A DNA stretch of 64,000 nucleotides from Rhizobium sp. G21. Its GTDB lineage: Bacteria > Pseudomonadota > Alphaproteobacteria > Rhizobiales > Rhizobiaceae. The position numbers were made by a program, and so were the translations under genes. Below the pieces are notes generated by a model that worked only from the letters and a program-made list of their open reading frames with translations, had not been told where the DNA came from and did not search any database. Each line of letters starts with the position of its first letter. The stretch's first letter is position 1. Shown piece by piece: positions 1-64,000 of the stretch. The stretch spans positions 1,612,001 through 1,676,000 of the forward strand of contig NZ_JACFXW010000001.1 of assembly GCF_014158035.1 (NCBI RefSeq), written 5' to 3'.

Positions 1-1022
1 GTCGCGCAAGAAGCGATCCTTCGGAGACAGATCCTGATCGGCAATGCCGCCCAGACGGGTCAACACGTCCTCGATGCCGTCGCTGGGAATGTCGACGAGA
101 CCGCTATAGAGTTTGGCAAGCGCCAACGGCGACGTTTCGTCCGGTTCAGACAGAGCCTTCGCGCGAGCGGTGGCGAAATCGGTCAGCGGCTTGTCGCCGT
201 TGATCGCCGCGCGGCGGGCGAGTCGCAGATAGATCTCGCGCTGGCGGCGACGTTCGACCAGAGACAGCGCCGCTTCGATTTCCTCCGGCGGCAAGGCCTT
301 GGGATGGTCGATGGCGAGCGCCACGAACACATCGGCGAATTGAGACGCATAGGGTGAATTCATATAGCGACGCGCATAGCGACGCGCGTAAGGCAAGGCG
401 GCCGTGGTGTCGCCCGACCGCGAGGTCATCATCAGGGCGCGGCGCAAGGCCGCTTCCTCGATGATCGTTCCCGGCGCCTCGAGGCGCGCCCAATCGAAAT
501 ATTTCAGCGCGGTTTCCTTGTCGGTCTCCATCATGGCGTTGGCGCCGATGAGCTGCAGATAAGGGCCGATGGTCGTGAAACGATATTCCGGCACCACTTC
601 CTTCAACTGCTTGACGGCGCCCCCGCGCCGCGGCCGTTGAGATAGCGGCGCAGGATGCTCGTGACGCGATTGTCGAAATTGCCGCTCACATCGCGCTGGG
701 CGAGAAGATCGAGCGTCGACGGATTGCCGCCGCTCATCGCATAGATCAATGCGGCGTCGACGTTTCGCGTGTCGTCGAAGACAGAGGCGCTCGCCTCCCT
801 GAGACGACGATCGATTTCCCCGAGCAGGAACCGTTGCATGTCCAGCGCCGTAATGTCGCCCGAGATCACCTGGTCCTGAATGTTCTGCAACGAGCGAACG
901 AGCCGGTAGGGTTCGGCGGCGTCCGTGGTGGACGCCTCCTCGGCCCGCGCGCCGGCGCCCAGCGCCAGCAGGCTCACACCGATCGTCAGAAACGCCCTGC
1001 GCATATGGACCGAAAACGGCAT
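1..1022 (-). CDS. motC: MotC, periplasmic flagellar motor protein (partial, frameshifted)
   Basis: Periplasmic protein that works with MotB to gate or stabilise the stator in rhizobia. The start at 1022 opens a signal peptide (hydrophobic stretch FLTIGVSLLALG, then ARA). The frame runs to a stop at 603, but homology-like sequence continues without a break in another frame (VKQLKEVVPEYRFTTIGPYL onward) to the window edge. The switch lies at a run of five C (plus strand 620-624); one extra base restores the frame. Reading continues at least to position 1, so the 3' end is outside the window. It follows motB by 3 nt, the order known from Sinorhizobium motB-motC. The frameshift is most likely a sequence error. 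Confidence 0.85.
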
Positions 1023-1025
1023 CCG

Positions 1026-2459
1026 TCAGCCCTCGGTCGCCTGGACGAGAATCTCGATGCGGCGATTGCCGGCGTCGAGCGGCTTCTCCGGAATTCGCAG
1101 GCGCTTGTCGGCAAAACCAGAGATCTGCGATACGCGCGCCTCCTGTACGCCCGCCCTTTTCAAGATGAAATAGGCGCTCTGGGCGCGGTCGGCCGATAGC
1201 CGCCAGTTGTCGTAACCGACCGCCTTGAAGGGCCGCGCGTCGGTATGGCCGCGTATCGCGATCTGGCCGGGCCGGCCCTTCAGCAATTTGCCGATCTGAT
1301 CGATGGCGACGACGGTCTCCTTGGTGGGAATCGACGAGCCGATCTGGAACATCGGAGTCTTGACCTGATCGCTGATGCTGATCAGCAGGCCGCCTTCGGC
1401 TGGGGTCACGATCAGGCCTTCGGCGAGATAGCCGACCTTGCCCTTGAGTTCCTGTTTCAGCTGCTTCTCGAGATTCTCCGCCTCCCGGGCGGCGGAAGCG
1501 ACCTTTTCGCCGGATTGGTCGGCTTTGCCGTTCTTGTCCTTGTCGCTCTTGCCGGTGAGCGCCTGATCGGACTGGCCCTGCTCCTTCTTGTCCGTCTTGC
1601 CGGTTTCAGACATGTCGCTCTTGCCCTTGCCGATCTTGTCGGTCGAGCCGTGCTTGTCCATGTCCGAGCCTTCGCCGGCCTTGTCCTTCATGCCGTCGCT
1701 GTCGGTCAGTCCCTCGCCGGCCTTGGCTTCGCCGCTCGGCATATCGCCGCCCTTGCGGTCGCCGCTCAGGGCCTCGCCCGTTTTGGACGAATCGATGTTT
1801 TCGGCGTTCTCCACCATGCCGTCGCCGGGCAGGCCCGAGATCTCCGCCGGTTGCTGCGACGGATCGGCGCCCTCCTGTTGGGACACTTCGACCTGCTGTG
1901 TCCAGAAATCCGGATCGAACGGATCGCGAAAGGCTTCGCCGCCGTCTGCGCCGGTCGCGGGTCCCGCCGATTGCGCGCCGCCGTCGCCCTTGGCGGAGAC
2001 ATTGGCCTTGTCGTCGGTCTCCTGGGCGATCTCTGTGATCACCGCGTAGGGATTTTCGAAATAGTCGGCTTCGGAATACTGGATCTGTTCGCCGGCTGTG
2101 GAGGTTTCGTCCGTGCCTTCGGATTCCGCTTGGCCCGCCGCCTTCTTCTCGCCCTCGCTATCGGACTTGTCTTGAGTGTTCTCGCCCTGGGCCTGCTTGT
2201 TCGGCTTCTTCAAGCCCTTTTCCGCCGGCGTCGAATCCGTGAGTTTGATCGGGTTGAAGTAGCTCGCGACGGCCGCCTTGGTCTTTTCGTTGGCGGCATT
2301 GACGAGCCACATGATCAGAAAGAACGCCATCATCGCGGTCATGAAGTCGGCATAAGCGATCTTCCAGGCGCCGCCATGAGCGCCCTCGTGACCGCCGCCA
2401 TGCCGCTTGATGATGATGATCTCGTTTTTGCCGTGGTGGTGGCTTTCGTTCTCGCTCAT
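1026..2459 (-). CDS. motB: MotB, stator protein with OmpA-like C-terminus and long charged linker
   Basis: Proton-channel stator subunit anchoring MotA to peptidoglycan. Residues 1-30 are basic and His-rich. The single membrane helix holds the motif YADFMTAMMAFF, whose Asp38 is the expected proton-carrying residue. The C-terminal ~130 residues are OmpA-like (RGHTDARPF and NWRLSADRAQ). At 477 residues it is longer than most MotB proteins because residues ~75-330 are a low-complexity linker rich in G, K, D, S and E with recurring GKSD/GKTDK-like units. The start overlaps the stop of the upstream FliH-like gene by 4 nt (ATGA), so the two are translationally coupled. Confidence 0.95.
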   Translation of the reverse strand: MSENESHHHGKNEIIIIKRHGGGHEGAHGGAWKIAYADFMTAMMAFFLIMWLVNAANEKTKAAVASYFNPIKLTDSTPAEKGLKKPNKQAQGENTQDKSDSEGEKKAAGQAESEGTDETSTAGEQIQYSEADYFENPYAVITEIAQETDDKANVSAKGDGGAQSAGPATGADGGEAFRDPFDPDFWTQQVEVSQQEGADPSQQPAEISGLPGDGMVENAENIDSSKTGEALSGDRKGGDMPSGEAKAGEGLTDSDGMKDKAGEGSDMDKHGSTDKIGKGKSDMSETGKTDKKEQGQSDQALTGKSDKDKNGKADQSGEKVASAAREAENLEKQLKQELKGKVGYLAEGLIVTPAEGGLLISISDQVKTPMFQIGSSIPTKETVVAIDQIGKLLKGRPGQIAIRGHTDARPFKAVGYDNWRLSADRAQSAYFILKRAGVQEARVSQISGFADKRLRIPEKPLDAGNRRIEILVQATEG

Positions 2460-3106
2460 TCGACGCCCTCAGCCAGGGCCTGCGCCCAGGTTTCCAGACG
2501 CGTCACCAGAACGGCGTCCTCGATTTCGACCGTGAGGTCGGCGGATTGGTTTTCGATATATCTCGCTTCGACGGCGTCGGCCTCCATGAGAGGCTTGAGG
2601 CGACCGACCAGACGCGCATCGCCGCGCACCGTCACCTGCGCTGCCTCGCGATCCTTCAACGCCTGCTTGATGAGGTCGTGAAGGTCGGTGACGGCCCGAT
2701 CCGCGAGCGTCGCGCCGAGCATGGGCATGAGGATCTGCAGGGTGCTGTCGGCGACCGCCTGGGCGATTTCGCCCGTCATCTCGTGGAAACGGGTATGGAT
2801 CATCGCCACCGTTTCCTGTTCGTGGCGCGCCATCAGCTCGGCGATCTCGACGGCGTGTTTGCGACGCTCCTCGGCGAGCGCCTCTTCGTGCGCATGCTCG
2901 GCAGCCGCCGCCGCTTGCGCATACCCCTCGTCGAAAGCCGCCTTGCGCTCCGCCTCGAGGTCGACGGTCGGTTCCGGCTCGAAAGAAAACGCCGAAGACG
3001 ATCCGCCATCGTCGAGCGAAAAGGCGGACGGAAACGCGAGATCGTCGACGGGCGGCGGCGGCGGCGCGCTGAAATCTTTGAGATATTTGGTCAGGATTGC
3101 ACTCAT
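2456..3106 (-). CDS. FliH-like flagellar protein upstream of motB
   Basis: 216-residue soluble protein. It has a proline-rich N-terminus (APPPPPVDD, residues ~15-23), an acidic region, then a long Ala/Glu/His-rich predicted helix or coiled coil (residues ~60-120), and a C-terminal domain resembling the FliH/YscL type. In Sinorhizobium an uncharacterised gene stands at the same place between the last flagellin and motB. I chose ATG 3106 (MSAILTKYL) because the longer in-frame extension has no family-like features. A role as export-ATPase regulator with FliI is an inference from composition and position. It overlaps motB by 4 nt. Confidence 0.65.
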   Translation of the reverse strand: MSAILTKYLKDFSAPPPPPVDDLAFPSAFSLDDGGSSSAFSFEPEPTVDLEAERKAAFDEGYAQAAAAAEHAHEEALAEERRKHAVEIAELMARHEQETVAMIHTRFHEMTGEIAQAVADSTLQILMPMLGATLADRAVTDLHDLIKQALKDREAAQVTVRGDARLVGRLKPLMEADAVEARYIENQSADLTVEIEDAVLVTRLETWAQALAEGVE

Positions 3107-3412
3107 TGCAGACCGCCGTTTCTGGAGACATACGGGCGCGGGCCCTCTATGGGAAAGCCTATCGGGAGAAACTTGCGCGAAAATGAATGCGTTGGGCCGC
3201 GCCAGGGCAATAGCGCGGCCCAACTCGTCCTACCGTGGCGATGACCGGCGCCGCAGCAGTATCTGGAGAAGATCGAGGAGAGAACGTCCTGACGCCGTCG
3301 TCGAGCAGAGGCGGCGAAGGCCCTTTCGCCGATCGCGGACGCCGGCGTTCTTCGCTCCGAAACGTTCGCCCTCAGCGGCCGGGCGCGACGCCCGGCCGCG
3401 TGGGCCTCAACG
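3107..3412. other. Intergenic region between flagellin and FliH-like gene
   Basis: 306 nt without a convincing gene. It must hold the promoter for the FliH-like/motB/motC operon and holds the hairpin at 3375-3399 behind the flagellin gene. A second short inverted repeat (GGCGAA/TTCGCC) lies near 3312-3329. I recognise no operator or sigma-factor motif here. Confidence 0.5.
3375..3399 (-). terminator. Hairpin behind first flagellin gene
   Basis: Perfect 11-bp inverted repeat GCGGCCGGGCG / CGCCCGGCCGC with a 3-nt loop, 13 nt beyond the flagellin stop codon. It lacks a clear T tract on the minus strand, so it may act as an mRNA-stabilising hairpin rather than a full Rho-independent terminator. 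Confidence 0.55.
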
Positions 3413-4375
3413 TTACTTGAACAGCGAGAGGATGTTTTCGGCGTTGGTGTTGGCGATCGACAGCGACTGGATGCCGAGCTGCTGCTGGGTCTGCAGCGCC
3501 TTGAGCCGCGTCGATTCTTCGTTCATGTCGGCGTCGACGAGGCGACCGATGCCCTTGTCGATCACGTCCATGAGGGTCGCGACGAAGTCGTCCTGCATAT
3601 CGATGCGGGAGGAAATAGAACCCAGAGTGGCGGCGGAGTCGGTCAGGTTGCTCAGCATCTTGTCGACGGCCGAGATCATCCCGTCGAGCTGGAAATTCGT
3701 CGTCGAGGTCGACAGCGTCACTTCCGTGCCGGTGGCGACGGTCGCCGCGCCGGTATTGATGAGGAAGTAGCTGGCGGTAGTAGTGGTGGTGCCGGTTTTC
3801 ACCGTCGCCACCGTGGCCTTGGTGAGAATGCCGTTGTTGGCGTCGGTGGCGTCGATCAGCGTGGAGGTGGCGGTGTCGAAATCGAGCGTCTCGATGGACA
3901 CGGTGCCGCTCGAAGCGCGATTGAACGAGGACACGAGTTCGACGGTCGTCGGCGGCACGCCGGTGTCGTTATAAAGCCAGTTTTCCCCGGAGAACGAGGC
4001 CGACTCGGCGATGGATTCGAGCTGGTTCTTGAGTTCGCGAAGTTCTTCGTTGATCTTGTTGCGATCGACGCCGGGCTCACGCGCCGCGACGAGCTTGGCC
4101 TTGATTTCGGTCACGACATCGATTGCCGAACCGAGACCCGTGTAAGCGGTGTCGGTCTTGGCGGCGCCCAGACCCAACGCATCCTGCACGGTCGACAGGG
4201 CCTTGTTGTCCGAGCGCATGGTGGTGGCGATCGACCAATAAGCGGCGTTGTCGGACGCGGTCTCGACCCGGTAGCCCGAGGAGATGCGCTGCTGCGTGGT
4301 TTCCATGTTGTTGTTGATGTCGCGGAGGGTCTGCAGCGCAGCCATCGCTGCGGCATTGGTCATGATGCTCGTCAT
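3413..4375 (-). CDS. Flagellin (third in the tandem array)
   Basis: 320-residue filament protein exported by the flagellar type III system. It has the typical flagellin layout: conserved N-terminal D0/D1 helices (ISSGYRVETASDNAAYWSIA, residues ~32-51), a short Thr-rich variable centre (residues ~150-220) and a conserved C-terminal helix ending ANTNAENILSLFK. The length and reduced central domain match rhizobial complex-filament flagellins. It is one of three paralogues in tandem on the same strand, each with its own upstream region. Which rhizobial fla name applies cannot be decided from the sequence alone. Confidence 0.95.
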   Translation of the reverse strand: MTSIMTNAAAMAALQTLRDINNNMETTQQRISSGYRVETASDNAAYWSIATTMRSDNKALSTVQDALGLGAAKTDTAYTGLGSAIDVVTEIKAKLVAAREPGVDRNKINEELRELKNQLESIAESASFSGENWLYNDTGVPPTTVELVSSFNRASSGTVSIETLDFDTATSTLIDATDANNGILTKATVATVKTGTTTTTASYFLINTGAATVATGTEVTLSTSTTNFQLDGMISAVDKMLSNLTDSAATLGSISSRIDMQDDFVATLMDVIDKGIGRLVDADMNEESTRLKALQTQQQLGIQSLSIANTNAENILSLFK

Positions 4376-4728
4376 AGGTTTGCCCTAGAATATCGTTTTC
4401 GGGAAACATCCGGTCACGCTACCGGCAAAGACAGGAGAGCATCATGCTTGCGACCACGTTTTGCCCTGGCGGTCGCTCCGTCAGTTATGAACATTATGTA
4501 AATGAGCATGGTTAATCAAGCGTTAACCGCCATTAGGATTTTTTAACGTCGATGAAGGAAAGCTTAAGGCAAGTTTCGCGGCGGGGAAATCTCTGCGGCG
4601 TCATGGAGTAAAACGCCGACGCGCCCGACCGGATCAGGCGGACCGCAGCTTCAAAGAGAACCGCAAACGCAGAAAAGCCGCGACCGGATTTTCCGGCCGC
4701 GGCAGATATTCGTCGTCTCTCGTCAGTC
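4376..4728. other. Flagellin upstream region (4376-4728)
   Basis: 353 nt between two flagellin genes. The part around 4490-4560 is clearly more AT-rich than its surroundings and probably carries the promoter of the downstream minus-strand flagellin. The terminator hairpin of the preceding flagellin is at 4673-4703. No ORF or RNA gene is convincing. Confidence 0.5.
4673..4703 (-). terminator. Rho-independent terminator of second flagellin
   Basis: Inverted repeat GCCGCGACCGGA / TCCGGCCGCGGC (one mismatch) with a TTT loop. On the minus strand it is followed by TTTT (AAAA at 4673-4676). It lies 26 nt beyond the flagellin stop. Confidence 0.8.
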
Positions 4729-5694
4729 TTAGTTGCGGAACAGCGAGAGGATGTTTTCGGAGTTGGAGTTGGCGATGGACAGAGCCTGAATGCCGAGCTG
4801 CTGCTGCGTCTGCAACGCCTTGAGCTTGGTGGACTCTTCGTTCATGTCGGCATCGACCAAGCGACCCACGCCCTTGTCGATCACGTCCATGAGGTCGGCG
4901 ACGAACTCGTTCTGCATGTCGATGCGCATGTTCGTCGAACCGATGACGGCTGCGGCTTCGGTCATCTGGGTCAGCATGTCGTCGACGACCGAGATCATGT
5001 TGTCGATCTGGTAATCGGCCGTGCTGTTGGTCAGTTCGACCACTGAGCCGTTCTGCGTGTTGCCGCTATCGATGGCGATCAGATAGTAGGCGCCGGTCGA
5101 CGTGGTGGTGCCGGTCGGATAGCTGGTGAAATTGGCCGCGGTCAGGATGCCCAGGGTCGGATCGACATTGTCGATGAGCGTGGAATCGGCGGTATCGAAG
5201 GTGATCAGTTCGACGGAGACGCCGCCGGTGGAGTCGCGAACGAAGGAACCGACCATGTCGACGGTCGAGTTTACGGTCGTGTCGTTGTTGTAGAGCCAGT
5301 TCTGCCCCGAGAAGGAGGCGGACTGGGAGATCGACACCAGCTGGTTCTTCAGTTCGGAGAGTTCCGAATTGATCTTTTCCTTGTCGACGCCCGGCTCGCG
5401 CGCGGCGACCAGCTTGGCCTTGATTTCGGTGACGACGTCGATGGCGGAATTGAGACCTGTGTAGGCCGTGTCGGATTTCGCCGCTGCGAAGCCGAGGGCG
5501 TCCTGAACAGTCGAGAGCGCCTTGTTGTCCGACTTCATGGTGGTCGCGATCGACCAGTAAGCAGCATTATCCGACGCATCCTGGACGCGATAACCGGAAG
5601 ACACCCTGCCCTGCGTTTCTTCCATGCCTGCGTTGATCGACCGAAGAGTGTCGAGAGCCGCCATAGCCTGGATATTGGTGACGATGCTAGTCAT
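4729..5694 (-). CDS. Flagellin (second in the tandem array)
   Basis: 321-residue filament protein. Start ATG 5694 (MTSIVTNIQAMAALDTLR) fits its two paralogues; an in-frame longer ORF reaching 5790 is not supported by them. Conserved terminal helices (VSSGYRVQDASDNAAYWSIA near residue 32; NSNSENILSLFRN at the end) flank a short variable centre. It is near-identical to its neighbours in the terminal regions and divergent only around residues 150-220. It is followed by a good Rho-independent terminator, so it is probably transcribed alone. Confidence 0.95.
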   Translation of the reverse strand: MTSIVTNIQAMAALDTLRSINAGMEETQGRVSSGYRVQDASDNAAYWSIATTMKSDNKALSTVQDALGFAAAKSDTAYTGLNSAIDVVTEIKAKLVAAREPGVDKEKINSELSELKNQLVSISQSASFSGQNWLYNNDTTVNSTVDMVGSFVRDSTGGVSVELITFDTADSTLIDNVDPTLGILTAANFTSYPTGTTTSTGAYYLIAIDSGNTQNGSVVELTNSTADYQIDNMISVVDDMLTQMTEAAAVIGSTNMRIDMQNEFVADLMDVIDKGVGRLVDADMNEESTKLKALQTQQQLGIQALSIANSNSENILSLFRN

Positions 5695-5899
5695 GGTTGT
5701 TTTGCCCCTCATACTACGGGAAAAATTTAAAGGGACATTCCGGGATTGCGTCCGGTAACGAAAGGCCGCGTCATGCGTGTTAACCCTCAATCAGGGTTAA
5801 CCTGTCGTTTCGATGAAGGTAGATAAACACGCCCATGGTTAAAGAACCCTTTCCCGCTCGTGAAATTAACCAAAAACCTTCACCACGTTTTTCGGACGC

Positions 5900-5925
5900 A
5901 AAAAAGCCGCCGGTTTCCCGGCGGC
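5900..5925 (-). terminator. Rho-independent terminator of first flagellin
   Basis: GCCGCCGG / CCGGCGGC stem with a TTTC loop, followed on the minus strand by TTTTTT (plus-strand A run 5900-5905). It lies 26 nt beyond the flagellin stop at 5952. Confidence 0.85.
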
Positions 5926-5951
5926 TCTCGAACTCAGTTTTGGTTGTACTC

Positions 5952-6917
5952 TTAGCGGAAGAGCTGGAGGATGCTGTCGGAGTTGGAGTTCGCGATCGAC
6001 AGCGACTGGATGGCCAGCTGCTGCTGCGTCTGCAACGCCTTGAGCTTGGTGGACTCTTCGTTCATGTCGGCATCGACCAGCTTGCCAACGCCCGAGTCGA
6101 TCGTGTCCATGAGGTCGGCGACGAACTCGTCCTGCATGTCGATGCGGGAGTTGGTGGCGCCGAGGGTCGCGGCTGCGTCGATCATCTGATCGAGCATGTC
6201 GTCGACGACGGAGATCATGTTGTCGATCTGGTAGTCGGCCGTCGAAGACGACAGGGTGATTTCGGTGCCGCCCTGGGTAACCGAGCTGTCGTCGGTCGCG
6301 ATCAGGAAGTAGGAGCCGGTCGCCGTGGTCGTGCCCGTCGCATAGGACGTGAAGTTGGCGGCCGTCAGAATGCCGTTGGCCGTGGTCTTGTTGTCGATCA
6401 GGGTCGATTCGCCGGTGTCGTAGCTGATCAGGCCGACGGAGACGCTGCCCGACGAGTCGCGAACGAACGAGCCGACCATGTCGACGGTCGCGTTGGCGGT
6501 CGAGTCGTTGTTGTACAGCCAGTTTTCGCCCGAGAAGGAAGCCGATTCGGAGATCGACGACAGCTGGGACTTGAGCTCGGTCAGTTCCGAGTTGATCTTG
6601 TCTTTGTCGACGCCCGGTTCGCGGGCGGCCACGAGCTTGGCCTTGATCTCGTTGACGACTTCGATCGACGCATTCAGACCGGTGTAAGCGGTGTCGGTCT
6701 TGGCGGCGGCGAGACCGAGCGCGTCCTGAACGGTGCTCATGGCGGTCTTGTCGGAACGCATGGTGGTCGCGATCGACCAATAGGCGGCGTTGTCCTTCGC
6801 GGTGTCGACGCTATAGCCGGTGGACACAGCGTTCTGTGTATCTTCCATGCTGCTGTTGATGGAGCGCAGCGTGTTGAGTGCCGCCATGGCGGACGTGTTG
6901 GTGACGATAGAACTCAT
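5952..6917 (-). CDS. Flagellin (first in the tandem array)
   Basis: 321-residue filament protein, nearest to fliP and so at the position of flaA in Sinorhizobium, although sequence alone does not prove that name. It has N-terminal D0/D1 (VSTGYSVDTAKDNAAYWSIA), a variable centre of Ser/Thr/Gly-rich strands (residues ~150-225) and the C-terminal helix ending NSNSDSILQLFR. The upstream 272 nt (6918-7190) contain the fliP terminator and presumably its promoter. Confidence 0.95.
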   Translation of the reverse strand: MSSIVTNTSAMAALNTLRSINSSMEDTQNAVSTGYSVDTAKDNAAYWSIATTMRSDKTAMSTVQDALGLAAAKTDTAYTGLNASIEVVNEIKAKLVAAREPGVDKDKINSELTELKSQLSSISESASFSGENWLYNNDSTANATVDMVGSFVRDSSGSVSVGLISYDTGESTLIDNKTTANGILTAANFTSYATGTTTATGSYFLIATDDSSVTQGGTEITLSSSTADYQIDNMISVVDDMLDQMIDAAATLGATNSRIDMQDEFVADLMDTIDSGVGKLVDADMNEESTKLKALQTQQQLAIQSLSIANSNSDSILQLFR

Positions 6918-7130
6918 TTGAGTGTCCCTTTTTAACGAGTTACAGGATTAGGGACATGCCGGGCTCGATTTCCTTACCGGTCACGATGTTCGGCCTCATG
7001 CCATTCGAAGCGTCTCCCTCAAGACCTTCGATCACCGTGTATGAGGGGAGTATCGGGGCCCAGTACTTTCGAAAACCTTAAACGAGACATTTCCGCCGAC
7101 GCCGCCGCGAAGTATGGTTAACAAACGGAA

Positions 7131-7154
7131 AACGGGGCCCTTTCGCGCCCCGTT
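7131..7154 (-). terminator. Terminator behind fliP
   Basis: Inverted repeat AACGGGGC / GCCCCGTT with a nine-base loop, followed on the minus strand by TTTT. It ends the flgB-to-fliP transcription unit before the flagellin genes. Confidence 0.7.
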
Positions 7155-7190
7155 GTTTATTTTCTGATCATTTCGCTCGTAAATCTTGCG

Positions 7191-7946
7191 TCAGTTGAAA
7201 GACCTGACCAGGCTTCCCACCAGCAGGTTCCAGCCGTCGATCAGCACGAAGAAAAGGATCTTGAACGGCAGTGAGATCGAGGTCGGCGGAAGCATCATCA
7301 TGCCCATCGCCATGGTGATGGTGGCCACGATCAGGTCGATCACGAGAAAGGGAAGAACGATCAGGAAGCCGATCTCGAACCCGCGGCGAATTTCGGAAAT
7401 CATGAAGGCCGGCACCAGCACGCGGAGGTCCGGAGCCCCTGCGGTGGCGGCGGTCTGTCCCTTCTCCGTCGCGATATCGGCGAAGAGCTTGAGATCCTTG
7501 TCGCGGGTGTTGGCGGCCATGAAGTCCCGGAATGGCACGGAGATCCGGCGCAGGGCCTCCGTTTCGTCAATCTGCTCGGCCAGAAGCGGCTGAACGCCGT
7601 CCCGCCAGGACCGCTCCAGCGTCGGCGACATGACGAAGAATGTCATGAAGAGCGCCAGGCTGGTGAGAATCATGTTGGACGGCGTAGTCGCCAGGCCCAT
7701 GCCGGAGCGCAGAATCGAAAAGGCGATGATGAAGCGCGGAAAGCTTGTCACCATCACCAGAATTCCGGGCGCGATCGACAGGACCGTCAACAGCCCGAAG
7801 ACGCGAATGATCCAGCTGGCCGCCGAGCCGCTGACCGGCGTGTTGAAAATGTCGGGCGCCGCCGTCTGCGCAAGCGCCGCGCCGCCGGCGGCGATCGCGA
7901 TCGTCGCGGCCAAAGCGATGACGACTGTTTTCCTAAGGGCGGTCAT
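7191..7946 (-). CDS. fliP: FliP, flagellar type III export gate protein
   Basis: 251-residue inner-membrane protein of the FliPQR export gate. It has an N-terminal signal-like segment (VVIALAATIAIAAGGAAL), then membrane segments including LTVLSIAPGILVMVTSFPRF and a C-terminal pair (IGFLIVLPFLVIDLIVA, ISLPFKILFFVLIDGWNLL). The sequence VMVTSFPRFIIAFSILR is characteristic of FliP. Its ATG overlaps the fliL stop by 4 nt. It is last gene of the long basal-body operon. Confidence 0.97.
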   Translation of the reverse strand: MTALRKTVVIALAATIAIAAGGAALAQTAAPDIFNTPVSGSAASWIIRVFGLLTVLSIAPGILVMVTSFPRFIIAFSILRSGMGLATTPSNMILTSLALFMTFFVMSPTLERSWRDGVQPLLAEQIDETEALRRISVPFRDFMAANTRDKDLKLFADIATEKGQTAATAGAPDLRVLVPAFMISEIRRGFEIGFLIVLPFLVIDLIVATITMAMGMMMLPPTSISLPFKILFFVLIDGWNLLVGSLVRSFN

Positions 7947-8448
7947 TCGATCACAAAGGTCCTGAACATGATTTTCTCGACCTTTCCTTCCGACAGGAGA
8001 TCAGCCCTCTCCTCCAGATCTTCCTTGAGATACTGGAACCCGCGCGGACCCTCGATCTGCTGCAGCGTCACGGTGCGCAGATAGCGTGCGATATCCTGGT
8101 TGATCGTTTCTGCGATCTTCACATCCGGCTTGTCCTTGAACAACAAGGCGACCTCGAGCCGTATCCATCGGTCGGCCGGAAAAGCGAGATTGGTGGTGAT
8201 CGCCTCGAGCTGCACCACGCCGTTTTCCTCGGTCGAAATCGCAGGCAGGCCCTCGCCTTCCTTTTTTCGCCTTCGGCCTTCTTTTCCGCCACTGGCGGTT
8301 TCGGCGCGTTCACCGCCGGGGCGAGCATGCCGCCGAGAAACCATCCGGCGCCGGCGGCGATCACGGTGACGACCACCACCGGAACGATGGTCATCACCAG
8401 GCCCGACTTCTTTTTCTCGACCGGAGGTTCTTCCGCAATATCGACCAT
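7943..8448 (-). CDS. fliL: FliL, basal-body-associated protein (frameshifted)
   Basis: Inner-membrane protein that sits around the stator and supports motor torque. The start at 8448 gives a cytoplasmic tail, then one membrane helix (VMTIVPVVVVTVIAAGAGWFL). The frame breaks near 8262-8267, where a run of six T (A on the coding strand) needs one more base. The second frame then gives the periplasmic FliL domain (AITTNLAFPADRWIRLEVAL ... VEKIMFRTFVIE) to 7943. The repaired length is about 168 residues, normal for FliL. The stop overlaps the fliP start. Probable sequence error. Confidence 0.9.
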
Positions 8449-8488
8449 TTCGTCTCCTCAGACCCGGCGCGCGACAGATTTCGAACCG

Positions 8489-9199
8489 TCAGAACACGCC
8501 GAAGATATCGACGGCCTGCTGGCCGACGGGCGGGTTCTGGATTTCCGACAGACGACCGCGGCCGCCATAGGAGATGCGGGCTTCGGCGATCTTGTCGTAG
8601 GACAGCTTGTTGTCGGCATTGACGTCCTGCGGACGCACGATGCCGGCGAGATTGAGCACGCGGATTTCCTGGTTGACCCGCACTTCCTGCGAACCGCTGA
8701 TCAGCAGATTGCCGTTGTCCAGCACCCCGGTCACGACCACGGCGAGTTGCAGCGACAGCTTTTCCTTGCGCTCGATGGAGCCGTCGCCGGTCGAAGACGA
8801 CGAAGAACTGTTGCTCATTTCCCCATTCACATCGACGTCGGCAATGAGGCCCGTGTTCTTGACATTATAGTCCTTGGACCATGAGCTGTCGCGGCTGCGG
8901 TCGGTCTTGTTGTCGAAGGTCGCCGAATCGTCGATTTCGATGGTCACCGTCAGGATATCGCCGACCTTGAGGGCGCGCGCGTCTTTGAAGAGCGCAGCCT
9001 TCGAATCGCTCCACAGGGAATAGCCCGTCGCGATTTGAGCCGGTTGCTTGGGGTATTGTCCCATTTCGTTGTTCTTGGTGAATTGCAGGCCGGTGCCGAT
9101 AGGACTCATGGCAGGCGCTCTGTTGAGCTCCTTGACCGACTTTGCGTTGCATCCCGCGACGACGACGAGGCCCGCCAACAAAAAGAGTTTATAATTCAT
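8489..9199 (-). CDS. flgH: FlgH, flagellar L-ring lipoprotein
   Basis: 236-residue outer-membrane lipoprotein forming the L ring. The N-terminus MNYKLFLLAGLVVVAGC has a lipobox with the lipidated Cys at residue 17. The body carries the FlgH signatures LKVGDILTVTIEIDDSATFD and ISGSQEVRVNQEIRVLNLAG, plus the end YGGRGRLSEIQNPPVGQQAV. It overlaps motE by 4 nt in the flgB-fliP operon. Confidence 0.97.
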   Translation of the reverse strand: MNYKLFLLAGLVVVAGCNAKSVKELNRAPAMSPIGTGLQFTKNNEMGQYPKQPAQIATGYSLWSDSKAALFKDARALKVGDILTVTIEIDDSATFDNKTDRSRDSSWSKDYNVKNTGLIADVDVNGEMSNSSSSSSTGDGSIERKEKLSLQLAVVVTGVLDNGNLLISGSQEVRVNQEIRVLNLAGIVRPQDVNADNKLSYDKIAEARISYGGRGRLSEIQNPPVGQQAVDIFGVF

Positions 9200-9744
9200 G
9201 ACGGGTCTCTCGATGTACTGCGATTGCCGGCCGCGGAAATGATCGATGCGACCATCGCCGCCTGCTTGGCTTCCATCTCGGTCAGGATCAGGCTCGACTG
9301 ACGCGGGCTGAGCTTCATGATGATCGCCGACGACAGGTTCGGGTCCATGAGTTCGAGCTGCTGGGCAGCAGCGTCCGCGGCCATTTTCTTATAGATTTCG
9401 ACGAGACCGGCCTCGGCCTGTTTGGAGAAGGCGTCACGCTTCTTCATCCATTCCTCATACTCCGCCTTTCGCGTTTCGAGGATCGTGATGCGGTCGTCGA
9501 CCTGCGCCTGGAGCTTTTCGAGCTCGATCTTCTGAAGGGCGAAGCGCTGGTCCCGCGCGGCGTCGGCGATATTGGCGCAAAAGGCGCGGATCTCTTCGCG
9601 CGCCGTCTTGACCGCCGGCTTCGGCGCGGATTTTTCGTGGTTCTCTTCCGCCGACATCGCCGCCATGGGCCCGATGCCCAGGCAGAGGCCGATCACCACG
9701 CAGGTTTTTGCGATGGTCTTGGACAGTCCCGTCATTCCGGTCAT
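9196..9744 (-). CDS. motE: MotE, periplasmic chaperone of MotC
   Basis: 182-residue exported protein with a signal peptide (TCVVIGLCLGIGPMAAMSA) and a long helical, coiled-coil-like middle (residues ~45-120), followed by the MgtE_N-like segment MDPNLSSAIIMKLSPRQSSL. In Sinorhizobium the gene between flgI and flgH encodes MotE, which stabilises and folds MotC in the periplasm. The position and layout here are the same. ATGA overlaps couple it to flgI upstream and flgH downstream. Confidence 0.88.
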   Translation of the reverse strand: MTGMTGLSKTIAKTCVVIGLCLGIGPMAAMSAEENHEKSAPKPAVKTAREEIRAFCANIADAARDQRFALQKIELEKLQAQVDDRITILETRKAEYEEWMKKRDAFSKQAEAGLVEIYKKMAADAAAQQLELMDPNLSSAIIMKLSPRQSSLILTEMEAKQAAMVASIISAAGNRSTSRDPS

Positions 9745-10856
9745 TGCAACACCAACTCCGCCTGCAGCGCGCCCGCCTGCTTGATGCCCTGGAGAATGGC
9801 GATGATGCCGTCAGGCTTCACGCCGATCGAATTCAGTCCCGAAACCAGGGTCTTCAGATTGGAGCCCTTGATGATCGCCACCTTGCTGTTGGCTTGCTGC
9901 GCGATGATGTCCGTCTGCGGCTGCACCGCCGTCTCGCCGTTCGAGAACGGCAAAGGCTGCACCACGGTGGGGTTTTCGCTGACCTGAACCGTCAAGGTGC
10001 CGTAGCTGACCGCCACTTCGGAGATCCGGACATCGGCGCCGATCACGATCGTGCCGGTGCGCTCGTTGACCACCACCTTGGCCGGCGTGTCGGTGTCGAT
10101 GGGAAGGTTCTCGATCTCCGCCATCAGTCGGGCGAGATCGGCGCGACGCGGCTTTTCCACGACCACTTCCTGGGAATCGTTCACCGTGGCGATCGGCCCG
10201 CCATAAGCCTGGCTCGAGAATGCGTTGATCGCGTCGGTCATGCGCACCGCGGTCGAAAAATCCGGGTTGCGCAATTGCAGGACGAGATTGACCGAATCCT
10301 TGAAGCGGGACGGCAGGGGACGTTCGATGATCGCGCCGTTGGGCACGCGGCCGGCGGTCGCCACGCCCTGCGTCAACTGGGTGGCGTCGCCGGTGGCCGA
10401 GAAGCCGGAGACGATCAGCGGGCCCTGCGCCACGGCGTAGATCTGCCCGTCCGCGCCGGTCAGCGACGTCATCACCAGCGTGCCGCCGCGGAGCGACGTG
10501 GCGTCGCCGAGCGAGCTGACGGCGACATCCATGCGGCTGCCTGGGCTCGCGAACGGCGGCAGCGTAGCGGTGACCATGACCGCGGCGATATTCTTGGACC
10601 GGTTTTCGCCGCCCTGGGTGGAGATGCCGAGATTCTGCAGCATCGCGCGGAGCGATTGTTCGGTGAAAGGTGAAGAGCGGAGACTATCGCCCGATCCCTG
10701 CAGGCCTACGACGAGACCGTAACCGATCAACTGATTGTCGCGGCCGGCCTGCAGCGACGCCACGTCCTTGATGCGGGCTGTGGCCGCCGCATGCGACGGC
10801 GCCGCAGTCGACAAGGTCATCAGGCTGGCCAGGATCAGGGCGAGGAGTTTCTTCAT
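9741..10856 (-). CDS. flgI: FlgI, flagellar P-ring protein
   Basis: 371-residue periplasmic P-ring subunit with a cleavable signal peptide (LLALILASLMTLSTAAPSHA). FlgI motifs are clear: ARIKDVASLQAGRDNQLIGY near residue 30, GLQGSGDSLR and FTEQSLRAML, and a C-terminus ending GIKPDG-like (LNSIGVKPDGIIAILQGIK). Length is normal. It overlaps flgA and motE by 4 nt each. Confidence 0.98.
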   Translation of the reverse strand: MKKLLALILASLMTLSTAAPSHAAATARIKDVASLQAGRDNQLIGYGLVVGLQGSGDSLRSSPFTEQSLRAMLQNLGISTQGGENRSKNIAAVMVTATLPPFASPGSRMDVAVSSLGDATSLRGGTLVMTSLTGADGQIYAVAQGPLIVSGFSATGDATQLTQGVATAGRVPNGAIIERPLPSRFKDSVNLVLQLRNPDFSTAVRMTDAINAFSSQAYGGPIATVNDSQEVVVEKPRRADLARLMAEIENLPIDTDTPAKVVVNERTGTIVIGADVRISEVAVSYGTLTVQVSENPTVVQPLPFSNGETAVQPQTDIIAQQANSKVAIIKGSNLKTLVSGLNSIGVKPDGIIAILQGIKQAGALQAELVLQ

Positions 10857-11335
10857 TTCTGCACCACGAGGATCGAACTGTCCGGTCTGACCGTGCCGGA
10901 GATGATCACGCCGGTGTCGGTGTTGCGGACCTTGACGAGGTCGCCGACGACGCCGTCGTTGAGCGGCGTGCCGGCCGCGGTGATCTTCAAGCCGCCGCTG
11001 TCATAGACCAGCACGATCTTGTCGCCGCGACGCACCGTCCACGCTTCGCGCAGCGAACCGAGCATGATCGTCCGGTTGGGCAGAAGCGTTCTCGTCGTCA
11101 CCAGACCGGCGACATCGGACAGCTTCTGCGCATAGCCCGGCGCAATGTTCGGATTGGTCACGGGTACGGTTTTCACCTGGCTCTCGGTGATCTCCTGGCC
11201 GGGATAGATGATCTGAGTAGGGACGACCGCCATGCCGAAGTCAGCAGCCGTCGCCGAGCCCATCATCGCCAGGGACGCGAAGGCGAACGCCAGCGTCTTC
11301 AGCCCATGTCTCTTATGCCGCATGTTTGCCATCAT
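10853..11335 (-). CDS. flgA: FlgA, P-ring assembly chaperone
   Basis: 160-residue periplasmic chaperone required for FlgI polymerisation. It has a signal peptide (LKTLAFAFASLAMMGSATAA), then a SAF/FlgA domain (YPGQEITESQVKTVPV; TRTLLPNRTIMLGSLREAW; DGVVGDLVKVRNTDTGVII; ending SILVVQK). It lacks the N-terminal extra domain of enteric FlgA, as is usual in alphaproteobacteria. An alternative start a few codons inside (MRHKRH) is possible. Confidence 0.95.
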   Translation of the reverse strand: MMANMRHKRHGLKTLAFAFASLAMMGSATAADFGMAVVPTQIIYPGQEITESQVKTVPVTNPNIAPGYAQKLSDVAGLVTTRTLLPNRTIMLGSLREAWTVRRGDKIVLVYDSGGLKITAAGTPLNDGVVGDLVKVRNTDTGVIISGTVRPDSSILVVQK

Positions 11336-11351
11336 GGTCGTCCGCTCCTCC

Positions 11352-12140
11352 TTACTTCATGCTCTGGCTCACCGTCTTGGACATCTCGTCCGCGGTGGTG
11401 ATGACCTTGGAGTTCATTTCGTAGGCGCGCTGGGCCGAGATCAGGTCGGTGATTTCCTTGACCGAATCGACGTTGGAGCTCTCGAGATAACCCTGCTTGA
11501 CATAACCGAAGCCCGCGTCGTCGCCGACGCCGACGATCGCGGCGCCCGAGGCGGTGGTTTCCTGATAGAGGTTGCCGCCGAGTTCCTTGAGGCCCGCTTC
11601 GTTGACGAAGTTCGCGAGCTGGATCTGGCCGAGCTGCTGGGGCGCAGTCTGGGCGCCGATCGTGGCGTAGACTTCGCCCGACCGGTTGATAGTGATCTGG
11701 GTGGCGTCGTTGGGAACAGTGATGGTGGGGATGACGAGATAGCCGTCGGCAGTCACCAGCTCGCCGTTTTCATTTTTGTTGAAGGCGCCGTCGCGCGTGT
11801 AGAGCGTCGTGCCGTCGGGAGCCTGGATCTGGAAGAAGCCGCGCCCGACGATAGCCATGTCGAAGTCGTTGCTGGTCTCGCTGAGATCGCCCTGCTCGAA
11901 CAGGTTGCGCACCGCCGCGGTCTTGACGCCGAGGCCGATATTGATGCCTTCCGGCACCGTCGCCTGGTTCGCAGTGTTGGCGACGCCCGCCGCCCGATCC
12001 GTCTGGTAGAGAAGATCGGTGAATTCGGCGCGCGCGCGCTTGTAGCCCGTCGTGTTGATGTTCGCGATGTTGTTCGCGATCACCTCGAGATTGGTCTGCT
12101 GTGCGTTCATGCCGGTCGCGGCGATCGATAGCGCTCTCAT
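11352..12140 (-). CDS. flgG: FlgG, distal rod protein
   Basis: 262-residue rod protein exported without a signal peptide. It starts [19 protein letters not shown], typical of FlgG, and has the [19 protein letters not shown] motif and the C-terminal helix [20 protein letters not shown]. It lies 9 nt after fliE and 16 nt before flgA, inside the operon. Confidence 0.98.
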
Positions 12141-12149
12141 TCGTTACCC

Positions 12150-12470
12150 TCAGATGTTCATCTTCACGATGTCGAGATAGGCCGAGACAACCTTGTCGCG
12201 GAACGCCATCGCCGTTTGCAGTGTCTGGTCGGCGGTCATGACGGTCTCGACGACCTCGCGAACGCTGGCTTTGCCGAGCATGCCGTCCATGGACTTGGTT
12301 TCGGCGGCCTTCAGATTATCGACGAAGGACGCGCCGATATTGGACATGAAATCCGTGAAGCTGGCGCCTGCCGCGCCGGCTTCCATAGAGGGCTGGGTCG
12401 CGGCGGTCTCCGCGATCTTCTTGGTTTCGGACGCCAGGGAGGCGCTCAATGCGCTGATAGGTTCAATCAT
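12150..12470 (-). CDS. fliE: FliE, hook-basal body adaptor
   Basis: 106-residue junction protein between the MS ring and the rod. The C-terminal half carries the FliE signature ([20 protein letters not shown], then [16 protein letters not shown]). The start overlaps the flgC stop by 4 nt. Length is normal. Confidence 0.96.
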
Positions 12471-12886
12471 TGCGAGGACTTCAGAAGATCGATGGTTGCG
12501 GAAATCAGATCACGTGTCTGACGAATGGATTGCAGATTGGCCTCGTAGGAGCGGTTGGCTTCCCGCATGTCGGCCATTTCGAGCAGGACGTTCACGTTCG
12601 GATATTTCACGATGCCGTTGGGGTCGGCGGCCGGATTGCCCGGCTCGTATTCGGTGAGGAAATCCGACGTATCGACGCCGATCCGCTTCACCTTGACCTT
12701 CTCGACGCCGGAAGTGCGGTCGAGTTCGTCCGAGAAGCTGATGGTCTTGCGACGGTAGGGATCGGCGCCTGGCGTGTCGCCTGTCGAACGCGCATTCGCG
12801 AGATTTTCCGACACGACGCGGAGACGCGTCGACTGGGCGGAAAGACCGGAAGCGGAAATCGTGAGGGAATCGGAAAGCGGATCCAT
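12467..12886 (-). CDS. flgC: FlgC, proximal rod protein
   Basis: 139-residue rod protein with the classical N-terminus ([20 protein letters not shown] then NLANARSTG) and C-terminus ([20 protein letters not shown]). It stands between flgB and fliE; 3 nt separate it from flgB. Confidence 0.97.
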
Positions 12887-12889
12887 GGA

Positions 12890-13273
12890 TTATCCCTTCC
12901 TCACGGCCATCAGAAGCATCTTGTTGAAGGCTTTGACGACGGCGGTGTTGAGATCGTAATCGCGGCGGATCTGGCCTTGCTTCATAAGCTCTTCGGACAG
13001 GTCGACGGAGTTTCCGGACAGTTTGGCGACCGCCTTCTTGTCCTCGTCGGACTGGACCACGTAGGTCGCGGCCGGCGTGTCGGTGAAGTGCCGCGCATTG
13101 GTGGCGGCCATCGGCGTCGCCTGATTTTGCAACACGAATTCGAAGGGCTCGACGTCTTTGGCCCTGAAGGCCGGCGTGTTGGCGTTGGCGATATTTCCGG
13201 ATACGGCGCCTTGGCGGACCGAAAGCCATTCTGCCTGTCGCGACGCCAATTCAAATAGTTGAATCGGTTGCAT
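12890..13273 (-). CDS. flgB: FlgB, proximal rod protein
   Basis: 127-residue rod protein with the motif VSGNIANANTPAFRAKDVEP and the C-terminal helical end VVKAFNKMLLMAVRKG. It is the first gene of the long basal-body operon. The upstream interval 13274-13445 holds the terminator of the fliI unit and presumably the operon promoter. Confidence 0.96.
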   Translation of the reverse strand: MQPIQLFELASRQAEWLSVRQGAVSGNIANANTPAFRAKDVEPFEFVLQNQATPMAATNARHFTDTPAATYVVQSDEDKKAVAKLSGNSVDLSEELMKQGQIRRDYDLNTAVVKAFNKMLLMAVRKG

Positions 13274-13394
13274 GGGTGTTCTCCGTCTTCATGACCGAAC
13301 TTTTGTCTTCATGACACCACGGACCATAGAGGGAGAATCTTGCGCGGGACTTGTCCCAAAAGCCGCAATTTTCAGGGTTCGCCGGAAAACGCGA

Positions 13395-13418
13395 AAAGGG
13401 CGGCACCGGCCGCCCTTT
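13395..13418 (-). terminator. Terminator behind the flgF-fliI unit
   Basis: AAAGGGCGG / CCGCCCTTT inverted repeat with a six-base loop, T-rich on the minus strand. It lies 28 nt beyond the stop of the 189-residue protein. Confidence 0.7.
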
Positions 13419-13445
13419 CCCACTTGCCCGTCCTTGAACGGCGCG

Positions 13446-14015
13446 TCAGTTGCCCACGCCGTAGACCGTTCCCTTGTCCGTCACGACGACCCATTTGCCC
13501 TCGCGCTGTTCGAGCGCCGCCACTTTGGACGCGTCCGGCAAAAGCGAGCCGGGCTGCACCAGGTAGACCCCGCCTTTGTCTTCGATCATGGCGCGACCAT
13601 TGGCGACATGGAGGACCTTGAACCTCATGGCGTCGCCCGGAAAGGCCTGGTCGAGAGCGGATGCGGCGCCGTCGTCGCCGATATCCTTGCCGATGTCGGG
13701 GACGGAGCCGGTGATGATCTTCTCGCCGGCCAGCGGGTCGCCGCTCTTCTCGTCGCGGTCCACGATCGCCGCTGGCGAGGGATTGACGATCGCCCGACCC
13801 GCCCATTCGGGAAGATCGCGGGACAATTCTTGCACCGCGACGCGTATGCCGAACTTGTCCTCGTTGAAGAAGACATACCAGGGGAAAAACGCTGCGGTCA
13901 TCGCGAGCGCTGCGCCCGACCAGCCAATGATGCGGTCCACGGTCCAGAAAGGCTTGCGCAACGCCTTCTTGGGCGGTTCGACGGGTTCGTCGGCGTCAAA
14001 ATCGGTCATTGTCAC
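13446..14015 (-). CDS. Uncharacterised membrane protein of the flagellar cluster
   Basis: 189-residue protein with a cytoplasmic N-terminus, one membrane helix (IIGWSGAALAMTAAFFPWYVFF, residues ~29-50) and an extracytoplasmic region containing ALRFKVLHVANGRAM-like and GVYLVQPGSLLP segments. A gene of unknown function stands between fliI and flgB in rhizobial flagellar clusters, and this one has that position. Its start overlaps the fliI stop by 4 nt, which points to a flagellar role. No known domain is recognised. Confidence 0.75.
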   Translation of the reverse strand: MTMTDFDADEPVEPPKKALRKPFWTVDRIIGWSGAALAMTAAFFPWYVFFNEDKFGIRVAVQELSRDLPEWAGRAIVNPSPAAIVDRDEKSGDPLAGEKIITGSVPDIGKDIGDDGAASALDQAFPGDAMRFKVLHVANGRAMIEDKGGVYLVQPGSLLPDASKVAALEQREGKWVVVTDKGTVYGVGN

Positions 14016-15409
14016 CTCGGGCGCCCGTTGGCGCCGTTACCCGGCTGGTTGGCGTTCTTCAGAGCCGAGGCCAGATCGGCGAAGGCGTCGCGCGCCGGCC
14101 TTTCCCCAGGGGTCTGCTTCAAAATTTCATAGATCGGCGGCACCTGCTTGACCGCCATGTCGAGGTCGGGATCCGCGCCGGCGCGATAGCCGCCGATCAG
14201 GCGAAGATCCCGCGTCTCCTCGAATTTATGGATGAGCGTCTTCAGGCGAGACACCAGTTTCTCCTCGTCCGGCGTCCACGCCTTGCGGGCGAGACGCGAG
14301 ATCGATGCGAGCGGATCGACGGGCGGGTACCGCCCCTCTTCCGCCAGGGCGCGATCGAGCACGATATGGCCGTCGAGAATGCCGCGGGTCGCATCGGCGA
14401 TCGGGTCGTTGTGGTTGTCGCCGTCGACGAGGATCGAGATGATCGCCGTGATCGCGCCGGCGCCTTCCTGTCCGGGGCCCGCCCGTTCGAGCAGTTTCGG
14501 CAGTTCGGTGAACACGGATGCGGGATAGCCGCGAGCCACAGGCGGCTCGCCCGACGCGGTCGCCACCTCGCGGATCGCATGCGCGAAACGGGTGACGCTG
14601 TCGACGATCAGCAGGACGTTCTTGCCTTCGTCGCGGAAGTGTTCGGCGATGGTGACGGCCGAGAGCGGCGCCATCTTGCGCAGCATCGGGCTCTCGTCCG
14701 ATGTCGCGACCACCGCCACGGATTTCTTTAGATGCGGCCCGAGCGTGTCTTCGATGAATTCGCGGACTTCACGGCCGCGTTCGCCGACCAGCGCGATGAC
14801 GACGCGATCGAAAGCGTCGGCGCGGGCGAGCATCGACAGAAGCGTCGACTTGCCGACGCCGGACCCTGCGAACACGCCGAGACGCTGACCGTGGCAGAGA
14901 GGCGCGAAGATGTCGATCGCCCGCACCCCGGTGCGAAACCCTTTCGAGACGCGCTGGCGCGTCATCGACGGCGGCGCCGTATTGGAGATGGAACGGGCGA
15001 CGCGACCTTGCGCGATCGGTCCGAGACCATCGATCGGTTCGCCGAGCGAATTGACCGTGCGGCCGCACCAGCTGTCGTCGGGATTGAGGCGGAACGCTCC
15101 GCGTTTCAGAATGATGTCGTCGATGCCGATGGGATCGCCGGGTTCGATGGGGCAGACATAGACGAGATCCGGCTCGACGCGAACCACCTCGCCGAGATGG
15201 ATGCCGGACTCGCTGCGATGGGCGACGAATTCTCCCAGGCGCACATGACGGGACAGCCCCGTCACGGTGTAGTGGCCCGCCGCGATGGTCTTGACGCGCC
15301 CGGCATGCGCCACCAGCGCGCCGGGCTGGTTGAAGCGCTGGAACAGGGCGCCGATGGCGGCCATTCGGTCGCCGGTGGTCCCCGTCTTGTCTTGCATCGC
15401 CCTATCCAT
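14012..15409 (-). CDS. fliI: FliI, flagellar export ATPase
   Basis: 465-residue F1-beta-like ATPase driving type III export. Walker A is GVFAGSGVGKSTLLSML (residues ~165-180), Walker B is within LLIVDSVTRFAHAI, and the family motif ATASGEPPVARGYPASVF is present. The N-terminal beta-barrel and C-terminal domain are complete and the length is normal. It follows flgF by 14 nt and overlaps the small membrane protein gene. The first codons (MDRAMQDKTG) could be replaced by the internal ATG a few residues on. Confidence 0.98.
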   Translation of the reverse strand: MDRAMQDKTGTTGDRMAAIGALFQRFNQPGALVAHAGRVKTIAAGHYTVTGLSRHVRLGEFVAHRSESGIHLGEVVRVEPDLVYVCPIEPGDPIGIDDIILKRGAFRLNPDDSWCGRTVNSLGEPIDGLGPIAQGRVARSISNTAPPSMTRQRVSKGFRTGVRAIDIFAPLCHGQRLGVFAGSGVGKSTLLSMLARADAFDRVVIALVGERGREVREFIEDTLGPHLKKSVAVVATSDESPMLRKMAPLSAVTIAEHFRDEGKNVLLIVDSVTRFAHAIREVATASGEPPVARGYPASVFTELPKLLERAGPGQEGAGAITAIISILVDGDNHNDPIADATRGILDGHIVLDRALAEEGRYPPVDPLASISRLARKAWTPDEEKLVSRLKTLIHKFEETRDLRLIGGYRAGADPDLDMAVKQVPPIYEILKQTPGERPARDAFADLASALKNANQPGNGANGRPR

Positions 15410-15423
15410 TCAAATCCGCCCGG

Positions 15424-16149
15424 TCAGGACGCCCCGCCCAGTGTCTTGATTGCGCCGGTGAGCGAGTTTTCGTTGTCTCTCATCAGCTGGGTGACATAGT
15501 CGAATGTCCGCTGCACGGTGATCATTTCGGTCATCTGCTTGAGCGGGTTGACGTTGGCCTGCTCGACGTAACCCTGCAGCACGCCTGCGTCGGGGCGGTC
15601 GACGACCGGCTGCGGCGCTTCGCCCGGAATCACGGCCGTGTTTCCGGCGCGGATGAAGTTGGCGCCGATATTGGCCGACATCAGCCCGAGCGTCGCGACC
15701 GGTCTGCCATCCTGATAAAGTATACCGTCGGTGGAGGCCGTCGGCGGCCCGCCCTGGGCGTTGAGCTGGATCGGCGCGCCGCCGGCGTCGAGAACGGGGT
15801 AGCCTTCCAGCGTCACGAGATCGCCGGTTTCCAGCATCGAAAAGCGACCGTCCCGCGTCACGGCGTTGCCGGATGGAGAGGCCACATGAAACCAGACGTC
15901 GCCCTTGGCGGCGAAGTCGAGCGGGTTGCCGGTCTGGGTGATGGCCCCGTTGTCGGTGGAGAGAAACTCCTCGCCGGGAGACACATAACCGACGCGGGCG
16001 CCCTCCGCCTTGGTCATGACCTCGTCGAACTTCACCTGCGTGGCGCGAAATCCGACCGTATTCATATTGGCCAGATTGTCGGCGATCGTATTGAGCCGCT
16101 TTTCCAGCGACAGCTGCGACGACAGCGCAACGTAAAGACTCGTTTCCAT
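15424..16149 (-). CDS. flgF: FlgF, proximal rod protein
   Basis: 241-residue rod protein. Start ATG 16149 (METSLYVALSSQLSLEKRLN) gives the typical N-terminal helix; a longer open frame reaching 16308 lacks family features. The motif IADNLANMNTVGFRATQVKF is followed by a normal FlgE/F/G body and the C-terminal helix MTEMITVQRTFDYVTQLM. It is the first gene of the flgF-fliI unit, divergent from motA. Confidence 0.95.
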   Translation of the reverse strand: METSLYVALSSQLSLEKRLNTIADNLANMNTVGFRATQVKFDEVMTKAEGARVGYVSPGEEFLSTDNGAITQTGNPLDFAAKGDVWFHVASPSGNAVTRDGRFSMLETGDLVTLEGYPVLDAGGAPIQLNAQGGPPTASTDGILYQDGRPVATLGLMSANIGANFIRAGNTAVIPGEAPQPVVDRPDAGVLQGYVEQANVNPLKQMTEMITVQRTFDYVTQLMRDNENSLTGAIKTLGGAS

Positions 16150-16368
16150 GCTCGCCCTCTGACCGGGTCTCATACCCGGCGTAACACTGCCTCGAGCGAA
16201 AGCCGCGCACGCCGCGACTCTCCTTGTTTGGCGAAAGCATGTTCGGGCTCGCTTGCGCGAACCTGTCGCCGCAGCGCGGAAATCCCGCAGGGCGCCCAAC
16301 AGCTTCACACAAGCAAGAAACCGTATCCAAAGCTGGATTTATTGTGAGATCAGCGCGGGCGGCGTCGT

Positions 16369-17243
16369 ATGAACATCATTATCGGCTTGGTCATTGTTTT
16401 CGGCTGCATCATCGGCAGCTTTCTTGCGACGGGCGGCCATCTCGAGGTGCTCTGGCAGCCTTATGAATTCCTCGTCATCATCGGTTGCGGCCTCGGCGCC
16501 TTCATCGCCGGAACGCCGATGAAGGTCATCAGGACTCGGGCAAAGCGATCGGTGAGGCGTTCAAGAATTCGGTTCCCAAGGAACGCAACTATCTCGATAC
16601 GCTCGGTTGCCTCTATGCGCTGATGCGCGATCTGCGCACCAAGTCGCGCAACGAAATCGAAGCGCATATCGACAATCCCGACGAATCCATCATCTTCCAG
16701 AATGCGCCGTCGGTCCTCAAGAACAAGGAACTGACCGCTTTCATCTGCGACTATGTCCGACTGATCATCATCGGCAATGCGCGCAGCCATGAAATCGAGG
16801 CGCTGATGGACGAGGAAATCCAGACGATCGACCACGACAAGATGAAGGCCTTCACGCAGTTGCAGAACATGGGCGACTCCTTCCCGGCCATCGGCATCGT
16901 GGCCGCCGTTCTCGGCGTCATCCACGCCATGGGCGCGATCACCGAACCGCCGGAAGTTCTGGGACACCTGATCGGCGCGGCTCTTGTCGGAACGTTTACC
17001 GGTATTCTACTTTCCTACTGCATCATGAATCCGCTGATCTATATGATCAAGGCCGTTCGTAGTAAGCAGCTTCGTCTGTATGTGATCGTCAAGCAGACGC
17101 TGATCGCCTATATGAACGGATCGGTTCCGCAAGTTGCTCTCGAATACGGCCGCAAGACCATTTCCTCCTACGAACGTCCGTCGATCGACGCGGTCGAGCA
17201 GGAAATGATGAATCCGGGCGGCGGCGGCGAAAAGGCGGCATGA
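16369..17243 (+). CDS. motA: MotA, stator proton-channel protein (frameshifted)
   Basis: Four-helix stator subunit. The N-terminus ([20 protein letters not shown]) and [16 protein letters not shown] are in one frame. After 16531 the reading frame changes, and residues [20 protein letters not shown] onward, the cytoplasmic loop and the helices [17 protein letters not shown] and [20 protein letters not shown] are in another. One missing base near GG 16532-16533 explains it. The repaired length is about 291 residues, normal for MotA. The stop overlaps the fliM start (ATGA). Probable sequence error. Confidence 0.93.
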
Positions 17244-18193
17244 TGACGGAGGGTGTGGCAATGCGCACGCGAGCGCCGGCGATAGATCCCAAGATCTACG
17301 CCCTGCTGACAGGAGAGCTGGGCACCAACCAGGCGGTCTCCAAAGTGTGCCTCGAACTCGGCCAGGTCCTGACTGCTTTCCTTCCCGATCTCGTGGAAAT
17401 GGAAACGCAGCAGAAGATGAGCTTCTATTTCGAGCGCTGCGAAACCGGTTACAAGAACGAACTGATTTCGGAAATGGCCCCGGGCACGGTGCTGATGGAC
17501 GGATCGCTGAAGAACTGGTGTCCGGACTTCACCATAGCCTGCTCGTCTTCGGCGATCATCGCCCTGGTGGAAACCCTGATGGGCGGGGATCCGTCCACGC
17601 TCGGCAATGTCGAGGCGCGGCCGGCCTCTTCCATCGAGCTCGAAATGGCGCCGCTGATCATGGAGAAGATCGCCCAGGTGATCAAATCCGCCGTCGACGC
17701 GCCCGGCAATTACGAACCGATCCTGACCCGGCCGGTCAACCTCAAGAACCGTCCCAAGCCAGCCGAAGACTATGTCGACATGTTCGCGGCGCTGATCAGG
17801 ATGAAGATCGAATTCGGCAGCCTTACGTCCTTCTTCGAAGTCGTCATCCCGCAAAAAACGCTGCTCAAGACCAAGGTGCGGGCTCCGACGGCCAGCGCCG
17901 CGGCAAAATCGGTGAACGATTGGGCCGACATCCTCGAAGACCAGGTCAAGCGCTCGGACGTAAAGGTCGAGGCGCGCATCCATCTCACGCCGCTGACGCT
18001 CGGCGTCATCGCAAAGCTTCAGCCCGGCGACGTGATCCCTTTTCTGGACACGGACGATGTCCGCGCTCAGGTCAGCGCCAACGGGCGCGATCTCTACAGC
18101 TGCGAATTCGGCCGGGCCGGCAACAACTACACCGTTCGGGTCAAGGAGTCGTCTGGTTCCGACCAGGACCTCCTGAGGGATCTGCTCTCCTGA
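17240..18193 (+). CDS. fliM: FliM, flagellar switch C-ring protein
   Basis: 317-residue C-ring component that receives CheY-P. It shows a FliM middle domain ([40 protein letters not shown]) and a C-terminal SpoA/FliN-like domain ([40 protein letters not shown]). The canonical N-terminal CheY-binding peptide LSQxEIDALL is not evident, as in other rhizobial FliM. It overlaps motA by 4 nt and is followed by fliN. Confidence 0.93.
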
Positions 18194-18241
18194 TCAGGCT
18201 CAGAAAAGCCTTGCGCAAGATTTAACTGGAATGATGATCGT

Positions 18242-18820
18242 ATGGCACCGAAGAAAGCAAAAATCGAAGACGAAGCACTCGAAACCGGCGATGCAAACGC
18301 CGAGCTCGATCAGGCGATCGACGACCTTCGCGGCGTTCTGAAAGCCGACGAAGCCGGCCTCTCCGATTTCGGAGAGGATTTCGGCGCAGAATTCGGCGGC
18401 GGAGACGCCGGCGTGGATACGCCGATGGGGACGAATTTCGGCGGCGGTGCCGATTTCGACGGCGGCGGCGGCTTCGGCGGCGACTTCGGTGATTCGGCTT
18501 TCGGCGGCGACGACTTCGGAAGCCGCGCGTCGATGGGCGCGTCCGCCGAGCCCGGCAGCGCGCTGCATGCGAACCTGGATCTGATCAAAGACATCCCAAT
18601 TGATGTTCAAATCATTCTAGGAACTAGCAAAATGCAGGTTTCCGGCTTGATGAATCTGACCGAAGGGGCCATTATCGCCCTTGATCGGAAAATTGGCGAA
18701 CCGGTCGATCTGATCGTCAATGGAAGGCTCATCGGGCGTGGTGAAATCACCGTTTTGGAGAATGATGAAACCCGTTTCGGCATCAAACTGTTGGAAGTTA
18801 AACCGAGCGGCAGGCCTTAG
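18242..18820 (+). CDS. fliN: FliN, flagellar switch protein with Gly/Asp/Phe-rich extension
   Basis: 192-residue C-ring protein. The C-terminal ~80 residues form the SpoA domain ([40 protein letters not shown]). The N-terminal half is a low-complexity stretch with repeating GDFG/FGG/DFG units (residues ~40-100), which looks disordered. The length exceeds enteric FliN (~137). It is in the motA-fliM-fliN-fliG-flhB operon, 43 nt before fliG. Confidence 0.94.
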
Positions 18821-18863
18821 AGTATCAGAGTTACAAACCGGAATGATTCCGGGGAGCGTCGAT

Positions 18864-19895
18864 ATGTTCGACTTCGACAGTTTTGAGACCACGTCTGCGA
18901 GCACGCTGACGCCGCCGGAAAAGGCGGCGGCGGTTCTGCTCGCCATGGGCAGACAGGTCGCAGGAAAATTACTTAAATATTTTACTCAAGCCGAATTGCA
19001 GGTCATCATCCACTCGGCCCAGCGGCTGCGTCAGATTCCGCCGAACGAATTGATCGACCTCGTCAACGAGTTCGAGGATCTGTTCACCGAAGGCGCCGGC
19101 CTTATGGACAACGCCAAGGCGATCGAAGGCATTCTCGAAGAGGGCCTGACGCCCGATGAAGTCGACGGCCTGCTCGGCCGGCGCGCCGCCTTCCAGGCTT
19201 ACGAAACGACGATCTGGGAGCAACTGGAAAGCGCAGAACCGGCATTCGTCGCCAAATATCTGATCAACGAGCATCCGCAGACCATCGCCTATATCATGTC
19301 GATGATGCCGTCCTCGGCCGGCGCGAAGGTGCTGCTGGAAATGCCGGAAGCGCGCCGCGCCGATATTCTAAACCGAACGGTCAACCTCAGGGACGTCAAT
19401 CCCAAGGCCGTCCAGGTGATCGAGAACCGCGTGCAGGACATCATCCGCGACCTCAACGCCGAGCGCAACGCGCCGGGCACCATGAAGGTGGCGGAACTGA
19501 TGAACGAACTCGAGAAGAACCAGGTGGAAAACCTGCTCGATTCGCTCGAAGCCATCAGCCAGGAAGCCGCAAAGAAGGTGCGCCCGAAGATCTTCCTGTT
19601 CGAAGATCTGTTGGTCATGCCGCAGCGCAGCCGCGTCATGCTGTTCAACGACATCGCCGGCGACGTCATCACGATGGCGTTGCGCGGCGCATCGATGGAC
19701 ATCCGCGAAGCCGTGCTGTCCTCGATCGGCGCGCGTCAGCGCCGCATGATCGAATCGGATCTCGGCGCGCCCGACACGACGGCCAATCCGCGGACGATCG
19801 CGATCGCCCGTCGTTCGATTGCGCAAGAGGCGATTCGGCTCGCCGCCAACGGCCAGATCCAGCTCAAAGAATCCGGAGCGGTCGAAGCGGCCTGA
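18864..19895 (+). CDS. fliG: FliG, flagellar switch/rotor protein
   Basis: 343-residue rotor protein joining the MS ring and C ring and contacting MotA. ATG 18864 follows a GGGGAG ribosome-binding site; the open frame begins earlier inside fliN but that part is out of character. Motifs: LTPPEKAAAVLLAMGRQVAG at the N-terminus, EHPQTIAYIMSMMPSSAGAK in the middle, and the charged C-terminal torque helix near FEDLLVMPQRSRVMLF and RGASMDIREAVLSSIGARQR. Confidence 0.97.
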   Translation: MFDFDSFETTSASTLTPPEKAAAVLLAMGRQVAGKLLKYFTQAELQVIIHSAQRLRQIPPNELIDLVNEFEDLFTEGAGLMDNAKAIEGILEEGLTPDEVDGLLGRRAAFQAYETTIWEQLESAEPAFVAKYLINEHPQTIAYIMSMMPSSAGAKVLLEMPEARRADILNRTVNLRDVNPKAVQVIENRVQDIIRDLNAERNAPGTMKVAELMNELEKNQVENLLDSLEAISQEAAKKVRPKIFLFEDLLVMPQRSRVMLFNDIAGDVITMALRGASMDIREAVLSSIGARQRRMIESDLGAPDTTANPRTIAIARRSIAQEAIRLAANGQIQLKESGAVEAA

Positions 19896-19910
19896 CGAAA
19901 GTAGACGGCC

Positions 19911-20992
19911 ATGGCTGAAGACGCCGACAAAGACAGTAAAACGGAAGCGCCGACCCAGAAGCGTTACTCCGAAGCCGCCGAGAAGGGCAATGTGCCTTTC
20001 TCGCGCGAGATTACCGTCTTCGCCTCCACGCTCGGCATCTATGTCTATTTCGTATTCTTCCTGCCCAGCGGCGTCTCGAAGCTCTGGGACACGCTGCGCG
20101 GGGTGTTCGAAAAGCCGGAGCAATGGCGCTTCGAAACCGGCACCGACATCGTCGCGCTGTTCGGCCGCGTCTTCTGGGAATCGGCCGCCATCGTCACGCC
20201 GGCGTTCATCCTCATGGCGACGTTCGGCATCGCCGCCTCGATTCTACAGAATCTCCCGACACCGGTTCTCGAACGAATCGCCCCGAAATTCTCGCGTCTC
20301 AATCCGGTGAGCGGCTTCGGCCGCCTTTTCGGCATGCCCGGCATGGTCGAATTCGGCAAATCGCTGATCAAAATTCTTGTCGTCGGACTGGTGGTCGGCC
20401 TGAGCCTCAGATCGGAATATTTCAAATCGCTCGACGCGATGTATGCGGATCCAGACTTTCTCCTCAAGCGTCTGTCGTCGGATGTCAGGACGATCCTGGT
20501 CATCATCCTGTTCTCGGCGGCGATCATCGCCATCGCGGACTATTTCTGGACTCATCATCATTGGTATGAAGAGCTCAAGATGACCAAGGAGGAAGTCAAG
20601 GAAGAGCGCAAGCAGACCGACGGCGATCCGATGATCAAACAGCGTCAGCGGTCCTTCGCCCGCGATCTCGCGCGCAAACGCATGATCAGTTCGGTGCCGC
20701 GAGCGACGCTCGTGATCGCGAACCCGACCCACTATGCGGTGGCCCTGCGCTATGTGCGCGACGAGGATCCGGCTCCGGTCGTGGTCGCCAAAGGAACGGA
20801 CCTCATTGCCCTCAAAATACGCCAGGTGGCCGAAGAGAACGGCGTTCCGGTGTTCGAAGACCCCCTCTCGCTCGCTCCATGTTTGCGCAAGTCTCGGTGG
20901 ATACTGTCATCCCGCCGGTCTTCTACAAGGCCGTCGCCGAACTGATACAACGCATTTATGCGTCCAAGAATAAAGCCAGACGGGTTCACTGA
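19911..20992 (+). CDS. flhB: FlhB, export gate substrate-specificity switch (frameshifted)
   Basis: Export-gate membrane protein that autocleaves to switch export from hook to filament substrates. The N-terminus [20 protein letters not shown] and four membrane helices are followed by the cleavage motif NPTH (in [14 protein letters not shown]). At a run of five C (20862-20866) the frame leaves the expected C-terminus. Adding one C gives [20 protein letters not shown] and so on to TGA 20990-20992, about 360 residues, a normal length. Without repair the protein ends at 20945 with an unrelated tail. Probable sequence error. Confidence 0.93.
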
Positions 20993-21458
20993 AAACGATG
21001 AAAAAAGCCCTTTCTCCATCGAACACGAAAAAATCGTGGCCGAGGCGTTGCGTCCCGTTGCAACAGAACTCAGGCTGATCGACGCTGCAGACCTCGTTTC
21101 GCTGCTGCGCTACGAGCGCTGGGGCAATATCGCGGATCTCGTCAATTCAGCGGCGGAACTCTATTTCCTGCCCGGCACAATCCGCTTCGGCATCGGCGGC
21201 AATTACGAGATGGACTGGAACAAGCTGCCGCAAATCTCGCTCGACCTCGAAATCATGGCCGACGCGGTGACCGTCTATGCGCAATTGTCGCTGACCGACG
21301 AGTTGGCGGGCATCGAGATCAACCATATCGCCTTTCATGAAGCGAATGACGATCCGGATCAGGATACGGCGCTCCTCGCCGAAAGCCTGCAGCGGGCACG
21401 CTTCATCACGCCGAAAATGCAGGCGCTCGAGGCGCATCCCACCAGCGCCCTGCAATAA
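20958..21458 (+). CDS. Uncharacterised protein between flhB and visR
   Basis: 166-residue acidic, soluble-looking protein with no signal peptide or membrane segment. The 3' part is orderly ([40 protein letters not shown]). The first ATG overlaps the repaired flhB by 35 nt; a GTG near 21036 is an alternative start. It is co-oriented with and directly behind flhB, and it converges with visR. I recognise no family, so a flagellar role is inferred from position only. Confidence 0.6.
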
Positions 21459-21475
21459 CGGCCGACATCGCGAAT

Positions 21476-22206
21476 TCAGGCGATATAGCCGAGGCGATGG
21501 CCTTGGCGATCGCCTGAATACGATTGACCGAATCGAGTTTCACCGTGGCGGACGACAGGTAGGCGTTGACCGTGTGCACGGATAGACCGAGCTGCACGGC
21601 GATCTCCTCGCTGACCAAGCCGTCTCCGGCGAGCTGCAGGCAGGCGATTTCACGGCTCGACAGCACCTCGTCGGGCGCCGATCGGCGTTCGTCGAGCGTC
21701 AAGAGATCCATCATCAACTGATGTGATCGGGCGTGCAGATCGAGAATCGTCTCCCAGGCGAGATCGAGGTAATTGGCCGAAAACACGATGAAGCCATTGC
21801 CCATCGATCCCAGTCGAACCGGAAATGCGATTCCGCAAACCGGCAGGCTGCGCTGCTTAATCCGGCTCACGAAGCCGGTGAAATCCGGCGTCTCCGCAGT
21901 CTGCGCCTCTCCCAGTCCGTTCCAAAGCAGCGGCAACGACGATGTCTCGAGATGATCGAGGAACTCCTGGCTGTAATGCTCGAGGATCGAGGCCGCGGCG
22001 ATCTGGTTGTCGGACTGGAAATTGTCGAGAATGCAGGCCAGCTTCCGCTTGCTGGGAAGACCCGAATTGTTGGTCTTGAAGACCGCGAAATTGCGGGCAT
22101 GCGCGGTGCGCTGCATGGACACCAGCCTCGGAAAGAAATCCGAACGGCTGAGCGAACGGATGTTTCGCTTGCCGCCGCCATCCATGCCGGTCTTGCCATC
22201 CTTCAC
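21476..22206 (-). CDS. visR: VisR, LuxR-type flagellar master regulator (frameshifted at 3' end)
   Basis: DNA-binding subunit of the VisN-VisR heteromer that tops the flagellar/chemotaxis regulon in rhizobia. Residues ~1-175 are the ligand-binding-like domain; the C-terminus is a LuxR helix-turn-helix (LSSREIACLQLAGDGLVSEE; VHTVNAYLSSATVKLDSVNR). As sequenced, the frame runs 70 nt further to 21406 and would overlap the convergent gene. One extra base at GG 21493-21494 instead gives AIALGYIA and stop 21476-21478, the usual end of the family. It lies 12 nt after visN. Confidence 0.88.
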
Positions 22207-22218
22207 AGGCGCCGCTCC

Positions 22219-23046
22219 TCAAACAAGATTGTGTCGCACGGCATAGGCGATCGCCTCCGATCTGGTGCGGGTGGCGGTCTTGCGCATCACGCTGGTGATA
22301 TAATTGTTGATGGTGTTCTTGGAGATGCCGATGATGGTGGCGATCTCGTCGCTCGTCTTGCCCTCGGCGATCCAGTAGAGACATTCCAGTTCGCGGTCGG
22401 TCAGATCCATGTCACGGGCGCTGCGGACCGCATCCCTGAACATGAGGCTGGCGAGGTAGCCGGCCAGAAGTCCCGTTTCCCGCAATCTCTGCTGCGACAG
22501 GATCACATCCGGCGGGCAGATGAACATCAGGCAATAGCGTGTCCGTCCGGCATTGAAGATGATCGTGCAATATTCGCGCCCCGACTGATCGGCGCCGTTC
22601 TTGTCGTCGACCAATAGGGAAAAGGCGGGGTTGAGCACGGACAGGCATTTCTCCAGCTCGGTGCTTCGCGACAGTCGCGCCAGGAGTTCGCGCCCGCGAT
22701 TGCGAACGAGGTCGAACGGCCAATTTGAGGAAATGATGTTGTCGAGACCGGCTTCGCTGTTCAATTCATGACGGGCCAGCAGATACCCCTCCGCTCCGAC
22801 ATAGTCGCAGAGCGCCATTGCCGCGGAGGCGACGTCCTGGGCCGATATGCTTCTGTTCAAACGGTCCAGCATCTGGTCCGCGCTGATCGTGCCATTCACA
22901 TGCGCCCGGACCGAGCCCGACGCTTCTGTCAACGATCCGCTGTCGCTTTTAGCGGTCACTTCACCACCCGGTCGGTTGCCGCGGGCCCGCGAAGAAAACG
23001 CTGCCCCGTTCATTGTCGTCATCACGATAGATCCGAACGCCTTCAT
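22219..23046 (-). CDS. visN: VisN, LuxR-type flagellar master regulator
   Basis: 275-residue partner of VisR with an N-terminal autoinducer-binding-like domain (residues ~60-200) and a C-terminal LuxR HTH (DLTDRELECLYWIAEGKTSD; GISKNTINNYITSVMRKTAT). It is placed directly after fliF and before visR, exactly as in Sinorhizobium; the N/R assignment rests on that order. The true start may be one of the internal ATGs (MTTMNGAAF), since the first 30 residues look nonconserved. Confidence 0.88.
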   Translation of the reverse strand: MKAFGSIVMTTMNGAAFSSRARGNRPGGEVTAKSDSGSLTEASGSVRAHVNGTISADQMLDRLNRSISAQDVASAAMALCDYVGAEGYLLARHELNSEAGLDNIISSNWPFDLVRNRGRELLARLSRSTELEKCLSVLNPAFSLLVDDKNGADQSGREYCTIIFNAGRTRYCLMFICPPDVILSQQRLRETGLLAGYLASLMFRDAVRSARDMDLTDRELECLYWIAEGKTSDEIATIIGISKNTINNYITSVMRKTATRTRSEAIAYAVRHNLV

Positions 23047-23141
23047 GGTGAAACTGATTCGACCCCGAATACAATTTTTTAATCCTCCGGCTCAAGTAGC
23101 CTCACGATTTTCAGTGGTTTCCGAAGCCGCTGCAAACAGAA

Positions 23142-23164
23142 AACGCCGGCGCGAGGCCGGCGTT
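23142..23164 (-). terminator. Terminator behind fliF
   Basis: AACGCCGGC / GCCGGCGTT inverted repeat with a five-base loop, followed on the minus strand by TTTCTGTTT-like T-rich sequence. It lies between the fliF stop and the visN start. Confidence 0.75.
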
Positions 23165-23186
23165 ATTGTCGTTTCGATTTTTTGGG

Positions 23187-24896
23187 TTAGGCCGCTTGTT
23201 CCGGAATCGCCCACTTGCGGAGAATTTTGGCGGCTCTTTCTTCGCTGATCTCCACCATGCGGCCCAGTCGGCGCTCGGGACCTTCCTTGACCCGCTTGGC
23301 GAGTCCGGAGCCGTCGTCCTCTCCGGGGTTGAGGATGTCGTCGGTCGAATCGAAGCCGAAGTCGGAACCGAAGCCGTCCATGAGAGTGGCGCCCGGTCCG
23401 CCGACCGTCGGCGGCGAGAAGTCCGGCAGTTCCAGTCCGGCGCTTTCGCCGATGGGAACCGAGCCAGGGGCGCCGAGGGCCGCCGCGCCGAGTTCGGGAC
23501 CGCCGATCGCCTTGATGAGCGGACGGAAGCCGAGCCAGACGATGAGGAAGGCGACGGCGACGAAGGCCAGCGCGTTGATCATGGTGCCCATGTTGCGCAT
23601 GAAGATGTCCGCGAAGGATTCGGACGTCGCCGCTTCGTTCAGCAACTGGTTGTCGAGGAAGTCGATCGCCGAAACATTCACCACGTCGCCGCGCGTCGAA
23701 TCGATGCCTGCCGCCGAGGTGACGATCTTCTGCATTTCCGCGACGATCTTGTCGAACTTCGCCTGATCGAAAGGCTCGCCGGCTAGCTTGGCGATGCGGC
23801 CGCGATTGACGACCACGGCGATCGACAGCTTGTCGATCGTATAGCCGTTGCGAACGGTGGCGACGGTCTTCTGGTTGATCTCGTAGTTGGTCTGTTCTTC
23901 CTTCTTGTTCGCCTGATCCGACGACTTCGGTCCGGCGCCGGCGCTCTCGTTGCCCTGGGGAACGTTCTGTTCGACCGTCGTCGCCTGCTCCTGGGACACC
24001 TGTTCGGACTTCTGGTCCTCCTTGGTGACGCGAACGGAGCGTTCGACCTTGGATTCGGGGTCGAAGATGGTTTCCTGGATCTGCTGGGCGTCTGTATTGA
24101 GCTTGGCGGTCACCGACGCGCGGAAATTGTCCATGCCGAGGAAAGGCGCCAGCGCATTGTCGATCTTGCTTTCGATTTCCTGCTGGACGTTCTGAACGAT
24201 GCCGAGCGAGCGGTTCAGGGAACTGCTGGACGGATCGTCGCCGGATGCGAGCAGTTGGCCGGCCGAATCGAGGATGGTGACGTCGTCGACGTTCAGGCCC
24301 GGAACGGCGGAGGCCACCAGATGCCGAATGGAGGCCGCGGCCTGGCGGCCGACCTGTTCGGAGGCGCGAATCATGACGGACGCCGTCGGCTTCTGTTCCG
24401 ACTGGCGGAAGGAGCCTCGATCGGCCATGACGATGTGAACGCGCGCGGCGTTGATGCCGTTGATGGTTTGGATGGTGCGGCCGATTTCGCCTTCCAACGC
24501 CCGAACCCGGGTGACTTCCTGCATGAAGGAGGTCAGGCCGAGCGATCCGACATTGTCGAACAATTCGTAGCCGGCGTTGGCGGAATTCGGAAGGCCGCGT
24601 TCGGCGAGAAACAGTCTCGCTTTTCCGGTCTGGCCGACGGGCACGGAGATTGAGCCGCCATCGGTTCCGACCTGATAGTCGAGCCCGCCTTCGGCGAGCG
24701 CGATTCCCACCTGATTGAGATCGGAAGCTTCGAGACCAACATAGAGGGTTTCATACCCTGGCTTGTTGACATAGTAGCTGCCGACGAGGATCGCCAGGAG
24801 GGTCAATCCGAAGATTGCGCCCAGGGCCACGAGCTTGGTCATGCCCAGCGACGTCAGGTTCTTGAGTATAGCTGTAAGCTGATTCAACAGATTCAT
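23187..24896 (-). CDS. fliF: FliF, MS-ring protein
   Basis: 569-residue inner-membrane ring protein. Two membrane helices flank the periplasmic YscJ/FliF domains: LVALGAIFGLTLLAILVGSY near residue 25 and NALAFVAVAFLIVWLGFRPL near residue 440. Motifs include KPGYETLYVGLEASDLNQVG and AARVHIVMADRGSFRQSEQK. The C-terminus (ERAAKILRKWAIPEQAA) is the FliG-binding tail. Complete, without a frameshift. Confidence 0.97.
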   Translation of the reverse strand: MNLLNQLTAILKNLTSLGMTKLVALGAIFGLTLLAILVGSYYVNKPGYETLYVGLEASDLNQVGIALAEGGLDYQVGTDGGSISVPVGQTGKARLFLAERGLPNSANAGYELFDNVGSLGLTSFMQEVTRVRALEGEIGRTIQTINGINAARVHIVMADRGSFRQSEQKPTASVMIRASEQVGRQAAASIRHLVASAVPGLNVDDVTILDSAGQLLASGDDPSSSSLNRSLGIVQNVQQEIESKIDNALAPFLGMDNFRASVTAKLNTDAQQIQETIFDPESKVERSVRVTKEDQKSEQVSQEQATTVEQNVPQGNESAGAGPKSSDQANKKEEQTNYEINQKTVATVRNGYTIDKLSIAVVVNRGRIAKLAGEPFDQAKFDKIVAEMQKIVTSAAGIDSTRGDVVNVSAIDFLDNQLLNEAATSESFADIFMRNMGTMINALAFVAVAFLIVWLGFRPLIKAIGGPELGAAALGAPGSVPIGESAGLELPDFSPPTVGGPGATLMDGFGSDFGFDSTDDILNPGEDDGSGLAKRVKEGPERRLGRMVEISEERAAKILRKWAIPEQAA

Positions 24897-25052
24897 TCTG
24901 TTCCCGCGAAGTTAAGCGCCACGAGGTCAAGGTATCATTCCTTGCCTACACTCTATGGCTTCAAACTTGCGCGAGGGTGATGTCGGGAGGTCAGCGGCCT
25001 CCGGATCTCCTACCCATTTTTCGCCCTTCCCCACGGGCCCGCATCAGCGGCG

Positions 25053-25442
25053 TCAGAACAGATCGCAGTCTCCCGCGGTCTTGATGATCGGCTGTGAATG
25101 GCCGCGGCGAGTGCCTCCGGAAAGGGCGCGCTGCATGTCCGCCAGCTTGACCAGGTTGAGCGCCGTGGTGATGTCGACCAAGGTTTCCTCCGGGATGGAC
25201 GCCGTCACCGTATCGATGAACTCCGCGAGACCGCGGGTTTTCTGGACCGCGAGATCGATGCCCTGCAGAACCATCATGCGATCGGCCGCGTCCATGAAGT
25301 CCACGCCGTTCGAATTGGTCAGGAAGGGTTCGATGCGTTCGATCAGATAGGCGACGTCGTGCAGTTCGGAAACCACCCGCATCAGGATTTCTGGCAGCGA
25401 CTCTTCGATCTCGGCCGTATGCGATACTACACTCGAATGCAT
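25053..25442 (-). CDS. cheT: CheT, small rhizobial chemotaxis-operon protein
   Basis: 129-residue, mostly helical protein (PEILMRVVSELHDVAYLIER; GIDLAVQKTRGLAEFIDTVT). It is the last gene of the che operon behind cheD, the position of cheT in Sinorhizobium. ATG 25442 (MHSSVVSHTAEIEESLP) is the only sensible start; a longer frame to 25967 is antisense-like overlap with cheD. Its biochemical role is not established from the sequence. Confidence 0.75.
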   Translation of the reverse strand: MHSSVVSHTAEIEESLPEILMRVVSELHDVAYLIERIEPFLTNSNGVDFMDAADRMMVLQGIDLAVQKTRGLAEFIDTVTASIPEETLVDITTALNLVKLADMQRALSGGTRRGHSQPIIKTAGDCDLF

Positions 25443-25459
25443 GGCGTGATCCTTCCAGA

Positions 25460-26008
25460 TCAGAAAAACTCGATCGACGACTCGGCGGGCTTCGGCGCTG
25501 GCACGGGGCGCGTTTCGAGCTGCACGGTCCGCTGCGTTTCGGCGCCGGTCAGCGCATATTGACGTGCCCGGCCGGAGACCGGCCAGAATTCGAGCTTGCG
25601 ACCGGCGTCGCCGCCGGTCGACGCGCCTGCAATCTTGATGCCTTCGTCCTTGAGGAAGCGCATCGCGAATTCCGCGTTCTGCTGGCCGACATTCGAAAAG
25701 GACGCGATCGTCTTGGCGCCGCCGAAGATTTTCGCTTCGAGACGGTCGCGACGGGCGCCCTGCTTCAGCAGGCCGTTGATCAGCAGTTCCATCAGATGCA
25801 CGCCGTAGCGGGATACGTCGCCGCCCTGCGCCATGGCCTCGGCGGAGCCGGGAAGGAGAAAGTGGTTCATACCACCGACGCCGACCACCGGATCGCGCAG
25901 ACAGGCGGCGACGCAGGAGCCGAGCACGGTGGACAGAACCACATCCGGATCGCGCGAGACTTTCCACTCGCCTTGGATTACGTGAACTCGCTTGAAGCCA
26001 TCGCTCAT
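25460..26008 (-). CDS. cheD: CheD, chemoreceptor glutamine deamidase
   Basis: 182-residue enzyme deamidating glutamines on methyl-accepting receptors. The active-site Cys is in [16 protein letters not shown] and the His in [10 protein letters not shown], both at normal positions. [20 protein letters not shown] and [10 protein letters not shown] are family motifs. The C-terminal ~30 residues are a Pro-rich extension. The start overlaps the cheY2 stop by 4 nt. Confidence 0.95.
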
Positions 26009-26394
26009 TTCAGGGATCCGAACACAGCCTCGATGGCCGCTTTCATCTTTTCGATGGTGAAAGGCTTGGCCAGGACGTTGTTGGCTCCCATCTGCGCCGC
26101 TTTCTGGACGAGCGCGCGGTCGCCCTGGGCGGTCAGAATGATGAAGGCAGCCTTCTTCGTGGCCGGGTTCGAACGGACGGCCTGCAGAAGTCCCAGGCCA
26201 TCCATCTTCGGCATGTTGAAGTCCGAGATGACCAGGTGGTGAGGCTGCTGGGCCATGATCTGTGCGCCCTGTTGCCCGTCGCCGGCTGCCGTAATCTGCT
26301 TGAACCCGAGCTGGGTCAAAGCGTCACTGAGAAGCAAGCGGCTCGTTACCTGATCATCGACAATAAGGACTTTGATTTTTTCAGCGATAGACAT
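26005..26394 (-). CDS. cheY: CheY2, chemotaxis response regulator
   Basis: 129-residue single receiver domain. Acidic pair DD in [10 protein letters not shown], phosphoacceptor Asp58 ([12 protein letters not shown]), Thr in IILTAQGD and Lys in VLAKPF are all present. By operon position (behind cheB, before cheD) it corresponds to Sinorhizobium CheY2, the regulator that acts on the motor. ATG 26394 overlaps the repaired cheB stop by one base (TGATG), which decides the start. Confidence 0.93.
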
Positions 26395-27450
26395 CAGTCG
26401 CTCCCTTCTTTTCGGGCGGCAGTAAGTTTCAATATTTCTTCCCCGATGGCCGTCAGCGGAAGCTGCGTTTCCACAGCGCCGAGTTCGAAAGCACGCGGGG
26501 CATTCCATAGACCACGCAGGTCTTTTCATTCTGGCCGACGGTGCGCGCTCCGGCGTGACGCATCTTCAGTAGTCCCGATGCGCCGTCGCGGCCCATGCCG
26601 GTCAGGATGACGCCCACCGCGTTGCGTCCGGCAAGTTCGGCCACCGAATCGAACAGGACGTCGACCGAGGGGCGATGTCCGTTGACCGGCGGCTTCTCCA
26701 GCAGACGGCACACGGGCGCGTGGGCGTTTGCGACCGTCATGTGACGCTCGCCCCCGGAGCAAGATAAACGCGGCCGATTTCGAGCCGGGCTCCATCGGTC
26801 GCTTCCTGCACCTGAGGCGCACAGAGGCGGTTCAACCTTTCCGCGAAACTTTTCGTAAAGGTTGACGGCATGTGCTGGGTTATGACAGTCGGCGGGCAAT
26901 TAACCGGAAATTTCTTAAGAACTTCTATCAGAGCCTCCACGCCGCCTGTGGAAGATCCGATCGCCACGACCTTGCGTCCGACCCGGTAGTCCGACGGTAC
27001 TGCATTGATGTTGGCGGCCGGCGCCGGGTTCGCCGGTTTGCGCATGTATTGATAGCGATAGCTCGACTTGGCCGCCGCCTTGACCTTGTCGATCAGTTCA
27101 TGGAACGGACGCGTATCGCCGGGAGCCGGCTTGCCGATGCAATCGAACGCGCCGATCTCCAAAGCCGCGATGGTGGCTTCCGCGCCGCGATGCGTCAGCG
27201 ACGACACCATGATCACCGGCATGGGGCGAAGCTTCATGATCTTTTCGAGAAAATCGAGCCCGTTCATGTCGGGCATTTCGATGTCGAGGGTCACGACGTC
27301 GGGATTGAGTTCCTTGATGGCGGCGCGCGCCTCCATGGCGTCGCGGGCCTGCCCGATCACATTCACGTCGGGGTCGGAATTCAACACGGCCGAAATCAGC
27401 CCCCGCATCGTGGGAGAGTCGTCGACGACGAGTACGCGTGCTGGCGCCAT
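26394..27450 (-). CDS. cheB: CheB, receptor methylesterase (two frameshifts)
   Basis: Receptor adaptation enzyme with an N-terminal receiver (Asp56 in [12 protein letters not shown]) and a C-terminal methylesterase domain. The catalytic Ser ([12 protein letters not shown]) and His ([10 protein letters not shown]) are in the first frame. The catalytic Asp ([12 protein letters not shown]) lies beyond a break at five C (26752-26756). A second break at AAA 26488-26490 precedes the C-terminus ([12 protein letters not shown] in the repaired frame), which ends at 26394. The repaired length is about 352 residues, normal. As sequenced the protein would end at 26737 without its catalytic Asp. Confidence 0.92.
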
Positions 27451-28350
27451 CAGGTCTTCCTCCCCCTGACTTGCCGATGAACTTGTAGGTCGTGATTCCG
27501 GTATTGTCGAAGAAGGCCTTGGCCTCGCCCGATACGCGCTCGGAATGACCGATATAGAGATGACCGCCGTCGGTGAGAAGATCGGAGAAACGGTTCCAGA
27601 TGCGGACCTGGGTCGGTTCGTCGAAATAGATCACCACATTGCGGCAGAAGATCACGTCGAACTTGCCCTTGAACGGCCAATTGGCCATGAGGTTGAGCTC
27701 GTTATAGGTGATCAGCCGCTTGACGGTGTCGCTGACCTGCCATTTCTGCTTGCCGTCGATATTCACCTCGGAGAAATACTGCTTGCGCATCTGCGGGCTG
27801 ACGGTCTCGAGCGAACTGGCGTCATAGGCTCCGAGCCGGGCCGCGGCGAGAATCTTCGGATCGATATCGGTGGCGAGGATCTTGAAGTCGTAGTCGGCGA
27901 TGTTCGGCATCACCGACAGCGCCGTCAACGCGATCGAATAGGGCTCCTGGCCATCCGAGGAGGCGGCGGACCAGATGCGCGCGCGTCCGCCCGATTTCAA
28001 GCGGCTGATCATGCCCGGCAGAACTTCGGTGCGCAGATGGTCGAAATGGTGGTTTTCACGAAAGAATCGCGTGAAGTTGGTCGTCAGGAAAGACAGCATT
28101 TCGCGGCGCTCGGCCGCGCCGTTCGGCGACGACACGAGTTCGCAATAGGTGCGGAAATCCCGAAGGCCCAGTTGCCGGATATGCTTGGACAGCCGCGAAT
28201 AGACGAGCGAAGCCTTGGTCTCGTTGAGATAGATGCCCGCATCCGAATAGATCATCGCGGCGATCTCGGAGAGATCGCGGCGCGTCAACGGGAACTCACC
28301 CCTGCGAGGATCTCTTCCTGATTACGGCGCGGGTCAATGGCTAAACTCAT
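27450..28350 (-). CDS. cheR: CheR, receptor methyltransferase (two frameshifts)
   Basis: SAM-dependent glutamate methyltransferase for chemoreceptors. The body is clear: [33 protein letters not shown] (SAM site), [17 protein letters not shown]. The natural start is ATG 28350, 2 nt after cheW; the N-terminus ([17 protein letters not shown]) joins the body only if one base is added at CCCC 28299-28302. At the 3' end one base added at five C (27462-27466) gives a TGA overlapping the cheB ATG by one base. Repaired length is about 300 residues, normal. As sequenced the frame runs on into cheB. Confidence 0.92.
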
Positions 28351-28352
28351 GG

Positions 28353-28820
28353 TCACGCAGCTTCGCTTTCACTCTCGTGGAACAGGGCTTCCAGTTCCAT
28401 CAGGCAGATCATTCTCCCTTCGATCGCGATGATGCCGCGAGCAAAGGATCGTTCGAGATCGGAGGCGATCTCCGGCGTTGGCTGGATCAGGTCGTCCGTC
28501 ACCGTGAGGATGTCGGACACCGCGTCCACCAGCAGACCAACGATCTTGTCCCTCATCTGGGCCACGATGATGACGTGGCGCGCTGTAGGTTCGGCCGGCT
28601 TCATGCCCAGCCGGGCCGAGAGATCGATGATCGGCAGGACTGCCCCGCGCAGGTTGATCACTCCGCGCATGTAAGACGGCGTGTGCGGCATGGGGGTGGC
28701 AGGCGTCCATCCACGGATTTCGCGGACGGACATGATGTTCACGGTAAACTCCTGATCGCCGATCCGGAATGCGATGAGCTCGCGACCTTGCTGCGAAATG
28801 GCTTTTGCTGTGTACGACAT
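28353..28820 (-). CDS. cheW: CheW, receptor-kinase coupling protein
   Basis: 155-residue SH3-fold adaptor linking CheA to receptors. Motifs: [54 protein letters not shown]. Complete. It lies between cheA and cheR in the operon, 30 nt after cheA. Confidence 0.97.
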
Positions 28821-28850
28821 TCTGACGAACCCATACTCCTCACATCATCT

Positions 28851-31160
28851 TCAACCCGTCGCGGCGAGCGCGCTCTCCGATCTCAAGGACTGACCTCGGG
28901 AAGCTGCGACCACCGCGTCCACGTCCAGGATCAACGCCACCCGGCCGTCGCCGAGAATGGTGGCGGCTGCGATGCCCGGAACATGCGTGTAATTGGCCTC
29001 GAGACTCTTGATGACGACCTGGCGCTGACCCTGGATCGCATCGACCATCAGCGCGCGCTGACCGCCGCCTTCCGACTCCACCAGCAGCGCGACGCCATCC
29101 ACCGGATTGGCCGAATTGCTGCGATAGTTGAGGATACGGCCGACATCGACCAGCGGGCAGAACGAATTGCGGATAGCGATGAGTTTCTGATGGGCGCCGA
29201 AGGAGTGGATGGCGCTCGCCTCCGGCTGCAGCGTTTCCACGATCGCGGTCAGCGGCACGACCAGCGTCTGGTTGGCGACCGTCACCACCATGCCGTCGAG
29301 GACGGCCAGCGTCAGCGGCAGGCTCATGATGAAGGTCGAGCCCTGCCCCGGGCGCGACTGGATCGAGATGCGGCCGCCGAGCGCCTGGATGGAGCGCTTG
29401 ACGACGTCCATGCCGACGCCGCGGCCGGACACGTCGGTGATCTTGTCGGCGGTTGAGAAGCCCGGCATGAAGATCAGATTATCGATTTCCTCGTCCGACA
29501 GATTGGCGTCGGCCGGGATGAGGTCGTTGTCGATGGCCTTCTGCTTGACCTTTTCGCGGTTGATGCCCGCGCCGTCATCCGACAGTTCGATCAGGATGCG
29601 ACCGGAGCGATGCTTGGCGGTCAGCTTCACGGTGCCTTCGGCCGGCTTGCCGATGGCGGCGCGCTTTTCCGGGCTTTCGATGCCATGGTCGACCGAATTG
29701 CGGATCATGTGGGTCAGCGGCTCGGCGAGCTTGTCGATGACCGTCTTGTCGACTTCGGTGTTTTCCCCTTCCGTAACCAAACGGACGGACTTGCCCACCA
29801 TGTCGGCGACTTCGCGGACGATGCGCGACATGCGCTGGAAGACTGGTTTGACCGGCTGGGCGCGGATCGCCATGACCGAATCCTGGATCTCGCGGGTGAG
29901 CTGCTGGAGCTCGTCGAGGCCCATATTGATGCCCTGGGTGCCGGTCGAGTCGTTCTCGATGACGCTCTGGGCCAACATGGCCTGATTGATGACGAGCTCG
30001 CCCACCAGGTTGATGAGGCGGTCGACGCGATCGAGATCGACGCGGATGGTCTGGTTGGCGCCGGCGGCCGAATTGGCGTCGGCGGCTTTCGCGGCGGCGG
30101 CGGCGGGCTCGCGCTTTTCAGCGGCGGGGGCTGCGGCGCGCTCGACCTTGGCGACGACTTCCGACGCGGCGGCGGCGGTCTGCCTGGCCATGGCGGCGGC
30201 GGCGGCCATCTCCTCTTCCGCGTGATGATCCTCGATCATCACGGCGGGCTCGTCGTCCTCAAGGATGCTGAGATCGAACGGAATGGGCACCATCGGCAAT
30301 TCTTCGGCTTCTTCGTTGCCGATGCCTTCGCCGTCGCCCAATTGCCTGATGTCGAGTTCGCAGTCCCATTCGGCGAATTCGAACACCTGACGAACGGCGT
30401 CTTCGCCCTTGTCGGTCTTCAGCCAGACCTTCCAGGAGAAGTAGGCGTTTTCCGGCTCCATCTGGTCGAGAGCCGGGAGCGTGGTCATGTCGCAATGCAA
30501 GCTCATGTCGCCGAGGCGGCGCAGATCGCGCAGCAGCAGGGCGGCGTCGTTTCCCTTAGTGTAGAGCTCCGTGCGCGGCTTGAAGTTGATCTCGAAGGTC
30601 GGCGCGACGGCTTCGGGTTCGTCGCCGAAATCGTCGAAGGAGAACGGGATCGGCTGAAAGCCGCTGTCATCGGTCGGCGCAGGCGCGGCGGCCGCCGGCT
30701 TGGGCGCAGGCGCCGCGGCCTTGGGCGCGGGAGCGGCCTTCGGAGCGGGCTCCGCCCCGCCGGCGCTCGGCAGGGGCTCGCCATGGGCGAGCGCTTCGAG
30801 ATCCTTCACGAGACCCGAGGTCCGGCTCGGATCGACCGAGCTGCCGTCGCGGGCGGCGTTGGTCAAGTCGGCCAGCGCATCCGCCGACTTGAGCATGACC
30901 TTCATGACATCGGGACCGGGATCCAGCTTGTTGGAACGAACGCAATCCAGAGTCGTCTCGAACACGTGGGCGAACGCCACGAGGTCGTCAAGACCGAAGG
31001 CGCCTGCGCCGCCCTTGATGGAGTGGACGGCTCGAAAAACGGCGTTGACCGTTTCAGGATCCGTGTCTCCATCATTCATCTTGAGCAGACCCGATTCCAG
31101 TTCCGCGAGCTGTTCCTCGCATTCCTGGAAAAAGATCTCTTTGATTTCGTTCATATCCAT
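28851..31160 (-). CDS. cheA: CheA, chemotaxis histidine kinase
   Basis: 769-residue kinase. The HPt domain has His46 in FRAVHSIKGGAGAFG. An Ala/Pro-rich linker (residues ~125-165) precedes the CheY/CheB-binding P2-like region (~170-310), followed by a second Ala-rich linker. Then come the dimerisation domain (DRLINLVGELVINQAMLAQS), the ATPase domain (N box HMIRNSVDHGIE; G boxes around LSDDGAGINREK and GRGVGMDVV) and a C-terminal CheW-like domain (VVPLTAIVETLQPE). Complete. Confidence 0.98.
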   Translation of the reverse strand: MDMNEIKEIFFQECEEQLAELESGLLKMNDGDTDPETVNAVFRAVHSIKGGAGAFGLDDLVAFAHVFETTLDCVRSNKLDPGPDVMKVMLKSADALADLTNAARDGSSVDPSRTSGLVKDLEALAHGEPLPSAGGAEPAPKAAPAPKAAAPAPKPAAAAPAPTDDSGFQPIPFSFDDFGDEPEAVAPTFEINFKPRTELYTKGNDAALLLRDLRRLGDMSLHCDMTTLPALDQMEPENAYFSWKVWLKTDKGEDAVRQVFEFAEWDCELDIRQLGDGEGIGNEEAEELPMVPIPFDLSILEDDEPAVMIEDHHAEEEMAAAAAMARQTAAAASEVVAKVERAAAPAAEKREPAAAAAKAADANSAAGANQTIRVDLDRVDRLINLVGELVINQAMLAQSVIENDSTGTQGINMGLDELQQLTREIQDSVMAIRAQPVKPVFQRMSRIVREVADMVGKSVRLVTEGENTEVDKTVIDKLAEPLTHMIRNSVDHGIESPEKRAAIGKPAEGTVKLTAKHRSGRILIELSDDGAGINREKVKQKAIDNDLIPADANLSDEEIDNLIFMPGFSTADKITDVSGRGVGMDVVKRSIQALGGRISIQSRPGQGSTFIMSLPLTLAVLDGMVVTVANQTLVVPLTAIVETLQPEASAIHSFGAHQKLIAIRNSFCPLVDVGRILNYRSNSANPVDGVALLVESEGGGQRALMVDAIQGQRQVVIKSLEANYTHVPGIAAATILGDGRVALILDVDAVVAASRGQSLRSESALAATG

Positions 31161-31173
31161 AGGATTGTTCCCG

Positions 31174-31539
31174 TTAAGCGGTTACGCGCTCGATGGCATC
31201 GATCAATTTCGTCGGGTCGAACGGTTTCACGATCCAGCCCGTCGCGCCTGCCTGGCGAGCGCGATTCTTCTTTTCCGCGTCACTTTCCGTCGTCAGAACC
31301 AGGATCGGGATCGCGCGGTACTTGTCGTTCTTGCGCACGCCTTCGATAAAGCCGAAGCCATCGAGACGCGGCATGTTGATGTCCGTGACGATCACGTCGG
31401 GATTGCAGGTTTCGAGCACTTCGAGACCTTCGACGCCGTCTTCGGCCTGGATGGTTTCAAAGCCTGCATTGTTGAGAGTGACCAGAAGCATGTTTCGGAT
31501 GGTTCTGGAATCGTCCACCGTGAGAACGCGTTTCTTCAT
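31174..31539 (-). CDS. cheY: CheY1, phosphate-sink response regulator
   Basis: 121-residue receiver with Asp53 (VTDINMPRLDG), DD in LTVDDSRTI, Thr in VLTTESD and Lys in WIVKPFDP. It stands directly upstream of cheA, the place of CheY1 in Sinorhizobium, where CheY1 drains phosphate back through CheA. ATG 31539 overlaps the cheS stop by 4 nt; the longer frame to 31698 is not supported. Confidence 0.92.
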   Translation of the reverse strand: MKKRVLTVDDSRTIRNMLLVTLNNAGFETIQAEDGVEGLEVLETCNPDVIVTDINMPRLDGFGFIEGVRKNDKYRAIPILVLTTESDAEKKNRARQAGATGWIVKPFDPTKLIDAIERVTA

Positions 31540-31829
31540 TGCTTGCTCTCCTTTGCGAGCATCATTTCGTGATTGACTCCGATGAGCTGCATCGTCTTGA
31601 CGAGCGCGTCGGAGATGTTTGAGAACTTGAACGAGAGCTTTTCCTGTTCCCAGGTCTTGGATGCCGACATCAGCACCTGGATGCAGAGAGCGCCGCAACG
31701 CTCCACTGCGGATCCATCAATCGCGAGATCGCTGCCGCGCATCGACATCAGCTTGCCGTGCAGGGCGGAGGCCTCGTTCAGATCGAGGATCTTCTCCAGA
31801 CTGAGTTTCTTCATTGCTTTGCCACTCAT
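31536..31829 (-). CDS. cheS: CheS, STAS-domain chemotaxis protein
   Basis: 97-residue STAS-type protein (MRGSDLAIDGSAVERCGALC; ALCIQVLMSASKTW). In Sinorhizobium a 97-residue CheS binds CheA and speeds CheY1 dephosphorylation; here the gene is at the same position and has the same length. ATG 31829 follows a GGGAAAG ribosome-binding site; MKKLSLEK 15 nt inside is an alternative. It overlaps cheY1 by 4 nt. Confidence 0.85.
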   Translation of the reverse strand: MSGKAMKKLSLEKILDLNEASALHGKLMSMRGSDLAIDGSAVERCGALCIQVLMSASKTWEQEKLSFKFSNISDALVKTMQLIGVNHEMMLAKESKQ

Positions 31830-31872
31830 TGGGTCTTTCCCGTCGCTTTGATTTCAGGTCCCCGTTCATGCG

Positions 31873-33474
31873 TCATGACGCCACCCTTTCCTCGAGCAAG
31901 GCGAATGCCGTCGGTCCGGTGTCCGTCACGGGCGCAACGATCTGGTCGCTTCCTGTCCTCCGGGAAGGTCCCGAGACGCGGCCATGGTCGAATTGGCCGA
32001 GCCTGAACGCCCTGATCGTGTCGCCAAGCTCTACTATTACAGCCTTAAGGTTATCGGAGTGTTCACACGCGCCCGTCGCGACATGAGAAGTTTCGGTGAG
32101 CATGCGGCCAATCGAATTGGCCGCTTCCGCAAGGCTGGAGACTTCCGATGCGCATTCGCCCGTGTCGCGCGCAAGACGCGAAATCGCCGTATTGATCTCG
32201 GTGACCTGCGTGGCGATTTCACCGATCGCCCCTTGTGTGCGGTTGACCATCGCGACGCCGCTGTCGACCTGAGCCTTGGTGCCGGTGACGAGATCCTTGA
32301 TCTCGCGCGCCGCGTCCGCCGATCTCTGGGCAAGTCCGCGCACTTCCTGCGCGACGACGGCGAAGCCCCGGCCGCTGTCGCCGGCGCGCGCCGCCTCGAT
32401 GCCCGCATTCAAGGCGAGAAGATTGGTCTGGAATGCGATGTCGTCGATGACGCCGATGATCTGACCGATCTTTTCGGCCGAGCTTTCGATATCGGCCATG
32501 GCGTCGATGGCCTGTCCGACGATCTTGCCGCTTTCGATCACCGCGTCGCGGGCTTTTCCGGAAGCGCCCTCGGCGAGACCGGCGCGATCGGCCGCCGCCG
32601 ACACCTTGGCGGCGAGCGCAGCGACGTCGGAAGCGACCTCGCCCAGCCGCCCTGACGCCTGATCACTGTTGGACGCGAGCGCCGACGCCGACAACGCAAT
32701 GCGGCTCGCTCCGTCGCGCGCCAGTTCGGCCGTGTCCGAAGACCGCCGCAATTCTGCGCTGATGACCTGCAACGCGCCGTTCAGGCTATCCAGGAGGTCA
32801 CGGTAATCTTCCGGCGCCTGCTCTCCGACCGGTTGGGAAAAATCCTTGCCGGCGAGCCGTTCGGCGATCTCGCCGATCAAGGCCCGGGTCTCGCCGCGAC
32901 GGGCGGCGTCTTTCGCCGCCAGTTCCTTCTGGTGGTTCAGCCGGCTCTCGTTGAAGCGGAGCGAGGTGGAGATTTCGAGATCCACCATGACGGCGCGGAT
33001 GAGCGCTGAGACGAGCCGCAGCGCCTCATCCCGCTTGCGGGCGCCGCCGAACCAGCTCTTCGGCCAGTTGTCGCGAAGAACGCCGGCGACGAGGTGCTCG
33101 AGAACGACCGCCTGCCCGGCGATACGCCAGCGCGGATCAAGCCCGCCTCGGCTCTCGGTGTCGGATAGCAGTTTCACGCGCTCGGCATAGAGGCTGTCGA
33201 ACCGCGCATCGGTCAATACGTCCCAATGGGACTGACAGAGATCGTGGAGGCGATCGATCTGCCCTTCGCTCTGGAACTGGCGTGCGGCGTCGGGGAAGGT
33301 TTGGTAGCGCTGGAAGAGATCGCGGAGACCATCTTTCACATGAGGCAAAAGGTCGTTGCGGCGTTCGCGCAAAAGCGCGGCTTCTTCGGCGGCGAGCCCC
33401 GCGAAACGCAGGCGACCGCCGAGGCTTCCGCCTTCGCGTCTTTCCCTGTCCGCCGATGCAGCCCCGTCCACCAC
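31873..33474 (-). CDS. Cytoplasmic globin-coupled methyl-accepting chemotaxis protein
   Basis: 533-residue receptor without membrane helices. Residues ~20-190 resemble a protoglobin sensor domain (all-helical; candidate haem-ligand His in RLHDLCQSHWDVL near residues 74-81). A coiled-coil linker leads to the MCP signalling hairpin with the conserved tip IAFQTNLLALNAGIEAARAG and EVRGLAQRSADAAREI. It starts with GTG GTG at 33474. It is the first gene of the che operon, where Sinorhizobium also has a soluble receptor. O2 sensing is inferred from fold resemblance only. Confidence 0.88.
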   Translation of the reverse strand: MVDGAASADRERREGGSLGGRLRFAGLAAEEAALLRERRNDLLPHVKDGLRDLFQRYQTFPDAARQFQSEGQIDRLHDLCQSHWDVLTDARFDSLYAERVKLLSDTESRGGLDPRWRIAGQAVVLEHLVAGVLRDNWPKSWFGGARKRDEALRLVSALIRAVMVDLEISTSLRFNESRLNHQKELAAKDAARRGETRALIGEIAERLAGKDFSQPVGEQAPEDYRDLLDSLNGALQVISAELRRSSDTAELARDGASRIALSASALASNSDQASGRLGEVASDVAALAAKVSAAADRAGLAEGASGKARDAVIESGKIVGQAIDAMADIESSAEKIGQIIGVIDDIAFQTNLLALNAGIEAARAGDSGRGFAVVAQEVRGLAQRSADAAREIKDLVTGTKAQVDSGVAMVNRTQGAIGEIATQVTEINTAISRLARDTGECASEVSSLAEAANSIGRMLTETSHVATGACEHSDNLKAVIVELGDTIRAFRLGQFDHGRVSGPSRRTGSDQIVAPVTDTGPTAFALLEERVAS

Positions 33475-33952
33475 TTTAAATCCCCGTCACAACGCGCGAC
33501 GCCAGCCGACGGGCTGACACGGCCTGCTTTGCACGGCTGCGAAAGATTTCCGCATTTCGCCGCGTAGAGCACGATCTCACAGAACATGTTCGAAAATCCG
33601 GACTTGATACCGGCACGGCGAAGCGGCTTCATGCCAATCGGACCACGCAGCGATCCCATTCCGGCGTAAGTAAAATGTTTATGGTTAATTCCTTGCCTGA
33701 AGGTTAACGCCATCCGCGAACACGCATTTTTCCTAAAATAAGAGCGCCGCCAACAGCGAACATCGACCGGCCAAGCCGGCAATTAATCGCCTCGGGCGCA
33801 GGATTTCCGTATGCGCGTCCGCGTGGGAGATACTTGTCGCATCGGCGGATCCACCTTCTCTGCCGTTAACCTTCTTCAACGCGCAATCCGGGCTTGCCAG
33901 CCGTATCGCCGCTTCTATGATCGTCGAGGCAATCATCCCGAACGGACCGCGT
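33475..33952. other. Divergent upstream region of the che operon and ybaK
   Basis: 478 nt without a convincing gene. It should contain the promoter of the che operon (minus) and that of the deacylase gene (plus). An AT-richer stretch lies at 33660-33740. No EcfG-type motif or terminator hairpin was recognised. Confidence 0.5.
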
Positions 33953-34411
33953 ATGAGCCTCGACAGCGTCAAACAGTTTTTCCGCGACAACGCGCCGGAC
34001 ATCGAAGTCATCGAGTTGTCGGTCAGCACCGCCACCGTCGAACTGGCAGCGGCTGCGCATGGGGTCGAGCCGGGACAGATCGCCAAGACCCTGGCCATCC
34101 GGGTCGGCGAAGACGCCATCCTTCTGGTGACCATGGGCACGGCGCGGCTCGACAACAAGAAGTTCAAGGCGCGTTTCGCCGCCAAACCGCGCATGCTCGC
34201 TCTCGACGAAGTCACCGCCGAGACGAGCCATCCCGTGGGCGGCGTCTGTCCCTTCGGGCTGCCGAAGCCCCTCCGGGTCTATTGCGATATTTCGCTGAGG
34301 GACTACGCCGAAGTCGTGCCTGCAGCCGGGGACATTCACGCCGCCGTCAGGATCTCGCCCGAGCGCATGGCTGCTTTGGCAGGCGCCGAATGGGTCGACG
34401 TCTGCCAGTAG
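33953..34411 (+). CDS. YbaK/EbsC-family aminoacyl-tRNA deacylase
   Basis: About 152-residue trans-editing enzyme of the YbaK/ProX superfamily that hydrolyses mischarged aminoacyl-tRNA. Family motifs: STATVELAAAAHGVEPGQIA KTLA near the N-terminus (conserved Lys of QIAKTL), MLALDEVTAETSHPVGGVCP (GGV substrate-pocket motif) and PLRVYCDISL. I prefer ATG 33953 (MSLDSVKQFF) because homologues begin there; the frame is open from 33917. It converges with the receiver gene. Confidence 0.85.
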   Translation: MSLDSVKQFFRDNAPDIEVIELSVSTATVELAAAAHGVEPGQIAKTLAIRVGEDAILLVTMGTARLDNKKFKARFAAKPRMLALDEVTAETSHPVGGVCPFGLPKPLRVYCDISLRDYAEVVPAAGDIHAAVRISPERMAALAGAEWVDVCQ

Positions 34412-34423
34412 TCGGAGGACGTC

Positions 34424-34805
34424 TCAACTCTTGCCGGCCAAGGCCAGACCTCGCAAGACGGCGTCCAGCAACTGCCCTTCGATAAAGGGCTTCACCCAGA
34501 ACCGGCCATTCCTGAAAGCCGGGCACGCCCTCGGCGAAGTCGACATGGCCGGTCAGAAACACCAGCGCCGATCCGGAAGCGAGCACGGCCGAAGCATTGC
34601 GACGATCCGTTTCGGGCGTTTCGCCCGTATCCAGGAGCACGAGATCCCACGACCGCGCGCGCAGCTTCGCGCCCAGTTCGATCAGCGACGCGATTTCGAT
34701 ATCTCCCGGCAACAGCCCTGCGAGCGCTTCCTTGACGTCCAGCGCGATGAGATATTCCTTTTGCACCACCAGAATCCGCAAATCACTCTCCGAGCCCGGT
34801 TTCAA
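34424..34805 (-). CDS. Stand-alone receiver-domain protein (frameshifted)
   Basis: Small response-regulator-like protein. First frame: RILVVQKEYLIALDVKEALA, phosphoacceptor candidate Asp in DLVLLDTGE, and FLTGHVDFAEGV. Beyond GGG 34521-34523 the expected end (GRFWVKPFIEGQLLDAVLRG, with the conserved Lys-Pro) is in another frame. One base too many or two too few would explain it. The repaired stop is 34424-34426, clear of the convergent ybaK gene, while the unrepaired frame overlaps it. The usual second acidic residue is replaced (QKEY instead of DDE), so signalling may be atypical. Confidence 0.75.
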
Positions 34806-34860
34806 TGCCGCGCAATCAACTGATTTGGGTCGGGTAAGTCATTTAACTTTGACATGTCCG

Positions 34861-34885
34861 GAACTTTTACGGCCCAGCAACATTG
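34861..34885 (+). promoter_or_regulatory. EcfG-like promoter of the Crp/Fnr regulator
   Basis: GGAAC, 16 nt, CATT. The -10 element ends 28 nt before the GTG start at 34914. The -35 is a perfect match and the spacing is the same as at the other EcfG-type sites here; the -10 differs by one base from CGTT. Confidence 0.55.
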
Positions 34886-34913
34886 ATATGCTGCATTCTA
34901 CGGAGAAGCCCGA

Positions 34914-35666
34914 GTGGAGTCATCATCTCGCCGCACAGTGCGGCACGACTGCGAAAAATGCTGGATCAGAAATCTCGAGACCTTCCGAGAATTTTCCCCG
35001 CCGGAACTCGATTTCGTTTCCGAATTCAAAAGTGGCGAGATGTTGATCGAGCCCGGCGCGACCGTGCTCAGCGAAGGCTCCCTCAGCCCTCACCTTTATA
35101 CGGTGCTCTCGGGTTGGGGCTTCCGCTACAAGATCCTCGAAGACGGCCGACGGCAGGTGCTCAACTATGTCGCGACCGGCGACCTGCTCGGTTTGCAGGG
35201 CACGCTCATGGGGGAAATGCAGCATTCTGTGGAAGCCCTGTCGCCGCTGTCGTTGTGCGTATTCGAGCGGGAGCGGCTCGGCACGCTGTTTCGCGATCAT
35301 CCCGGTCTCGCTTTCGACCTGACCTGGATAGCGGCGCGTGAAGAGCGCATTCTCGACGAGCATCTTCTGAGCATCGGCCGCCGCAGCGCCATCGAGCGCG
35401 CCGCCTATCTCCTCGCCTTCCTCGCGCATAAGGCGCGGGAGTCGGGAATGGCGGACACGAAGTTCATCAACCTGCCGGTCACCCAGTCGCATGTCGCCGA
35501 CACTTTGGGACTGTCGATCGTTCACACCAACAAGACCCTGCGCAAGCTCGCGGAGCGCGGCGTCATCCGTTGGCTCGAGCGCGGCTGCGAAGTGCTGAAC
35601 GAGGATGAATTGGCCCGGATCGCCGACTGGCGCCCGCCGGTGCCGAGACGCCGCCCCTTCATTTGA
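34914..35666 (+). CDS. Crp/Fnr-family transcriptional regulator
   Basis: 250-residue regulator. The N-terminal cNMP-binding-like beta roll (LSEGSLSPHLYTVLSGWGFR; RQVLNYVATGDLLGLQGTLM) is followed by a dimer helix and a Crp-type winged HTH (LPVTQSHVADTLGLSIVHTN; TLRKLAERGVIRWLERG). Two Cys near the N-terminus (DCEKCWIR) do not match the full four-Cys cluster pattern of Fnr. GTG start at 34914. It is preceded by an EcfG-like promoter and may therefore be part of the stress regulon. Confidence 0.85.
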   Translation: MESSSRRTVRHDCEKCWIRNLETFREFSPPELDFVSEFKSGEMLIEPGATVLSEGSLSPHLYTVLSGWGFRYKILEDGRRQVLNYVATGDLLGLQGTLMGEMQHSVEALSPLSLCVFERERLGTLFRDHPGLAFDLTWIAAREERILDEHLLSIGRRSAIERAAYLLAFLAHKARESGMADTKFINLPVTQSHVADTLGLSIVHTNKTLRKLAERGVIRWLERGCEVLNEDELARIADWRPPVPRRRPFI

Positions 35667-35692
35667 GGCGGCGGCTCGAGGCTGCCGAAGTG

Positions 35693-36700
35693 TCAGGCGG
35701 CCCGCCGCGCATCGGCGGGAAAAACCAGCCCGTAACGAACTTCGCTTTGCGATACGCTATATTCCGCTTTGCCGTTGACGGAGGCGGGAACGACCCGCTC
35801 GAGGATCGCGGTCCCAAGCCTGCGAACCGGCAGCGCAGAGTCCTGCCCTGCTTTGCGATAGGCCGCGTCCAGGGGTTCGCGCCAGGAAACACTGACGAAA
35901 TCGCGTCCCTCACGCTCCTGCATCGCGATCGTCACCACGATCGTCTGGCCCGCCGGCAGGAAGCTGCCGAAATTGATGGCGTTGATCAACAATTCGTGGA
36001 AGGCGAGGCCGAGATGCATGGTCACATTCGGAGACAGCAACAGGTTTTCACCTTCGAACGTGATCAGCTGTTGGCCGTTTGGAATATAGGCCGAGACCTG
36101 CTGCTCCAAGAGCTCGCGCGCAAATGCGCCGCGCCAGCCGGAATCCGTCACCAGATCCTGTGATCTCGACAGGGAGAAGATGCGCCCCCTGAGCTTCTGC
36201 ACATAGGCTTCGATCGAATCCGTATATTGCGAGGTCTGTGTGACGATGCTCTGGATGATCGCCAGAAGGTTTTTCGACCGATGGCTCACGTCCCGCAAGA
36301 GCGAATGAAGCACCTTTTCGCGACGTCGATCTTCGCCCCGATCGATGATTGTGGTGATGAACTGCATCTGCGCGCCATGGCCACTGAAGGCAAGCACCCG
36401 GAACTCGAAGACTCCGCCGTCTTCGAGCGTCACTTCGAGGATTTCGGTCTGACGGGTTTCGAGCGCACGCGACTTGGCGTCCGCCAATCGGGCGCCGATC
36501 TCCGCGCCGAAGACGGAACGATCGTCGGGCGCATCGTCGGATTTCAGGCGCCAGATATCCGGGAGGCCCGTGACACAGAGATAATTGTGGTCGCGGTCCT
36601 GCAAAATGAGGCTGGCGTTCATGTCGAGCAGGGCCGTGATGAAAAACGGGCCAAGCTCTCCCTCGTTGAGATCCTTGGCGTGCCAAAGGAATCGCCGCAC
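35693..36700 (-). CDS. HWE/HisKA_2-type sensor histidine kinase next to phyR
   Basis: 335-residue soluble kinase. The N-terminal ~130 residues look PAS-like (MNASLILQDRDHNYLCVTGL). The dimerisation box is LLRDVSHRSKNLLAIIQSIV (phospho-His in SHRSKN). The ATPase domain has FHELLINAINFG as N box; the G boxes are weak, as often in this family. It follows phyR on the same strand with a 90-nt gap, suggesting it phosphorylates PhyR, like PhyK in other alphaproteobacteria (inferred from context). Confidence 0.85.
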   Translation of the reverse strand: MRRFLWHAKDLNEGELGPFFITALLDMNASLILQDRDHNYLCVTGLPDIWRLKSDDAPDDRSVFGAEIGARLADAKSRALETRQTEILEVTLEDGGVFEFRVLAFSGHGAQMQFITTIIDRGEDRRREKVLHSLLRDVSHRSKNLLAIIQSIVTQTSQYTDSIEAYVQKLRGRIFSLSRSQDLVTDSGWRGAFARELLEQQVSAYIPNGQQLITFEGENLLLSPNVTMHLGLAFHELLINAINFGSFLPAGQTIVVTIAMQEREGRDFVSVSWREPLDAAYRKAGQDSALPVRRLGTAILERVVPASVNGKAEYSVSQSEVRYGLVFPADARRAA

Positions 36701-36790
36701 CTTACACCTCGAAATTACGCGCCTGCAGCGGAAAGACCGATATCGCCTCTCCGTGCACCGCGCTTTGCCGGCTACTACGCGTCAAATCTG

Positions 36791-37600
36791 TCAGGCGGAC
36801 ATAGCCTGATAGGCCTTGTCGCCTTCATTGAAGAACAAGGCCTGACTGATCAATGCTTTCAGCATATCAGGATTATACGGCTTGGTGACAAGGAAAGTCG
36901 GTTCCGCACGCTCGCCTGTCAGCAAACGCTCGGGAAAAGCGGTGATGAAAATCACCGGAACGCTGGCGACCTTGAGAATGTCGTTGATCGCGTCGATGCC
37001 GGAGCTGCCGTCGGCGAGATGGATATCGGCGAGGATCATGCCCGGATTGCTGCGACGATAGAGATCGAGCGCCTCGGAATGCGTCCGGGCGATGCCGCTG
37101 ACGCTGTGGCCGAGATCGAGCACGATGTGCTCGATGTCGAGCGCGATGAGCGGCTCGTCCTCGATGATCATGATCTCGGTGGTGATTTGACGGGAGATCT
37201 CCTGTGTCGCTTCGTCGAGAAGACGCTTCACGTCCTCGATGCCGACAGCCAGGATCTCGGCCGCTTCGGAAAAGGAAAAGCCTTCCACGGAGACCAGAAG
37301 GAAGGCGTGGCGCGCCTGCGTCGGCACGGCGGACAGATTGGCGACCGCTTTCTTCTCCCAGGCGAAGGGCGAAATGGCCTGCGGCACGTCGACCTGAGCC
37401 GACTTGAGGATGCGGACAAAAAGCTTATACAGCGCCACACGGTCCGACGACGCTTCCGGGAAGATACTGAGATCGGCGATCAACGCCTCGAGCGTCGCGA
37501 CGACGACGAATGCATCGCCGGAGGTCTGAGATCCGGTGATCGCGCGCGAGTAACGGCGCAGGAACGGCAAATGGGCGGCCACGCGCTCGGTCAAGGTCAT
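36791..37600 (-). CDS. phyR: PhyR, anti-anti-sigma response regulator of the general stress response
   Basis: 269-residue protein with an N-terminal sigma-factor-like domain (residues ~1-130; VEGFSFSEAAEILAVGIEDV resembles sigma region 4) fused to a C-terminal receiver (EDEP acidic pocket at 147-150, phosphoacceptor Asp192 in ILADIHLADGSSG, KPYNPD with the conserved Lys). This order is diagnostic of PhyR: when phosphorylated it sequesters NepR and frees EcfG. nepR-ecfG lie 2.5 kb away. Confidence 0.96.
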   Translation of the reverse strand: MTLTERVAAHLPFLRRYSRAITGSQTSGDAFVVVATLEALIADLSIFPEASSDRVALYKLFVRILKSAQVDVPQAISPFAWEKKAVANLSAVPTQARHAFLLVSVEGFSFSEAAEILAVGIEDVKRLLDEATQEISRQITTEIMIIEDEPLIALDIEHIVLDLGHSVSGIARTHSEALDLYRRSNPGMILADIHLADGSSGIDAINDILKVASVPVIFITAFPERLLTGERAEPTFLVTKPYNPDMLKALISQALFFNEGDKAYQAMSA

Positions 37601-37642
37601 TCAGATGTTCTCCCCTTCTTGGATTCTGCTGACGCATTGGTA

Positions 37643-37667
37643 AATGCGAAGATAAGCAAAAGGTTCC
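37643..37667 (-). promoter_or_regulatory. EcfG-like promoter of phyR
   Basis: On the minus strand GGAAC, 16 nt, CATT, 43 nt upstream of the phyR start. Perfect -35, one mismatch in the -10. Autoregulation of phyR by EcfG is common in the group. Confidence 0.55.
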
Positions 37668-37692
37668 GCGACTGTAAGTCGTCGCGATTAAT

Positions 37693-38120
37693 TTATATCG
37701 TTCCTCGGCGACGCTCTGCCGGCGGTTCGCCATGAACCCGGCGCGCCGCAAAGAAAGCGCCAGCCGCGCACACGGCCAATATGGCCCATGGGTTCTTACG
37801 CATGAGGCCGGGCATAAGACCAAGCGCGAGGTCCACCTCCGATACCGGACGGATGGGAGCCTGTCGGATCACGACCCTGCGACGGCGCATCGTCATGGCG
37901 AGGAGGCCGACGATGGAGATGGCGATCAACACCGAGCCTGCGAACAACCAGCCGACCACCACGCCGTAGATATCGGATATGGCGATGGACGCTGCTGCCA
38001 GCAAAAAGCCAGACCGACCGCCAGCAATAAGGCGAAGGCTAGAAAAAGCCCTGCGCGCGCCGCAGCCCGACTGGCGCCATTCGCCAGATTACGCCCCGCC
38101 AGCGTGATGAAGTGTTGCAT
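37693..38120 (-). CDS. Holin-X/phage_holin_3_6-like membrane protein (frameshifted)
   Basis: Small membrane protein, about 142 residues when repaired. The first frame gives MQHFITLAGRNLANGASRAA and the first helix (AGLFLAFALLLAVGLAF). One extra base at AAAAA 38003-38007 joins it to the second helix region (VVVGWLFAGSVLIAISIVGL) and a cytoplasmic tail with GLMRKNPWAILAVCAAGAFF. The layout fits the holin-X family found beside DUF883 proteins. Its ATG lies 2 nt beyond the DUF883 stop, so the two are co-transcribed, probably under EcfG. Confidence 0.72.
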
Positions 38121-38122
38121 GC

Positions 38123-38449
38123 TCAGCCTCTGCGGGTCAGGAGAGCCGCGAGATAGCCGAGGCCGAGCGCCAGACCCACCGCCTGGAAAGGGCGAGCGCG
38201 TATTTCATCCTCCACGTCCCGGCCGAGAGAATAGGCTTCTTCACGGGCGTCGTTGAAAGCGCGGCGCGAAGCGGCGGCGGCATCGGCAGCCATGCGCTCG
38301 GCGCCGTCTCGGTAGGATTCCGCCTTTGCCGCGCCAAAGGCTGTCAGGGTCTTGGTCAACTCGGCGAGATCGCGCTTGAGATCGCCGATCTGCGCTTCGA
38401 GATCCTCGACGGTCGGCGCGTTTTTCTCATTCGCTTCGGAAAAAGCCAT
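38123..38449 (-). CDS. DUF883/ElaB-YqjD-like membrane-anchored protein
   Basis: 108-residue protein with a long amphipathic helix or coiled coil (VEDLEAQIGDLKRDLAELTK; AAAASRRAFNDAREEAYSLG) and a C-terminal glycine-rich membrane helix (FQAVGLALGLGYLAALLTRR). This is the ElaB/YqjD pattern of stress-induced inner-membrane proteins. It is the first gene of the DUF883-holin pair and is preceded by an EcfG-like motif at 38507-38531. Confidence 0.82.
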   Translation of the reverse strand: MAFSEANEKNAPTVEDLEAQIGDLKRDLAELTKTLTAFGAAKAESYRDGAERMAADAAAASRRAFNDAREEAYSLGRDVEDEIRARPFQAVGLALGLGYLAALLTRRG

Positions 38450-38506
38450 GATGTCATCCCTTCTGATGTAAAGACCCGCGCGGCCTCGACCGCACTCGCT
38501 CCGGAA

Positions 38507-38531
38507 AATGCACGGACGGGGAAAAAGTTCC
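38507..38531 (-). promoter_or_regulatory. EcfG-like promoter of the DUF883-holin genes
   Basis: On the minus strand GGAAC, 16 nt, CATT, with the -10 ending 58 nt before the ATG at 38449. It lies just beyond the terminator at 38541-38583, so the operon has its own promoter independent of the upstream RNA. Confidence 0.55.
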
Positions 38532-38533
38532 CG

Positions 38534-38667
38534 AAAATAAAAAGGAGAGAACCATTCCGGCGGGAGGAAAGGTTCTCTCCTTTACGCGTCTGGCGCCTTC
38601 GGGGGGATGAAGGGGCGGATCCGGCGCCAGCTTCCGAATGGAGAGGAGGGGGCTCTGCATTCGACAT
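38534..38667 (-). ncRNA. Putative EcfG-dependent small RNA with three C-rich hairpin loops
   Basis: The interval begins about 7 nt below a perfect EcfG promoter and ends in a Rho-independent terminator. It holds three perfect hairpins. Hairpin 1 (38635-38663): stem CGAAUG/CAUUCG, 17-nt loop containing CCCCCUCCUCUC. Hairpin 2 (38590-38630): stem CUGGCGCC/GGCGCCAG, 25-nt loop with CCGCCCC and CCCCCC. Hairpin 3 (38541-38583): 13-bp stem, loop with CCUCCCG, followed by UUAUUUU. Length is about 130 nt with no ORF preceded by a ribosome-binding site. The loops could pair with Shine-Dalgarno sequences. The layout recalls rhizobial alpha-r14 (NfeR1) and Caulobacter GsrN RNAs from general knowledge; identity is not tested. 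The alternative is a leader/attenuator of the DUF883 operon. Confidence 0.55.
38541..38583 (-). terminator. Rho-independent terminator of the putative small RNA
   Basis: Perfect 13-bp inverted repeat AAAGGAGAGAACC / GGTTCTCTCCTTT with a 17-nt loop, followed on the minus strand by TTATTTT. It stands between two promoters pointing the same way. Confidence 0.8.
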
Positions 38668-38673
38668 CGGCAA

Positions 38674-38698
38674 AACGCCGCGTTCGACGTTTGGTTCC
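38674..38698 (-). promoter_or_regulatory. Perfect EcfG promoter reading into the putative small RNA
   Basis: On the minus strand GGAAC, 16 nt, CGTT: an exact match to the consensus of EcfG-type sigma factors. No start codon with a ribosome-binding site lies between it and the terminator at 38541-38583. Confidence 0.75.
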
Positions 38699-38735
38699 GC
38701 CAACATGGCTGAAACCTCGATTTTTCGCGTAATCC

Positions 38736-38760
38736 GGAACCGAGCAACATGCATGGGGTT
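38736..38760 (+). promoter_or_regulatory. EcfG-like promoter of the sugar dehydrogenase gene
   Basis: GGAAC, 16 nt, GGTT on the plus strand; one mismatch in the -10. The expected start of transcription lies about 125 nt before ATG 38893. Confidence 0.5.
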
Positions 38761-38892
38761 ACAAAATCGCGGAGACCTTCGGCGGCTTTGGACACCGTGT
38801 CACCGCCATCCTGGCGCAAAGTCCCCTCTGTTGCGCCGACGAACATCCGGACCGGGCGAAGTCGCGTAACAGATCTTCAAAAGGAGTTGAGC

Positions 38893-40026
38893 ATGAAAGC
38901 AATGAAATGGCTTTTGGCGGGACTATCCGCCCTGCTGATCTCGGACGGCGCGACGGTCGCTTCGGAAAATGCCGGAAGCAAGGAAGCGACGAGCGACCTT
39001 CCCTTTTCCGCCACAGACGTCGCCGTCTTCGACACGCCTTGGGCTCTCGCTTTTCTCGACGAAGATGAGATGCTGGTGACGGAAAAAGGCGGGCGGATAT
39101 GGCTCGTCACGACAGGCGGCGACAAAGTGCCGGTCGAGGGTGTTCCGGACGTGGTCTATCGCGGCCAACTCGGTTTGCTGGATGTCGCGCCCGCCCCGGA
39201 CTTCGCCACGTCCGGGCTGGTCTATCTGACATATGTCGAACCGAACGCCGCGAGCGGATCTCTGGCGCTGGCGCGGGCGTCGCTGGCTCGCGGCGACGGT
39301 GAAGTCTCTCTCCAAAATTTCGACGTTGTCTGGCGTGACGACGCTTTACCCGGCGGCGGTCAGGCCGGCGGGGTGATCGCTTTCGCGCCTGACGGACGAC
39401 ATATATTCTTGACGGTGGGCGATCGGATGCGCCCGAAGCGCGCCCAAGATTTGTCGACGCCGCAGGGCAGCATCATCAGGCTCACGCTCGACGGCGAGCC
39501 TGCGCCGGGCAATCCCTTCGAGGCCCGCAGTCAGGCGCGACCGGAGATCTGGAGCTTCGGGCACCGCAATCCCTATGGTCTCGCCTTTGCCCCCAACGGA
39601 CAACTCTGGGCCCATGAAATGGGCCCTCGCGGCGGAGACGAACTCAACCGCATCGAAGCGGGCGGCAATTACGGCTGGCCGCTTGTTTCCAATGGAGATC
39701 AATACAGCGGCGCGTCGATTCCGAGGCATTCGACGCGTCCCGACCTCACCGCGCCCTCGCTCTACTGGAACCCGGTGATCGCGCCGGCGGGGCTCGCTTT
39801 CTATACAGGCACGCGGTTTGCCGGTTGGAAAGACTCAGCGTTGATCGGAGGACTTGCCGGACTGAGCCTCAGCCGTATAACATTCGATCCGAGCGGCGCC
39901 GCGCATGAGGCGGACCGTTGGGACATGGAGGCGCGCATCCGCGACGTCGCGGTCGACCCTGACGGCTATGTTTGGGTGATCGAAGATGACGCCGAGGGAC
40001 GACTGAGGCGTTTGGAGCCGAAATAG
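38893..40026 (+). CDS. PQQ-type soluble aldose sugar dehydrogenase family protein
   Basis: 377-residue exported protein with a signal peptide (MKWLLAGLSALLISDGATVA) and a beta-propeller of the soluble glucose/sorbosone dehydrogenase family. Motifs: TPWALAFLDEDEMLVTEKGG, SFGHRNPYGLAFAPNGQLWA and EMGPRGGDELNRIEAGGNYG, which carry the family's PQQ and substrate residues. ATG 38893 follows a perfect AAGGAG ribosome-binding site; the longer frame from 38749 covers promoter sequence. It is probably under EcfG control. Substrate unknown. Confidence 0.88.
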   Translation: MKAMKWLLAGLSALLISDGATVASENAGSKEATSDLPFSATDVAVFDTPWALAFLDEDEMLVTEKGGRIWLVTTGGDKVPVEGVPDVVYRGQLGLLDVAPAPDFATSGLVYLTYVEPNAASGSLALARASLARGDGEVSLQNFDVVWRDDALPGGGQAGGVIAFAPDGRHIFLTVGDRMRPKRAQDLSTPQGSIIRLTLDGEPAPGNPFEARSQARPEIWSFGHRNPYGLAFAPNGQLWAHEMGPRGGDELNRIEAGGNYGWPLVSNGDQYSGASIPRHSTRPDLTAPSLYWNPVIAPAGLAFYTGTRFAGWKDSALIGGLAGLSLSRITFDPSGAAHEADRWDMEARIRDVAVDPDGYVWVIEDDAEGRLRRLEPK

Positions 40027-40056
40027 CCATTCAGTCGTTTAATTCTACGCCGGCAT

Positions 40057-40081
40057 GGAACCAATGTCCGCCGAGGGCGTT
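40057..40081 (+). promoter_or_regulatory. Perfect EcfG promoter of nepR-ecfG
   Basis: GGAAC, 16 nt, CGTT, exact consensus. It lies 48 nt upstream of the nepR ATG at 40130 and inside the longer open frame that begins at 40055. This rules out the longer start and predicts EcfG autoregulation. Confidence 0.78.
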
Positions 40082-40129
40082 CCCGCGAAGACCAGACGAC
40101 AATCAGCGCAACCATGCGAGCCCGCACAT

Positions 40130-40333
40130 ATGAACCATGATGAATCAAACGGAATGGGGGATCCCGGCGTGCCGGGTCCGTTCGGCGAGATCCCCAAGAA
40201 GCTCAAGGAGTATTACGACTCCCTGCAGGAAGAAGCCATTCCGGCCCGCTTTCTCGACTTGCTCGAACAGCTGGACAAGGCGGAGCGTGTCCACGCCGCC
40301 GGCAAACAGTCCCTCCTGACTGGGGAAAGCTGA
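40130..40333 (+). CDS. nepR: NepR, anti-sigma factor of EcfG
   Basis: 67-residue anti-sigma factor with the conserved core (GEIPKKLKEYYDSLQEE then IPARFLDLLEQLDKAE), which forms the two helices binding EcfG or PhyR. I chose ATG 40130 because the promoter motif lies at 40057-40081 and NepR proteins are about 60 residues long. The stop is 2 nt before the ecfG ATG, so both are co-transcribed and translationally linked. Confidence 0.92.
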   Translation: MNHDESNGMGDPGVPGPFGEIPKKLKEYYDSLQEEAIPARFLDLLEQLDKAERVHAAGKQSLLTGES

Positions 40334-40335
40334 TC

Positions 40336-40902
40336 ATGACGCAAGACGAAGACAGCATCGAAAGAGATTTCAAGCGTACGATGCTCGCTTGCCTCGGCAG
40401 CTTGCGCGCTTTCGGCGTCTCGCTCACCGGCCGCCACGATCGAGCTGACGATCTCGTCCAGGACACGATCATGAAGGCTTGGGCCAAGAAGAGCTCGTTT
40501 GAGCCGGGCACCAATATGAAGGCCTGGCTGTTCACTATCCTGCGCAACGAGTTCTACAGCCAGATTCGCAAGAGCGGTCGCGAAATCCAGGATTCGGACG
40601 GCTTTTACACCGAACAGCTGTCGACCCATCCGGGACAGTATGGCGCGTTGGATCTGCAGGACTTCAAGGCGGCGCTCGAAAAGCTGCCCGACGACCAGCG
40701 TGAGGCGATCATTCTCATCGGCGCCTCCGGCTTCTCCTACGAGGAAGCGGCCGAGATTTGCCAATGCGCCATCGGCACGATCAAGAGCCGCGTCAACCGC
40801 GCGCGCAATCGGCTTGCCGAATTGCTGGCGGTGGAAGGGGACCGCGAATATGGTCCGGACTCCAGAGCACTCGCCGTGACGGGCCGCACCTTCGTGGGGT
40901 GA
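40336..40902 (+). CDS. ecfG: EcfG, general-stress ECF sigma factor
   Basis: 188-residue sigma factor of the ECF15 (EcfG) type. Region 2: RHDRADDLVQDTIMKAWAKK with NMKAWLFTILRNEFYSQIRK. Region 4: LPDDQREAIILIGASGFSYE and AIGTIKSRVNRARNRLAELL. It is directed to GGAAC/CGTT promoters, of which several are found nearby. It is held inactive by NepR and released by PhyR-P. Confidence 0.96.
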   Translation: MTQDEDSIERDFKRTMLACLGSLRAFGVSLTGRHDRADDLVQDTIMKAWAKKSSFEPGTNMKAWLFTILRNEFYSQIRKSGREIQDSDGFYTEQLSTHPGQYGALDLQDFKAALEKLPDDQREAIILIGASGFSYEEAAEICQCAIGTIKSRVNRARNRLAELLAVEGDREYGPDSRALAVTGRTFVG

Positions 40903-40925
40903 TCCGGCCAGAACCGTACAACGAC

Positions 40926-40954
40926 GCCGCCGGTTTCGCGACCGGCGGCTTTTT
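40926..40954 (+). terminator. Rho-independent terminator of nepR-ecfG
   Basis: GCCGCCGGT / ACCGGCGGC stem with a six-base loop, followed by TTTTT. It starts 24 nt after the ecfG stop. Confidence 0.9.
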
Positions 40955-41004
40955 CATATGTACATGTCTCGAAGAGTGGCCTGCCCGGCAGGCGGAAACT
41001 ACTG

Positions 41005-42036
41005 TCAGGGGATGGTCAGGCTGACCTCGGCGCGCGTTCCGCGCTCGCGCGGGACATAGCGGATGCCGCCGCCGACGGCTCGCGCCATGGAGGCGACGAT
41101 TCGCGATCCCAGCCCGGTGCCCTGCGCCGGCTGAGACATCTCGATGCCGCGGCCGTCGTCCTCGACGACCAGAAGGGCTTCGCTGTCGTTGAGGCGGGTC
41201 AGCTCGACGCGGATCTCGCCGTCTTCCTCTTCGGGATAAGCGTATTTGATCGCGTTGGTCAGCAGTTCGGTGACGATCATGCCGGTCGAGACGGCGCGAT
41301 CGGAGGGGAAGATCACGCTTTCGAAATGTGAGCGGATATTGGACTTGCGCCGGTCCTTGGCCATGGTCTCGGCCAGTTCCGAAATCAGCGTCGAGAGGTA
41401 GCGGCTCATCTCCACCTCGCGCACATCGTCGGACGTATACAGGCTGCGATGCATGCCCGCGATGGCCGAGATCCGCGCCTGCGTCTCCGACAGCGCATGA
41501 CGAACTTCATCGCTTTCGCTGGCCGAAACCTGGAGACGGATGAGAGCGGCGACCAGCGCAAGGCTGTTGGCGACGCGATGATTGACTTCGGCGAGCAGAA
41601 TTTCCGCCCGTTCCTTGCCGAGCCGGATCTCCTGCTCCGCCTCCTCGCGCGCAGCGCGGAGTTCTGCGTTTTCCAGCGCCTGCTGGAGCGCATTGCCGAG
41701 CAGCGGCCAGAAATCGTCGCCGACCGTCTTGATGACATAGTCGGCCGCGCCGGCTTTCAGAGCGTCGACGGCGATGGTCGCCTCGCTTGAGCCCGTGACG
41801 TAGACGACCGGCAACACGACCCCCTGCTCGTCGAGACGACGCATGAAATCCAGTCCGGTCGACCCCTGCAGGTAGTGATCGAGCACGATGGCGTGGAAAT
41901 CTCCCTGCGCCAGGCGCTCCAGGCCCTGCACGGCGTCCTGGGCATGCTCGGCCTCGTATCCGAGGCGCCCGAGCGACTTCTGGGCTAGGCGGAAAAGCGC
42001 ATAGTCGTCATCGATATAGAGGATCTTTTTCGCCAT
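41005..42036 (-). CDS. Receiver-HWE/HisKA_2 hybrid histidine kinase
   Basis: 343-residue cytoplasmic protein with an N-terminal receiver (IDDDYALFRLAQ; phosphoacceptor Asp in IVLDHYLQGSTG; Lys in YVIKTVG) and a C-terminal kinase of the HisKA_2 family (AEVNHRVANSLALVAALIRL; N box ELLTNAIKYAYPEEEDG; VVEDDGRGIEM; GTGLGSRIVASMARAVGG). It is the third gene of an HK-RR-RR/HK operon, 13 nt after the previous one. HisKA_2 kinases often feed PhyR, and ecfG is next door, so a GSR input role is plausible but inferred. Confidence 0.88.
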   Translation of the reverse strand: MAKKILYIDDDYALFRLAQKSLGRLGYEAEHAQDAVQGLERLAQGDFHAIVLDHYLQGSTGLDFMRRLDEQGVVLPVVYVTGSSEATIAVDALKAGAADYVIKTVGDDFWPLLGNALQQALENAELRAAREEAEQEIRLGKERAEILLAEVNHRVANSLALVAALIRLQVSASESDEVRHALSETQARISAIAGMHRSLYTSDDVREVEMSRYLSTLISELAETMAKDRRKSNIRSHFESVIFPSDRAVSTGMIVTELLTNAIKYAYPEEEDGEIRVELTRLNDSEALLVVEDDGRGIEMSQPAQGTGLGSRIVASMARAVGGGIRYVPRERGTRAEVSLTIP

Positions 42037-42049
42037 CGCCGGGTCGCTT

Positions 42050-42487
42050 TCAGGGAATTTGCATCACGGAAAAAAACAGCCCCAGCTGCCGGATGGCGTG
42101 CGCGAAGCTGTCATAGTCCACCGGCTTGGTGATGTAGACATTGGCGCCGAGATCGTAGCAGCGCTGGATTTCTCGTTCGTCATCGGTGGTAGTGAGGATG
42201 ATCACCGGCAGACGCTTGGTGTGCGGATTGGCTTTGACCTTTTCGAGAATATCGATACCGGACATGTCGGGCAGGTTGAGGTCCAGTAAAATCAGCAGAT
42301 ACCGCCCCTCGCTCACCGACCCGGAGCGATCTTCGCCCAATATGAAGTCGAGCGCGGAATTGCCGTTTGCGAAAGGAATGATTTCATTGTTGACGCCCGC
42401 GCGCCGAACATTCTTTTCGATCAGGCGCGCATGGCCCTCATCGTCTTCGACCATCACGATCGTTACTTCTTTGCCTGCCGCCATCAT
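42050..42487 (-). CDS. Rcp1-like single-domain response regulator
   Basis: 145-residue receiver of the Rcp1 type with the characteristic long loop: VMVEDDEGHARLIEKNVRRA, LLILLDLNLPDMSGIDILEK (phosphoacceptor Asp), ILTTTDDEREI and YITKPVDYDSF. Such proteins pass phosphate in relays with phytochrome-like or CHASE3 kinases. The start overlaps the upstream kinase stop (ATGATG region, 4 nt). Confidence 0.9.
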   Translation of the reverse strand: MMAAGKEVTIVMVEDDEGHARLIEKNVRRAGVNNEIIPFANGNSALDFILGEDRSGSVSEGRYLLILLDLNLPDMSGIDILEKVKANPHTKRLPVIILTTTDDEREIQRCYDLGANVYITKPVDYDSFAHAIRQLGLFFSVMQIP

Positions 42488-43979
42488 TCGCTGATACTCC
42501 CTACAAAACGACTGAGATCCGAAGGCATCCGGATCATGAATGTCGAGCCCTTGCCCCGTTCCGATTTCAACTGGATGTCGCCGCCCATATTGCGCACGAG
42601 CGAACGGACATGCGCCAGGCCGATCCCCTCGCCCGGCTTGTCCTGCACGCCCGAGCGGCGGAACAATTCGAAGACGCGTTCATGATCCTCCGGCGCGATG
42701 CCGCGGCCGTTGTCGCTCACGTCGATGCCGACCGTGAAGGCGTTGACGCGGAAGGCGCGCACCGAAAGACGCAGAGGCCGCTCCGGCTCGCGATACTTGA
42801 CCGCATTGTCGAGCAGATTTCCCAATGCCTGCTCGAGCGAGAAGCGGTCGGTGACGATGGTCTTCACATCGACCTTGATGCTGACCTCGCCGCTGGCTTC
42901 GAGCACCTGATGCTGGATCGCGGCGGCGTTGTGCTGAACGAGTTGCGCGACATCGATCCGCTCCGGCTTCAACTGCCGGCGTCCGTCGCGCGAAATCTTG
43001 AGAATCGCGTTGATCAACTCGTCCATCTTGCGCGTGGAAGAGCGGATGAAGCCTATGGCCTCGGGCAGATCCTCCTCGACGGCCAGCACCGTATCGGCCC
43101 GCGCCGTCTCGGGAGCGGAACCCGCCTCACCCTTGAAATAGGCCTGGATGGTCTTCAGCGCATTGTCCAGTTCGCTGGTGAAGCCCATGATGTTGACCAG
43201 CGGCGCCCGGAGATCGTGGGTGACGATATAGGCGAATCGCTGAATCTCCTGATTGGCCTGGATCAGGTCTTCGGTGCGTTCACGCACCCGCTGCTCCAGA
43301 CCGGCGTTCAGTCCTTCCAGTTCACGTCGCGCCGCCAGAATCTCGCGAACATAACGGCGGATGATCAGAAAAAGATGACGAAGACGGCCAGGACGGCGAT
43401 GACGCCCGCGATCGTCGCCATTCGAAGCCCCATGGCGAGATTGAGATGGCTTTGCAGTTGCAGGGCGATCTGCCGATCGGCCTCGGCGATGACGCCGCCG
43501 AGCGTTTCGCGGATATCGTTCATCAGCGACAGGCCGACCTGGTTTCTCACCATGTCGAGCGCATCGTCGCGACGGCCGGATTGTGCGAGCGACAGAGTCG
43601 CCTTCAACTCGGTCAGCTTCTGCGTGATGACCCGGCGCAGCGACTCGACATCGATTTCGGAGAAGCGGCTGCCGCTGATCGATGCCTCCAGAGCATCTTC
43701 GCGGCGCGATATCTCGTCGATGGAATCACGGTAGGGCTGCAGGAATGTCGGCTCCATGGTCAGCAGGAAACCGCGCTGGCCGCTTTCGGAATCCTGGATG
43801 GCCAGGAGAAGATCCGCCGCCGCGCTGCGGACCATGCGCGCTTCCGCGGCGCCGGCGACATATTGTTGCGTCTTGTAGACGAGATAGATTATCCCCGAAA
43901 CGATCCCGACGAGGATGAAGGCGCTCGCCACCAGAGCGATGAACGTCGATCGGATCAACGACTGCTGTTGGTCGGACAT
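42484..43979 (-). CDS. CHASE3 membrane histidine kinase (frameshifted)
   Basis: Membrane kinase, about 498 residues when repaired. First frame: helix 1 (STFIALVASAFILVGIVSGI), a periplasmic CHASE3 domain (DSESGQRGFLLTMEPTFLQP) and helix 2 (IAGVIAVLAVFVIFF). One extra base at AAAAA 43369-43373 joins it to the coiled coil, HisKA domain (FAYIVTHDLRAPLVNIMGFT), N box (LGNLLDNAVKYREP) and G boxes (SDNGRGIAPED; GEGIGLAHVRSLV). First gene of a three-gene phosphorelay operon. Confidence 0.88.
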
Positions 43980-44141
43980 TCAGGCGCCGCTCCCGCGCGA
44001 TGCCGCCGCCGACCCGCTCGTCGGCGCTGCATGGGCGACTGCCGCCGCCTTTGCCAAAACCATATGCCCCTCTCACACTTCACCCGTGTCGACCACATTC
44101 AACGCGCGCGGAGGGAAGGTTCCAAAAATTCGCGAAAAAAT

Positions 44142-46838
44142 TCAGCCGACCTCGTCGAGGCGCTGTAGCGGCATCCAACTGCGCGCCTTGAGGAAGGGGA
44201 GCAGATCGGCGGGGCTCATGGGGCGGGCAAGGGCGTAACCTTGCAGATAGTGGCAACCGAGGTCGCGCAGGATGTCCGCATGCTCCATGGTCTCCACCCC
44301 TTCGGCGACGATCTCGATGCCGCGCGAGCGGCCGATATCGATGATCGACCGCACCAATTGCTGCTGAGCCTTCGATTCCACGATCGGCTGGATGAGTTGC
44401 CGGTCGATCTTGAGCCGCCGTGGCGTCAGCTTCAGGAGAGTGACGATCGACGCATAGCCGGTGCCGAAATCGTCGATCTCGATGTCGATGCCGAGAGCGC
44501 GGATCTTCTCGATCTGCGGCACGAGCTCGCCGTCGTGACCGTCGAAGGAGATGGATTCCAGGAGTTCGAAAGACAGGGAGCCCGGCAGGATCGGCAATGC
44601 GGCCAGCCGTTCGATGAGACCCTCCTCGCGCAAACGCTGGGCGGAGATGTTGACCGACACCTTCTGCACCGGCATGCCGGCGAGCTTCAGGCGGTTGAGC
44701 TGCATCAGGGCCTGGTTGAGTATGATCTCGTCGATCGCAGCCAGGACCTTGAGGTTTTCGGCGATCTTGAGAAACGCGTCTGCCCCGAGCAGACCTTTGA
44801 CCGGATGATCCCAGCGCGCCAGCGCTTCCAGCCCGACGACTTCCAGCGTCGCGGCGTCGAATTGCGGCTGGAAGAAGGAGATGAATTCGTTCTGCTCGAG
44901 CCCGCGCAAAATGTCGTCAGCCGTCTTCTTCGTGTGGACGGCGTTGAGCCGAAGCGTCTCGTTGAAGCGTTCGACGCGATTGCGGCCCCGTCTTTTAGCC
45001 TCGTAGAGAGCGATGTCGGCGTCGACGAGCAGTTGCTCCACAGGTTCCGAAGCATCCGTGCGCGAAGCGATGCCGATGCTGGCGCCCACGCGGCATTCGT
45101 GGCCCTCGTAATCGACAGGCTTGCTCAGGGCTTCGACGAGCCGGCTCGCCATGTCGGAATGCTCCTCGGCCGAGCCCGGCATGCGCGAAACCACGACGAA
45201 TTCATCGCCGCCGATGCGGGCGACGAAATCGCTGCCGCGGACATTGAGTTTCAGCGCCTGGGCGGCGTGCTTGAGGATCACGTCGCCCGCGGCGTGACCG
45301 AGCGTATCGTTGATGTCCTTGAAGCGATCGAGATCGATATGCAGGACCGTGACGTCCATTTCGCCACCGGCGTCTTCCATATCGGCGAGGATCTGATCGA
45401 GATAACGTCTGTTCGGAAGGCCAGTGAGCGCGTCGTGCAGCGCAGCGTTCTCCATGCGGAGATGCGCCTTTTCGAGTTCGCGATGCTGATCTTCGGCTTG
45501 GCGCTTGGCGCGCCGGAGATCGGCCTGCAGGCGTATGTCTTGGGTGACGTCCCAGTTGACGCCGACGATCTTCTTGCGTCCCTTGCCATCCAGGTAGGCG
45601 TTGCCGATCGCGCGGATGAAGCGGATAGCGCCGTCTTTGCCGACGACGCGGAATTCGCTGCGATATTCTCCGCCGTTCGTCACCACTTCGGTGAATTCGC
45701 GCTGCGCCTGCGCAAAATCGGCAGGATGCAGCGTGTCCTTCCAGTCCTCGTAGGTGGCGGTGCGCGCATCCGGCGGCAATCCATAGAGCACCTTCATGCG
45801 TTCGTCCCAGACGAGCAGGTTGGCCGCGGGATCGAACTCCCACACGCCGATCTGCGACGTCTCGAGCGCCACCTGCAGGCGGCGAGAGAGAAGCCTCATC
45901 GCTTCTTCACGTTCGTGGATCGCCACCAGGTTGCGCTGCCGCTCCTGCATCAGTCGCCCGGCCCAGACCATCGGCAACACAACGATCGTCTCGGCGAGCA
46001 ACAGTTGAAGGCGAAACAGCCAGACATCGGCGAGCGAGAGGCCGAAGCCGGATTTCGGGGCGGCGGAAATGATCCATGTTTCGCGCCCTACGTCCAGAGT
46101 CACCGACACACGGTCGGCGGACAACAGTGTCTCGTCTCCAAAAAAATGGTCCAGCTGCAACCCGTCCTCGGTCCGCGCGCCGATAGCCAGTCGGTCGGTA
46201 TTCTGCGCGTCCAAGAGGCCGCTGCGCTCATACAGCGCGGCTAGATTGACCACGGAAGATAAAATGCCCCAGAACTCACGCCTGCCATTCTCCATCGGCA
46301 GGAAGACCGGCAGTCGGATGATGAGGGCCTCACCACCCTGAACCAGCTTGACAGGTCCGGTGATGACGGGAGCGCCACTGTCGCGCGCCGTCAGCACGGC
46401 GTCGCGTTGAGACGGAAGTTTCATGTAATCGAGGCCGATGACGGCGGTGTTCGGCGCATAGGGGTGAACCATGCGCACCACCAAACCAGGCGCAGCGGCG
46501 ACGTTTATGATCTGGGACTGACCCTGGATCACCTGCGCCGCGATTTCGGAGAATTGCGCCTGCTGCATGGCGGGAAGCGCTTCTATGGTGGCGACGAGAC
46601 CGCGCATCAGATGCAAATTGCCGCGGATATCGCTGTCGAGCCTGGAAGCGATCTGATTCAGGCGATCCAGGGAGGCGAGACGCTTTTGCTGATAGGCAGA
46701 GGATTGGTGCAGCCAGTCGGCGTAAACCAAGATGCCAACCATCGCCACGATAGCCACGAGAGCCGGCACATAGTGGAGAGACAAGAAGCCGAGAAGCCTT
46801 CTTCGTCTCCGAGTGGAATCCGCCGCCCCGTCAGACAT
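44142..46838 (-). CDS. CHASE-PAS-GGDEF-EAL cyclic-di-GMP enzyme
   Basis: 898-residue membrane protein. Helix 1 (YVPALVAIVAMVGILVYADW) is followed by a periplasmic CHASE domain (~60-260), helix 2, a PAS domain with PAC (FDPAANLLVWDERMKVLYGL; RFIRAIGNAYLDGKGRKKIV), GGDEF (ARIGGDEFVVV, intact) and EAL (GLEALARWDHP; IDDFGTGYAS, intact). An RGSD inhibitory I-site stands five residues before GGDEF. Both cyclase and phosphodiesterase activities are therefore possible. Monocistronic by spacing. Confidence 0.94.
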   Translation of the reverse strand: MSDGAADSTRRRRRLLGFLSLHYVPALVAIVAMVGILVYADWLHQSSAYQQKRLASLDRLNQIASRLDSDIRGNLHLMRGLVATIEALPAMQQAQFSEIAAQVIQGQSQIINVAAAPGLVVRMVHPYAPNTAVIGLDYMKLPSQRDAVLTARDSGAPVITGPVKLVQGGEALIIRLPVFLPMENGRREFWGILSSVVNLAALYERSGLLDAQNTDRLAIGARTEDGLQLDHFFGDETLLSADRVSVTLDVGRETWIISAAPKSGFGLSLADVWLFRLQLLLAETIVVLPMVWAGRLMQERQRNLVAIHEREEAMRLLSRRLQVALETSQIGVWEFDPAANLLVWDERMKVLYGLPPDARTATYEDWKDTLHPADFAQAQREFTEVVTNGGEYRSEFRVVGKDGAIRFIRAIGNAYLDGKGRKKIVGVNWDVTQDIRLQADLRRAKRQAEDQHRELEKAHLRMENAALHDALTGLPNRRYLDQILADMEDAGGEMDVTVLHIDLDRFKDINDTLGHAAGDVILKHAAQALKLNVRGSDFVARIGGDEFVVVSRMPGSAEEHSDMASRLVEALSKPVDYEGHECRVGASIGIASRTDASEPVEQLLVDADIALYEAKRRGRNRVERFNETLRLNAVHTKKTADDILRGLEQNEFISFFQPQFDAATLEVVGLEALARWDHPVKGLLGADAFLKIAENLKVLAAIDEIILNQALMQLNRLKLAGMPVQKVSVNISAQRLREEGLIERLAALPILPGSLSFELLESISFDGHDGELVPQIEKIRALGIDIEIDDFGTGYASIVTLLKLTPRRLKIDRQLIQPIVESKAQQQLVRSIIDIGRSRGIEIVAEGVETMEHADILRDLGCHYLQGYALARPMSPADLLPFLKARSWMPLQRLDEVG

Positions 46839-46984
46839 TCCTTGTTACGCCCTTACAAATATACGGTATTTTGCCCCATTTGATCTCAGGTGTAACTTTG
46901 CCGTCTTAACAAGGGATTTCGACGCACTCCTAGATTTTGACTGGCGTGGAATGAGGGGAAACAAGGTTAAGTTTTACCGCCCGA

Positions 46985-47296
46985 TCAGAGAACCAGCCTA
47001 TACACATGGGTCGACTTGTCGATGACGGGCGCACGGTCCGGGTCCGGCCAGTTCATCGTATCGGACGGCACCCAACCGCGCTGGCCATCTGCGATGACCT
47101 CACACCAGCCGGTGTCGCGTTCGCAGCCGATCACCTTCAACCCCTGCCCCCAGGCGATCAAACCGATGCGCGGAAAATCCATGGAAGGGCCGCCATAGAG
47201 ACGCATGGAATTCTTGGCGAGAGCGATGTCCTCTGCAAGCGCTGCAGACGGGGCGCCGATTGCGACGGCAAGCAAGATCGCGGACAGGATCTTCAT
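46985..47296 (-). CDS. Exported SH3-domain protein
   Basis: 103-residue protein with a signal peptide (ILSAILLAVAIGAPSAALA) and a bacterial SH3 domain (MRLYGGPSMDFPRIGLIAWG; GCERDTGWCEVIADGQRGWV). The two Cys around RDTGW could form a disulfide. Such proteins are periplasmic and may bind peptidoglycan. An EcfG-like motif lies at 47356-47380, 60 nt upstream, so it is a candidate stress-regulon member. Confidence 0.8.
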   Translation of the reverse strand: MKILSAILLAVAIGAPSAALAEDIALAKNSMRLYGGPSMDFPRIGLIAWGQGLKVIGCERDTGWCEVIADGQRGWVPSDTMNWPDPDRAPVIDKSTHVYRLVL

Positions 47297-47355
47297 TTTC
47301 CTATCTCCTGAAGCCCGAGTTTTTCAGGCGGTTGAGGTGAATTCTTCGCTGGGGA

Positions 47356-47380
47356 AATGCGGCGACGGCAGGAAGGTTCC
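47356..47380 (-). promoter_or_regulatory. EcfG-like promoter of the SH3 protein gene
   Basis: On the minus strand GGAAC, 16 nt, CATT. Same -35, spacing and -10 variant as at phyR, the DUF883 gene and the Crp/Fnr gene. Confidence 0.52.
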
Positions 47381-47487
47381 GCGGCTTGACAGACTCACGA
47401 GGACGTGATCGGGCATACGGAAGCCTCGATCGGGAACTCTTGCGCGAACCGGGCTTTTGTCTGACAGTGCGCCGAAGGGAGCCCGAC

Positions 47488-48151
<664 letters not shown>

Positions 48152-48154
48152 GGC

Positions 48155-48346
48155 TCAGATGCGCCGGGCGACGGCGAACAGGCCGAGCCCTGCCAGAATC
48201 ATGCCGCCGCCCCACCAGATCCAGCTGCGATCATTGATCATGAAGCTCTGCTCGGGATAGGGAAACAACCCGCTTCCCTGTCCCATCCAGATCAGGCCCA
48301 TCAAGGCGATCAGCAGGCCTGCGCCCATCAAAATCTTGCGCGTCAT
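48155..48346 (-). CDS. Small two-helix membrane protein
   Basis: 63-residue protein with two membrane helices (ILMGAGLLIALMGLIWMG; WWGGGMILAGLGLFAVARRI) joined by a short polar loop. No known domain. Its stop is 3 nt from the convergent sulfite-oxidase-like gene. It is probably real, since the composition and start (MTRKILMG) are typical, but its function is unknown. Confidence 0.65.
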   Translation of the reverse strand: MTRKILMGAGLLIALMGLIWMGQGSGLFPYPEQSFMINDRSWIWWGGGMILAGLGLFAVARRI

Positions 48347-48417
48347 TCGACACCTCCGCTTTTAACATCCTACGCGTTTTCCCCGCCGGCGGCTCACCTT
48401 TTCGCGGTCGTCGGACG

Positions 48418-49530
48418 TTAGCGGAGGAAAGCGCGGAAGCGGCGCAAAGATATGGCGAACAGCACGCCGCCGATGGCGATCAGCGCCAGAAACTGAGGCC
48501 AGACCACTGAAAGACCGGCGCCCCGAAAGAGGATCGCCTGACCAAGCATGACGAAATGCGTGGTCGGCGCCGCCAGCATGATGTCCTGAATGATCATCGG
48601 CATGCTTTCGCGCGGCGTCACCCCGCCCGAGAGAACCTGGAGCGGGATCATCACCAGCATCAGCAGCATTCCGAATTGCGGCATCGAGCCGGCGGTGGTG
48701 GCGAGAAAGATGCCGAGCGATGTCGTGGCGAAGAGATGCAGCGCCACGCCGGCAAGAAACAGCCCGAGCGACCCCTGGATCGGCACGTCGAGAAGACCAT
48801 TGATGACGACGGTGATCGAGAAGGCGGACGCGACGAGGACCGCAAGCCCCATCGACCAGATCTTGCTCAGCATGATTTCCGTGCTGGTCACCGGCATCAC
48901 CAGGAGATGCTCCACCGTGCCGTGTTCGCGCTCGCGGATCAGGGCCGCGCCGGTCAAGACGATGGCCAGCATGGTGATGGAAGTGATCAGATTGACGATG
49001 GCGCCGAACCACATCGAGTCGCGCTGTGGATTGAAGCGGTTGCGCATCACGAGATCCGGGCCGACCCTCGCCGAACCGCGACTGTGATCGACGAATTCGT
49101 TGATCTCGGAGTTTACGATCGACTGGATGTAGCCATTGCCGCTGAAGGCCTGCGTCATGCGCGTAGCGTCGACGTTGAGCTGCAGCGTCGGCTGGCGGCC
49201 GGCCAGCAAGTCGCGCTGAAAATCGGTGGGGATGTCGAGCGCGAAAGTGTCGAGACCGGCGTCCATGCGTCGGTCCATCTCGGAAATATCAATCAGCTTC
49301 GGCGTCGTGAAATAAGGGGGATAAAAGGCGGTTTCGATGCGCCCCGACAAAGGCGATCGGTCCTCGTCGACGATGGCGATGGCGGCGTGATTGAGCGCGT
49401 CCGGCATGGCGCGGGAGGCCGTATAGACCGATATGGTGAAGGAATAGACGATCAAAATCATCAGCATCGTATCCCGGAAGAGGCCGCGGATTTCCTTGAC
49501 GCCGAGAATGTAGATATTCGCGAGCCGCAT
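48418..49530 (-). CDS. ABC-2 type export permease
   Basis: 370-residue membrane protein of the YhhJ/YbhR type. It has an N-terminal helix (MLMILIVYSFTISVYTASRA), a large periplasmic domain (~45-170) and five C-terminal helices. The ABC-2 signature ALIREREHGTVEHLLVMPVT is present. It is the last gene of the HlyD-ATPase-permease operon; its start is 3 nt after the stop of the fused ABC gene. Confidence 0.92.
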   Translation of the reverse strand: MRLANIYILGVKEIRGLFRDTMLMILIVYSFTISVYTASRAMPDALNHAAIAIVDEDRSPLSGRIETAFYPPYFTTPKLIDISEMDRRMDAGLDTFALDIPTDFQRDLLAGRQPTLQLNVDATRMTQAFSGNGYIQSIVNSEINEFVDHSRGSARVGPDLVMRNRFNPQRDSMWFGAIVNLITSITMLAIVLTGAALIREREHGTVEHLLVMPVTSTEIMLSKIWSMGLAVLVASAFSITVVINGLLDVPIQGSLGLFLAGVALHLFATTSLGIFLATTAGSMPQFGMLLMLVMIPLQVLSGGVTPRESMPMIIQDIMLAAPTTHFVMLGQAILFRGAGLSVVWPQFLALIAIGGVLFAISLRRFRAFLR

Positions 49531-49533
49531 GGG

Positions 49534-52269
49534 TCATTTTGCCTGTTTGTTGAGAAGACCGATGCTGAGCGCCATCAGCACGGGGATCGTCAGCAGGATC
49601 GGCCAGAAGGCGCCGGACAGGGCTTGAAAATCGAGCCCCTTGGAAAAGGCGCCGCGGGCGATGTTCATGAAATAGGTGGACGGATAGATCTCGCCGATGA
49701 TCCGGGCGCTGCCCTGAAGCGAGGAGACCGGATCGATCATGCCGGAAAACTGGATGGCGGGAATAAGCGTCACGAGCGCGGTGGCGAAGACGGCGGCGAT
49801 CTGGCTCGACATGAAGGTGGAAACGAACAGGCCCATGGCGGTGGTGGCTGAGACATAGATGAAGCCGCCCAGCACGAAGCCGACGAGGCTGCCCTTGAAG
49901 GGGACGCCGAACAGGAGAACGGCGACGACGCCCATCAACAGGCAGTTGAACATGCCGATGGCGATATACGGCGCCTGTTTGCCGAGCAGGAATTCCAGCC
50001 GCGTCGCCGGCGTCACATAGAGATTGACGATCGAGCCCAGTTCCTTTTCGCGCACCACCGACAGAGCCGTCAGCATGGCCGGTATCAGGATGAGCAAAAG
50101 CGCGATCACCGCGGGAACCATGGCAACGAGGCTCTTGATCCCGTGATTGTAGCGATATCGCGTCTCGATGGTGAAATAGTTCGACGTGGCGGCGTCGCCG
50201 AGGAGCAGGCGAGACTTGGCCGCCAGCCAGCTATTGTGGATGCCTTGGACATAGCCGGCCATGGTTTCTGCGCGGGACGGCATGGAGGCGTCGATCCAGG
50301 CGGCGACCGACACCGTGTCGCCGCGCAACACGTCGCGGCCGAAACCGGGCGGAATTTCGATCGCCAGGCTGATGTCGCCATTCTTCATGCGCCGGTCGAG
50401 ATCGGCATAGTCGCGGATCGGCGACTTCTCGACGAAATAGCGCGAGCCCCTGATATCCAGCGCATAGTCGCGGCTGATGGAGGTGTCGTCGCGATCGAAC
50501 ACCGCAAAGGTAAGGTTCTCGACGTCGAGATTGATTCCATAGCCGATCACGAACATCAGGATCAGGCTGCCGAGCACGGCGAGCGTGGCGCGGATCGGGT
50601 CGCGCATCAGTTCCATGGCTTCGCGCTGGCTGTAGCTCAGGAGCCGCCGGGGGTCGAAGGCCCGGCGTTTCGGCATTTGAAAGACCGCTCTCGGTTGCGC
50701 CACAGGCTCGGGCGCTTCGGTTTTCGGCGCATTGCCGCTCGCGTCCTCCAAATAGGCGATGAAGGCTGTTTCCAGATCGGCGGCGCCCCGGCGTCGCATG
50801 ATTTCCGCGGGCGTATCGCTGACCAGCACCTTGCCGCCATGCATCAGCGAAACGCGGTCGCAGCGGGCCGCCTCGTTCATGAAATGGGTGGAGATGAAGA
50901 TCGTGACATTGTCGCGGCGCGACAGATCGGCCAGCACCCGCCAGAAATCGTCGCGCGCCACCGGATCGACGCCGGAGGTCGGCTCGTCGAGGATCAGGAT
51001 TTCCGGACGATGGATCAGCGCCACCGCGAGCGAGAGGCGCTGGCGCACGCCGAGCGGCAAGCCGTCCGGCAAGTCGTCCATGATGGCGTCGAGGCCGAAG
51101 CGCCCGGCGAGTTCGACGATGCGCGGCTGGATGGTCTCTGCCGGCAAATGAAACAGACGCGCATGCAATTCGAGGTTCTGCCGGACGCTCAGTTCGGTAT
51201 AGAGCGAGAAAGCCTGCGACATGTAACCGACCCGGCCGCGCGCCTCCATGTCGCCGGCGTCGATCTCGCGGCCGAACAGCCGCGCTTTTCCCTCGGTGGC
51301 CGGCAGAAGGCCGGTCAGCATCTTCATGGTCGTGCTCTTGCCGCAGCCGTTGGAGCCGAGAAAGCCGAAGATCTCGCCCCGCGGGATCGCGAAGCTGACA
51401 TCGCTGACGGCGGTGAAATCGCCGAAGCGCATGGTCAGATGTTCCGCCTCGATGGCGAGGTCGCCGTCCGCGTTCTTGCGCGGCGGGATCGAGACGGGTT
51501 GGTGGCCACGACCGACCTCTTGGGGCAGTAGCGCAATGAAGGCTTCGTCGAGATCACGCGTTCCGGTGCGCGCCAGGATATCCGCCGGCGCGCCCTCTGC
51601 CAGAACCTTGCCGGCGTTCATCGCCACCAGCCAGTCGAAGCCTGCGGCCTCTTCCATATAGGCAGTGGCCACCAGCACGCTCATATTTGGCCGACCGGCG
51701 CGGATGACGTCGATCATCTGCCAGAACTGCCGGCGCGACAGGGGATCGACGCCGGTGGTCGGCTCGTCGAGGATCAGGAGATCGGGATCATGCACCAGCG
51801 CGCAGCACAGGCCGAGCTTCTGTTTCATGCCGCCCGACAGTTTTTCGGCAGGGCGATCGACGAAAGGATGCAAGCCGGTGCGTGTCACGAGATCGACGAT
51901 CCGCGCCTTGCGCTCGGCCCCGCCCTGACCGAACAGCCGCCCGAAGAAATCGATATTCTCGTAGACCGACAGGGTCGGATAGAGGTTCTTGCCGAGGCCC
52001 TGCGGCATATAGGCGATGCGCGGGCAGAGATCGGCGCGAACCGACGGCCTGCCCATATCGCCGCCCAGCACCGTGACGGAGCCCGACTGGATGGCGCGCG
52101 CGCCGGAGATCAGCGACATCAGGCTGGATTTGCCGACGCCGTCAGGCCCGATCAGCCCTACCATGCGCCCGACGGGAATATCGAGCGTGACGTCATCCAG
52201 CGCCTGGGTCTGACCATAAGTGAGGCTGACGCCGGAGAGGCGGATCACGGGCTCCTCGGCCGAGGTCAT
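49534..52269 (-). CDS. Fused ABC exporter: two ATPase domains plus ABC-2 permease
   Basis: 911-residue protein of the RbbA/YhiH type. ATPase 1: Walker [14 protein letters not shown], signature [11 protein letters not shown]. ATPase 2: Walker [14 protein letters not shown], with a degenerate signature [11 protein letters not shown] that is usual in this family, then DEPTSGVDP. The C-terminal ~370 residues form an ABC-2 permease ([40 protein letters not shown]). It overlaps the HlyD gene by 4 nt. Role: probably export of a drug or other hydrophobic compound; substrate unknown. Confidence 0.93.
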
Positions 52270-53339
52270 TTGACGAGACCCTTATCGAGATCGGCGGGCC
52301 AGGCGACGGTTTTGTCGAGCCGAACATAAGCCACGCCCGGCAATCCGGTCTTCACATAGGAGATATATTTGCGCAGCAGGTCCGGCGAGATATGCGCGCG
52401 GACGCGGAACATCAGCTTCTGCCGTTCCTCCTCTGTCTCCACCGTCTTCGGCGTAAACTGCGCGACGTCGGAGACAAAGGAGACTGTCGCGGGAATGACG
52501 TATTGCGGGGCAGCATCGAGAACCAACCTGGCTTCCGCGCCGAGCGCCAGCTTGCCCGCCAGTTCGGATGGCAAAAAGAACGTCATGTAGACGTCGGTGA
52601 GATCGACCATGTTGACGACACGGCCGCCGCTGGCCACGACCTCGCCGGGCTCGGCGACGACGTATTGAACGCGACCGTCGCGCGGCGCCTTCAACACGCC
52701 GTCGCGGATCTGGGTATCGACGGAATCGATCGCAGCGCGGCCTGCGTCTACAGCAGCTTCAGCATCCACCACCAGGGCGCGCGCTGCGCCGATGGCGGCG
52801 TCGGCGGCCGCCACGGATGCTTCGGCGGCCGCGAGGGCGGCGCGAGCGCCAGCCGCGGTCGCCCGGTCGTCGTCGAGCACCTGCAGCGCCACGGTGTTGG
52901 TCTGAGTCAGTTTTTCCGAGCGGGCGAGGCGTTTTGCGGCGGCGTCCAGTTGCGCCTGGCGCTGGGCGACCGTGGCCTCATACGCGCGCTTTTCCGCAAG
53001 CCGCTGTTGGACCTGGCTTTTGGCCGTATCGACGCCGATCACGGCGCGGCGGAGATCCGCCTCTGCCTGGCGCTTCTGGGCTTCGAGTTGTTGGGTGTCG
53101 ATCCGCGCCAGGATCTGGTCGAGATGGACGAAATCGCCCTCCTTGACCTCCAGGCTCGCGACACGCCCGGCGCTCTTGGCCGCGACATCGATCTCCACCG
53201 CTTCGATGCGACCATTTCCGGCGGCGACGCCGTCCGGCAACCCGTCTCCGGCATAGGTCTTGTAGCCGTAATAGCCGAATCCCGCCGCCAACGCAGCCGC
53301 AATCAGAAACGGCGTCATCCTCGAGGTCGCCATGATCAT
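52266..53339 (-). CDS. HlyD-family membrane fusion protein
   Basis: 357-residue periplasmic adaptor with one N-terminal helix ([20 protein letters not shown]). Biotinyl-lipoyl-like halves flank a long helical hairpin (residues ~95-210, Ala-rich coiled coil), followed by a beta-barrel ([20 protein letters not shown]). This is the YhiI type accompanying RbbA-like ABC exporters. First gene of the operon. Confidence 0.93.
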
Positions 53340-53673
53340 GCCCTTTCTGGCGTGAGATCGGCCTGCGCTCGTCGGCTTGCAGCTTTGACGCTGAGCTCAT
53401 GCACGTGCCGGCACAACACCTCCGTGAATGTGGGGTCCCGCCTCTGGATGCCTGGCAAAAGGCCTCCGGCAGGGTGAGAGGGAGACTAGGGTGGGGCGGC
53501 GCTTCGGCCATGACATAAATCAAGCGCCGTGCAGTCGAGTTTGGACAAATGCGATCAAACGCCGCTGCGTCCCCGTCCGGAAGGTGAATGCCGGCTGAAC
53601 GGCCGGTTCAGCCCCGGTTCGGAGGTCGCGTGTTTTACTCGGCTCAAGATCGGGGCGTCACGGGAGCCGGACC
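53340..53673. other. Intergenic region before the exporter operon and DUF6894 gene
   Basis: 334 nt holding the divergent promoters. A perfect 8-bp inverted repeat GGCTGAAC / GTTCAGCC with a five-base loop is at 53593-53613, 60 nt before the DUF6894 start. No EcfG-type motif was seen. Confidence 0.5.
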
Positions 53674-53970
53674 ATGCAGACCTATTTCTTCGACATTCAC
53701 TGGAACGGCGAGATGCTCCAGGACGAAGATGGCGCTGCGCATTTCGACGAGGGCTCGGCGCTCTACTACGCCCGCGTGATCGCCAACCGGCTGGCGCGCG
53801 GGGCCGACGAAGCGGCGATCCGCATACATATCCGCACCGTCGACGGTCGCCCTTTCGCGATCGTCTCGCCCACGCCGCGCGGTCCCCTGCCCGTCAATCA
53901 GGCGCGGGTGCGCGCGATCGTCGAACGCGATCTCGATCGCAGGCGTATGGCGGAGGTCGCCGCGGCATGA
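53674..53970 (+). CDS. DUF6894-like small protein
   Basis: 98-residue protein, a single compact domain of the rhizobial type now grouped as DUF6894: it begins MQTYFFDIHWNGEMLQDEDG and contains IRTVDGRPFAIVSPTP. No signal peptide. Function unknown. It stands alone between the exporter operon and the convergent membrane-protein gene. Confidence 0.72.
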   Translation: MQTYFFDIHWNGEMLQDEDGAAHFDEGSALYYARVIANRLARGADEAAIRIHIRTVDGRPFAIVSPTPRGPLPVNQARVRAIVERDLDRRRMAEVAAA

Positions 53971-53976
53971 CGGCAA

Positions 53977-54603
53977 TCAACCGGCCGGTGGTCCGGCGCG
54001 GCGGGCCGGAGCGCGCAGCACCGCAATCGCCGTCAGCGCCGCCGCCGACGCCATGAGTAAAATCGTGGCGAACTTGCCGAAGCGCTGCCAGAGATAAGCG
54101 CCGACGGCGCTCCAGTCCGGGACTACCGGTGACGCCGTGTTGAAGCCTTCGGCGCTGAATTCGCATTGGATGAGCGCGGCGCCCGCCAGCGTCATATCGC
54201 GGTCGATGCGAGCCACAAGTTCGCCCGCCATCGGCTGCGCGGCCGGCAAGTCACGAAGCTTGAACAGCATCGTCTTGACGCCCGCAAGTTCGGCATGAGC
54301 GCATTCATTGAGCGGGTTCGCCTCGTCGGTGACGCTTCCCGGCACCAGGCCCCAGGCGCAATTGGCCGATTGCAGGCCGGTGAACATCACCAGCGCCCTG
54401 ATATCGGCGTCGCCTTGCCCGGTCTCCTCGGCGAGTTTCATGACATCGCTGCGATAGCGTGACAGCACCGCCATCTCGCCATGCGAGATGGCGGGGACCG
54501 GAACCCCGCTCGCATCGGCCGGCGCCCCGAACACATGCGCCTGCGACTCCGTCGCCAGACTGCCGGCAAACAGTATCAACGAGACCTGTCGCATCATCTG
54601 CAT
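53977..54603 (-). CDS. Uncharacterised exported/membrane protein
   Basis: 208-residue protein with a signal peptide (VSLILFAGSLATESQAHVFG), an extracytoplasmic domain with three Cys (SANCAWG, NECAHAE, IQCEFS) and a C-terminal membrane helix (FATILLMASAAALTAIAVLR). ATG 54603 follows GGGGAC. It is the last gene behind the MarR regulator and may be part of that unit. I recognise no family. Confidence 0.65.
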   Translation of the reverse strand: MQMMRQVSLILFAGSLATESQAHVFGAPADASGVPVPAISHGEMAVLSRYRSDVMKLAEETGQGDADIRALVMFTGLQSANCAWGLVPGSVTDEANPLNECAHAELAGVKTMLFKLRDLPAAQPMAGELVARIDRDMTLAGAALIQCEFSAEGFNTASPVVPDWSAVGAYLWQRFGKFATILLMASAAALTAIAVLRAPARRAGPPAG

Positions 54604-54644
54604 GTCCCCATTTTCTCCCACCTTGCGCCATTCAAGGCCCTCGA

Positions 54645-55109
54645 TCAATCCGACAGCTTTCGCAACAGATATAGCAGCGCCACGCGCTCGGCCGGATTGA
54701 GCGGGGCCATGGTCTGTTCCGAAATCGCGGGCCCGCGCGGCAGCATGGCGGCGAGCAGGTCTTTCCCTTCGCTCGTCAAGGACATGACCACTTTGCGCCC
54801 GTCGCTTTCGTCGCGCAGCACCTGCAGAAGTCCCCGCGCCTGCAGGCGGTCGACGATGCCGCGAATGGTCGCCTGATCGATGGCCGTCGCCTCGACCAGA
54901 TCGCGCTGCGAGCACGGCCCGCGATCCGACAGCGCGCAGAGGGTCACGAATTGCATCGAGGTCAGGTTCAGATCCTCGGCGAGGTTCTGGAAGATCGCCA
55001 GATGCCGCTGATAGGCGCGCCGCAGCAAGTGGCCGACCTGCCGGGTGACGACATAGACGTCGTCTCCCGTCTTCGCCGCCTGTGGTTCTTCTTGTGATCG
55101 CTCATCCAT
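54645..55109 (-). CDS. MarR-family transcriptional regulator
   Basis: 154-residue winged-helix dimer. DNA-binding core: LTSMQFVTLCALSDRGPCSQ, VEATAIDQATIRGIVDRLQA and RDESDGRKVVMSLTSEGKDL (wing with the conserved D-x-R). ATG 55109 lies 2 nt after the membrane-protein stop. By position it probably controls the polytopic membrane protein and possibly the ABC importer upstream. Ligand unknown. Confidence 0.92.
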   Translation of the reverse strand: MDERSQEEPQAAKTGDDVYVVTRQVGHLLRRAYQRHLAIFQNLAEDLNLTSMQFVTLCALSDRGPCSQRDLVEATAIDQATIRGIVDRLQARGLLQVLRDESDGRKVVMSLTSEGKDLLAAMLPRGPAISEQTMAPLNPAERVALLYLLRKLSD

Positions 55110-55111
55110 GC

Positions 55112-56551
55112 TCAGATCCTCGCCGTAGACAGAAGCCAGAGACCGAAGCCGGTATAGGCGATCATCAAGAGCGCGAATGGGGTTTCGATCAGCAGTGTTT
55201 TCCGCCGGTCTCGCGCGATCGCATCGAGCAGCGCATGCGCCAGGATGACTGCGACGACATGGCCGAGCGTGACCGCCAGCGTCTGCGCGACGAAGATCAT
55301 TCGCACGGTGGAATAGACGTTCAGGAACGATGTGCTGACCTGATAATCCGACACGCCGAAAAGATCCCAGCCCCGATGGAAGGGATCGGAAGCGGCCACG
55401 ATGAAATCCTGAAGGCCGACCATGGCGAGCGTCAGATAATGCGCCGCCTGAAAGCCAAGCGAAATCGGCAGAATGGAGAAGATCAGCCGACCGGCGACCT
55501 CTCCGAAGCGGCGCTCGCCGGCCGCGAGGCAGCCAAGCGCGATGCTGCCGAAATAGGCGGGCGCCAAAGCCAGGAAGGTCACAATGAGGCCGAAGCTGGA
55601 CGACAGCGTCACTTCGCTTCTGCCGGGAAATTCCAGCGGATTGACGCCGATCGCGGTCAGCCAGACGAAGGTGGACGACAGTCCGTCGAAAGACACCGTC
55701 GACAGCGTGAGCAGCACGAAGAGAACGCCGCTCGGGCTCATCGCGTCGCGGCGGACCAATTGCAGTCCCGGCCAGGCGAAATACAGTCGCAAGCGCCCTG
55801 CGCGCCGCTCCCAGCCGAACGGAGCCAGCCGGCCGATGAGATCGAAGAATATGCCGAAGGGCTCCGCCCTGCCACCCCATTGCCGCGCGCCGAAAAGGAA
55901 AAAGCCCAGCGCATTGACGAGCCAATAGGCCGAAACGGCCATGGCGAGACGGCGGGGATCTTCGGGGTAGAGATAGACGAGTTCGAACCAGGCGAAAGCT
56001 GAAAATTGCAGGATAGCGATGGCGTAGCCTAGCCGCGCCGGCAGCGTGAACCGTCCCTCGATTGCCCGGTCTTTCGACAGGCTTCTTACAACAGCCAGGG
56101 GTCCGGTCCAGGGATTGACGAAAGACCAGAGCCTGCCAGCCACCCCATGGGCGAAGACGAGGCAGACCCAGAACACCGTCCAGACGAATGCCGGCAAGGG
56201 ATTGTGCGCAGGATCGACACTGCCGAAAAACCCGCACGTCACCATGAAAGCGAGCAGCGCGAAGGACAGGAGGCTAGGAACAACTGACGAGAAACCCGGA
56301 AGCGGGCCAAGCCAAAGCCGATTTTCATGCAACATGCGCATAGGCGCAGCCGGCGCGAGCGCCAGGATCAGGAATGTCGCGGCCACCGCCAGCACGCCGG
56401 CGAGAATGAAATAGCCTGTCGGCAACAGCAGCACCAACCCGCCTTCGGAACTGTGCGCCGCGGCGCTGGTCGCCATCCCCGCCAACGCAGCGCCGATAAG
56501 AAGCGCGGCCGGGCGGAAGGGAGTTTGGGGGCATTGCCGCGCCGTCGTCAT
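55112..56551 (-). CDS. Polytopic membrane protein of unknown function
   Basis: 479-residue integral membrane protein with about 11-12 helices, for example GGLVLLLPTGYFILAGVLAV, SLLSFALLAFMVTCGFFG and the C-terminal TPFALLMIAYTGFGLWLLS. The motif GRLWSFVNPWTGPLAVVRSL is striking. It resembles membrane proteins sometimes annotated fenitrothion hydrolase, but I would not rely on that name. ATG 56551 is preceded by GGGGGA; the longer frame is shadow. It lies between livF and the MarR gene on one strand. Confidence 0.75.
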   Translation of the reverse strand: MTTARQCPQTPFRPAALLIGAALAGMATSAAAHSSEGGLVLLLPTGYFILAGVLAVAATFLILALAPAAPMRMLHENRLWLGPLPGFSSVVPSLLSFALLAFMVTCGFFGSVDPAHNPLPAFVWTVFWVCLVFAHGVAGRLWSFVNPWTGPLAVVRSLSKDRAIEGRFTLPARLGYAIAILQFSAFAWFELVYLYPEDPRRLAMAVSAYWLVNALGFFLFGARQWGGRAEPFGIFFDLIGRLAPFGWERRAGRLRLYFAWPGLQLVRRDAMSPSGVLFVLLTLSTVSFDGLSSTFVWLTAIGVNPLEFPGRSEVTLSSSFGLIVTFLALAPAYFGSIALGCLAAGERRFGEVAGRLIFSILPISLGFQAAHYLTLAMVGLQDFIVAASDPFHRGWDLFGVSDYQVSTSFLNVYSTVRMIFVAQTLAVTLGHVVAVILAHALLDAIARDRRKTLLIETPFALLMIAYTGFGLWLLSTARI

Positions 56552-56567
56552 TCCCCCTCCCCTGGCC

Positions 56568-57268
56568 TCAATGTCCGATACCGAGATATTTCTTGAGGAT
56601 CGACGCGTCGGCGCGGACATCCTCGATGCCAAATTCGGCCTTGACCTCGCCATGGTCCATGAAGGCGATCCGATCGGCCACGGGCAGAACCGCATCGATG
56701 CGTTGCTCCACCAAAAGAACGCCGACGCCCTCGTCGCGCAGTTTGACGACCACGTCGCGGATCTTGGCGATCATGCTCGGCATCAGGCCTTCGGTCGGTT
56801 CGTCGAGAATGATGATCTTCGGCTCGATGCAGAGCGCCCGGGCGATCGCCAACATGGTCTGCTCCCCGCCCGACAGCGTGCCGGACCGTTGACCCATGCG
56901 CTCTTCCAGCACCGGGAAATAGGACAGCGCCTTGGCGAGCGCCGTTGCGCCGCTCTTGCGAGCCATCAGGCCTATCTCCAGATTTTCCCGCACGGTGAGT
57001 TCCGCAAACAGCCGCCGGCCCTGCGGCACATAGCCGACGCCGTGGGCGGCGATCTGATGCGGCGGCAAATTGGCGAGATCCACGCCGTCGAGCTCGATAC
57101 GGGCGACCTTTCTGGTCACCGCGCCCATGATGGCCTTGAGCGCCGTGGTCTTGCCGGCGCCGTTTCGACCGAGCAGACAAAGCACTTCGCCGGGCGCAAC
57201 GGTGATGGAGAAGCCGCGCAACGCCTGGCTCTGCCCGTAAAATGCGTCCAGTCTATCGATGTTCAGCA

Positions 57269-57272
<4 letters not shown>
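56568..57272 (-). CDS. livF: LivF-type ABC importer ATPase
   Basis: 234-residue ATPase of the branched-chain amino acid/amide (HAAT) ABC family. Walker A: LLGRNGAGKTTALKA; signature: LSGGEQTMLAIARAL; Walker B: IIILDEPTEGLMPSM. Its start overlaps the livG stop by 4 nt. Fifth gene of the livK-H-M-G-F operon. Confidence 0.93.
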
Positions 57273-57987
<715 letters not shown>

Positions 57988-58009
<22 letters not shown>

Positions 58010-58946
58010 CTTTCACGGATCGTTCCCAAGAGACCTTTGGGGAACCAGAGCACCAGCGCGATCAACACCACGCCGATGACGAGGAGATAGGCGCTGGTCA
58101 ATTCGCTGAGCTTGTCGATCATCGTCACCATCAGCACCACGCCGACCAGCGGCCCGAGCAGGGTGCCCGCCCCGCCGAGCAAGGTAAACAAAAGAGCCTC
58201 GATCGAATACTGAAACGACGCGAAGGTCGAGCCGACATAGCCGAACAACAGCGCATAGGCTCCACCCGCCGCTCCTGACAGCAGACCGGACAAGACGAAC
58301 ATTTCCAGCTTGGCGGCAAAAATGTTGAAGCCCAGCATTTCCGTGCGCTCTTCGTTTTCACGCACGCCGATCGCCAGCCGTCCGCGCCCCCTTTGAGATA
58401 GAGAAACAGGATGACGAGCGAAACGGCCACCAGCAGGAAGGCGATGTTGTAGCGCGTCACCGCGTCGGCGAGGTTGACGTCGAAACCGGCAAGCGTGAAG
58501 CGCCGCTGCGCCTCGGGCACCGACAGGCCCTCCAGACCATTGGTGTAGGCGGAGAAATACAGGCTCGCCAGATAGAAGACCTGGGCGAACATCAACGTCA
58601 CGATCATGAAAGACACGCGCGCGGTCCGAAGCGCGATCGCCCCGATGACCGCGGCCAGCGCGGCGGAGGCGACCAGCGCCGCGACGAAGGCGGCGGGCGC
58701 GTCCCAGCCGAGATGATAGGAGGCGAGGCCGGCGGCATAGAGGCCGCAACCGAAAAACATCGCATGCCCAAGGCTGAGCAGCCCGACATAGCCGAACAGG
58801 GCGTTGAAGCCGAGCGCGAAGACGCCCAGCACCATCATGCGCGTCGCCGTCAGAACATAATAATCCGACAGCACGAATTGCAGCAGGAACAGGCCGATCA
58901 GCGTGGCCGCCACAAGGGCGAAATTCTTGGCGAGGGCCCGGGTCAT
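57988..58946 (-). CDS. livM: LivM-type ABC importer permease (frameshifted)
   Basis: About 319-residue permease. The first frame covers the N-terminal helices (IGLFLLQFVLSDYYVLTATR; GYVGLLSLGHAMFFGCGLYA) to VILFLYLKGG. One extra base at CCCCC 58387-58391 joins it to GRLAIGVRENEERTEMLGFN, the EAA-like loop, and the last helices (GGAGTLLGPLVGVVLMVTMI) ending WAPWLM. The EAA-like loop is needed to contact LivG/LivF, so the unrepaired gene would be non-functional. Probable sequence error. Confidence 0.9.
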
Positions 58947-59824
58947 CGCGCCGCCTTTCCGAACAATCCATTCGGGCGGAAGACCAGAACCAGCGCCACG
59001 AGCAGGGTCGACACCATCTTGGCGAGCGTCGGAGAAAACATCATCGACATGATCCCGTCCGACAGACCGATCAGCACCGCGGCGACGACGGCGCCGGACA
59101 TCGAGCCGAGCCCGCCGATGATGACAACGATGAACGAGAGAAGAAGCGGATCGGCTCCCATCAGATAATGGGCCTGCTGGATCGGCACCACCAGCACGCC
59201 GGCCAGCGCCGCCAGCATGGCGCCGAAGGCGAAGACGAAGGCCGAGACCCGATCGACGGGTATACCGAAGGCTTGCGCCGTTTCGCGGTCATATTGGGCG
59301 GCGCGCATGACCAGACCAAGCTTCGTCTTGCGCATCAGGACCCAGATGCCGGCCATGATCGCGATTGCAGCGACGATGACGAACAGCTTATAGCCGGAAT
59401 AGCCAAACCAGGGCAGTCGGATGGTGAAATAGAAGGGCGGCTCCACTGGGCGGGCATCCGGTCCATAAAGGATCAGCACGCCCTGCTGGAGAATGTAGAG
59501 AAGGCCGATCGTTGCGACGATCGTCGCTTCCGGATTGTAATCCAGCCTTTTCAAGATGAGGCGATCGCTGAGATAGGCGACGGCGCCGACGAGCAAGGGA
59601 CTCGCCACGAGAGCGACGATGAAGCCGAGGGCAGGATGGCCCGAGATCAGGCTCGCAGCGAACCAGGCGATCACGGCGCCGAGCATGACGAATTCGCCAT
59701 GCGCGACGTTGACGATGCGCATGACGCCGAACACCAGCGACAGGCCGGCGGCCATGATCGTCAGCACGGCGGCCTGCACCAGGCCTTCCAGCGTGGCGAG
59801 AAGAAGATAGGGGCCCATTCCCAT
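58943..59824 (-). CDS. livH: LivH-type ABC importer permease
   Basis: 293-residue permease with about eight helices. Motifs: AAGLSLVFGVMRIVNVAHGE at the N-terminus and RAAQYDRETAQAFGIPVDRV, the cytoplasmic coupling loop, around residue 190. It overlaps livM by 4 nt. Complete. Confidence 0.95.
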   Translation of the reverse strand: MGMGPYLLLATLEGLVQAAVLTIMAAGLSLVFGVMRIVNVAHGEFVMLGAVIAWFAASLISGHPALGFIVALVASPLLVGAVAYLSDRLILKRLDYNPEATIVATIGLLYILQQGVLILYGPDARPVEPPFYFTIRLPWFGYSGYKLFVIVAAIAIMAGIWVLMRKTKLGLVMRAAQYDRETAQAFGIPVDRVSAFVFAFGAMLAALAGVLVVPIQQAHYLMGADPLLLSFIVVIIGGLGSMSGAVVAAVLIGLSDGIMSMMFSPTLAKMVSTLLVALVLVFRPNGLFGKAAR

Positions 59825-59930
59825 GAAGGGACCTTTCGGTCATGCGGCGACGCGCCCCGGCTGACCAGCGCCGCCGCCGCGATTGAACATCCGCCCCCGC
59901 CAAAGCGGAGGGCCTTGCGGGAAAGAGCGG

Positions 59931-61216
59931 TCAGAGCTCCATCTTGGTGTAGTCGACGGTCGTCTCGTAACGGCCGTCGTCGATGGACGTGGTGTGGACG
60001 ACTTTGAGCTTGCCGCCCTCGACCTTGAAATATACTGCTTGCCGAAGGCCTGATGGGTCTTGCCATCGAAGATCTTGGCGCCCTGCGGTCGTTCCTTGCC
60101 TTCGGGCAGGTCGGTGATGGACTCCATCGCCACGACCAGGTCCTTCTTGCTTTCCGGTCCCTTGTAGTTGGCCATTTCCATCGCCTGCTTCATGGCGAAC
60201 ACCGTCTCCCAGCAGGAGAACATATGCGAATAGGTGGAAATATCCTTGGGGTCGGAGAGGCTGGCGCCATTGGCGTCGACGCCGACCTTTTCGCGGTAGA
60301 ATTTGTCGAACTCGCTTTGGTCGGCTTGGGCGTAGCGCGGGCTGGCTTCCCAGAAATAGGTGCCGTCGAGGAATTCCAATTGCGGCGTGGCGAGATCGAC
60401 CGCTTCGAGCGAGTCGATGAAGCCGAAAATCTGCGGGCGCTGGCTGCCGAGGTAATCGCCCATCTCCTTGACGAAGGTCAGAACGGCCGGGCCCACCATG
60501 ACATGGTAGATGACTTCGGTTTCCGGCGGGATCTGCGGAAAATAGCGCGTGAAGGTGGTTTCGGTCGGCGGAATGGCGATGACCGAAATAACCTCGCCGC
60601 CCTGCGCCTTGATGGCGGCGGTGAAGAAATCGCGATGATTATGCCCGAAATTATAGTCGGGAATGAACATCGTCACCTTCTTGCCGAGGGTCGAGCTCAT
60701 CCAGGGAGCCATGGCGTGCACCTGCGCTTGCACATCGGTGATGCCGGGCTGGAAAACATAGCGGTTCAGCGCGCCCGACGGCAGCAAGCTCGCCTCCGAG
60801 CAGATGAAATAGGGCATCTTCAATTCGCCGGCGCGGGGCGCGGCGGCGGCGACCACATGCGAGAAGAGATGGCCGAACACGGCGTCGACCTTGTAGTCGG
60901 TGGCGAATTTCTCGATCAGTTCGGTGCCGCGCTTGGGATCCGTGCCGTCATCCTCGACGATCAGCTCCACCTCACGGCCATTGATGCCGCCGCCCTCATT
61001 GACCAACTTGATCGCCGCCGCCGCCGTCCGCTCATACCAACGCCCATAGGAGGCGCCGATGCCTGTGCGGTGGATCGGCGCGCCGAACTTGATCTTGCCA
61101 TCGGCGGCAAGCGCGGGCCGAAGCACCGCGGGACTGGCGAGCGCAAGCGCGGCCGCGCCGAATGTCTTCAATGCGTCGCGTCGGTTGATGGCGAATGTAT
61201 GGGATTCCCTGCTCAT
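59931..61216 (-). CDS. LivK-type substrate-binding protein (frameshifted near 3' end)
   Basis: Periplasmic binding protein of the HAAT family, 428 residues repaired. It has a Tat-like signal (INRRDALKTFGAAALALASP) and a type I periplasmic-binding fold (FGAPIHRTGIGASYGRWYER; GAVGHLF-like VDAVFGHLFSHVVAAAAPRA). Near the end, AAA 60028-60030 needs one more base; then YIFKVEGGKLKVVHTTSIDD follows and the gene ends at 59931. As sequenced the frame drifts into an Arg/Ser-rich tail to 59840. The ligand (amino acid, amide or urea) cannot be told from the sequence. Confidence 0.88.
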
Positions 61217-61796
61217 GTTTAGTTCCCCTTGCTTCTGTTCTCATGCGGGTCGGAAGCTGCGCCGCCGGATCTTTGCGACCTCTTGCGGCTGTTTCTAGCG
61301 TATGCGCTTGATTACAGAGAAGGATAACAAAGCCCAAATTGTTTGCAAGAGAATATTTTGGGCAACCGTCAAGTAAATTCTTGTTTTATTTAACTATTTT
61401 GAGAAAAACAGGAAAAGGCCGCAGAGAGCCGCGACGCAGACATCTGATATTGAGCGCTCACGCTTAAAATGTCGATGTCCGGACTCACAGCCGCAAACGG
61501 ACATCATTTGCATGCAAACAATGTCTCCCGATGAAACCCAGTTGTCAAGTTGGCGAAACAGATAAAACCGCATCGTGAAAGGCGGCTATCACGCGGCAAA
61601 GACTCGTGTGAGTGATTGTCGCGCACAGCAGCGACCGAAGCCAGCCATGGGGTGACTGCAAGCCGCCGGCCTTTCGATGTGAACGGCGATGTACGGTCCC
61701 GCAGTCTACACCAACCGGCGTCGACGCCGGACGCGCCAATTTTCTGGCGGTCCCTGTCGCCACGCGAAGTCGAGTCTCGCTGATGCTCAAACGGTC
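61217..61796. other. Large intergenic region between livK and rmlA
   Basis: 580 nt without a convincing gene. The part 61310-61420 is AT-rich and is the likely promoter region of the liv operon. A perfect 12-bp palindrome TTTGCATGCAAA is at 61507-61518. The small open frames here (e.g. 61545-61790) have Arg-rich, non-protein-like translations and I did not accept them. No tRNA or terminator was recognised. Confidence 0.5.
61507..61518. promoter_or_regulatory. Perfect palindrome TTTGCATGCAAA, possible operator
   Basis: 12-bp palindrome in the intergenic region, about 290 nt upstream of livK. It may bind a dimeric regulator; none is identified in the window for it, and it could be chance. Confidence 0.3.
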
Positions 61797-62660
61797 CTAT
61801 TTAAGAAGCGACATCAGATACTTGCCATAATCGCTCTTGCCATATCGCAAAGCGTGCTTCTCGAACGTCTCCCTCGACACGAAGCCCTGCAGCAGCGCCA
61901 CTTCTTCCGGGCAGGCGATCTTGAAGCCCTGGCGCTTCTCGAGCGTTCGGACGAATTCGCCGGCCTCGATCAGGCTGTCCGGCGTGCCGGTGTCGAGCCA
62001 TGCATAACCACGGCCCATGATCGACACTTTCAGCTTGCCCTGTTCGAGATAGATGCGGTTGACGTCGGTGATCTCATATTCGCCGCGCGCCGAGGGTTTG
62101 AGATTGGCGGCGATGTCGATGACCGAGGAGTCGTAGAAATAGAGGCCGGTCACCGCCCAGTTGGATTTCGGCGCCGCCGGCTTTTCCTCGATCGAGACGG
62201 CCTTCATCTTGTCGTCGAACTCCACCACGCCATAGCGTTCGGGATCGGCGACGTGATAGGCGAAGACATTGCCGCCGGTGAGATCGGCGCGGGCGTCGGC
62301 CATCAGTTTCGGCAGGCCGTGGCCGAAGAAGATGTTGTCGCCGAGGATCAGGCAGGAGGGGGACGAGCCGACGAAATCGGCGCCGAGCACGAAGGCCTGG
62401 GCGAGGCCATCGGGCTTCTCCTGGACCACATAACTCAGCGAAATACCCCATTGCGAGCCGTCGCCCAGCAATTTCTGGAAATGCGGCATGTCATGCGGGG
62501 TCGAGATGATCAGGATCTCGCGGATGCCCGCCAGCATCAGCGTGGTCAGCGGATAATAGATCATCGGCTTGTCATAGACCGGGATCAGCTGCTTGCTGAG
62601 CGCCAATGTCATCGGATGCAGACGCGTGCCGCTGCCGCCCGCCAGAATAATGCCCTTCAT
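61797..62660 (-). CDS. rmlA: RmlA, glucose-1-phosphate thymidylyltransferase
   Basis: 287-residue enzyme making dTDP-glucose from dTTP and glucose-1-phosphate, the first step to dTDP-L-rhamnose. N-terminus [20 protein letters not shown] (nucleotide-binding G-G-x-G-T-R), [31 protein letters not shown] and [15 protein letters not shown] are all family motifs. Start ATG 62660; the longer frame is shadow of rmlD. It is 41 nt after rmlD on the same strand. Confidence 0.97.
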
Positions 62661-62701
62661 CGTCTTCCCCTCACACGCATCGGAACACTGATGCGCCCCG
62701 A

Positions 62702-63589
62702 TCAACCCAATAACGTCGCGACCACTTTGGCGGTCGATTGCCGCCACGGCGGCAGCACAATGCCATAGATATGCTGCAGTTTTTCGCCCGACAGCCTGGA
62801 ATTGGCCGGGCGCTTCACCGGCGATGGATATTGATCCGAGGTGATCGCCGTCACCGTCACCGGCTTGCGGCCAAAACCTTCGGCGCAGGAAAAGATCTCG
62901 CGCGCGAAATCGGCCCAAGTCGCCTCGCCAGACCCGGTGAGATGAAAGACGCCGCGATACGTCTCATCATTGCTTTCGACCATTTTCTGCGCCGCGAGGA
63001 TCATGGCGCGGGCAATGTCTTCAGCCGAGGTCGGGCAACCGAACTGATCGCCGACGACCGAGAGCGCATCGCGCGTTTCGCCGAGCCGCAACATGGTCTT
63101 CAAGAAATTTGCGCCAAAGGGCGAATAGACCCAAGCGGTGCGGAAGATCGCATAGACATCGGTCGCCGCCGCCACCTGGCGCTCGCCCTCGAGCTTCGAG
63201 GCGCCATAGACCGAGGTCGGGCCGGTCGGATCGGTTTCCAGATAGCGCTCGGCCTTCGAACCATCGAAGACATAGTCAGTGGAGAGATGTAGCACAGGCA
63301 CGCCCAAAGCCCTGGCCGCGTGAGCCACCGCGCCGGCGCCGGCGCCGTTGATGGCGAAGGCGGCGTCCTTCTCGGTCTCGGCCTTGTCGACCGCCGTATA
63401 GGCGGCGGCCGAGACGATCGCATCGGGCCGCGCCGCCTTGAGAGCCGGCAGAATAGACGCAGGGTTCTGCAAATCCACGTCAGGGCGGCCCACGGCGATG
63501 ATCTCGACGCCCATGTCAGGGCCGAGCGCGATCATCGAGCGGGCGACCTGCCCCTCCTTGCCGGTGACGGCGATGCGGAGCGGGCTCAC
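62702..63589 (-). CDS. rmlD: RmlD, dTDP-4-dehydrorhamnose reductase
   Basis: 295-residue short-chain dehydrogenase giving dTDP-L-rhamnose. Rossmann motif [25 protein letters not shown], and the catalytic Tyr/Lys in [14 protein letters not shown] 63589 ([10 protein letters not shown]) is chosen because it overlaps the rmlB stop as GTGA and places the Rossmann strand at the N-terminus, as in homologues. Confidence 0.95.
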
Positions 63590-64000
63590 GCCTTTTTCTC
63601 CAGCGTGCCCAGGCGTTCGCCGGAATAAACGCCGTCGCGCAACGGACGCCACCACCATTCATTGTCGAGATACCAGGCGACCGTCTTCTCGATGCCGGTA
63701 TCGAAATTTTCCAGCGCCTTCCAACCGAGCTCGGTTTCCAGTCGCGTCGCATCGATCGCGTAGCGCGCATCGTGACCGGGTCGGTCGGTGACGTATTTGA
63801 TCAGCGCCTCATGCGGCTCAGCCTTGGGCCGCATTTTGTCCATCAGCGCACAGATGCGCTTTACCACGTCGATATTGCGCCGCTCGTTGCGTCCGCCGAC
63901 ATTGTATTTCTCGCCCAGCCGACCTTTCGAGGCGATCAGATGCAGGGCGCGGGCATGATCCTCGACATAGAGCCAGTCGCGGATGTTGACCCGGCCATAG
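63586..64000 (-). CDS. rmlB: RmlB, dTDP-glucose 4,6-dehydratase (C-terminal part)
   Basis: The C-terminal ~137 residues of the dehydratase; the rest lies beyond the window edge. Family motifs: [55 protein letters not shown] and [20 protein letters not shown]. Together with rmlD and rmlA it makes dTDP-rhamnose precursors for surface polysaccharide. Confidence 0.95.

What the first reader, a model, noticed from the sequence alone, without database searches (positions are those of the whole stretch)
38534..38698. Putative EcfG-driven small RNA with three consecutive anti-Shine-Dalgarno hairpin loops
A perfect EcfG promoter (minus, 38674-38698) drives no gene directly: within about 130 nt lies a strong Rho-independent terminator (13-bp stem, TTATTTT), and behind it a second EcfG-like promoter serves the DUF883 gene. 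The short interval folds by eye into three perfect-stem hairpins, each with a C-rich loop (CCCCCUCCUCUC; CCGCCCC plus CCCCCC; CCUCCCG). Such loops can pair with GGAGG-type ribosome-binding sites. Known alphaproteobacterial RNAs with related logic are GsrN (Caulobacter, sigT-dependent, C-rich loop) and the alpha-r14/NfeR1 family (three hairpins with anti-SD loops in rhizobia). An sRNA encoded inside the phyR/nepR-ecfG locus would be a post-transcriptional arm of the stress response.
Basis: partly seen in the sequence, partly recalled or inferred. Interest (0 to 1): 0.85.

Follow-up and report, generated by a model that had tools for sequence, protein, structure and literature searches.

The report
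Stress-sigma small RNA with C-rich hairpins
Beside the general-stress-response genes of a Rhizobium-related bacterium lies a stretch of about 130 bases, with counterparts at the same place in 7 of the 8 other genomes of its genus examined, that carries the stress sigma factor's promoter motif, folds by computation into three hairpins with C-rich loops, and is predicted to make a small RNA that would adjust translation of other genes under stress, probably a relative of the known Rhizobium etli RNA ReC64.

Summary
In detail: an EcfG motif GGAAC-N16-CGTT (38698-38674, minus), a three-hairpin RNA of about 132 nt (z -5.7), a 13-bp terminator stem with U-run, then a second EcfG-like promoter for the DUF883 gene. 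The motif alone is at chance level in this window; conservation makes the case. In 8 of 9 genus genomes (own included) the place holds an EcfG-type motif and a three-hairpin, C-looped RNA with compensatory stem changes; R. setariae has decayed. Similar RNAs with the same promoter type lie in or near the stress locus of Neorhizobium, Pseudorhizobium, Rhizobium, Ensifer and Ahrensia (24 of 86 sources in all). It is not alpha-r14: 22 bits (cut-off 58.8), no hit genome-wide at E 1, and the loops share a C-tract (34 of 34) but never CCUCCUCCC (0 of 34; 7 of 7 own alpha-r14 matches read). Published kin: R. etli ReC64 (EcfG-dependent, start mapped, salt-induced) and 'GsrN-like' RNAs predicted at rhizobial stress loci in 2018. 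So a new member of a known kind. Most likely action, untested: C-tract loops pairing with G-rich ribosome-binding regions. No target is established; phyR is a weak lead.

The parts
38674..38698 (-). EcfG-type promoter motif GGAAC-N16-CGTT of the small RNA
   Evidence: pattern match; a GGAAC-N16-[CT][AG]TT motif stands at a similar distance before hairpin 1 in 7 other genus members
38534..38667 (-). predicted small RNA (start inferred from the promoter, end from the U-run)
   Evidence: fold z -5.70; only full-length match of covariance model R1 in its own genome at E 0.01 or better
38634..38664 (-). hairpin 1, loop CCCCCUC (38646-38652)
   Evidence: predicted fold; double changes in 9 of 11 pairs on the model-fitted alignment A5
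38590..38630 (-). hairpin 2, large C-rich loop region (CCGCCCCUUC ... CCCCCC)
   Evidence: predicted fold; 4 of 8 pairs with double changes on A5
38541..38583 (-). hairpin 3 = intrinsic terminator, 13-bp outer stem, loop UCCCGCC
   Evidence: predicted fold; near-palindrome, also matched by the model on the + strand
38534..38540 (-). U-run UUAUUUU after the terminator stem
   Evidence: sequence
38507..38531 (-). second EcfG-type promoter motif GGAAC-N16-CATT, for the DUF883 gene
   Evidence: pattern match; counterparts in G002, G004 and G006
38123..38449 (-). DUF883-type protein gene downstream
   Evidence: Pfam DUF883_C, E 2e-4, 21.4 bits, below its 27-bit cut-off
36791..37600 (-). phyR, with its own EcfG-type motif at 37667-37643
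   Evidence: Pfam PhyR_sigma2, PhyR_sigma-like, Response_reg; motif
35693..36700 (-). HWE histidine kinase gene
   Evidence: Pfam HWE_HK
40136..40333 (+). nepR (likely true start; the ORF-list start at 40055 overlaps its EcfG-type motif 40057-40081)
   Evidence: Pfam NepR; motif position
40336..40902 (+). ecfG-type sigma factor gene
   Evidence: Pfam Sigma70_r2, Sigma70_r4_2; found beside nepR and phyR in relatives

Best explanation
It is a stretch with an EcfG promoter motif, three predicted C-looped hairpins and a terminator-like end, with counterparts at this locus in 7 of the 8 other genus genomes examined, and it likely makes a trans-acting small RNA under EcfG control that would pair through its C-tract loops with G-rich ribosome-binding regions of target mRNAs. 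When stress activates PhyR and frees EcfG from NepR, EcfG would transcribe the RNA together with nepR-ecfG, phyR and the DUF883 gene, all of which carry the same promoter type here (shown as motifs only). The RNA is predicted to stop at hairpin 3 before the DUF883 promoter. Stems have changed in pairs while C-tracts stayed (shown by comparison), as expected if the loops are the working parts and the stems hold them out. Whether pairing lowers or raises translation, and of which mRNAs, is not known; blocking of start sites is the most likely mode, by analogy with alpha-r14, while GsrN shows that activation is possible. Its promoter and design are those of R. etli ReC64 and Caulobacter GsrN, and it is probably the local counterpart of ReC64.
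For: EcfG motif, three-hairpin fold and terminator in the window. 8 of 9 genus genomes, own included, carry an EcfG-type motif plus a three-hairpin C-looped RNA between nepR-ecfG and phyR. 18 of 428 EcfG-type sites against 4 of 1642 control sites. 19 of 20 RNAs fold with z from -4.4 to -9.9. Double changes on the model-fitted alignment A5: 15 of 36 pairs, 35 cells, 0 of 500 shuffles; on alignments not fitted to a structure: A6 9 of 30 pairs (13 of 500 shuffles as high; 15 cells, 0 of 500), A7 8 of 42 pairs (1 of 500; 14 cells, 0 of 500). Model R1, which holds no promoter, finds RNAs in Ahrensia, Neorhizobium, a Phyllobacteriaceae MAG and G106 that have an EcfG-type motif at the right distance. 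A DNA search with the Rhizobium-type RNA hit 13 of 297 genomes, 9 of the 13 with an EcfG-type motif upstream. Exposed CCCC in 34 of 34 RNAs. Literature, passages only: ReC64 has an EcfG1-dependent promoter fusion and a 5'-RACE start at the motif (PMC3892343), a Northern band (PMC2881028) and is raised by salt (PMC4167512).
Against: I saw no transcript data for this genome. The promoter motif alone is at chance level in the window. The plain MAFFT alignment of the four closest RNAs shows only 2 double-change pairs (67 of 500 shuffles as high); the fourth RNA looks misaligned there. On 'further pair types' A6 and A7 do not exceed their shuffles (488 and 259 of 500). G001 (R. setariae) has lost motif and fold (z -0.04, 89 of 200 shuffles as good). 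R1 over seven named relatives' whole genomes finds only the Ahrensia RNA; the Rhizobium and Ensifer RNAs are not found by it, and the Neorhizobium galegae hit (25.9 bits over 570 kb) is not reported genome-wide, so one descent for all is not shown by sequence. No RNA of this kind was found in 61 of the 86 sources, the Devosia loci among them. Target tests are negative or weak: loops against 62 window leaders gave a median of -12.25 against -12.87 kcal/mol for shuffled loops and -11.15 for inner gene regions; the best hit, fliI, is not kept outside the three closest genomes; katG leaders show no significant pairing. ReC64 was reported as 88 nt plus a larger band, shorter than the 102-140 nt predicted for three-hairpin RNAs here. 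One paper predicted SigA/RpoH motifs, not EcfG, upstream of ReC64 (PMC4167512).
Confidence: 0.72

Rival explanations
1. It is a diverged alpha-r14 (NfeR1) paralogue that has come under an EcfG promoter, acting as a strict anti-Shine-Dalgarno RNA.
For: Full-length alpha-r14 alignment at 22.2 bits for the window, 24.2 and 22.4 for two relatives and 36.6 bits (E 9e-5) for the G106 RNA; three hairpins with C-rich loops and variable stems, as described for alpha-r14 (PMC7143759).
Against: All scores are below the 58.8-bit cut-off; 6 of 9 relatives tested have no alpha-r14 match at E 1 or better, and the window RNA is not among the 12 matches at E 1 or better in its own genome. No RNA of the set has CCUCCUCCC (0 of 34), while the 7 alpha-r14 matches read from the same genome (5 of them over the cut-off) all do and have no EcfG-like motif within 60 nt upstream. 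R1 does not match four alpha-r14-bearing loci of the genus.
Confidence: 0.1
2. It is not a separate RNA but the 5' leader or attenuator of the DUF883 mRNA, with hairpin 3 as a conditional terminator.
For: It lies directly upstream of DUF883 on the same strand.
Against: DUF883 has its own EcfG-type motif after the terminator. In the Rhizobium, Neorhizobium and Ensifer loci mapped, what lies directly downstream is the oppositely read kinase or phyR gene, so a leader function cannot be the shared one there.
Confidence: 0.08
3. It codes for a small protein.
For: An ATG at 38667 opens a frame of 103 codons that runs through the RNA.
Against: The frame runs past the terminator, the ATG is not kept in G002, G004 or G006, and stems change in pairs, which fits RNA structure rather than a reading frame.
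Confidence: 0.03
4. It is only a two-way transcription terminator or insulator, and the upstream hairpins do nothing.
For: Hairpin 3 is nearly palindromic and matches the model on both strands.
Against: Hairpins 1 and 2 keep their structure through double changes, and the neighbour GSDH is read away from the site.
Confidence: 0.03

Closest known systems
ReC64 of Rhizobium etli
   Same: Small RNA in the phyR-ecfG1 region with an EcfG consensus promoter; RNAs at the corresponding place in other Rhizobium species (L024, L027, L029, L036; L035) have three hairpins with C-rich loops.
   Different: ReC64 lies downstream of phyR-tcrY, the window RNA upstream of DUF883-phyR. Reported length 88 nt against about 132 nt. 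Reported as conserved in two close strains. The CFN42 sequence itself was not compared here.
GsrN of Caulobacter and GsrN-like RNAs predicted in Rhizobiaceae (PMC5869019)
   Same: EcfG-family promoter, usually near the stress locus, exposed C-tract loop used for pairing.
   Different: GsrN is about 100 nt, cut to a 5' isoform, with one key 5' C-rich loop and katG as target; the window RNA has three C-looped hairpins and no supported katG pairing. BLASTn kin of GsrN were limited to Caulobacteraceae in that paper.
alpha-r14 / NfeR1 (RF02344), also the SmelA075 group
   Same: Three hairpins, variable stems, C-rich loops.
   Different: Loop motif CCUCCUCCC, sigma-70 promoter described, several copies per genome; the window RNA scores below the cut-off, has other loops and an EcfG motif.

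Membership tests
alpha-r14 (RF02344) | Rfam gathering score of 58.8 bits | tested here: not met
   22.2 bits in the window, no genome-wide match at E 1; best relative 36.6 bits
alpha-r14 (RF02344) | three hairpins with variable stems | tested here: met
alpha-r14 (RF02344) | CCUCCUCCC in the loops | tested here: not met
   0 of 34 stress-locus RNAs, 7 of 7 own alpha-r14 matches read
alpha-r14 (RF02344) | sigma-70 promoter CTTAGAC-N17-CTATAT (PMC10746234) | tested here: inconclusive
   The RNA has an EcfG motif, but my scan of 60 nt did not find the published motif at the 7 own alpha-r14 matches either
GsrN / GsrN-like | EcfG-type promoter | tested here: met
   motif only
GsrN / GsrN-like | near ecfG/nepR/phyR | tested here: met
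   between nepR-ecfG and phyR
GsrN / GsrN-like | exposed C-tract loop | tested here: met
   part of the set of 34 had been picked by C-rich loops
GsrN / GsrN-like | sequence similarity to Caulobacter GsrN | not tested
   the GsrN sequence was not fetched
GsrN / GsrN-like | pairs with the katG leader | tested here: not met
   no run of four G, GAGGGG or GGGGAG in the leader in 8 of 8 katG loci read (G008 not read; one GGGGG lies inside the G003 coding part); best pairing equalled by 17 of 100 shuffled leaders in G000 and G004, 23 in G002, 85 to 100 in four others
GsrN / GsrN-like | cut into a stable 5' isoform | not testable with these tools
   needs a Northern blot
ReC64 | EcfG motif at the start site | tested here: met
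   motif in the window, start site itself untested; ReC64 by 5' RACE in PMC3892343
ReC64 | located downstream of phyR-tcrY | tested here: not met
   window RNA lies upstream of DUF883-phyR
ReC64 | sequence or model match to ReC64 | tested here: inconclusive
   CFN42 sequence not held; R1 gives no hit to the Rhizobium-type RNAs, but 25.9 bits, E 1.7e-4 over 570 kb, to the Neorhizobium galegae RNA beyond the kinase gene, a hit not reported genome-wide
ReC64 | EcfG-dependent expression | not testable with these tools
   needs an ecfG mutant

The most novel reading that the evidence does not exclude
A stress-locus RNA family runs through the Rhizobiaceae, defined by architecture and promoter rather than sequence (EcfG motif, mostly three hairpins of which two or three show C-tract loops, hypervariable stems, no Rfam match in the loci searched), and in the window's genus it closes a feedback loop by pairing its CCCCUUC loop with the GAAGGGG ribosome-binding site of phyR, the switch that turns EcfG on.
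Probability: 0.15. Interest if true: 0.72.

Novelty: new member of a known kind. Interest (0 to 1): 0.5.

Why it matters
EcfG regulons are well mapped for transcription, but in the papers I saw their RNA arm in rhizobia is nearly untouched: ReC64 has a mapped promoter and no described function. The comparison suggests that ReC64 is not a peculiarity of a few strains but one case of a design kept at the stress locus in several genera, distinct from alpha-r14. That gives a testable definition (EcfG motif, hairpins with C-tract loops), a list of genomes, and loops to mutate.

Tried and rejected
Rfam at curated cut-offs: no match in the window or in ten relatives' loci. alpha-r14 membership: rejected on score and loops. 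A sub-threshold match of two relatives to ncS035 (31.4 and 29.1 bits, cut-off 79) was not followed; I take it as chance or convergence of C-rich hairpins.

MAFFT alignment of the four closest RNAs (A3) appears to misalign G006 and gives weak pair statistics; the alignment of seven (A1) also looks misaligned and was not used for counts. The first Ensifer/Rhizobium alignment (A2) was cut short at its 3' ends by my error and replaced by A7.

Targets: 62 leaders of greedy gene calls in the window, no excess over shuffled loops. fliI, best single hit (-29.4 kcal/mol with a long loop segment; -18.8 with the exposed loop, 32 of 300 shuffles as good in the window, 7 in G004, 8 in G002), is not kept in the six more distant genomes: 51 to 157 of 300 in five of them by other pairings, 0 of 300 in G001, whose RNA is the decayed one. 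katG: not supported. nepR, ecfG, DUF883: no consistent pairing over 8 genomes, though ecfG has 5 and 6 of 200 shuffles in G002 and G004 and nepR 17 and 16 of 200 in G008 and G007. phyR: CCCCUUC:GAAGGGG in the window, G002 and G004 (9, 8 and 8 of 200 shuffles as good), G005 8 of 200, the other four 31 to 135 of 200; against 53 window leaders phyR stands at percentile 0.94 for the window and on average 0.71 over 21 loci, range 0.04 to 0.96, loci not independent. Kept as a lead only.

R1 hits without an EcfG-type motif upstream (L034 twice, L069, L087, L012 at 4942, L081 twice, L026 at 8316; G076, G145, G089) are taken as chance; L010, also without motif, is the decayed copy at the same place. 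The upstream of the weak window hit at 21364 (12.8 bits) was not checked.

Of the 86 sources, 18 came out of the fixed scan; L012, L013, L016, L044, L052 and L133 were added by hand or by model, 24 in all; L010 is decayed; in the other 61 I found none. Among these, L017, L018, L019, L076, L081, L084 and L046, L051, L054, L059, L083, L085 were looked at with looser rules; the rest, mostly Devosia, had the fixed scan only or also the R1 search, and L018 and L085 are cut-off contigs. L010 was left out of the 34 RNAs. SmelC601 of S. meliloti (RpoE2-dependent, 127 nt) may be the Sinorhizobium counterpart, but I could not map it to the locus.

Full report
What is there. On the minus strand, between a GSDH gene (read away from it) and a DUF883-type gene, lies GGAAC-N16-CGTT (38698-38674), then about 132 nt that fold into three hairpins, the last a 13-bp-stem terminator followed by UUAUUUU, then GGAAC-N16-CATT (38531-38507), which ends 57 nt before the DUF883 start. 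phyR (EcfG-type motif at 37667-37643) and an HWE kinase follow downstream; nepR and ecfG are read the other way, behind the motif at 40057-40081. So four transcription units of this locus carry EcfG-type motifs. The fold of 38667-38536 is -54.1 kcal/mol, z -5.70.

Is it more than chance? The motif alone is not: 2 in the window against 0.56 expected, 12 of 100 shuffles as high. The combination is. I took 86 sources holding phyR loci: a 10-kb part of the window, 80 named loci and 5 regions of genus genomes. I asked how often a GGAAC-N16/17-[CT][AG]TT site is followed within about 200 nt by a terminator-like hairpin and at least two C-rich hairpin loops: 18 of 428 sites. The same question for 40 draws of permuted motifs gave 4 of 1642 sites; several motifs were drawn twice, among them the two that hit, so the 4 are two distinct places, both by position beside RNAs already in the 18.

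Conservation in the genus. All 9 genomes of the genus (own included) have phyR. Eight have an EcfG-type motif followed directly by a three-hairpin RNA with three C-rich loops between nepR-ecfG and phyR: G000, G002, G003, G004, G005, G006, G007, G008 (the -10 part is CGTT in G000, G002, G004, G007 and G008, TGTT in G003 and G005, CATT in G006). The ninth, G001 (R. setariae, L010), has a damaged motif and no significant fold (z -0.04). Sequence alone finds only 4 of 101 genomes, own included, because the stems are replaced: the outer stem of hairpin 1 is UCGAAUG...CAUUCGG in the window and GCAAGCGC...GUGCUUGC in G006, while an inner stem and a C loop remain.

Covariation. On the model-fitted alignment A5 of seven RNAs, 96.3% of cells pair, 15 of 36 pairs have double changes, 35 cells, none of 500 shuffles as high, and sliding the partners drops pairing to 49-53%. 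That alignment leans to the structure. On alignments made without structure: six Neorhizobium-type RNAs (A6) 9 of 30 pairs, 13 of 500 shuffles as high, 15 cells, 0 of 500; seven Rhizobium/Ensifer RNAs (A7) 8 of 42 pairs, 1 of 500, 14 cells, 0 of 500; on 'further pair types' neither exceeds its shuffles (488 and 259 of 500). The unfitted alignment of the four closest (A3) is weak: 2 pairs, 67 of 500. Twenty RNAs folded singly: 19 with z from -4.4 to -9.9, one (L010) without signal.

Spread. Model R1, built from four genus members without the promoter, was run over 47 chosen sources. I checked the upstream of 15 of its more distant full-length matches: L044 (Ahrensia kielensis), L026 at 12108 (a Phyllobacteriaceae MAG), L011, L012 at 8208 and L014 (Neorhizobium) and L132 have an EcfG-type motif at the right distance; the nine others, L010 among them, have none. 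In 151 relatives R1 gave 11 genomes at E 0.01 or better; the four outside the genus are G106, which has the motif and, by my reading of its ORFs, PhyR, NepR, EcfG and an HWE kinase within 5 kb, and three without the motif. Over the whole genomes of seven named relatives R1 found only the Ahrensia RNA, so it does not reach the Rhizobium and Ensifer RNAs, and unity of descent rests on design, promoter and place. A DNA search with the Rhizobium-type RNA gave 13 of 297 genomes; 9 of the 13 have an EcfG-type motif upstream; the other 4 are matches of 24 to 32 bases, one of them elsewhere in the window's own genome. Neorhizobium and Pseudorhizobium copies: L011 to L014 and L016, with Rhizobium sp. 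FY34 L015. In the Rhizobium, Neorhizobium and FY34 loci mapped the RNA stands beyond the kinase gene, in Ensifer beyond phyR, read towards it, so it cannot be a leader of a downstream gene there. In Ahrensia it lies about 5 kb from the phyR start. In all, 24 of 86 sources hold such an RNA.

Loops. I collected 34 RNAs (25 from loci, 9; L010 left out; part of them had been picked by C-rich loops, so the count leans that way). An exposed CCCC is in 34 of 34, CCCCUC in 26, CCUCC in 17, CCUCCUCCC in 0. In the predicted folds 30 of 34 have three hairpins, one four and three two; three loops are C-rich in 22, two in 10, one in 2. The seven alpha-r14 matches that I fetched from the window's genome (five over the cut-off) have CCUCCUCCC in 7 of 7 and CCCCC in 0, and no EcfG-like motif within 60 nt upstream in 7 of 7. 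Rfam gives the window 22.2 bits for alpha-r14 against a cut-off of 58.8; nine relatives give at most 36.6; in the whole genome alpha-r14 has 12 matches at E 1 or better, none of them at the window RNA. So the design resembles alpha-r14, and the loops are of another type.

Known kin. Passages of PMC3892343: ReC64 of R. etli lies downstream of phyR-tcrY, has the EcfG consensus, a 5'-RACE start in agreement with it, a gusA fusion abolished in an ecfG1 mutant and activated in E. coli by either EcfG. Passages of PMC2881028: Northern detection in stationary phase, plus an unexplained larger band. Passages of PMC4167512: raised after saline shock, though that paper predicts SigA/RpoH motifs. Section 14 and passages of PMC5869019: GsrN-like RNAs predicted at the stress loci of R. 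etli, S. meliloti, Agrobacterium radiobacter and Brucella abortus; GsrN is modelled to use six tandem cytosines to recognise G-rich sites and activates katG. The loops of alpha-r14 and its sigma-70 promoter are from passages of PMC7143759 and PMC10746234 and section 21 of PMC3927594. The listings of searches and the passages I opened showed no paper that describes the three-hairpin C-tract design at rhizobial stress loci; figures, supplements and most subscription journals were not seen, so it may be drawn in Figure 9C of PMC5869019, whose legend mentions a 5' loop, a small hairpin and a stem loop.

How it works. Shown: motif, computed fold, terminator, conservation, paired stem changes, kept C-tracts. 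Inferred: transcription by EcfG under stress, action in trans through the loops, pairing with G-rich ribosome-binding regions. Target tests gave no firm result. The phyR leader is the most interesting lead: its GAAGGGG is exactly complementary to CCCCUUC of hairpin 2 in the window and two relatives, with 9, 8 and 8 of 200 shuffled loops as good, percentile 0.94 among 53 window leaders, but 0.71 on average over 21 loci.

Verdict. By sequence evidence a real, conserved, EcfG-associated small RNA gene, ordinary in kind (ReC64/GsrN-like) and new as a member, with a shared architecture that I did not find described. In checking I lowered the alpha-r14 rival from 0.12 to 0.10 because.

Noticed in passing
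window 40055-40136: The ORF-list start of nepR (40055) overlaps its own EcfG-type motif (40057-40081); the true start is more likely the ATG at 40136.
   Followed up: partly
window 47380-47356 (minus): Another GGAAC-N16-CATT motif with an ATG about 60 nt downstream: a possible further EcfG target gene.
   Followed up: no
window 38541-38583 (plus strand): The terminator hairpin is nearly palindromic and is matched by the RNA model on both strands, so it may also stop transcription coming from the other side.
   Followed up: no
L010 4500-4640: R. setariae keeps remnants of the RNA at the same place, with a damaged promoter and no significant fold: a natural loss.
   Followed up: partly
L162 77-170 (G106:C7): A two-hairpin version with EcfG motif near phyR, nepR and ecfG scores 36.6 bits for alpha-r14, the highest of the set: a possible link between the two RNA types.
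   Followed up: partly
L154, L155: Two relatives' RNAs match Burkholderia ncS035 below its cut-off (31.4 and 29.1 of 79 bits).
   Followed up: no
window 14012-15409 (minus): The leader of a fliI-type ATPase gene (ATP-synt_ab, T3SS_ATPase_C) has GGGCGGAU, complementary to AUCCGCCC in hairpin 2; kept in G004, with one change in G002, not in the other six.
   Followed up: yes
G000 contigs C1, C2, C4 (L135-L141): The genome has 12 alpha-r14 matches at E 1 or better, five over the cut-off; the seven read all have CCUCCUCCC loops.
   Followed up: partly
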